From: Magnetococcales bacterium
Lineage (GTDB): Bacteria > Pseudomonadota > Magnetococcia > Magnetococcales > UBA8363
Reading direction: 5' to 3'
NCBI GenBank assembly: GCA_015232645.1
Contig: JADFZF010000015.1
Span: forward strand, 1 to 33,521
DNA: 33,521 bases
This document shows, piece after piece, positions 1 to 33,521 of this stretch. Position 1 is the first letter of the stretch; each line of letters starts with the position of its first letter. The notes below the pieces were generated by a model. That model was given only the letters and a program-made list of their open reading frames with translations. It was not told the origin of the DNA and did no database searches. The position numbers and the translations under genes were made by a program.

Positions 1-37
1 TATTATATGGATCAGTACACTGTCAATGGTTGTCTCA

Positions 38-192
38 AATTAATGAAAGTAACAAAGTGGAAATAAACAGTTTAAAGTAAATTAACGCTTATGGGGCAAT
101 CCCCCAGCCCCCTTTTTTCTTTCACTATTTTCATAAATCAATAAATAATTAGCCATCCATTCCAATTAATGAATGTAACAAAGTGGAAATAA
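38..192. repeat. Imperfect direct repeat pair (29 nt each, one mismatch) in an AT-rich intergenic region: 38-66 and 164-192
   Basis: aattaatgaaagtaacaaagtggaaataa versus aattaatgaatgtaacaaagtggaaataa. Confidence 0.8.
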
Positions 193-518
193 TCAAACCG
201 AGCCCCAATCTTGAGTGACGATTTCATGCCTATTATTTGCACCATAACAAATAAAACCAGGCAATAATATAACTAAATATTGATAAAACGCACGTTGATA
301 GCCTAACAATCCCACTCAATTATTACTTATATAGTTCAAAAAATAATTATTAGATGCAGTCCGGCCCGCCCATTCTCAGACACTCAATGATACGATTGGT
401 TTCCAAACGGTTTTTTTTTCAATTTTTTTAGGCGATAATGTCGTACAATGAATGGAGGGGTCTGATGTGTTGAATTGGCCTCCAGTCATCCAATATAACT
501 CCCCTATCGAAAAACAAC

Positions 519-2255
519 ATGTCCATCGATCACAAATTGGCCCTTGGGTTTGGAAGTCTTGTTGGTTTGGTGTTGCTGCTGGCCATGTTGGCTTGGCAAA
601 ACATGCAGATCCTGGACACCCTGGGTCAAAATCATACCCGTCTGCAAACCATGCGTATTTCGCTCCTGGAGGCCAGAAGATGCGAAAAAAATTATTTATT
701 GCGCTTCGAACGTCGCTGGGTCGATCTGTGCCTGGAAAAAACGGACGACCTGACGCGCATGATCGCCGCGGAAGCACGTCTGAATATCCCTTCCGAGGCT
801 GATCACTGGCGCCAAGCCGCCCGATCGATCGCGGAGTACAAAGAGCGGATCGATCAAACCGTCCAGAATGGTGGGCCAGATCTGCTCCAGAGAGTGGCCA
901 TCGGCGAGAGGCTGGTTCCTCCCGCGGCACGACCGCTGCATGAAGCGCTTGAGAAGCTGATCATGATCCGAGCCAAAACCAAAAAAGAGCATATGGATTG
1001 GACCGAACATTTTTATTCTTATTACGTTATATTCACCATAACAATGACAATAATCGTATTCACTCTCATCGCCTATTCCATTCGTTCCTCCTTGCTTGCT
1101 GGAGTCCGATTCGTCAAGGAGATCGAAGCGGGTAATCTGCAGGCGAGAATTCCCTGGATTCCTCCCGACAACATAGGAATCCTGTTCAATGCCATGCACA
1201 ACATGGCGGCGCAACTGCGACGGCTGGAGGATGCCAATATCCATGCCATGGCGTCACGCTTGGCCCTCAGCGCTCTGCTGGAAACGTCCCAGGAGCCACT
1301 GCCGCTGCCACGCCAGTTGGAAATCGCACTGCAAATCATTCTGACGGTCCCTTTCCTGCGGGTACAGAAAAAGGGAGCCATCTTTTTGGTGGACGACCAT
1401 ACCGGCTGCCTGAATATGGTCGCATGGCATGGCTTGCATCCTGATATCATTCAATCCTGCCGCGAAGTCGCTCCGGGACATTGCCTGTGCGGACGCGCCC
1501 TCGAGGGGAAAACCCTCCTCTATTCGTCGCGTGTGGATGAACACCACGACACCGTTTTCCCTGGGATGGAGGATCACGGCCACTATTGCCTGCCGATCCT
1601 CGCCCGCGGATCAGTACAAGCGTTGCTGACCTTGTATCTTTCGCCGGATTATCAACATTCTCCTGAAGACGAGGCCCTATTGACCAACGTCGCCTTCACC
1701 CTGGCGGGGATTCTCGAACGCCGGCGGTTGGAAGAAAAAATGCGGCATATGGCCCACCATGATCTGCTGACCTCGTTACCCAACCGGGCGTTGTTTACCG
1801 AACATTTGACCCTGTCCCTGGCCAAGGCGGCGCGGCGAAACAACCTGTTGGCACTGATGATCATCGATCTGGATCATTTCAAGCAGGTCAACGATACCTG
1901 GGGGCACGCCGTTGGCGATCAGGTTTTGATCACAACCACCAAGAGGATACGTGCGTGTCTGCGTGCGTCGGACCTGATCGCTCGTTTGGGAGGCGATGAA
2001 TTTGCCGTCATCCTGTCCGACCTCGCCGACCGGGGCAGCGCCTCCCTGGTAGCGGAAAAGATCGTCCACGAAGTGTGCCAACCCATGATCGATACAAGTG
2101 CCCCGGTCACCATCGGTGCCTCGGTGGGAATTGCCATCTATCCGGAGCATGCCCTGGATGGCGATGAACTGATGATCCGGGCCGACAAGGCGATGTATGA
2201 GGTCAAACAACAGGGCAGGAACGGCTATCGCTTCGTCAACACACCGATTCCTTGA
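519..2255 (+). CDS. Membrane-anchored diguanylate cyclase (N-terminal TM, periplasmic region, second TM plus HAMP-like, GAF-like, GGDEF)
   Basis: Two hydrophobic segments; HDLLTSLPNRALF, DLDHFKQVND, ARLGGDEFAVIL; I-site RxxD (RASD) five residues before GGDEF. Confidence 0.92.
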   Translation: MSIDHKLALGFGSLVGLVLLLAMLAWQNMQILDTLGQNHTRLQTMRISLLEARRCEKNYLLRFERRWVDLCLEKTDDLTRMIAAEARLNIPSEADHWRQAARSIAEYKERIDQTVQNGGPDLLQRVAIGERLVPPAARPLHEALEKLIMIRAKTKKEHMDWTEHFYSYYVIFTITMTIIVFTLIAYSIRSSLLAGVRFVKEIEAGNLQARIPWIPPDNIGILFNAMHNMAAQLRRLEDANIHAMASRLALSALLETSQEPLPLPRQLEIALQIILTVPFLRVQKKGAIFLVDDHTGCLNMVAWHGLHPDIIQSCREVAPGHCLCGRALEGKTLLYSSRVDEHHDTVFPGMEDHGHYCLPILARGSVQALLTLYLSPDYQHSPEDEALLTNVAFTLAGILERRRLEEKMRHMAHHDLLTSLPNRALFTEHLTLSLAKAARRNNLLALMIIDLDHFKQVNDTWGHAVGDQVLITTTKRIRACLRASDLIARLGGDEFAVILSDLADRGSASLVAEKIVHEVCQPMIDTSAPVTIGASVGIAIYPEHALDGDELMIRADKAMYEVKQQGRNGYRFVNTPIP

Positions 2256-2279
2256 TGATACAAGCCCTGCCGCACGGAG

Positions 2280-3464
2280 CTAACTGCTGAACGGCCGACC
2301 GCCCTCGGTAAGGTTGGAGGTCCGACAGGCTGAATCGCTGGGGTCATCCAGGTTTGGCAGTCCGACGATGATTGTCGTCCGGTTTGGCACCGAAGAGTCC
2401 AAGCGAATCGTCCCGTTCTGGGTCAAAGCCATGAGTTTGGCGGAATATGTGCCCAAACCGGTTCCATCTTTTTTCCCTTTTGTGACAAATTTTTCAAAAA
2501 ATCGCTCTCGAATCTCTTCAGGGACTTCGCCACTGTTGCCAATTTTTATTTCTGCGGGGGCTCCATGCAACATGTCAATATGAACCGTTCCCCCCGATGG
2601 AGAAGCCTCCATGGCATTATTGATCAAATTATTGAAAAGCGAAAAACATAACGATTCATCGCCGATGATCAAGAATGAGTCATCTTGAGTTAAAGAACGC
2701 CCGTCGATATGGATCTGGAAATCGATCTTCCTAGAGAGGCTCTTTCGCTCCGACAGTCGACTCAATTTACCAAACACCTTGACTAAATCGACCGATGCGG
2801 AACTCAGTTTGTAGGTCCCATTTTCCATTTTTACCAGGTCGAGAGAATGATTAATCTGTCCAAGCAAGGAATAACCGGCATCCACGACCAACTGGCACAT
2901 TTGCGTCTGCTCTTCGTTCATCTGCAGGGTCTCTCGCAACAGATCGGAGAATCCCAACATGGCGTTCAATGGGCCTTTCAGGTCATGACGGAGGATAAGA
3001 TCGATTTCTTCACGTAATTTGGCCGCGTTGATCAATTCCTCATTCTGTTGTTTGAGGCGAGCCTGGATGTTTTTCAGCTTCAGATGCGTTCGGACCCTGG
3101 CCTTGACCACGGGTGTACTGACCGGCTTGATCAAAAAATCAACCGCGCCGATTTCAAAGGCGTAGGCTTCATCGATCACATCGGTTTTTGCAGTGACAAA
3201 AATAACGGGTATTTCCCTCGTATTTTCCTGTGACTTGATCCTACGGCAGACCTCATAGCCATCGATATCCGGCATCATAATATCAAGCAAGACCAGATCG
3301 ATGGCCTGTGAGGCCAAGAGTTCCAAAGCCATCTTGCCGTTTTTCGAAAAAAAGAGCTCGTATTCATCCGCTAATGCCGAAATCAATACTTTGATGTTTC
3401 CCGGAACATCATCGACAATGAGAATGGATGGCTGCTTTTCAGCATTATTATGGAATGACGTCAT
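2280..3464 (-). CDS. Response regulator receiver-histidine kinase (REC-HisKA-HATPase)
   Basis: N-terminal REC (ILIVDDVPGN...LVLLDIMMPDIDGYEVCRRIK...PVIFVTAKTD...FLIKP); H-box LRHDLKGPLNAMLGFSDLL; N-box NNLINNAMEASP; GTGLGTYSAK. Confidence 0.9.
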   Translation of the reverse strand: MTSFHNNAEKQPSILIVDDVPGNIKVLISALADEYELFFSKNGKMALELLASQAIDLVLLDIMMPDIDGYEVCRRIKSQENTREIPVIFVTAKTDVIDEAYAFEIGAVDFLIKPVSTPVVKARVRTHLKLKNIQARLKQQNEELINAAKLREEIDLILRHDLKGPLNAMLGFSDLLRETLQMNEEQTQMCQLVVDAGYSLLGQINHSLDLVKMENGTYKLSSASVDLVKVFGKLSRLSERKSLSRKIDFQIHIDGRSLTQDDSFLIIGDESLCFSLFNNLINNAMEASPSGGTVHIDMLHGAPAEIKIGNSGEVPEEIRERFFEKFVTKGKKDGTGLGTYSAKLMALTQNGTIRLDSSVPNRTTIIVGLPNLDDPSDSACRTSNLTEGGRPFSS

Positions 3465-3495
3465 AAATTTGGCATATATTATTTAGATTAATGCA

Positions 3496-6400
3496 CTATA
3501 GATCCAGATCTATATTATAATGTTTTGCCAACTGGATCACATCTTGGCTTGCTTTCTGGAAATCAAGTGCATCCATTTTAACAGCTATGGATCTCTGAAC
3601 CTCTTGTACACCTGGGTCATTTCCATCAAGCATGGACGATAGTTCTTCAAATGTCTCAATTGATTTTACTCTATTATTTTTTAATTCAAGGAACAGGTTG
3701 GACATCATCTCACGTAATCGATTCAAATCTGTTTCATGGGATTGTTGTCTTCCCGCCATTTTTGTTGTTGAGTTTATTTCTTCCGGAGAAGGGATCGAGT
3801 TCAGAACCTGGTTCAAGGCCTGCTGTAATAACTGCAGGTTCTCGAAGGCCTTTGTCAGGTTTTCTTCACGGAGACTCAATTCCAGGGAATAGGCCGCTTC
3901 CGCCAGACGGTGTGCCGCCAGATTGGCAGCTATTCCCTTGACCGTATGCGCCAAATGGATGGCGGCATTGCGGTCGGCATGAACCTGTGGATCCAACGCG
4001 TCCCGAATGCGATCACAAATATTGAAATAATCTCGTTGCAGTTCCAATAACAGGGAAGTAAAAAGTTTGATGTTCCCTGAAAATCGTTCCATCGCCACTT
4101 CAATATCAATGCCAGTCAACTGTGGCCATTCGATCACCTCCGAATGCTTATGACTGTTCATCACATCCAATATTTTGTCCTTGAGCACGGAAGATGATTG
4201 TTCCGATGGGTTAATCCATCTTAATAATATATCGTAGAGTTGCTTACGTTCGATGGGTTTGCTGATATAACCGTTCATGCCGACTGCCAAACATTTCTCC
4301 CGATCCCCAACTAAGGCATGAGCGGTCATGGCGATAATCGGGATATTTTCAATATCGTGGTCTTTCCTGATATGAGACGTGGCGGTATAGCCATCCATCT
4401 CCGGCATCTGCAGATCCATGAACACCAGATCATAGCGATTTTCCCTGAGCATTCGTAATGCCACGCGACCATTGCCTGCCACTTCGACCTTGAGTCCGAC
4501 ATGCTCCAAAATCTCCGTGGCCACCTGTTGATTGATGGAATTGTCCTCAACCAATAATATCCGATGGCCTGCGATTTGCCTGACCACTTCGGCGGTATTG
4601 ATCTGTTCCCGACCAGGTCGGAACAAACGATCAACCTCCACTCCGTAGATACCCATGATGGTATCGAACAGCAGCGAACAGGTCACCGGCTTGCTGATAC
4701 AAGCTGCCACTCCATACATTCCGCTGCCACCCATGACCTCTCTTTCACGACCATAGCCGGTCAAAACAATGATTTTGGTCTGGGCATTGGCCGCCTGTTT
4801 CAATCGCTTCAGGGTGGTGTTCAAATGGGACCCGGGCATCCACCAGTCAATGAGGAAAAGTGAAAATGGTCGCGCTTCCTCCAGACTCTGCCGCAACGCC
4901 TGTTCCATTTCCTCCACCGAGGCCGCAACAATCGCTTCAAAGGTAAACAGTTCCAGAACCTCCTTGATCGATAATCGGGTGGCTGGAGAATCATCCACAA
5001 CCAATGCCCGAAGATTTTGCATATCCTTAGGAGGTAAAAGATCGTTATGCAACTCTTGATCGGAGCATCGTTGAAATCGAGCGGTGAATCGAAACAGACT
5101 GCCATGATCAGGCGAACTTTCCACCCATATCTTCCCCCCCATCATTTCCGTCAGCCGTTTACAAATCGACAGCCCCAACCCGGTTCCGCCAAACTTACGC
5201 GTAATGGATGTATCGGCCTGGGAAAAAGATTGAAACAACTCCCCGAGTTTGGCGGTATCGATACCAATGCCGGTATCCCGAACGGTAAATTCCAGGACGA
5301 TAGCATCACTCTCCTCCTCCAGGTGCCGAACACCAACCTCGATTTCCCCTTCCTCGGTAAACTTGATGGCATTACTGATCAGATTGATCAAAATCTGATC
5401 GAGGCGGAAATAATCACCATTAAGAACATAAGTGCATTCTTTAGACACCCGTATGATGAATTCCAGTCCCTTTTCATTCGCCTTGGCCCGAAAAAGGTCG
5501 GAAACCCGGTCAAAGACATCACGCAACAAAAAATCGTGATGCTCCAGCTCCATTTTTCCCGCCTCGATTTTGGAAAAATCAAGTATATCGTTGATGATTC
5601 GCAGCAAGGTCCGCGAAGAATTCTTGATTTTAGTCAAATAATCCCGAGCTTGATCCTCCAGACTCAATTCCAAAGCCAGTTCCGTCAGTCCAATGATGGC
5701 ATTGAGTGGTGTACGGATTTCATGACTCATATTGGCCAAGAATTCACTCTTGGCTCGATTGGCTTCGGTTTGAGCCGCAAGCAGTTCCGCTTCATGACGC
5801 CGTATTTGTTCCTGAATCCGTTGTTGTTCTTCCAGATTTCTGGCCATCTTGAGAAAGGAATCGGCGAGTTCTTCCAGTTCATCTCCGGTGGTTGTACTGA
5901 GTTGAATATCAAATCGCCGCTCCCCGATGGCTCGGGCGGCATCTCTCAGTTGCCAAATGGGATGGACCATGCGGCTGGAGACTCGATAGGCTACAAAAAA
6001 AACCAGGAGAGTACCGAGAATCATGGCGGACAATACGTCGAAACGCAAACTATTGGCCGATTCAAAGGCCTCTTGCGCATCGATTTCCCCAGCCAGGATC
6101 CAATGAATACCAACTTTCTCAAATATGGGTAAATCATGATACGCCCCCAGTACCGGCACGGCACGATAATCGGGGTAGACATTCTCCATCGCCACCAACG
6201 GTACCTGAACCGCCACGGGTTGAGCTGGTCGTCGTTGCTGACGTTTCCAGTATTCCAAGAGCGGTGTCTCGCACTTTTCGGTCAAAACCGTCGCATGGGG
6301 CGATAGATGCGAATTGGAACGCATGATACCGTCCAGACCCAACAAAAAGGTCTTTCCGGTATTCCCCAGGCCAATACGATTCAATAAAATATGGTTGATA

Positions 6401-7074
6401 GGCTCGAAGGGAATCTGAAGCGCCATCCCTCCCGCCAGTTTGAAATTATCATCAATGATCGCTCTGATGAGAAAATGACTGACCTCGGATGGCGGAAGAT
6501 TGAAAAATTCAAAATCGGATAACAATTCCGATTGCATATGTTCACCCAGTTCCCCATAAACCCGGCTGAAGAGAGAATCTTTTTTTTTCCCCTGCAGCAG
6601 ATTGGTCCCCAATAAATCTTCCCCATTGGCAACAAAAAGAATGTTGCCATGCGGATCCAACAGGTAAAGGTTCAAATAACCATACGATTTTTGAAACTCC
6701 CTCAGATCCTCGCCCCATTCGGCGGTCATATCGATCCATGAAGGGCTCTTGACGAACTCGGCGAGCGGCAACTTCGATTCCTTCCAGGCCGCCTGCAGTC
6801 GGGCTAACAGATGCATATTGGATCGGGCAAAAGCCAATGTATTGATGTGACGAAATTTTTCCTGGTAAAAGGATTCGATCATCCCCGACTTGAGGGCCAG
6901 GGTGGAAAATAACAAACTTTGAGAATCCTTCTTTAAGATCCTGCTGGCGTTAAAATAACTGAGCAGTCCAACGACACTGGTGGAAAGTACCGTCAGGAGT
7001 AAAAACCACAATAACAGTCGGCGTCCGATGCCACGGCGAATGAAGGGATGATTCATGAAGCCGCCTGGTATCAA
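3496..7074 (-). CDS. Hybrid sensor histidine kinase (Cache-like periplasmic sensor, HAMP, HisKA, HATPase, REC, REC, Hpt)
   Basis: [50 protein letters not shown] motifs LRALVVDDS and [12 protein letters not shown]...[14 protein letters not shown]; Hpt [13 protein letters not shown]. The start may be Met7 at 7056, preceded by AGGCGG. Confidence 0.93.
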
Positions 7075-7093
7075 CTAGCAAAAGGCTTCATGA

Positions 7094-7549
7094 CTAATGA
7101 ATTATCCTAAACACGTTCACCCCTTGGGGATTGGACTGATTATCGACATACCCGACGGCACCCGGAGTACTGGCGACCATGTGAATCATTTCCGCGTCGG
7201 ATTGCACCGTCCTTGGTGAAGCCCCTTCGCCGGTAAAAATCACCTTGCGCCAATAATTACGAAAGGCCACAGCGGTCATTCCCATGCTGGAATTGAGAAA
7301 TTCCTGATGGACTTTACCCTGATCCTGAAGGGTTGGAATGATTCTCTGGCCATTGGACCAATGCGTTGTCTTGCCAAGGAAAATGTTTTTCACCTCCTGC
7401 GGAGAAAGGCGGTCGACGGTCACATCCCGATTGGCAATGGCGACCACCTCTCCCCGGGCAGGCAGCGGTGGGACCCAGGCGATCCCAAAGCTTGCCGTCA
7501 GGATGCAGATCGTCAACGCGACTGATCTTCTTTTATTGTCTCTTTTCAT
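7094..7549 (-). CDS. Small phosphate-binding-protein-like (PstS-like/PBP-like fold) exported protein
   Basis: Signal peptide MKRDNKRRSVALTICILTASFGIAWVPPLPARGE, then VVAIANRDVTVDRLSPQEVKNIFLGKTTHWSNGQRIIP...GAVGYVDN. Start chosen at 7549 because its ATG overlaps the upstream TGA as TGATG. Confidence 0.75.
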   Translation of the reverse strand: MKRDNKRRSVALTICILTASFGIAWVPPLPARGEVVAIANRDVTVDRLSPQEVKNIFLGKTTHWSNGQRIIPTLQDQGKVHQEFLNSSMGMTAVAFRNYWRKVIFTGEGASPRTVQSDAEMIHMVASTPGAVGYVDNQSNPQGVNVFRIIH

Positions 7550-8750
7550 CAGAAAGAATAGATCGCCTTGAAGGCCCACAGTGTCCAATATCTTCCAGAC
7601 GGGGTACCGACAGCCAACGCCGTTCCATCCATCCAATGCCCTTCCAACTTGACCATCCAGTTTTGGTCGATATCATAGCGACCGGTCATGGCCAGATCCT
7701 TTTGCCATGCCATATAGTCCTTGGAAAAAATTCCCGCGCCGAGGGCATTGGTCCCCTTTTTATCTCGCAGGTCCCAGTAAAACGCCGAATAGTAGGCGGA
7801 GGTCTCGAACTCGCTGGTCATTCGATACGACACCGAACTGTACCACCCACCCAGGATCGATCGGTTGGTCATAGTCACGGTCGAAAGAGGGGTTCGAGTC
7901 GAAATCTTGTTGTCTTGATCGTAAATCGAGTACTCTGCCAGCAGCGTCAGTTTATCTTTGGTATACTCGGCGCTATAGGTGGATATTTGGGCATCGGAAT
8001 CGGTCACGGTCGCTAGCTGGAACAGGCCCAGATTGCGACTGGTCGTCAACTTCACCTGACCCGACAACGAGCTGACTCCCAAACGCAGCCCCATTGGGGT
8101 GGTCCACTTGACCCCACCACCGTAAATGACATCACTGCTTGCCTCGGTCAGTTGCCCCCCCCCTGCGCCAAGGAGGTGAAAATGGATAAACCACCTTTGG
8201 GTTCCACCGGTTCCTTACCCACATAGAGGCTGTATTCAAGATTACCAAACCCGGGATCGGTATTGCCGTAAAGATTGAGGCCATTGACCGCGATGATCAA
8301 ATCCCGATAGTACAGATTATAGACGCTCCCGGGTGGTAAGATTTGCGAACGGGCCGCATCCACATCCATCACTTCATTAAACAACCCATTCGGAATCTTG
8401 ATTCTCCCCAGCCGCAAACCCAGCCAATCCTCCCAATGATAATCGGCCAGAGCCCAGTCGACTTTAATGTCGTTATGATCCACCTCGCCCAGGCCCCGAG
8501 ATACCAACTGCCCTCCCAGACGTAGCCGATCATTGGCGTTCCACGAAAAATTGACCCCCAACTCGTTAAAATTGAAAGTTCCACCATCTGTCTTCGTATA
8601 ATAATCATAATCAGACGAGGTAATATACCCTTGGCTTAAAAAACCATGCATATCGACAGAACCCAGGTTGATTGCATAGGACGATCTTCCTGAAAATAAT
8701 AAAAATATTACAAATAACCAAGCATTAAAAATTTTAATTTGTTCGTACAT
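7549..8750 (-). pseudogene. Outer-membrane porin-like beta-barrel gene split into two frames at a G9 tract (8155-8163); possibly phase-variable or a sequencing artefact
   Basis: ORF 8148-8750 (signal peptide plus beta-barrel start) ends ...TSLAQGGGN*. The next frame reads continuously GGGQLTEASSDVIYGGGVKWTTPMGLRLGVSS... to the terminal F at 7552. A tract of 10 or 7 G would fuse them. Confidence 0.8.
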
Positions 8751-8850
8751 TAGCTTGGTTCCACCGTGGTCTGGTTGGAAGGCTGGGCCTACCGCATCGT
8801 TCGGGCCAAACGTGGCCGCTCGATAACGCCGAAAAAAATTGAAGACGGGG

Positions 8851-8878
8851 CTGGGAAGGGAAGGCTATCCCTTCCCAG
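8851..8878 (-). terminator. Perfect 10-bp inverted repeat with 8-nt loop; possible terminator of the minus-strand small ORF
   Basis: ctgggaaggg-aaggctat-cccttcccag; on the minus strand a TTTTTTT tract follows about 11 nt later. Confidence 0.45.
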
Positions 8879-9042
8879 CAAGGGTTTCGAGGGGACATCT
8901 TGCACCACTTTCGCCCTCTTTGCTCACTTCCTTGTCACCATGATCCTGGCCATGTCTTGAGGGCATCGTGATGGCTTCCTCCTTGAGGGCGCATCGTGGC
9001 GCGTCACCTTGCCTTCATCGGTTGGCATGATGTCAACCGCCC

Positions 9043-9300
9043 TCAGGCAGGTGCCGATTCCATGCCCTGGAACTGGTTATTTTTCTCGGAATTATATTTA
9101 TCCAAGGCCTCCTTGGAAAGATCGACCTGGAAGGATTTCAGGTTGAAGCCGGAAATAGGTTTGGTGGCCATGGTGACGGAAAAAGGTTGATTATCAGGGG
9201 CATCCGTGACCACTTCCTTGGTGCTTTTACCTAATTTGGGAAGGGATTGCAGGAGAGATGAGAGTGGGGCGTTGGACGAATCCGTGACGATGGCGCTCAT
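9043..9300 (-). CDS. Hypothetical small protein (about 85 aa)
   Basis: Open frame from MSAIVTDSSNAPLSSLLQ; no family recognised. Confidence 0.45.
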   Translation of the reverse strand: MSAIVTDSSNAPLSSLLQSLPKLGKSTKEVVTDAPDNQPFSVTMATKPISGFNLKSFQVDLSKEALDKYNSEKNNQFQGMESAPA

Positions 9301-9492
9301 GGTTGCAGGGTCTCCTCTGGATCGGTGGTAACGAAAAGATCGCGGCAATAAATTGGGATGGAGTCATTGTCTCCTGATTCACGTTATTATGTCAACGGAG
9401 CCGCGACAGTTTATCGGGCTTCCATCACCAGCCCGAGGAAGAGGCTGGTCCCGTTCCCACCTCTGGAATTGGATGGAGTGGTATGGCAGGCG

Positions 9493-10260
9493 TTAATACT
9501 GGTTGCGCAACGTACGCACATGGGCAAAAATCTCTACCGGGCTTTCGTCATCCATTGCCAAGACTTTTTTCAAATCGGCATCATCGGCGCGAAGGAAAGG
9601 GTTGCACAACCGTTCCCGCTCCATGGTGGTGGGCAAGGTCGGTTGGTTGCGGTCGGTTTGGGCAAAAATCCAATCCCGATAGGGGCCAAGATGTGAATTG
9701 TCCCGATCCAATTTCAGCACGAATCCCAAATTGAGCAAAGTATACTCATGGGCTGGAAACAGACGCTCAACCCCAGCCAAACCCCTGATTTTGAGCAGTG
9801 ACTGCCACATCATCGCCGCAGTCCCCTCAAACAACCGACCGCACCCCAGGGAAAACAGAGTATCGCCGGTAAACAGGGCGTCGCCGATACGATAGCAGAC
9901 ATGGCCCAAAGTATGCCCAGGGGTCTCCAAAACCTCACACGACAGCGAACCCGCCGAAAAACTCCCCCCCTCCCGGACCGACAGATCCAGAGGCGGCAAA
10001 CGGCCTGCATCCTGCAAGCTGCCTACCACCTTGGCCCCAAAATGACGCGCCAACGATTCCACGCCACCGATATGATCGTGGTGGTGGTGGGTGAGGAGGA
10101 TATGAGTTGGAATCAGACGGCGTTGGTGCAATACTTCCATGACCGGGGCCGCCTCCCCTGGATCGACGATCATCCCCTGGCCCGGATCGGTTTCGATGAG
10201 CCAGACATAGTTGTCTTTCAAGACCGGGATGGGATGGACGACGGGGATCATGGGTGCCAT
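9493..10260 (-). CDS. gloB: Hydroxyacylglutathione hydrolase (glyoxalase II)
   Basis: Metallo-beta-lactamase motif THHHHDHIGG; GHTLGHVCY; GDTLFSLGCGRLFEG; FPAHEYTLLNLGF. Start at the internal MAPMIPVVHPIPVLKDNYVW. Confidence 0.93.
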   Translation of the reverse strand: MAPMIPVVHPIPVLKDNYVWLIETDPGQGMIVDPGEAAPVMEVLHQRRLIPTHILLTHHHHDHIGGVESLARHFGAKVVGSLQDAGRLPPLDLSVREGGSFSAGSLSCEVLETPGHTLGHVCYRIGDALFTGDTLFSLGCGRLFEGTAAMMWQSLLKIRGLAGVERLFPAHEYTLLNLGFVLKLDRDNSHLGPYRDWIFAQTDRNQPTLPTTMERERLCNPFLRADDADLKKVLAMDDESPVEIFAHVRTLRNQY

Positions 10261-10312
10261 GGTCGGGTTTCCTTGGTTTGAATGCAAATCATTGCCATAA
10301 GGTGACCATAGC

Positions 10313-11044
10313 ATGAATTTCGAAGCCACCCAATTGCAAAGCTGGTATGAAGAACCATGGGGCCGTCTGGTGGTCCGACTGGTCGGGGGCTCCATGGAAC
10401 GGCTGCTGCACGACAATCCCTCGGAACGAACCCTCGGTATCGGTTTTGCCCAACCTTATCTCGACTGGCTGCGACCCTGGCTTGGACATTCCCTGGGGGC
10501 CGCCCCCGCGGAAATGGGCGTGGTCCTGGGGGCCTCTGGAATCGCCAATCGTACCGCCCAGGTTCGAGCCGATGCCCTCCCCTTTCCCGATGCCTGGTTT
10601 GAACGGGTGGTCATGGCGCATCTGTTGGAGGGAACCTCCGACCCCCACTCCGCATTGAGGGAAATTTGGCGCATCCTGATCCCAGGAGGGCGCCTGATGA
10701 TTCTGGTCGCCAACCGCGGCGGATTCTGGGCCCGTCGCGACTCCAATCCCTTCGGCTGGGGCAGCCCCTACTCCCCAGGACAATTGCGCCATATTCTTGA
10801 ACAAACCCTGTTGATCCCCAGGCAATGGGGCTATTCCCTGTTCTTCCCGCCACTGAACCGCAAGGTCTCCTTCGCCTGGGCCAACGCCTGGGAACAGGCC
10901 GGCAGCCGCTGGTTCGCCCCTTTGGGCGGCGTGATCCTCTGCGAGGCGGAAAAAGTGGTGTATGCCTCGACCCCACTCGTCAAAAAACGTTCGCTGATCC
11001 GTCGTCCCGCCCGGATCATCATCCCAATCGTCAAAAAGGTTTGA
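10313..11044 (+). CDS. SAM-dependent methyltransferase (Methyltransf_11-like), divergent from gloB
   Basis: TLGIGFAQPYLDWLRPWL; ADALPFPDAWFERVVMAHLLE; IWRILIPGGRLMILVANRGG. Confidence 0.82.
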   Translation: MNFEATQLQSWYEEPWGRLVVRLVGGSMERLLHDNPSERTLGIGFAQPYLDWLRPWLGHSLGAAPAEMGVVLGASGIANRTAQVRADALPFPDAWFERVVMAHLLEGTSDPHSALREIWRILIPGGRLMILVANRGGFWARRDSNPFGWGSPYSPGQLRHILEQTLLIPRQWGYSLFFPPLNRKVSFAWANAWEQAGSRWFAPLGGVILCEAEKVVYASTPLVKKRSLIRRPARIIIPIVKKV

Positions 11045-11052
11045 TACCGGTC

Positions 11053-11955
11053 ATGGATAATGCCACCCTCCTGCAGCAATTCCTCGACGACATGCTCGTG
11101 GAACATGGGTTGTCGTCCAATACACTCACCGCCTACCGTCATGACCTGGAAGACCTGAAGCAACATCTCGAAACCACAGGACGCGGATGGATCGCCGCCA
11201 GCCGCGACGATCTGACCCAGTGGTTGCAGGGACTGATGCGCCGACCACTCGCTTCCGCCTCCATGGCCCGCAAACGTTCGGCGGCGGGACGATTGTTCCG
11301 CTGGCTGGCGGCCAATGAATGGCGGGACGACGATCCCACATCGTTGCTGGAAACTCCCAGGCGGGGACGACGGTTGCCCAAAGTGTTGAGCGAGGCGGAT
11401 GTCAAGGCCTTACTGGCCGCTCCCGACAAAAGCGATGACCTGGGACTCCGCGATGCCGCCATGTTGGAAACCCTGTACGCCACCGGTTTACGAGTCTCCG
11501 AACTGGTAGGCCTGACCACCGAGGCTCTGGATGTGGGCTATGGCTTCCTGCGGGTGGTGGGCAAGGGGGACAAGGAGCGGGTGGTCCCGGTGGGCGAGGT
11601 CGCCCTGGATCTGCTGGCCCGCTATCAACGGGTTTCGCGTCCGGTCTTGTTGGCCGGACGTTCGGTGGCCGACCTTTTCGTCACCAACCGCGGGCACGGC
11701 ATGACCCGACAAAATTTCTGGTACATCATTCGTCGCCATGCCCGGGAAGCGGGGATCCGGCAAGAGCTGTCACCGCACTTGTTGCGACACTCCTTCGCCT
11801 CGCATCTGCTCAACCACGGCGCCGACCTCCGCGGAGTACAGATGATGCTGGGACACGCCGACATCTCCACCACCGAAATCTATACCCATGTCGCCCGGGA
11901 ACGCCTCAAGGAAGTGCATCGCCGTTTTCATCCCCGATGCCAGGAGTCGCGTTGA
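11053..11955 (+). CDS. xerD: Site-specific tyrosine recombinase XerD/XerC family
   Basis: N-terminal SAM-like core-binding domain; [54 protein letters not shown] (R, HxxR, H, Y). ATG 8 nt after the methyltransferase stop. Confidence 0.92.
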
Positions 11956-12953
11956 TGCCGGGGACCGGAGAAGAAGCCTTCGGTTCGAAATTATTGCGAG
12001 GTTTCAAACTCGGACTGTCCTTTTTCCTGTTTTTACCGTTCCTCCTGTTTTTCCTGCCTCTGTGGTGGCTTCATCGCCAAGGAGAGCTTCGGGCCGGTCG
12101 TCCTGCCCCCCAAGCCCCCTGGAACGTCCTTTGCAGTGCAATGGACCGGATCCCGAAACGTCATCCATCCCCCCTCCCTGCCGGCGAAGCCTCGGCCCCG
12201 GCATCTCGAATGCCGATCGTCCCCACCCGACCTGCCGGCAAGGTGGCGTTGGTGACCGGGGGCTCGGATCGAATCGGCGCCATGATTTGCCGGGAACTCT
12301 CTGCCATCGGCTTCGACGTGGCACTGACCTATCATCACTCCGGCCCCAAGGCACAACGCCTGGTCAGCGAACTGACCTCCCAGGGGACAATGGCTCGGTG
12401 CTATCCCTTGGATCTCGCCAATCCCCAACGGATTTCGGCCCTGGTCGAGGCGGTCGAGCAACAGTCAGGCCCCATCACCCTGCTAGTCAACAATGCCGGT
12501 TATTTCCATGCCGATGCCATGGAATGCGGATGGGACAATATGGAAAAACTCATGAAGGTCAATCTCCAAGGGCCGTTGTGGCTCTCCATGCGGGTGGCGC
12601 AAGCGATGCGCCAATCTCGGGTTCAAGGCCAGATCATCTCCCTGGGAGACATCTGGGGGGAACGGACGCTGACCGGACACGCCTGCTATGGCGCCGCCAA
12701 GGCGGGCATGATCATGGCCACACGAGTTTTGGCCCGGGATCTGGCCCCCCAGGTACGCGTCAACGCCATCCTCCCCGGGGCGGTCCTCCCTCCCGCCAGC
12801 CCCCATCCCGGTTTTATGGAAATGTTGGCCCGTACTCCGCTCCGGGACCAAGCCGGTCCTGAAGGAATAGTCCAGGCCCTGCGCTACCTGTTGGAAGCCC
12901 AGTTCGTCACCGGCGAAATCATGCATGTGGATGGGGGGCGGCACTTGACATGA
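11955..12953 (+). CDS. SDR-family oxidoreductase (pteridine-reductase-like) with an N-terminal hydrophobic extension
   Basis: [51 protein letters not shown] overlaps xerD TGA as TGATG with CAGGAG upstream. Alternative start [11 protein letters not shown] at 12210. Confidence 0.8.
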
Positions 12954-13172
12954 TTTCCGGAAGGCCCGCATTGAAAATCATGCCCACAGGACGTGACGGC
13001 CAGCCCACTCATGCCGCCCCAACGGCGGCATCCCTCCCCCACCAAAAAACGGCCGGGACGACCCAACCGGTGCCAAGGGGCTCCCATCTTCCGGTCGACA
13101 AACATCTTGCGTTCAATACCATCATGATATACAGTGAAATAATGGACTATGCGCGGCCTATAGAGAGACAAA

Positions 13173-13931
13173 ATGGACGAATTCATCATTCTATGTAATG
13201 GAACTCTCCTCGACTTCGAAAAGGATCTGCAACTGAACGTCGATATCATCGATCAACAACATGAACAGTTGTTCCGCTTGGCGGTCATCATGGGAAACTA
13301 TGGCATGAGTTGTGATCAGAGTATCATCGACGCCAGTATCCTCGAATTGGAGTCCTATATCAGCGAACATTTGGGATACGAAGAAAGAATAATGAAGGAA
13401 AATGGCTATCATCTATTGGCCAGCCATGTTGTGGCTCACAATAAACTGCGTTCCGAATTCAGACATTTGAAAAATGATTTCCTGACGAAGCGATCTGAGT
13501 GCAATGCGGATATCGTCCTGAAAATATTTGCCATCGTCCGGGATTGGCTATGCGACCACATCCTGAGAACCGACCGGATGGCCGGCAACTACATGCATCC
13601 CCGACCGGAAATCAAATCCCGTCTACCTCGCTTTTCCTTTGACGACGGTGGATGTCGAGTCCTCCTGGAGTTTCCCCAGAAGAAGGGCATCACCGGATTG
13701 CTAAAAAACATCGGCCCCAATGGCGCCTACCTTGACCTGCAACCGCCCGTTCCGCCATGGATTACCGGCGACATGGAAGGTTTGATCCATCTGTTGCCAT
13801 TGTCCGGTGAAAACCCACGCTGTTGCAAAATCGTCCGCATTGATGCCGGGCGCGGAATGGCCTTGGCTCTTCGGGAACAGCTGGATATGCCGATTCTCTC
13901 GGCTCTTGTATTTGGCCAAACCCAAGTATGA
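13173..13931 (+). CDS. Bacteriohemerythrin with C-terminal PilZ-like domain
   Basis: Hemerythrin ligand pattern: IDQQHEQLF, HLGYE (HxxxE), HVVAH (HxxxH), HILRTD (HxxxxD). C-terminus PRFSF...GLLKNIGPNGAYLDL resembles a degenerate PilZ domain. Confidence 0.8.
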   Translation: MDEFIILCNGTLLDFEKDLQLNVDIIDQQHEQLFRLAVIMGNYGMSCDQSIIDASILELESYISEHLGYEERIMKENGYHLLASHVVAHNKLRSEFRHLKNDFLTKRSECNADIVLKIFAIVRDWLCDHILRTDRMAGNYMHPRPEIKSRLPRFSFDDGGCRVLLEFPQKKGITGLLKNIGPNGAYLDLQPPVPPWITGDMEGLIHLLPLSGENPRCCKIVRIDAGRGMALALREQLDMPILSALVFGQTQV

Positions 13932-14088
13932 TCCGCTCCGATCCCGAACGCTGTCGGAGGTGGAATATGGCCGGGTCAATGAACAAAATGCATGCCTATT
14001 GAATAAGATGGGTCTGGGAATGGACGGGTGGACACCGACCCTCCCAGCCACCAAGTCGGGACGGAAAAAACTGCCGGGGAGCAAAAAT

Positions 14089-14385
14089 ATGCAGATGGAT
14101 GTTTACAAAGAGGGTAACCGGGTCACCATCATGGTCCGGGGAGAGTTCAATTTTCATGTCCGCTCCGCTTTCCGTGATGCCTACAAAAATGAACCTCCCG
14201 GCACCGAGTACGTCATCGGCCTGGGGGGGGTGGCTACCCTGGACAGCGCGGCCATCGGCATGTTGCTGCTGCTGCGGGAACATGCCGGTGGAGATCACTC
14301 CAAGATCACTCTCAGCAACTGCCAACCCTACATCAAAAAACTTCTCCATACCTCGCAGCTGGACCAGTTGTTCAAGGTCACCTGA
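14089..14385 (+). CDS. STAS-domain protein (anti-sigma factor antagonist-like)
   Basis: MQMDVYKEGNRVTIMVRGEFNFHVRSAF...YVIGLGGVATLDSAAIGMLLLLREHAG; GGGGAG upstream of the ATG. The frame is open further upstream. Confidence 0.78.
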   Translation: MQMDVYKEGNRVTIMVRGEFNFHVRSAFRDAYKNEPPGTEYVIGLGGVATLDSAAIGMLLLLREHAGGDHSKITLSNCQPYIKKLLHTSQLDQLFKVT

Positions 14386-14478
14386 ATCTTCCTCCCTCAT
14401 GCCACGAACTGATCCGGTGCTTCCTTTTCCCATCGGCCGATCTACACTGACCTCCCAGTTCGTATGTCCAGGGTGGAC

Positions 14479-17400
14479 TCATTCCCTCCCAGGGGTGCGC
14501 CGCTCCGTCATGGAGGCGTGTTGACGGGCCACCTGCTGGAAGATTTCCAAAAGTTTTTGTTTTCTGATGGGTTTGGTTAGATGTTCGTTACAACCCGAGG
14601 CCAGGCTTTCTTCCTGTTTCCCCGAGGAGGCATGGGCACTCAGGGCACAAATGTACAGCGGTCTGCGGCCCGATTCCCTCTCCCATCGACGAATCGCCCG
14701 GGTGGCCGAATAGCCGTCCATTTTCGGCATCTGAATATCCATGAGTATCAGGTCGAACGCCTCTTTCCGCACCCGCTCCACCGCTTCGGCCCCGTTGTTG
14801 ACCATCGCCAAGGTGTGGGAAGTCGATTTGAAATAGGTTTCGATCAAGATCTGATTTTCTTCGGTATCCTCTGCCAACAGGACATTCAATCTTCCGATGT
14901 CGGTCTGAGACGGTTGCGTTCCAGGCTGAGTCGGCAGCGGCACAAGTTCGGTGACGCGCCGCGGCAGGGTAAAAGAAAAGGTACTGCCAACATTTCGTTG
15001 GCTCTCCACCCAGATCCTCCCCCCCATCAGTTCCACAAGCTGCCGCGATATGGTCAAACCAAGCCCAGTCCCGCCATATTGACGGGTGATCCCGGCATTG
15101 GCCTGGGTGAACCGCTCGAAAATACGATCGATATCCTGAGGGGCAATGCCAATACCGGTGTCGGTGACGGAAAACAGCATCAGGCCTGGATTTTGAGGCG
15201 CCGATCGCAGGCTGACGATCACCTGGCCATGATCGGTAAACTTGATGGCGTTACTCACCAGATTGATCAATACCTGCCGTACCCGACCTTCGTCTCCCAA
15301 CACCACTTCCGGCATGCCGGAGGCCATTTGGCCCGAAAGCACGATCCCTTTCTGTTCTGCAGGCAGCTGCATGAGCTGAACGGTATCGGTGACCACCTGC
15401 GCCGGGGAGAACGGCGCCTCCAACATCTGAAAACGTCCCGCCTCGATACGCGAGCTGTCCAGGACATCATTGATGATCCCCAGCAACGTCTGTCCCGAAC
15501 GATACATCAATTCCACATACCGTCGCTGTTCACTGGACAGTTCGGTTTCCAGCAAGACCCCCCCCATGCCCAAGACCACGTTCATGGGGGTTCGGATTTC
15601 GTGACTCATGGCCGAAAGAAAATCACTCTTGGCCCGGTTGGCCGATTCGGCCTCCACTTTGGCATCATGCCATTTTTTCTCGCTGGCACGCAGTTCCTCT
15701 TCAAGATGCTTGCGCTTGGAGATATCCCTCCAGGCGACGAACAGGACCTTCCTGCGTTCCAGGCGGGTCACGGAGGCGGTCACCTCCGCCCAATAATCGC
15801 CACCGCCGTCCAACCGACGATACATCCATTCGAACCGGTGATAACCCCGTCGCAAACATTGATCCGCGTGCTGAAACGCCGAATCCCTGGAAGTCGTGCC
15901 ATCGGGCTGCCTCTCTGGAGCCAATTCATCGACTCGTTTGCCGATGATCTGTTCCCGGTCCCCGCGTAAAAGTTTTTCGGTCGCCACGTTGCAATCGGAG
16001 ATCCGTCCCTGATCGGTTTCGATGATGGCATAGGCATCGGGAGAGTGGAAAAACAGGGTCGAATAACGCTCCTTCAATTCCAATATTTCCTGTTCCACCC
16101 GCACCTGTTCGGTAATATCCGCCTGGATGCCGCTCCAGATGGTGGCGCCATCCTGGAGGCTGGTGGAGATGGAACTGATGCGCACCCACCGCGTTTCGCC
16201 ATGGCGGCGAACCCGTCCCATCCACTGAAATGGTTCCAATGACGCACTGACCTTGTCGATCTCCGCCAAGAACCCGGGAAAATCATCGGGGTGGATGGCC
16301 TGAAAGGCCAGCCGATCGTCGAGCATGACCTCTTCCCTGCTCAATCCGAGTTGATCGCACCAGTTGTTGCTGACAAAATCAAACCGGGATCCGCCTCCCG
16401 CCAATGATCGCCATTTATAAACCCCGACCGGAATTCGTTGCAAAAGATCGGACCATTCCGCCATGACATTTTGTAATTCAATCTGATTCTTTTTCAATTC
16501 GGTTATGTCGAATAGGGAGACGAGATATTGCGGCGGTTGCAACCCTTTCAATGCTCGCGCGTCGGTCAGCGCCGTTTTGCTACTGCCATCCCGGCATCGA
16601 ATGTCTACCTCCATGCTTTGAAAAGCCGCCCCCGTTTGCGCCGCTGCCTGCAAACGCCGCAGCCACTCTGTTTGCACCCACTGCCGATAGACAGGATCGG
16701 GATAGGCCAGTGGCCACCACTCCGCCAGCGTCGGAACCTCTTCGGGATGGTAGCCGAACGTCTGGATGATGGCCGGATTGGCATAAATTATATAATGTCG
16801 ATCATCTATGATAACATAGGGAACAGGAGAGGATTGCAAGATGATGCGAAAGTTATCCTCGGCCCGTTGCCGGTCGACGACTTCTCGTCGCAGCCGACGA
16901 TTCCATAAGCCGAAAAAAAGAAAAATCAACACCACCGCCGTACCACTGGGAACCAACCAACGCAGCATGGTTTCGATGGCGATGCCGAAATGGACCTCAA
17001 CCGCCAGCCATGTCGTCTCGATGGCTGCCTTTTCCTTGCTGCTCATCGCCGTCAATTGCTGGTCCAAAAGCGTCGCCAGTTCCGGCCAATCCTTGCGTAC
17101 CGCCATGGCCAGTTCAAACCGATAGGGGGTCGGGGCCGCTATCCGCACATGGGACAGACGCAGATGACGCATCTGATAGGTAATGGCCCCCAGATTGTCG
17201 ACCATGGCATCGATTTCTCGATTTTCCAACGCCATCAACCCCTGCACCAGCGTGTCGAACAACTCCAATCTCAGCTCGGGATGATCCTTGGCCAACTGTT
17301 CATGGGTGATATAACTCTTGACCACCCCGGTTTTTCTTGCCGTCAACGAATAAAGGCCAGAGACGAAAGACCCTTCATCATGGGTGGCAATGACCACGGG

Positions 17401-17799
17401 AAAAGAGATGTAGGGTTGGGTAAAATTGAGAAATTCTTCTCGTTCCTTGGACCATGCCACCGCGGGCAGCATGTCGATTTCCCCGCGTTTGATCTTTTCC
17501 ATGACTTCCGCCCAGCTCAGGCCGAAAACGGGTTCGATCACGACTCCGAGACCTTTGGCTGCCGCGGCGACATAATCGGCACCGATGCCAACGAAGTTGT
17601 TTTTGGTGTCCTGGAAGACAAATGGAGGCCAGGAATAGTCGTCGCCCAGGCGAATGGTCGCATGGGCCGCCAACCACTCCCTCTGCTTCGGGTCGGGATG
17701 CCTTCCGGCCTCAGGCTGAACCGCCAGGGAAGTCATGGGGAGGGCTTGGATTAAAAGGGAAACAAGCCCCGCACCGACGATCTTCACCAATGGGTCCAT
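14479..17799 (-). CDS. BvgS-like hybrid histidine kinase (SBP_bac_3 sensor, TM, PAS repeats, HisKA, HATPase, REC)
   Basis: Venus-flytrap motif WLAAHATIRLGDDYSWPPFVF...GIGADYV; PAS repeats; [58 protein letters not shown]...LILMDIQMPKMDGY. Confidence 0.93.
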   Translation of the reverse strand: MDPLVKIVGAGLVSLLIQALPMTSLAVQPEAGRHPDPKQREWLAAHATIRLGDDYSWPPFVFQDTKNNFVGIGADYVAAAAKGLGVVIEPVFGLSWAEVMEKIKRGEIDMLPAVAWSKEREEFLNFTQPYISFPVVIATHDEGSFVSGLYSLTARKTGVVKSYITHEQLAKDHPELRLELFDTLVQGLMALENREIDAMVDNLGAITYQMRHLRLSHVRIAAPTPYRFELAMAVRKDWPELATLLDQQLTAMSSKEKAAIETTWLAVEVHFGIAIETMLRWLVPSGTAVVLIFLFFGLWNRRLRREVVDRQRAEDNFRIILQSSPVPYVIIDDRHYIIYANPAIIQTFGYHPEEVPTLAEWWPLAYPDPVYRQWVQTEWLRRLQAAAQTGAAFQSMEVDIRCRDGSSKTALTDARALKGLQPPQYLVSLFDITELKKNQIELQNVMAEWSDLLQRIPVGVYKWRSLAGGGSRFDFVSNNWCDQLGLSREEVMLDDRLAFQAIHPDDFPGFLAEIDKVSASLEPFQWMGRVRRHGETRWVRISSISTSLQDGATIWSGIQADITEQVRVEQEILELKERYSTLFFHSPDAYAIIETDQGRISDCNVATEKLLRGDREQIIGKRVDELAPERQPDGTTSRDSAFQHADQCLRRGYHRFEWMYRRLDGGGDYWAEVTASVTRLERRKVLFVAWRDISKRKHLEEELRASEKKWHDAKVEAESANRAKSDFLSAMSHEIRTPMNVVLGMGGVLLETELSSEQRRYVELMYRSGQTLLGIINDVLDSSRIEAGRFQMLEAPFSPAQVVTDTVQLMQLPAEQKGIVLSGQMASGMPEVVLGDEGRVRQVLINLVSNAIKFTDHGQVIVSLRSAPQNPGLMLFSVTDTGIGIAPQDIDRIFERFTQANAGITRQYGGTGLGLTISRQLVELMGGRIWVESQRNVGSTFSFTLPRRVTELVPLPTQPGTQPSQTDIGRLNVLLAEDTEENQILIETYFKSTSHTLAMVNNGAEAVERVRKEAFDLILMDIQMPKMDGYSATRAIRRWERESGRRPLYICALSAHASSGKQEESLASGCNEHLTKPIRKQKLLEIFQQVARQHASMTERRTPGRE

Positions 17800-18142
17800 A
17801 GGTAGCCAGACAAACGAGCCTCCGGAATCGCAGGGGAATTGTCCGGATGGGATGGAGAAATGATGTTTTGGAATGGAGTCAAAGACCAGGGGGGCATCAC
17901 CTTGCCCGAATCCGAAGGTCAGGAAATATCAGTGACACAAAGTGATCCTGTCGCGCAAGGAAAAATCGGGTACCCCCCCTGTGACCAGGAAGCGCAAGGT
18001 AGGGTCGACCAAGCCACGCCACCCCATTTCCGTTCCAGGTGAGGTGTCCTGCGGTTCAGGGAAGGGATCCATCAGGGACCCGCCGCCCTGGGATCGTATC
18101 CCACTCACCCTTCCCCATCCTTCGACAAGAATGATTGGATTT

Positions 18143-19243
18143 CTACGTCGAAGCCCGGGATCGCCCTTCCGCCTTGGCCCGATACAGCGCCGCATCCGCC
18201 TTTTCCCACCAACTGGTCAAATCATCTCCCTTCTCCCACTGCGCCAGACCAATGCTGACCCCCAACAGGGGGGCACCGGGAGCACCAATGTTCAAAGCCC
18301 GCACCGCCTCGCAAATCCGCTCCATGAGTCCAAAGGCGTTGGGCAGATTGGTATTGGGTAAAATCAGTGCAAATTCATCGCCACCGATGCGCGCCAACAG
18401 GTCGGCATCCCGTATCATGGACGCGAATGTGCGCGATACCGTGCGCAAGACCTCATCCCCCTCCCCATGCCCCAATCGGTCATTGATCCCCTTGAAGTGA
18501 TCCAGGTCCAGACAGGCCAATACCAACGGCTTGCCATACCGCCCCGACTGCTTGCGCTCCTGTTCCGCCCTTTCCATGAAAACCCGACGATTCACCAACC
18601 CCGTCAACGCATCCTTGCGCGCCTGCTCGTACAGATCCTCATACACCAGGGCCCGATCCAACGGTCCCTTGAGGTCGGCAAGAATGGACTCCAATTCCTC
18701 CAACTCCCCCTGTCCCGATACCGATGCATCCCGGTGGATCAACAACAATCGATCATGGCCATGCTTATCCAAGGTCCAATGCTGAAAGACCAAACCCAGA
18801 GATTCCACTCGATCCCCCGCCTCCCGATCCAGAGGATCCTCCAACAGTCGCTGCGCCACCTCCATCAGCCGCTGCCGATGCGGTCCATGACATGAACACG
18901 CCGTTGGAATTTTCTCTCGGCCATGATGCCTGTACGCCACCAGATCATGGTTGATCCTTGGCGCCAGCCAGCGCGAAAATGCATCCAACATGGAATCGAG
19001 ATCCAAGGTTTCCCCCAGCTTGCGATGCAGCTCATAGACCCGCGACAAACGCACCGTCTCGCGCTTGTAGCTGTCGATCTCCTCCTGCAACTCCTTGGGG
19101 TGTCTGGCAAACAAGGCCGGATTGATTTCCGGCCGGCGTCGATTGAATCGTGATACGCTGATGCCCATGGGACCATTCCTTCGTTTGGATTCCAATTCGT
19201 TGTCCTGTTCGCGCCAACGATTGGAATCGAGCGCCTGTCTCAT
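18143..19243 (-). CDS. Soluble diguanylate cyclase (N-terminal GAF-like region plus GGDEF)
   Basis: DALTGLVNRRVFMERA; CLDLDHFKGINDRLGHGEGD; RDADLLARIGGDEFALIL with RxxD I-site. Confidence 0.92.
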   Translation of the reverse strand: MRQALDSNRWREQDNELESKRRNGPMGISVSRFNRRRPEINPALFARHPKELQEEIDSYKRETVRLSRVYELHRKLGETLDLDSMLDAFSRWLAPRINHDLVAYRHHGREKIPTACSCHGPHRQRLMEVAQRLLEDPLDREAGDRVESLGLVFQHWTLDKHGHDRLLLIHRDASVSGQGELEELESILADLKGPLDRALVYEDLYEQARKDALTGLVNRRVFMERAEQERKQSGRYGKPLVLACLDLDHFKGINDRLGHGEGDEVLRTVSRTFASMIRDADLLARIGGDEFALILPNTNLPNAFGLMERICEAVRALNIGAPGAPLLGVSIGLAQWEKGDDLTSWWEKADAALYRAKAEGRSRAST

Positions 19244-19457
19244 CGAAATATCCGAACCTGAACACTGATATACCTAAGAATTGCCAACTTCATGCCAATC
19301 CTGGACGAAGGAACAAATGCTCTACTTTTATTAATACAATTGGATAGATCGTTTATTTTTCAATATGTTGAATAACAATGACCAATAAAGACAACCAGCC
19401 CGCCGTTCATCGATTCGCTTATGGACAGTTAAAACACTGGCAAACAGGAAAAAAGGG

Positions 19458-19489
19458 TAAAAAAAAAGGTGGGGATTTTTTTCCCCACC
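19458..19489 (-). terminator. Rho-independent terminator downstream of the flagellin gene
   Basis: On the minus strand: GGTGGGGA-AAAAAA-TCCCCACC followed by TTTTTTTTTACCC. Confidence 0.85.
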
Positions 19490-19522
19490 CGGCAATTATT
19501 GAATGTGGAAGAAGATTTTTCG

Positions 19523-20329
19523 CTATTGCACCAACTGATGAACGCGGGCCCCCGAAAGACGGTCGGCCTGGACCTGCACCGCCAGACCCGCCTGGGAACG
19601 AATAGCCAGGGCGATGGCGCTAGAAGCCCTATCCGCCATATCGGCGTTGAGAATTCGACTGCCGATGATCTGATTGTCGTAGCCCTGCGACAGGGTCGCA
19701 GAAGCTTGAGTCAGTTGTGATTCGATCGCCCCCCATTGGGCGCTTTGCTCCTGGATGATCTGCAAGGCATCGGCGGAGGCCTGCATGGCGGCCTCGGCGC
19801 CACCTTGGGTCGTCAGATCCACCGGCGCCAACAATCCGCGTAGATCCTGTAAGCCGACATGGGTCTGTTCACCCGCATTCGGCCCCGACTGAAACGAAAC
19901 GGTCTGATCCGAGGCCAACAGGAGGTGATCGTTGTAAGAGGTATCGGAGATGGTCGATTGAATCTGATTCCAGAGGGAGGCCGCCTGTTGTTGCCATGTT
20001 TGCCGATCGGCATCGGTCGGACTGCCATTGGCACTGCGAGTCGCCAAGTCCTGCAGCTGCTGCAGGCTGGTGGCCACATCCTCAAGCGCTCCACCGGCCA
20101 CCTGGACGGTGGCGATGCCATCATTGATCTGCATCCTGGCCTGATTGGTCCCTTTGAGCTGACTGGTCATGCGGTCGGCGATGGCAATCATCGCGGCACT
20201 TTCGAAACCATGGCCGGTTTTGCCGCCTCCCGCCAGTTGTCTCAGGGTTTCGCTGATCGATTTGAATGCCGGGTCGTTTTTACCCGGCAGATTTTGCAGT
20301 CCAACGCTGTTTGTCGAAATCATGGCCAT
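19523..20329 (-). CDS. Flagellin-like protein (short, divergent termini)
   Basis: SISETLRQLAGGGKTGHGFESAAMIAIADRMTSQLKGTNQARMQINDGIATVQVAGGALEDVATSLQQLQDLATRSANGSPTDADR matches the flagellin N-terminal D1 pattern; Q-rich C-terminal helix. Confidence 0.85.
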   Translation of the reverse strand: MAMISTNSVGLQNLPGKNDPAFKSISETLRQLAGGGKTGHGFESAAMIAIADRMTSQLKGTNQARMQINDGIATVQVAGGALEDVATSLQQLQDLATRSANGSPTDADRQTWQQQAASLWNQIQSTISDTSYNDHLLLASDQTVSFQSGPNAGEQTHVGLQDLRGLLAPVDLTTQGGAEAAMQASADALQIIQEQSAQWGAIESQLTQASATLSQGYDNQIIGSRILNADMADRASSAIALAIRSQAGLAVQVQADRLSGARVHQLVQ

Positions 20330-20805
20330 GATGGTCCTCACTTTCTCCCCTGACTCACTCCCCGCCTCCGGCATCACCAGGCAAGGTGGCTAGCGCCATT
20401 CTTTAATATTATGGCATCCTTAACCCGATAGGCTCAAGCGGAATTTTAATGGTTGTCCAGGGCCACCGACCCGGCATTTTTTGCCGCCGGTCCCTGGTTA
20501 TCATGATACTTTGCAAAAATCATGCAAACACTGCGGACAGTTGCCAGCCAAGATGCACGCCTGCACCAGATGAACGCAATAACCTCGCGGTAACCTGGAT
20601 TCAAATAAACAGGCGCGAAAAAAGCAAAAACAATATCAAACCCCTGGGGACGGTCCCCCACCCCACCCTTTAATTATTGATCGTTTCCAATAACAGGAGG
20701 GGGGATCTGAATGGTTGCCTGTCATCTGGCTTGCCGGGTGCATTGTTACAAATAGGTCGTTCCAACCCATACCGGTAGGCCGACAGATCGTCGATTCCCG
20801 CTGAT

Positions 20806-21063
20806 ATGACACTCAGCGGCAAGAAAGAAAACTTAACTCCCTTGTCCTCGGGTAGGGCATCACCACGAACACTGCCACACCTGGATCTTGCGAGGCGAGG
20901 AACCCCTGTGCCAGAAGAGGGGAAGCGCATTACCCCGCAACGCCGGGATGGGCTGGAGATTCTGTCCAAATCCCACTGCAGCCTCGGTGCCTGCGACATC
21001 ATGGAACACATGACACAGGAAATCGACTTCCGGTTGCAGACGGTCACGGTGGAAATCGAAAAG
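20806..21063 (+). pseudogene. Possible degenerate Fur/Zur-family N-terminal domain fragment
   Basis: RITPQRRDGLEILSKSHCSLGACDIMEHMTQ resembles the Zur winged-helix start (LTPxRxxVLExLxxxHxPLGAYDILExL); the following helix and metal-binding region are not recognisable. Confidence 0.35.
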
Positions 21064-21167
21064 GAGTGTCCGACATCTCTGAAAAGATCAAACCAAACCA
21101 TCTTCCAACGGCGCCGGTCGCTGCCCACGAAAAATGGATCATCTCGACCATCATGCGTGGCCGCCTG

Positions 21168-21638
21168 ATGAAAACCTCCATCGACCCCGCCTGGGTCCCA
21201 TCATTGACCAAAGGAAAAATCACTACACCCGCGGCAATGATGCAGCTGGCTTTGGTTCTCTCACTGTGCGCCGGGGGCCGACGTCTTCGGGGCCAGTCTC
21301 GTGGAATTCACTACCCCGGTCCCTATGGCCTTCCTGGTCTCTGGTCCCATGTCCATCGATGCGACACGGGAATTCCTCCCCGCCTGGGAGCAAACCGAAG
21401 GGGGGTGTTGCGCTGCCGTTTCGCCATCGCCTGCAGTGCGGCCGATGCCACCCCTCTGGCCGTCGTGCTCGACGGGAATCCTCCCGACAGCACCTTCCCC
21501 GACGAAGGCTGGTTCCGGGTGTGGGGGGTCACCCAACCCCTGTCCGACGACTCCCGTCCCCTGACGCTGTGGGAGGACCGTCATGAACCGATCCTCAAGC
21601 CCGATCAACCCGACTTGAATTGGCTCGACCTCTTGTAA
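21168..21638 (+). pseudogene. Frame-disrupted gene with a YcgQ/TIGR03943-like C-terminal domain
   Basis: C-terminal RCRFAIACSAADATPLAVVLDGN...PDEGWFRVWGV in frame 0. The intervening ADVFGASLVEFTTPVPMAFLVSGPMSIDATREFLPAWEQTEGG reads in frame +1, with breaks near G5 (21273-21277) and G6 (21400-21405). Confidence 0.45.
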
Positions 21639-21656
21639 CTGGAGTTGGATCCCCCC

Positions 21657-21718
21657 CCGGGGGACGGTCGTCGAACCACGACCCGTCCCCGGCCAGAGCC
21701 ATCCGATAAACGGCTCTG
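21657..21718 (+). terminator. Two adjacent hairpins after the YcgQ-like fragment
   Basis: CCGGGGGACGGTCGT-cgaacc-ACGACCCGTCCCCGG (two small bulges), then CAGAGCC-N11-GGCTCTG-ACCCTTTTG. Confidence 0.5.
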
Positions 21719-21829
21719 ACCCTTTTGTCCATTGACCAAACCCCATCAAAGTGTCCAAGTTGTGCCAGTCGGATCAAAGACGATACCCACTCGATGTCAC
21801 GCCAATTCACCAACCATCAGGAGCCCCTT

Positions 21830-22621
21830 ATGGAACAACCGACTCTCATCGACCACCCGCAAATCAGGTCCATCCTGTTTCACCCCCGAGGTGAGGAAGG
21901 TTACAGCCTGGCACCAGGAGCCCGGGAACTGCGCTTTCCAGTAGACACCAACGTCACCCTCGGCGCCCGCCTCTACCCCACCACCTCCCCCCAGGCGCCC
22001 CTGCTTCTCTACTGGCACGGCAATGGCGAAATCGCCGCCGATTATGACGATATTTCACAGCTCTATACCGGAATGGGTATCCACTTTCTGGTGGTCGATT
22101 TCCGTGGCTACGGCATCAGTACCGGCACTCCATCCGGGACCGCACTGTTACGCGATGCCGTCACCGTGGTGGACCTGATCCCCACCATCGTCCAACCGCA
22201 TCTGCCCCCATTCAACCGCCTGCTGGTCATGGGACGCTCCATGGGAAGCGCCGCCACCATCGAAATCGCCTGGCAACGAGCGCAAAAAATTCATGGCATC
22301 ATCCTGGAAAGCCCCTTTGCCTACACCATTGCCCTGATCGAACGTCTGGGGGGATTTTCCCTGAATTCAACACCGGAATCAGTGGGATTCAACAGCCTGG
22401 AAAAAATCCGCTCCATCGCTCTGCCCCTGCTCCTTATTCACGGTCAGGCCGACGACCTGATCCCGATTTCCGACAGCCAGGCCCTCTATGATGCCTCGGC
22501 CAGCGACAAAAAACGCTTCGTTCGTATTCCTCAGGCCGGCCATAACGATCTCATGCTCCAAGGCATGGGAGTCTATTTCCAGGCCATCGGGCAATTCGTC
22601 GCCGGGATTTCCACTCCCTAA
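21830..22621 (+). CDS. Alpha/beta hydrolase
   Basis: APLLLYWHGNGE; VDFRGYGISTG; nucleophile elbow GRSMGS; LLLIHGQADDLIP; QAGHNDL. CAGGAG upstream of the ATG at 21830. Confidence 0.88.
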   Translation: MEQPTLIDHPQIRSILFHPRGEEGYSLAPGARELRFPVDTNVTLGARLYPTTSPQAPLLLYWHGNGEIAADYDDISQLYTGMGIHFLVVDFRGYGISTGTPSGTALLRDAVTVVDLIPTIVQPHLPPFNRLLVMGRSMGSAATIEIAWQRAQKIHGIILESPFAYTIALIERLGGFSLNSTPESVGFNSLEKIRSIALPLLLIHGQADDLIPISDSQALYDASASDKKRFVRIPQAGHNDLMLQGMGVYFQAIGQFVAGISTP

Positions 22622-22805
22622 AGGCTGGCTCGGGTAGCATTGACATGCGATTTGTGTTATACCAAGCTATGAAATCCGAAACCGAACCATCTGTTGTCAC
22701 CAGGTCTCCTGGAGCTGACCGATCCTTGGGAACCGCATGCGGGTGAAATTGCTCTGACTGTTCACCCATCGATAAAACCATCCGAACTTGGGAAGGTGCC
22801 CGTAT

Positions 22806-24095
22806 ATGTCTGTAAAACATGATAAACCGCATATCAATGATGCCCTGAAACATACCCTGGCCCTGGTGCTGGCAGGGGGACGGGGGACGCGACTCAAGGA
22901 TTTGACCGACAACGAGGCCAAACCCGCCGTCCATTTTGGTGGCAAATACCGCCTGATCGATTTCCCTCTCTCCAATTGCGTCAACTCCGGAATCCGTCGG
23001 GTGGGAGTCGCTACTCAATACCGCTCTCACAACCTGATCCAACACGTCCAACGCGGATGGGGATTCTTTCGCTCCGAATTCAACGAATTCATCCAGGTCT
23101 GGCCGGCACAGCAATCGGATACCCAGTCCTGGTACGAAGGAACGGCCGATGCCGTCTACCAAAATCTCGACCTCATCGACAACCAGAAGGCCGAATATAT
23201 CCTGATCCTCGGTGGGGACCATATCTATAAGCAGGATTATTCCATCATGCTTGCCGATCACATCGAACGCGGTGCCGACATCTCCGTGGCCTGCGTCGAA
23301 ACCAGCCTGAAGGAAGCCACCGAGTTCGGCGTCATGGGGGTGGATTTCAACGATCGGGTGATCAATTTTCTCGAAAAACCCAAAAATCCCCCTCCCATCC
23401 CCGATAAACCCGATCTGGCCCTCGTCAGCATGGGCATCTACATCTTCAACGCCAGAGTACTCCGCGAACAGTTGCTCCGGGATGCCGCCCTTTCCGAATC
23501 CAACCACGACTTCGGCAAGGATATCATCCCCTTCATGGTCCAAAACGGATATCACGTCCAGGCCAGTCGCTTTTCAAAAAGTTGCGTTCGGGAATCCATG
23601 GATGTGGAAAACTATTGGCGCGATGTCGGAACCGTGGATGCCTATTGGGAAGCCAATATCGACCTCACCCATGTCACCCCGGCTCTCAACCTCTACGATC
23701 CCGCCTGGGGCATCTGGACCTACCAGGTACAACGCCCTGGAGCCAAATTCGTCTTCGATGATCAAAACCGCCGTGGTACTGCCCTGGATGCCGTGGTCTC
23801 CAGCGGTTGCGTCGTGTCCGGATCCACGGTCCGCCGCTCGCTGCTCTTCAGCGACGTCCGGGTCAACTCCTTTGGTCTGATCGAGGATTCCGTCATTCTC
23901 CCCCGATCCGATATCGGTCGACACTGCATCCTGAAGAAAGTCGTTGTCGCCAAGGATTGTAAAATTCCCGATGGCCTGGTGGTGGGCGAAGACCCCATCG
24001 AGGATGCCAAATGGTTCTATCGCACCGAGGGGGGTGTCTGTCTGGTCACCAACCCTACCGTGGCCAAATGGCTCGCTGCCAAGGGACGCAAGTAG
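22806..24095 (+). CDS. glgC: Glucose-1-phosphate adenylyltransferase
   Basis: LALVLAGGRGTRLKDLTDNEAKPAVHFGGKYRLIDFPLSNCVNSGIRRVGVATQYRSHNLIQHVQRGW; GTADAVYQNL; ILGGDHIYKQDY. Confidence 0.97.
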   Translation: MSVKHDKPHINDALKHTLALVLAGGRGTRLKDLTDNEAKPAVHFGGKYRLIDFPLSNCVNSGIRRVGVATQYRSHNLIQHVQRGWGFFRSEFNEFIQVWPAQQSDTQSWYEGTADAVYQNLDLIDNQKAEYILILGGDHIYKQDYSIMLADHIERGADISVACVETSLKEATEFGVMGVDFNDRVINFLEKPKNPPPIPDKPDLALVSMGIYIFNARVLREQLLRDAALSESNHDFGKDIIPFMVQNGYHVQASRFSKSCVRESMDVENYWRDVGTVDAYWEANIDLTHVTPALNLYDPAWGIWTYQVQRPGAKFVFDDQNRRGTALDAVVSSGCVVSGSTVRRSLLFSDVRVNSFGLIEDSVILPRSDIGRHCILKKVVVAKDCKIPDGLVVGEDPIEDAKWFYRTEGGVCLVTNPTVAKWLAAKGRK

Positions 24096-24130
24096 ACTTT
24101 CCCTTCCATGGATGGATCTCCAGAAACGGC

Positions 24131-24160
24131 GGGCTGGTCCACGATACGGGCCAGCCCATC
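24131..24160. terminator. Hairpin between convergent glgC and the MCP-like gene
   Basis: GGGCTGGTCC-acgatac-GGGCCAGCCC (10 bp including one G.U); no strong U tract. Confidence 0.45.
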
Positions 24161-24213
24161 TCCCCGGTCCCTCCCTCTGAAACCCTCATGTCTCTCCTGA
24201 ACCCGGACGGCTC

Positions 24214-25803
24214 TCAGGGATGCCGCCGGTCCATGGCACGACGTTCGCCCACATAATTCAATAACGCATCAAGTACCCCGGCCATGGCGGTCGTCTGGTC
24301 GGACACTTCATCGTGGGCGCTGCCATGTTGCTGCAACAGATGCAGATCGGCCATGCTCAGGTCGTGCAACAGTCCCAACTCTCCCTGAAACTGCACGATT
24401 AATTCCGCTAGTTTGTGGCTATTCACCCCAGTGGCGCTGCTCCAGCCAATCAGACGCCCAGCATCCTCCACGACCGAGGCCATAGCTTCGTTGGCCAACA
24501 CCGTTTCCTCACGACCAGTCGTCACCGTTTTGTGGATGCTTTGTACCAGATCATCGACAAACTGGATACTCCGTATGACATCCATACTCAAATTCTTGAT
24601 TTCATCCGTGAAAACCACATACCCCCGGCTGGTTTCCTGGCGGGAGGATTCGGCGCTGGCACTGGTGGCCAGAAGATTGACCCGGATGGACATGTTATTG
24701 AGTAGTTGCATCTGCGCCAAAAGCTTTTCGCACAACACCACCATTTGCCCCCCCAGGTCTTTCACATTGGCCATGGCGACATCGACATTTTCCGCCCTGG
24801 TTTTGATACGCTCCGAATGGGTTTCAAGCTCGGCGATGATCCGCTGGGATTCGGAGTTCAAATTGTTGACCGTGGTCACGGCATGGGTCAATGTTTTGAT
24901 GACCTCCCGGCGCCGGTCATCGCTCTTGCCCATCTGAGTCATGACAAGGTGGAGGTTTTGCGCCGCTGTTCGCACAATTTCATGCTGTTTCCGGAACGGA
25001 TCGGCAATCCTTCTCAAGGTATTGGCCTGATCCAACGACCGCTGTTGCTGAATGATCACGATGGACCTCAGCAACAACGCCCCACCTCCGGCGCTCAATA
25101 CCAGCAGCATTCCATAAATGACTCCCGAAAAATCATACCACTTGGACGTTTCGGTCCCCAAATGACGCGATAACTCCCGGGTCACGTCGAAGGCCAGTTT
25201 CAATTTGCTTTCCAAATGCTTCGTTTCATCATTGATGGCCGAAACGTTGGCACTGAGATTTTTCAAATATTCCTTTTCCACATCCACCAGGATCCGATGG
25301 CTGTTGCCGGTAACGATCTCCGCCTTGGTCAGGAAACGATATTTATAGATGTTGCGCATCGTCGCCCCGGAGAGATGCTCGAAGTTGGAATGGGTTTTCT
25401 GAAAATCGACGAAAATGTTTTTTATCTTTTCCGCCCGACGTTTATCTTCCTCGGATTCGGCGTTTTCCATGCTGTCCTGGATGATATTCCGGGCCTCCAC
25501 CAAGGAATTGTTCAAACGGCGGCCGGCATTGATAAAACCTTCGTTGGCGATTTCAAACTTGCCCCGATCTTCGACTTCTCCGTACAAAATCGCTTCGTTG
25601 ACACGCAGGACCTGATCCAATTGTTGCCGGGTGATTTCCGAAACCGCCAGCGTCAATGGCATATCCTGCCGGTCCATATCCATGAAACGATGGACCGACC
25701 GGCCGATCATATGATATCCAAATCCGGCTACCACCATGACCGACAGCCCCATGAAGGCGCTCAATACCGCCAACTGCACCGTCAATGTCAATTTGTTCAA
25801 CAT
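24214..25803 (-). CDS. MCP-like chemosensory transducer with divergent signalling tip
   Basis: Two TMs flanking a helical periplasmic domain; long cytoplasmic coiled coil; IRVNLLATSASAESSRQETSRGYVVFTDEIKNLS aligns with the MCP tip ([33 protein letters not shown]) but many consensus residues are changed. Confidence 0.75.
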   Translation of the reverse strand: MLNKLTLTVQLAVLSAFMGLSVMVVAGFGYHMIGRSVHRFMDMDRQDMPLTLAVSEITRQQLDQVLRVNEAILYGEVEDRGKFEIANEGFINAGRRLNNSLVEARNIIQDSMENAESEEDKRRAEKIKNIFVDFQKTHSNFEHLSGATMRNIYKYRFLTKAEIVTGNSHRILVDVEKEYLKNLSANVSAINDETKHLESKLKLAFDVTRELSRHLGTETSKWYDFSGVIYGMLLVLSAGGGALLLRSIVIIQQQRSLDQANTLRRIADPFRKQHEIVRTAAQNLHLVMTQMGKSDDRRREVIKTLTHAVTTVNNLNSESQRIIAELETHSERIKTRAENVDVAMANVKDLGGQMVVLCEKLLAQMQLLNNMSIRVNLLATSASAESSRQETSRGYVVFTDEIKNLSMDVIRSIQFVDDLVQSIHKTVTTGREETVLANEAMASVVEDAGRLIGWSSATGVNSHKLAELIVQFQGELGLLHDLSMADLHLLQQHGSAHDEVSDQTTAMAGVLDALLNYVGERRAMDRRHP

Positions 25804-25823
25804 GGACTGATCATAGGCACGGG

Positions 25824-28097
25824 TTAACCTTGGCTATATTCCACTCGAAACAGAAAATACAAAATCCAGATGACGATCAGTGGATAGAGTATCAATGCCA
25901 TCGTATCCATTCGACGTGCCAATTCGATCTCTTTCTGATTGACCAGATAATTGACAAAGGCGGTTTCGACGATGGCGAGAAAAAACAAAACATAGGAGAA
26001 CAGAAAAAATAAATCGCCCCGTACCAGGTAGCCCACTCCCAATTTGTTGACATTGTGATAAGACATGGCGCTCAATATGGTGGTCATCCCCATGGCATAC
26101 CGTGTTGAAATAACGTCATATCCTACCGTAAATATGACGTATGCCGAGGTGGCCAGCACCAGCAGCGGCAACATGGCGATCAGGTAACCGATCGATTCCC
26201 GCCGCATCAATACATGATAATTATACTGTGAATGGTCCAAAACAAACAGCTTGTCATCATATTTTGGATTGCGATAGCTCCATAGGAAGTCCTTGTTGTT
26301 GGTAAAGTGCATATGGTTGATATCTTTCCAGGCGCTAAAATCCAATTTTTTCGTCAGAAAGGAATCGTCGTCAATATCGGTGACCAGGATCAGGTCTTCA
26401 TTGGTCTTCAATTTGGGTTTGATGCGAATTTTTAATATTTGCTGATCAAATGGGTAATAGTACAAAGGAAAATGATCAGTCATCCGCGCCGATACCGAAT
26501 AGGAAATAAAATTTTGATTGGTCTTCTTGTCGAAATATTTTTCCCGGACCGCTGCGGTCAACACCTTGCCATAGGTCATTTCAAAGTCCAAATTTTTGTT
26601 TTTTCCAGGATCCCAACGGAACCATAAATTAAAATTGGCGACAAAGTTGCCTTGAACCGGATCAAAGGTCTCGATCTCGTCGATATAGATACCGGTGTAA
26701 ACGACAGTGGCCCGTTTCATGAAGTGATTGTCAAAATAGAAAATATCGGAATCTGTTTGCCGCATCTTGGCCAGTTCCTGATATTTGATGTGGGTCAGCT
26801 GGAAACGGGCAGGGATATAGCGCCCATGTTTGACTTGACCGACCCACAGATTGCGTTGACTGAAACTGCGTTCATTGAAATACAGATCCCCGGCAATACT
26901 GGGCATAGCATCCTGTTTCTTGATCATCTTCCGCAATATATTGCGTACTTCGGTACCATTACCTGCTTCCTGGCCCAGGGCATGGGCAATCAGTTGCGCC
27001 GCCTCATAGGAATAGGTGGAAATCCAATTGGCTTCTACTTGGAATTCCTTCAAAAACGCGATCTGAAACTGCTTCGAGGCCTCGCCAAACAAACTCGGAA
27101 GATAGGGGGTGACGGCATAAACATCCTCCGCATAAATGCCCGCATTGCGAATAAACAGCTCTCCTCCCAGGCTCTCCCCGCCAATCACATCGGTCTCGAC
27201 CCCGTTCTTACGCAGCAGTTTGATGATCTCCGCGGCATTGGTATAGTTCATCGCCAAAAAAATCATGTCCGAATCGGAAAACTGCTTGATCCGGTTTTTG
27301 AACAACTCCATGTTGACGTCCTTGTAGTTCATTTCCGCCACTACAGTCGGGGTGACATCATTGATTTTCATCTCGGCGGTAAAATATTCTTTTAAAGATC
27401 GTCCATAGGCAGTATTATCATTGATAACGGCTATATTCTTCCGGTCCAGACCATGAAGGACATAATTGGCCAAAAAACGGGACTGAAAATAATCATCCGG
27501 CATGATACTGAAAGCCCATTCATTGTCAGCAGTCACCACCGGCAGCGTGGCTGAAGGCGAAATGAACGGAATACGGCTCGACCGATAGACATCACCGGCG
27601 ACTATGCTGGCAATGCTGAAATAATGGCCAATGATCCCTATAAGCCCTGGTGTCTCAACCAATTTTTTTGCACTTTTCTCCGCGTACCCATTGTATTTGG
27701 CGGTACTCCGATCATCCACCACCGCCAGCCGGAGTTCATATTTCTCCAATTTTCCACTTTGATTGATATCCTTGATGGCCAGCATGGCACCGCGTTTCAT
27801 GGACAACCCGACATCAGCGTAAGGACCAGACATCGGTCCCGCCAGACCGATGGTCAATATTTGCTTTCTGGGAGCGATCCACTCATGGGCCTGGTACAGG
27901 ACGGCGAATAGCAGAATAAACGCCGCGGCGTACAGGAACATCCTTGGCGGCGATTGGGAACCCGATGCCAGGATCCTATCGATCAGGCCAGGCATGGGGG
28001 CCCCCCTGGTTGGTGCCAGGAGGCTCTGCCGACGGTTCCGAAAAACACTCATCGAGTCCATCCCAGAGCCGTGCGCCTCCCGCTTCGCGTCCGCCAT
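25824..28097 (-). CDS. Type-I periplasmic-binding-protein domain fused to a pentameric ligand-gated ion channel (Cys-loop/pro-loop superfamily)
   Basis: N-terminal TM (MFLYAAAFILLFAVLY); Peripla_BP_6-like ILTIGLAGPMSGPYADVGLSMKRGAMLAIKDINQSG...IGIIGHYFS...VINDNTAYGRS; then pLGIC extracellular domain (VYTGIYIDEIETFDPVQGNFVANFNLWFRW...DHFPLYYYPFDQQILKIRI) and M1-M4, with M3 GVGYLVRGDLFFLFSYVLFFLAIVETAFVNYLV. The start may be Met35 at 27995, preceded by AGGGGGG. Confidence 0.9.
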   Translation of the reverse strand: MADAKREAHGSGMDSMSVFRNRRQSLLAPTRGAPMPGLIDRILASGSQSPPRMFLYAAAFILLFAVLYQAHEWIAPRKQILTIGLAGPMSGPYADVGLSMKRGAMLAIKDINQSGKLEKYELRLAVVDDRSTAKYNGYAEKSAKKLVETPGLIGIIGHYFSIASIVAGDVYRSSRIPFISPSATLPVVTADNEWAFSIMPDDYFQSRFLANYVLHGLDRKNIAVINDNTAYGRSLKEYFTAEMKINDVTPTVVAEMNYKDVNMELFKNRIKQFSDSDMIFLAMNYTNAAEIIKLLRKNGVETDVIGGESLGGELFIRNAGIYAEDVYAVTPYLPSLFGEASKQFQIAFLKEFQVEANWISTYSYEAAQLIAHALGQEAGNGTEVRNILRKMIKKQDAMPSIAGDLYFNERSFSQRNLWVGQVKHGRYIPARFQLTHIKYQELAKMRQTDSDIFYFDNHFMKRATVVYTGIYIDEIETFDPVQGNFVANFNLWFRWDPGKNKNLDFEMTYGKVLTAAVREKYFDKKTNQNFISYSVSARMTDHFPLYYYPFDQQILKIRIKPKLKTNEDLILVTDIDDDSFLTKKLDFSAWKDINHMHFTNNKDFLWSYRNPKYDDKLFVLDHSQYNYHVLMRRESIGYLIAMLPLLVLATSAYVIFTVGYDVISTRYAMGMTTILSAMSYHNVNKLGVGYLVRGDLFFLFSYVLFFLAIVETAFVNYLVNQKEIELARRMDTMALILYPLIVIWILYFLFRVEYSQG

Positions 28098-28431
28098 CGC
28101 AACGCTTCAACGAACCATCATCATCGGGACGAATCTCCTGAGAATCGGTGCCGAACCATCCAAACCTCTTCTGGTCACTTGTTCCCTGGGTTTTGATATC
28201 GGCCCCGGAGACCTCTTCATGATCGTGATCATGTCGTCCGGTGAGGCCCGCCGGGGTGGACGTCTGTCCCGCGGCCCATGTTTCGACAGAGATGCCTGCC
28301 ACTACCAGAAGGAGCATCCCAAGGCCGATCCAGCCTGGTTTTCCCCTCCGGCACCGATAACAAAATCCCGCCGCTCCGGGCCTCAGGATGGCCGATATGG
28401 ACAATACCCACTTCGACACGAACGCAACCAT
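27976..28431 (-). CDS. Hypothetical small protein with one TM/signal segment and a HDHDHEE stretch, overlapping the start of the channel gene
   Basis: MVAFVSKWVLS...GWIGLGMLLLVVAGISVETWAAGQTSTPAGLTGRHDHDHEE; no homologue recognised and weak RBS. Confidence 0.35.
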   Translation of the reverse strand: MVAFVSKWVLSISAILRPGAAGFCYRCRRGKPGWIGLGMLLLVVAGISVETWAAGQTSTPAGLTGRHDHDHEEVSGADIKTQGTSDQKRFGWFGTDSQEIRPDDDGSLKRCDGGREAGGARLWDGLDECFSEPSAEPPGTNQGGPHAWPDR

Positions 28432-28816
28432 ATAAGATTTCAAGGGAACCTGTTGGTGGAAGCAGACTCGGACCACGGGGTCGGCGACGAACAACCGACA
28501 AAATCCCGATGAAGCGACCGGGCACAACGATTCAAGACCCTGTTTCGCCCGATCATTGCCGCATATTGGGGGCCTGAAATGCAAGTTCCATGCAATGGAC
28601 GATGGTGAACAGCGGGTTCTTCCAAGTTCCGAATCCCGAATCGCTCACCCGAACGTCGACTATTTTTTGCTTGATCGGGACGTAACCATGGGTTGGTTCC
28701 ATGCTGACCTGCCGTCGCTGTACCTTCTTGTCAGGGCACGTTGACATTCCACATGGCTTGACATCTTGACCTAAACATATTAATTCTTGGTAAAATATTG
28801 GCCTGCCTCGACAAAA

Positions 28817-29209
28817 ATGAATGCATTGCAACCTGTTAAGAAAAAAATGCGACATGCCATGAATGGATACAATTTGACATACGTTCCCAACCCCAAGCAC
28901 AAGCAACCGTGGCAACCGGGGCGGAAGGGGGCGTTGTGTCCTCATTGGAGTCATCATCTCGCTCAAACATTGCTGACAAATAGTGAGGCACACCCTCAGG
29001 GAAAAAAGGCCAGATAGGCCACCCATGAAGGATTGGCTTTTGCAGCCTATCCAGACAATCACGGAGGATGGCATGGATATCCTATTGGATGGAACGAGGT
29101 GCCCGAGAAAATTCGCAACCAATGGTTGAAAAAAAAAATGATCTCCAGGAGTGATGTCAGGAAATACGATTTCCTGCAAGTGGATGACAAAGGACAGCCT
29201 GTGGATTGA
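28817..29209 (+). pseudogene. Small conserved-looking protein interrupted by one in-frame TAG (29015-29017)
   Basis: Same frame: MNALQPVKKKMRHAMNGYNLTYVPNPKHKQPWQPGRKGALCPHWSHHLAQTLLTNSEAHPQGKKAR*ATHEGLAFAAYPDNHGGWHGYPIGWNEVPEKIRNQWLKKKMISRSDVRKYDFLQVDDKGQPVD*, ending 3 nt before the ImmA/IrrE gene. Confidence 0.65.
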
Positions 29210-29212
29210 CCC

Positions 29213-30709
29213 ATGAAAAACCAATGGCAGTCATTGGGAGTGAAATCACGTTTTGCCTTTGAGTTTCGTCTCATCAATGATCCGGACAATGGGCAGGCTG
29301 CCACGCCCCTTGAGTCTGCTTCATGGGGGGAATTTCGATTCTGGGTGCAAGGCCGGAACATGTGTCAGCATCATCATATGGAAAATATTCATCAGGAGAT
29401 CGCTTGGTATCTCTCGCCATTGTTCATCTGGCTGACGGATAATTGGGAACCTCTTTTCCATGAGGAGCGTTTTCCTCTGCCATGCAGCAAACCGAATGCC
29501 CGAATGGGTTATCTGGATTCCCTGAGGCGTTATCTGGGAGATTTCGATCCCACGGTGGAGCGTAATGGGGAAGCGTGGTTTGACTGGTGGCAAAGACATG
29601 CCTTGCGCTCCTGTCGCCAGGGCGGGCTGTTTCCTGACATCTTCTTTCGCCGGTTGATAGATTTTGTAGAAATTTCATGGGGAAACTTTCCCATGGAGGG
29701 TGTCGGTGAAGACTTCTATTTCACCGCTCCCCAGGGGAGCGTCTCTCTGCCTGTCGGGCAAGTTGCCAAACCACTGTTGGACGGGTTGGATGTCGCCATA
29801 TCACTACTGAGCAAAAAAATAAGTCCTGATGAGGAGTTGCAAACTCTGGCTGCGAGGGTTGCCATCATCAAAGGATCGGGTCGCTTGCAAGAACGACTGT
29901 TTTGGTATGCCTCAAAAATTTCTCGGACTGGACAAGCTGTCAGAGCTAAAATTGAAAAAATGATCAGCCCTATGGAAGAGATCGGATTTATCAGTCGTCT
30001 ATCTCCGGCAGTGGCTATGTTCGGTTCTCTTGCGCCCGAAATCGGGGATGACGACATGGAATGCCTGATCTCACGCTATATTGATTCCCATAACCATAAT
30101 GATTCTGGCGATTCTGAGTTGTTGAAGCCATTGATTGCACAAGAGCCGGAGTTGCCTGTCAGGAATCCCTTTGATGCCGGTTATGACGCTGCTTTGGCCT
30201 TTCTTGATGCGACCAATGGAATCTTCCCCCTGTCTGGATGGGTCGATATCCATTCCATTTGCGAAGTCCTGGACATCCTTGTGGATGAAATACAATTGAG
30301 TGACAGCAATATTCGTGGAGTAGCCTTTGCTGGTGGTTCCGTGAAGCCAACCATTTTGATCAACACCGCTCACCCCAACAATCAGGAAGAAGGGGGACTA
30401 AGATTCAGCGTAGGTCACGAACTCTGTCACATCCTGCATGACCGTTTTTTTGGCGGCGAAGTTTCCATCGCCAGCGGTCAATGGGCACCGGCCAATATTG
30501 AAAAGCGTGCCAATGCCTTTTCAGCCATGCTCCTAATGCCATTGGATCTGATCAATGCCAAAATTAGAAATTTGACCGTTCCATTGGATACGCCGGATGG
30601 CATCAATAATTTAGCGGGTCAACTGAAAACGAGCAAGAAGGCTCTGTTATGGCATCTCTATAATCTCAATAAAATTGATGAGTTCCATCGAGAAAAACTG
30701 GATTTCTGA
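29213..30709 (+). CDS. ImmA/IrrE-family (COG2856-like) metallopeptidase with a long N-terminal region
   Basis: RFSVGHELCHILHDRFFG (HExxH) and EKRANAFSAMLLMP, typical of ImmA/IrrE peptidases; about 300-aa N-terminal extension with SWGEFRFWVQGRNMC...WYLSPLFIWLTDNWEPLFHEERFPLP. Confidence 0.82.
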   Translation: MKNQWQSLGVKSRFAFEFRLINDPDNGQAATPLESASWGEFRFWVQGRNMCQHHHMENIHQEIAWYLSPLFIWLTDNWEPLFHEERFPLPCSKPNARMGYLDSLRRYLGDFDPTVERNGEAWFDWWQRHALRSCRQGGLFPDIFFRRLIDFVEISWGNFPMEGVGEDFYFTAPQGSVSLPVGQVAKPLLDGLDVAISLLSKKISPDEELQTLAARVAIIKGSGRLQERLFWYASKISRTGQAVRAKIEKMISPMEEIGFISRLSPAVAMFGSLAPEIGDDDMECLISRYIDSHNHNDSGDSELLKPLIAQEPELPVRNPFDAGYDAALAFLDATNGIFPLSGWVDIHSICEVLDILVDEIQLSDSNIRGVAFAGGSVKPTILINTAHPNNQEEGGLRFSVGHELCHILHDRFFGGEVSIASGQWAPANIEKRANAFSAMLLMPLDLINAKIRNLTVPLDTPDGINNLAGQLKTSKKALLWHLYNLNKIDEFHREKLDF

Positions 30710-30806
30710 ACTGTCCGGGCACTCCCCGCGCAGGATGGTCTCAACGATGGTCGGAGCCAGGATGTTGGGTTTTATACCGTCGCTATTTTGAAATACGTCG
30801 TTGTTG

Positions 30807-33521
30807 TCATCCTGGGCGCAAGCGAAGATCCAAGGGATCTTCCGTGGCAGCGCCGGAGCCGTCGAACCGATCTCGCAGAATCCCGCGCAGTTGCAGCAGA
30901 ACGCCCTGAGCCTCCTTGAAACGATATTTGCGCAGCTTTAGCGCCAATTGATCCCCCTGTTGGCGCCACTCCGGAGGAAGACGAAAATGTTGGGCCTGGT
31001 CAAGCAGATCCAGACACGGACGCGCCTGTCGCGAAAGCACCAACGGTTCCAGTCGATCCAACCAGGCACCCAATGCCGCCGCTGAAGTCCACACCGATTC
31101 CGCCTCCCCCCCTTCCTCTCGGGAGGTCAACGGAGGCAGAGCATCGATTTCCTCCAACACTTCCGCCATGTGGTTTTGCAACGGCCCCAGAAGTCCCAGG
31201 GCCTCCTGGTAACGCCCGGCCCCCAGGCATTCTTCCAGGGAAGCGGCCGAAGCCTGCAATCGAAGCGCTCCAATGGTGCCAGCCAACCCTTTGAGAGTGT
31301 GGGCTTCCCGCGTTGCCGCCTGGTCATGGGCCCCCATGAGACTGCGCAACCGTTCCAGACTTGCCCCCTGATTGTGAACAAAATCGGTTAACAGCCGGCG
31401 GTACAGCTCCAAGTTGCCAGAAACATGAAGCAACCCGGTGGCGGTATCGATGGCCTTCCAAACCGGCCATTCGTGTTCCGATGCCACGGGCCTTTCCGGC
31501 AAATTCATGGCTGATACGGAACGTTGGAGCCAACGTCCCAAGACAGAATACAGCCGCTCCGGATCGACCGGTTTGGACAAGTGGTCATCCATTCCCGCCG
31601 CCAAGGATTGTTCCCGATCGCCTGGCATGGCATTGGCGGTCATGGCGATGATCGGCAACTCCCGGCCCTGCCGGCGACGAATGATTCGCGTCGCCTCATA
31701 TCCATCCATGATCGGCATCTGCACGTCCATGAGTACCGCATCGAACTGCTGTTCGGCCACCGTCGCCACCGCCTCCGCCCCGTTGCACGCAACCGTTACC
31801 TCCATGCCAACCATTTGCAACAATTCCACGGCCAACTGTCGATTGACCTCATTATCCTCCACCAGCAAGACGCGACCATCACGCAGAGGATGGTGGGTCA
31901 TGGCGGCATCCGGTCGGGGTGGGGGCTGCCGTGGCCGATCAGCCTCAGACCCCTTGTCGTCCAACAGATTTCTGAACCCCTCCAACAGCACGGTGTCGGT
32001 CACCGGTTTGAGAACACCATCCACCCCCGGAATCGGAGTGGGCATGAAGGAGACGTTCTGGTGCTGCCGGTGACTGAGCAACAGCAGAACGGGCAGGGAG
32101 TCCAGGCCCAAAACCTGGCGCAGTCGCCCGATCGCCTTGGTGGGATCGCTCGTCATTCCTCCCGCATCCCACAAACATAAAAGCGGTTCGGGCCATGCCG
32201 AAAATCTTTGGGGCTGGGCTGAAACCTCATCCACATCGCCATGGACGCTGACGGTCAACCCTGAAGCTTGCAGCCGATGGGATAGCATTCGCCGCAGGCT
32301 GGCCGACGGAGAAATCAACAGAATCAAGGCGCCGTGCCGTTCCTCCCCCAGCCCCAGCATGGGGCTCCCCCCCTCCTGGCTGCCGGACTGAAGGTCCACC
32401 GAAAATCGAAATCGACTCCCCTCGCCAAAACGACTTTCCACGCTGATCGATCCCCCCATGAGTTCGACCAGTTGCCTGCTGATGGCCAGACCCAACCCCG
32501 TCCCTTCAAAACGTCGGGTATTGGACGAATCCACTTGAGTAAAGGCATGGAACAAGCGTTGCATCTGGTCCCGGTGCATGCCGATCCCCGTATCCCTGAC
32601 TTCGAAGGTCAAACCGGTTTCGTGACGGCTCACCTGAACCACGATTTCTCCCGCATCGGTAAACTTGATGGCATTACCGGTCAGATTCAATAATATCTGA
32701 TTCAATCGCAGGATATCGCCCTTCCAAAAGCGTTGCAACTCGGATGGCACATCATAAAGCAATTCCAACCCCTTTTCCTGGGCACGGATGGCAACCTGGC
32801 TGGTCAGCATCTCGAACAGGCTATCCAGATGGAACTCCGCTTCGTGCAACTCGACTTCACCCATGTCCATTTTGGAAAAGTCGAGAATATCGTTGATGAT
32901 CCTCAGCAACGAATGGGCCGCCTGATGGATTTTTCGTAAATAATCCTGCTGTCTGGGGTTGTTTTCCCGCACCATGGCCAGATAGCTCATGCCGATGATC
33001 GCGTTCATCGGTGTCCGAATTTCGTGGCTCATGTTGGCCAAGAAAAATCCTTTAGCCCGGTTGGCCGCTTCCGCCTGCTCCTTGGAGGCCTGCAACTCCG
33101 TTGTCAACCTGATCCTCTGGGTGACATTCTGACTAAGAATCAAATAATTCGTCGTTCGATTATTTTCATCACGAACCGGGGCCGTTATCCGCTCTTCCCA
33201 ATAACGTTCCCCACTCTTGTGACGGTTGGGAGCCTCCTCACGCCATTCCTGACCCGACTCCAAGGCACGCCACTTGGACTCTTGATCAGAATGTTCATGA
33301 AACTCAACATCATCCAGCTCTTTCATCGAAACTCCCATCACCGCGTCGGCCGTGTAGCCGGTCATGACGACGAAATGGGGATTGACGTATTCGATTCGAC
33401 CTTCCATATCGGTCATGAGGATCGCCGATGGGCTCTGCTCCACCGTAAGCGCCGAACGAACGCCGTTCTCAAGGTGTCTTGCTTTTCTCCGAATTTTTTT
33501 TAACGTTCCAGGGGAGAAGTG
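30807..33521 (-). CDS. Hybrid histidine kinase (PAS, HisKA, HATPase, degenerate REC, REC, Hpt); N-terminus truncated by the window edge
   Basis: [89 protein letters not shown]...AVLMDVQMPIMDGY; Hpt EAHTLKGLAGTI. The frame stays open upstream of the GTG at 33443 to base 33521. Confidence 0.92.
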   Translation of the reverse strand, partial: HFSPGTLKKIRRKARHLENGVRSALTVEQSPSAILMTDMEGRIEYVNPHFVVMTGYTADAVMGVSMKELDDVEFHEHSDQESKWRALESGQEWREEAPNRHKSGERYWEERITAPVRDENNRTTNYLILSQNVTQRIRLTTELQASKEQAEAANRAKGFFLANMSHEIRTPMNAIIGMSYLAMVRENNPRQQDYLRKIHQAAHSLLRIINDILDFSKMDMGEVELHEAEFHLDSLFEMLTSQVAIRAQEKGLELLYDVPSELQRFWKGDILRLNQILLNLTGNAIKFTDAGEIVVQVSRHETGLTFEVRDTGIGMHRDQMQRLFHAFTQVDSSNTRRFEGTGLGLAISRQLVELMGGSISVESRFGEGSRFRFSVDLQSGSQEGGSPMLGLGEERHGALILLISPSASLRRMLSHRLQASGLTVSVHGDVDEVSAQPQRFSAWPEPLLCLWDAGGMTSDPTKAIGRLRQVLGLDSLPVLLLLSHRQHQNVSFMPTPIPGVDGVLKPVTDTVLLEGFRNLLDDKGSEADRPRQPPPRPDAAMTHHPLRDGRVLLVEDNEVNRQLAVELLQMVGMEVTVACNGAEAVATVAEQQFDAVLMDVQMPIMDGYEATRIIRRRQGRELPIIAMTANAMPGDREQSLAAGMDDHLSKPVDPERLYSVLGRWLQRSVSAMNLPERPVASEHEWPVWKAIDTATGLLHVSGNLELYRRLLTDFVHNQGASLERLRSLMGAHDQAATREAHTLKGLAGTIGALRLQASAASLEECLGAGRYQEALGLLGPLQNHMAEVLEEIDALPPLTSREEGGEAESVWTSAAALGAWLDRLEPLVLSRQARPCLDLLDQAQHFRLPPEWRQQGDQLALKLRKYRFKEAQGVLLQLRGILRDRFDGSGAATEDPLDLRLRPG

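Follow-up and report, generated by a model that had tools for sequence, protein, structure and literature searches.

What bacteria use channels of the neurotransmitter-receptor type for is largely unknown. Fusions of a type I periplasmic-binding-protein domain (PBP-I) to a pentameric ligand-gated ion channel (pLGIC) were described in two alphaproteobacteria, Magnetospirillum magnetotacticum and Bradyrhizobium japonicum, in a study that also proposed a chemotaxis-receptor role for bacterial pLGICs (Tasneem et al., 2004, PMC549065). The functional associations assigned to such pLGIC domains and their gene neighbours rest on genomes only (Jaiteh et al., PMC4795631), and DeCLIC is, according to a 2025 paper (PMC12664993), the only pLGIC whose N-terminal domain has been partly characterised.

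Here we analyse a 33,521-nucleotide stretch of DNA from a Magnetococcales bacterium (contig JADFZF010000015.1, called the window) that encodes a fusion of this kind. An initial annotation, made from the sequence alone, had suspected that the architecture may not be wholly new; this is correct, as the same fusion had been published (PMC549065). What is new is the chemoreceptor-like partner that constantly accompanies the channel. This partner, a sister architecture built on MscS pores and the probable start codon of the channel were all missing from the initial annotation. With a constant partner, the chemotaxis guess of Tasneem et al., which was drawn from domain fusions, can be put to a direct test on only two genes and a predicted class of ligand.

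A pLGIC with an N-terminal PBP-I domain

The channel ORF is real and its coordinates held (Table 1). A survey of homologues for the joint presence of both domains found the whole architecture in 18 close relatives at 37–70% identity, which excludes chance as its origin. Translation probably starts at M36 (position 27992), giving a protein of 722 aa, since a ribosome-binding-type sequence (AGGGGG) lies upstream and the relatives have shorter N termini. The AlphaFold2 single-chain model (23 sequences; mean pLDDT 82, pTM 0.79) contains the N-terminal helix, a two-lobed PBP, beta strands over residues 452–633 and the four helices M1–M4 at the boundaries listed in Table 1, so that the predicted fold includes both the beta-sandwich and the pore helices.

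Table 1. Coordinates of the channel, its partner and their features within the window
Feature	Position	Strand	Evidence or remarks
PBP-I::pLGIC fusion ORF	25824..28097	(-)	757 codons counted from first ATG
N-terminal transmembrane anchor, aa 52-73	27879..27944	(-)	hydropathy, N-terminal alignment, model helix 52-73; no AxA cleavage site
PBP-I (Venus flytrap) domain, aa 78-436	26790..27866	(-)	Peripla_BP_6, Foldseek, motif S161/T184/D202/Y231/E308
pLGIC beta-sandwich (extracellular/periplasmic) domain, aa 452-632	26202..26744	(-)	profile matches and model
Pro-loop signature YPFDQQ, aa 548-553	26439..26456	(-)	alignment; no Cys-loop cysteines
Four-helix pore domain M1-M4	25830..26192	(-)	M1 636-657, M2 663-684, M3 693-720, M4 724-756; phmmer, profile, model
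Pore helix M2, TRYAMGMTTILSAMSYHNVNK-type	26046..26111	(-)	alignment; R0', G4', L9', K19'
Partner gene, HAMP-less chemoreceptor-derived two-TM protein, 529 aa	24214..25803	(-)	20 nt downstream of channel, no terminator between
Partner periplasmic domain, aa 26-226	25126..25728	(-)	unusually conserved
Partner altered hairpin tip, aa 368-408, VNLLATSASAESSRQETSRGYVVFTDEIK	24580..24702	(-)	alignment to Tsr, tip comparison

Identification of the pLGIC half depended on the sensitivity of the search. Neur_chan_memb scored only 16.4 bits against the channel, below its cut-off of 28.1; Neur_chan_LBD gave no match in the channel, and PF02931 matched nothing in the search of the channel's own genome or in any control. 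The Pfam checks suggested by the initial annotation were therefore passed by Peripla_BP_6 and nominally failed by Neur_chan; the latter models alone were rejected as a test, being too insensitive for the PBP-pLGIC family, and more sensitive searches settle the identity. With phmmer against PDB chains, the transmembrane domain of GABA-A beta-2 matched aa 633–752 (E=2.5e-8), while NCBIfam LGIC_1 matched aa 545–740 (E=3.1e-10). A six-sequence profile of the C-terminal half retrieved from the PDB GLIC/GABA-A chimeras (6e-10), many GABA-A, glycine and GluCl channels, and DeCLIC, and a profile of the beta-sandwich alone matched GLIC around the Pro-loop (8e-4). Foldseek with the channel model does not bear on this half, its top matches all being PBPs.

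The sequence features agree with this assignment. PFDxQ is invariant across 23 fusions, and the form YPFDxQ is seen in the alignment; the loop of the window channel, DHFPLYYYPFDQQILK, lacks cysteine and so does not form the disulphide of the animal Cys-loop. The beta-sandwich with its Pro-loop is the most conserved of the channel domains (65% mean identity), and the M1–M4 pore domain retains 51% mean identity over 18 loci. Within M2, numbered here after the aligned M2 helices of GABA-A and glycine receptors, the stretch HNVNK (15'–19') is kept in nearly all members and further positions are conserved in the alignment. K19' is conserved and an acidic residue lies near −5', while E-1' and P-2' are missing; because the pore thus lacks the usual selectivity residues at −1' and −2', its ion selectivity is not predicted. 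With a beta-sandwich, a YPFD-type Pro-loop and homologous M1–M4 helices all present, the protein belongs to the pLGICs, and the central claim of the initial annotation, a PBP domain fused to a full pLGIC unit, is confirmed by the Peripla_BP_6, phmmer, LGIC_1, profile and AlphaFold2 analyses taken together. The fusion is shown; the further claim of a pentameric channel gated or modulated through the PBP is not, and pentamer formation, conduction and gating remain inferences.

The N-terminal half is a PBP-I module (Peripla_BP_6, aa 82–423, E=1e-41), and hence not a two-lobed, calcium-sensitive domain of the DeCLIC type. Foldseek gave TM-scores to target of 0.85–0.91 for LivJ, several leucine-binding proteins and Atu2422; the ligands of the nearest PBPs of known structure are leucine, branched-chain amino acids, or GABA and alanine. 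In Venus-flytrap receptors, S165, T188, D208, Y236 and D318 of mGlu1 hold the amino acid by its amino and carboxylate groups (PMC2680970). Motif inspection matched these residues to S161, T184, D202, Y231 and E308 of the channel, all five of which are invariant in 19 of 19 partnered channels, including that from Nitrospirota; the motif is incomplete in each of the four unpartnered fusions examined. The invariance strengthens the earlier proposal of an amino-acid-like ligand, which may be an alpha-amino acid or a GABA-like compound, yet the ligand class remains an inference without ligand or binding data.

The N-terminal transmembrane anchor claimed at the outset also held. An AxA signal-peptidase site is absent from the partnered channels and present in three of four unpartnered fusions, a comparison that gives good support to an anchor that stays uncleaved in the former. 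A short linker and an uncleaved anchor would keep the N terminus of the PBP near the membrane, so that the PBP may possibly flank the ring of beta-sandwiches rather than cap it.

A conserved chemoreceptor-derived partner gene

The partner gene lies directly downstream of the channel on the same strand in all 20 loci where the contig continues, and the pairing spans two phyla, being found in Magnetococcales and in one magnetotactic member of the Nitrospirota. The intergenic gap is 10–20 nt within the window's genus and mostly 4–96 nt elsewhere; the outliers are an overlap (L118) and the Nitrospirota locus (287 nt). When 18 distinct loci were compared, channel and partner each had a match in 17 of 17 others, and no other neighbouring gene was common to more than 4 of those 17 (antisense shadow ORFs were ignored in this count). 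Two genomes carry two copies each (L038/L051 and L039/L050), and every copy keeps its own type of partner. Channel and partner distances correlate (r 0.92), a result that carries little weight because co-inheritance alone predicts it. Adjacency itself can mislead, as illustrated by neighbouring binding-protein and kinase genes whose products do not interact (PMC11113362). The two-gene unit is nonetheless shown, and its constancy suggests that both proteins act together as one sensor, for which there are no contact data; co-transcription is likewise inferred. In the open-access literature searched, we came across no description of a chemoreceptor-like protein paired with a pLGIC.

In one locus (L041:6468-8601) the partner is split across two frames, apparently through a frameshift or an error of assembly. 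Elsewhere in the window, positions 14479-17799 encode a hybrid histidine kinase whose N-terminal sensor is of the SBP_bac_3 type, and further sensor kinases and GGDEF proteins are abundant in this stretch.

The partner has two membrane helices separated by about 200 periplasmic residues. A profile of the partner family matched E. coli Tsr over its cytoplasmic hairpin (positions about 258–512, E=2.6e-28), and MCPsignal matched all six members searched (best 8.5e-11), identifying an antiparallel signalling hairpin; one member also has a TarH match at its N terminus. The partner departs from canonical receptors in several respects. No HAMP match was obtained at E<=1 in six members, and the Tsr-like match begins about 10 residues past TM2. 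The methylation consensus is absent from 16 of 19 partners (canonical receptors have 1–5), and the tip is one residue shorter in most members. Moreover, partners are among the weakest chemoreceptor-type matches in their genomes, scoring at most 38 bits against at least 70 for nearly all full matches.

Conservation is also distributed differently. Partners share 40% pairwise identity in their periplasmic part, 20% in the arms and 43% in the tip; within the same genus, 16 canonical chemoreceptors share 21%, 55% and 93%. The partner thus lacks the near-invariant CheA/CheW-binding tip. The canonical controls are mostly paralogues with different ligands, which lowered their periplasmic identity. 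This comparison indicates that selection kept the periplasmic face of the partner and relaxed the part that normally controls CheA. The simplest reading of a kept periplasm and drifted arms is that the partner would contact another protein in the periplasm, the channel being the foremost candidate. Much of the core that receptors conserve in the tip is gone, and it is therefore doubtful that the partner signals to CheA/CheW. An array to couple to exists, as the genome contains canonical receptors and CheW (about 27 MCP and 10 CheW-family matches).

Distribution of relatives and the MscS sister proteins

The named relatives of the channel are almost all Magnetococcales, and close relatives of its channel half (E<1e-50) occur in 18 of 48 genomes of that order. 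The best channel-half match in the sample of Pseudomonadota outside Magnetococcales reached 1.8e-30 and had no partner, no relative of the channel half was found in the plasmids searched, and among 395 Nitrospirota genomes a close relative was present only in Candidatus Magnetocorallium paracelense, a magnetotactic species (PMC10278575). The window channel shares 70% identity with copies in another family of the order, compared with 61% and 48% within its own genus, which suggests horizontal movement. A strictly magnetotaxis-specific role is possible but no more than a lead, resting on two lineages with no magnetosome-gene search behind it.

Several related arrangements were encountered. In L088:6415-9925 a PBP-pLGIC gene shares 23 nt with the gene of a second pLGIC-like protein (401 aa), and the two products might form a heteromer; in L087:3256-7211 a PBP-pLGIC gene overlaps by 4 nt an SBP_bac_5 binding-protein gene, recalling the PBP-II neighbours of Tasneem et al.; and L036:9445-10644, from the same genus, encodes a divergent 399-aa pLGIC-like protein without a PBP.

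Proteins of about 930–1265 aa that join a PBP and a homologous beta-sandwich to an MscS pore occur in at least 15 Magnetococcales genomes and in several other Pseudomonadota (L037:6009-9086, L092:6243-9353, L098:5327-8434, L091:6371-9211 and about 20 more loci). By hhalign, their sandwich aligns with that of the unpartnered pLGIC fusions (E=2.7e-30 over 192 columns) and with that of the window's family (1.7e-17), against 0.44 for the partner as control. A PDB profile search with this middle domain retrieved no pLGIC, so the assignment rests on hhalign and a low-confidence model; the top Foldseek matches of the chimera are nearly all PBPs. The Pro-loop has been lost from these sandwiches, which are still preceded by the PBP. 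The occurrence of PBP and beta-sandwich on MscS pores is as expected of a transferable gating module, and poses the structural question of how a sandwich known from five-fold rings sits on a pore known from seven-fold ones. No paper on such a protein was found in the open-access literature searched. In L116 the PBP/beta-sandwich and MscS parts occupy adjacent ORFs (720-2150 and 2163-4313), either a natural split or a frameshift.

A working model, its rivals and comparison with known systems

We lean, by a modest margin, toward a channel gated by amino acids and a dedicated partner of chemoreceptor origin, together forming a two-protein sensor of the inner membrane, in which conductance, ligand and physical contact are all inferred. 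In this model, five channel copies would form one pLGIC pore in the inner membrane, and the periplasmic Venus flytrap of each copy would bind an amino-acid-type ligand (an alpha-amino acid or a GABA-like compound). Closure of the flytrap would act through the adjoining beta-sandwich on M2 and alter ion flux. Tar, Trg and Tap are chemoreceptors that dock on soluble binding proteins; by analogy, the partner may dock its conserved periplasmic domain on the PBP or beta-sandwich, and its hairpin would either relay the state of the channel to the chemosensory array or tether the channel there, chemotaxis output being inferred as well.

Other readings must be weighed against this model. The PBP could merely capture ligand or modulate the channel, which would be opened, like other pLGICs, by a ligand bound at the interface of the beta-sandwiches. 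This is possible: the beta-sandwich, Pro-loop included, shows strong conservation (65% mean identity), and Tasneem et al. (PMC549065) propose the same for fused and operonic binding proteins. However, the ligand motif of the PBP is invariant in 19/19 partnered channels, and the MscS fusions lost the Pro-loop and kept the PBP, which fits the PBP as primary sensor. It could also be that the channel does not conduct in vivo and serves as a ligand receptor read only by its partner, as strict pairing with a chemoreceptor derivative and an M2 without a clear selectivity filter might suggest; we consider this unlikely given that M1–M4 are conserved over 18 loci (51%), with M2 positions and HNVNK kept. 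Least likely of all, the partner would be an ordinary, independent chemoreceptor that merely shares the operon. The homology of its hairpin to Tsr and the N-terminal TarH match of one member speak for this view, which has against it the lack of a HAMP match, the scarcity of methylation consensus, the tip identity of 43% versus 93%, the shift of conservation to the periplasm and partner matches of at most 38 bits.

The two-protein sensor model can be carried further, to a bolder reading that we offer tentatively and at present incline slightly against. Here, the partner would be an auxiliary subunit derived from a decommissioned chemoreceptor, the complex would link ion flux to the array and would have spread between magnetotactic lineages, and the PBP/beta-sandwich sensor would have moved onto the unrelated heptameric MscS pore. 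If this is true, one ligand-sensing module drives two unrelated types of channel.

Among described systems, the fusions of PBP-I to ART-LGIC domains (PMC549065) share with the window channel the order of PBP-I, beta-sandwich and four TM helices, but their reported neighbours are PBP-II or Cache genes and no chemoreceptor-like partner. GLIC, ELIC and other Pro-loop pLGICs (PMC4795631) have the YPFDxQ-type loop in the beta-sandwich, M1–M4 and no Cys-loop cysteines, and differ in lacking the N-terminal PBP, the uncleaved anchor and the partner. DeCLIC (PMC9897478, PMC12664993) is likewise a pLGIC with a large periplasmic N-terminal domain, and its pore is matched by the family profile; that domain, however, consists of two lobes with calcium sites rather than of a Venus flytrap. 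Animal GABA-A and glycine receptors provide the best M1–M4 sequence match (2.5e-8) and a similar M2 pattern (R0', G4', T6', L9'), but have no PBP, bind ligand between beta-sandwich domains and possess the Cys-loop cysteines. Ionotropic and metabotropic glutamate receptors also place a Venus flytrap before the membrane domain, and the amino-acid motif positions are those of mGlu1, whereas the membrane domains are unrelated. On the partner's side, the hairpin aligns to Tsr and two TM segments flank a periplasmic domain as in E. coli Tsr/Tar, from which the partner differs in having no HAMP, almost no methylation consensus and an altered tip that is usually one residue shorter. Finally, the sister proteins join the same PBP and beta-sandwich to the pore of MscS channels, where the window protein has a pLGIC pore instead.
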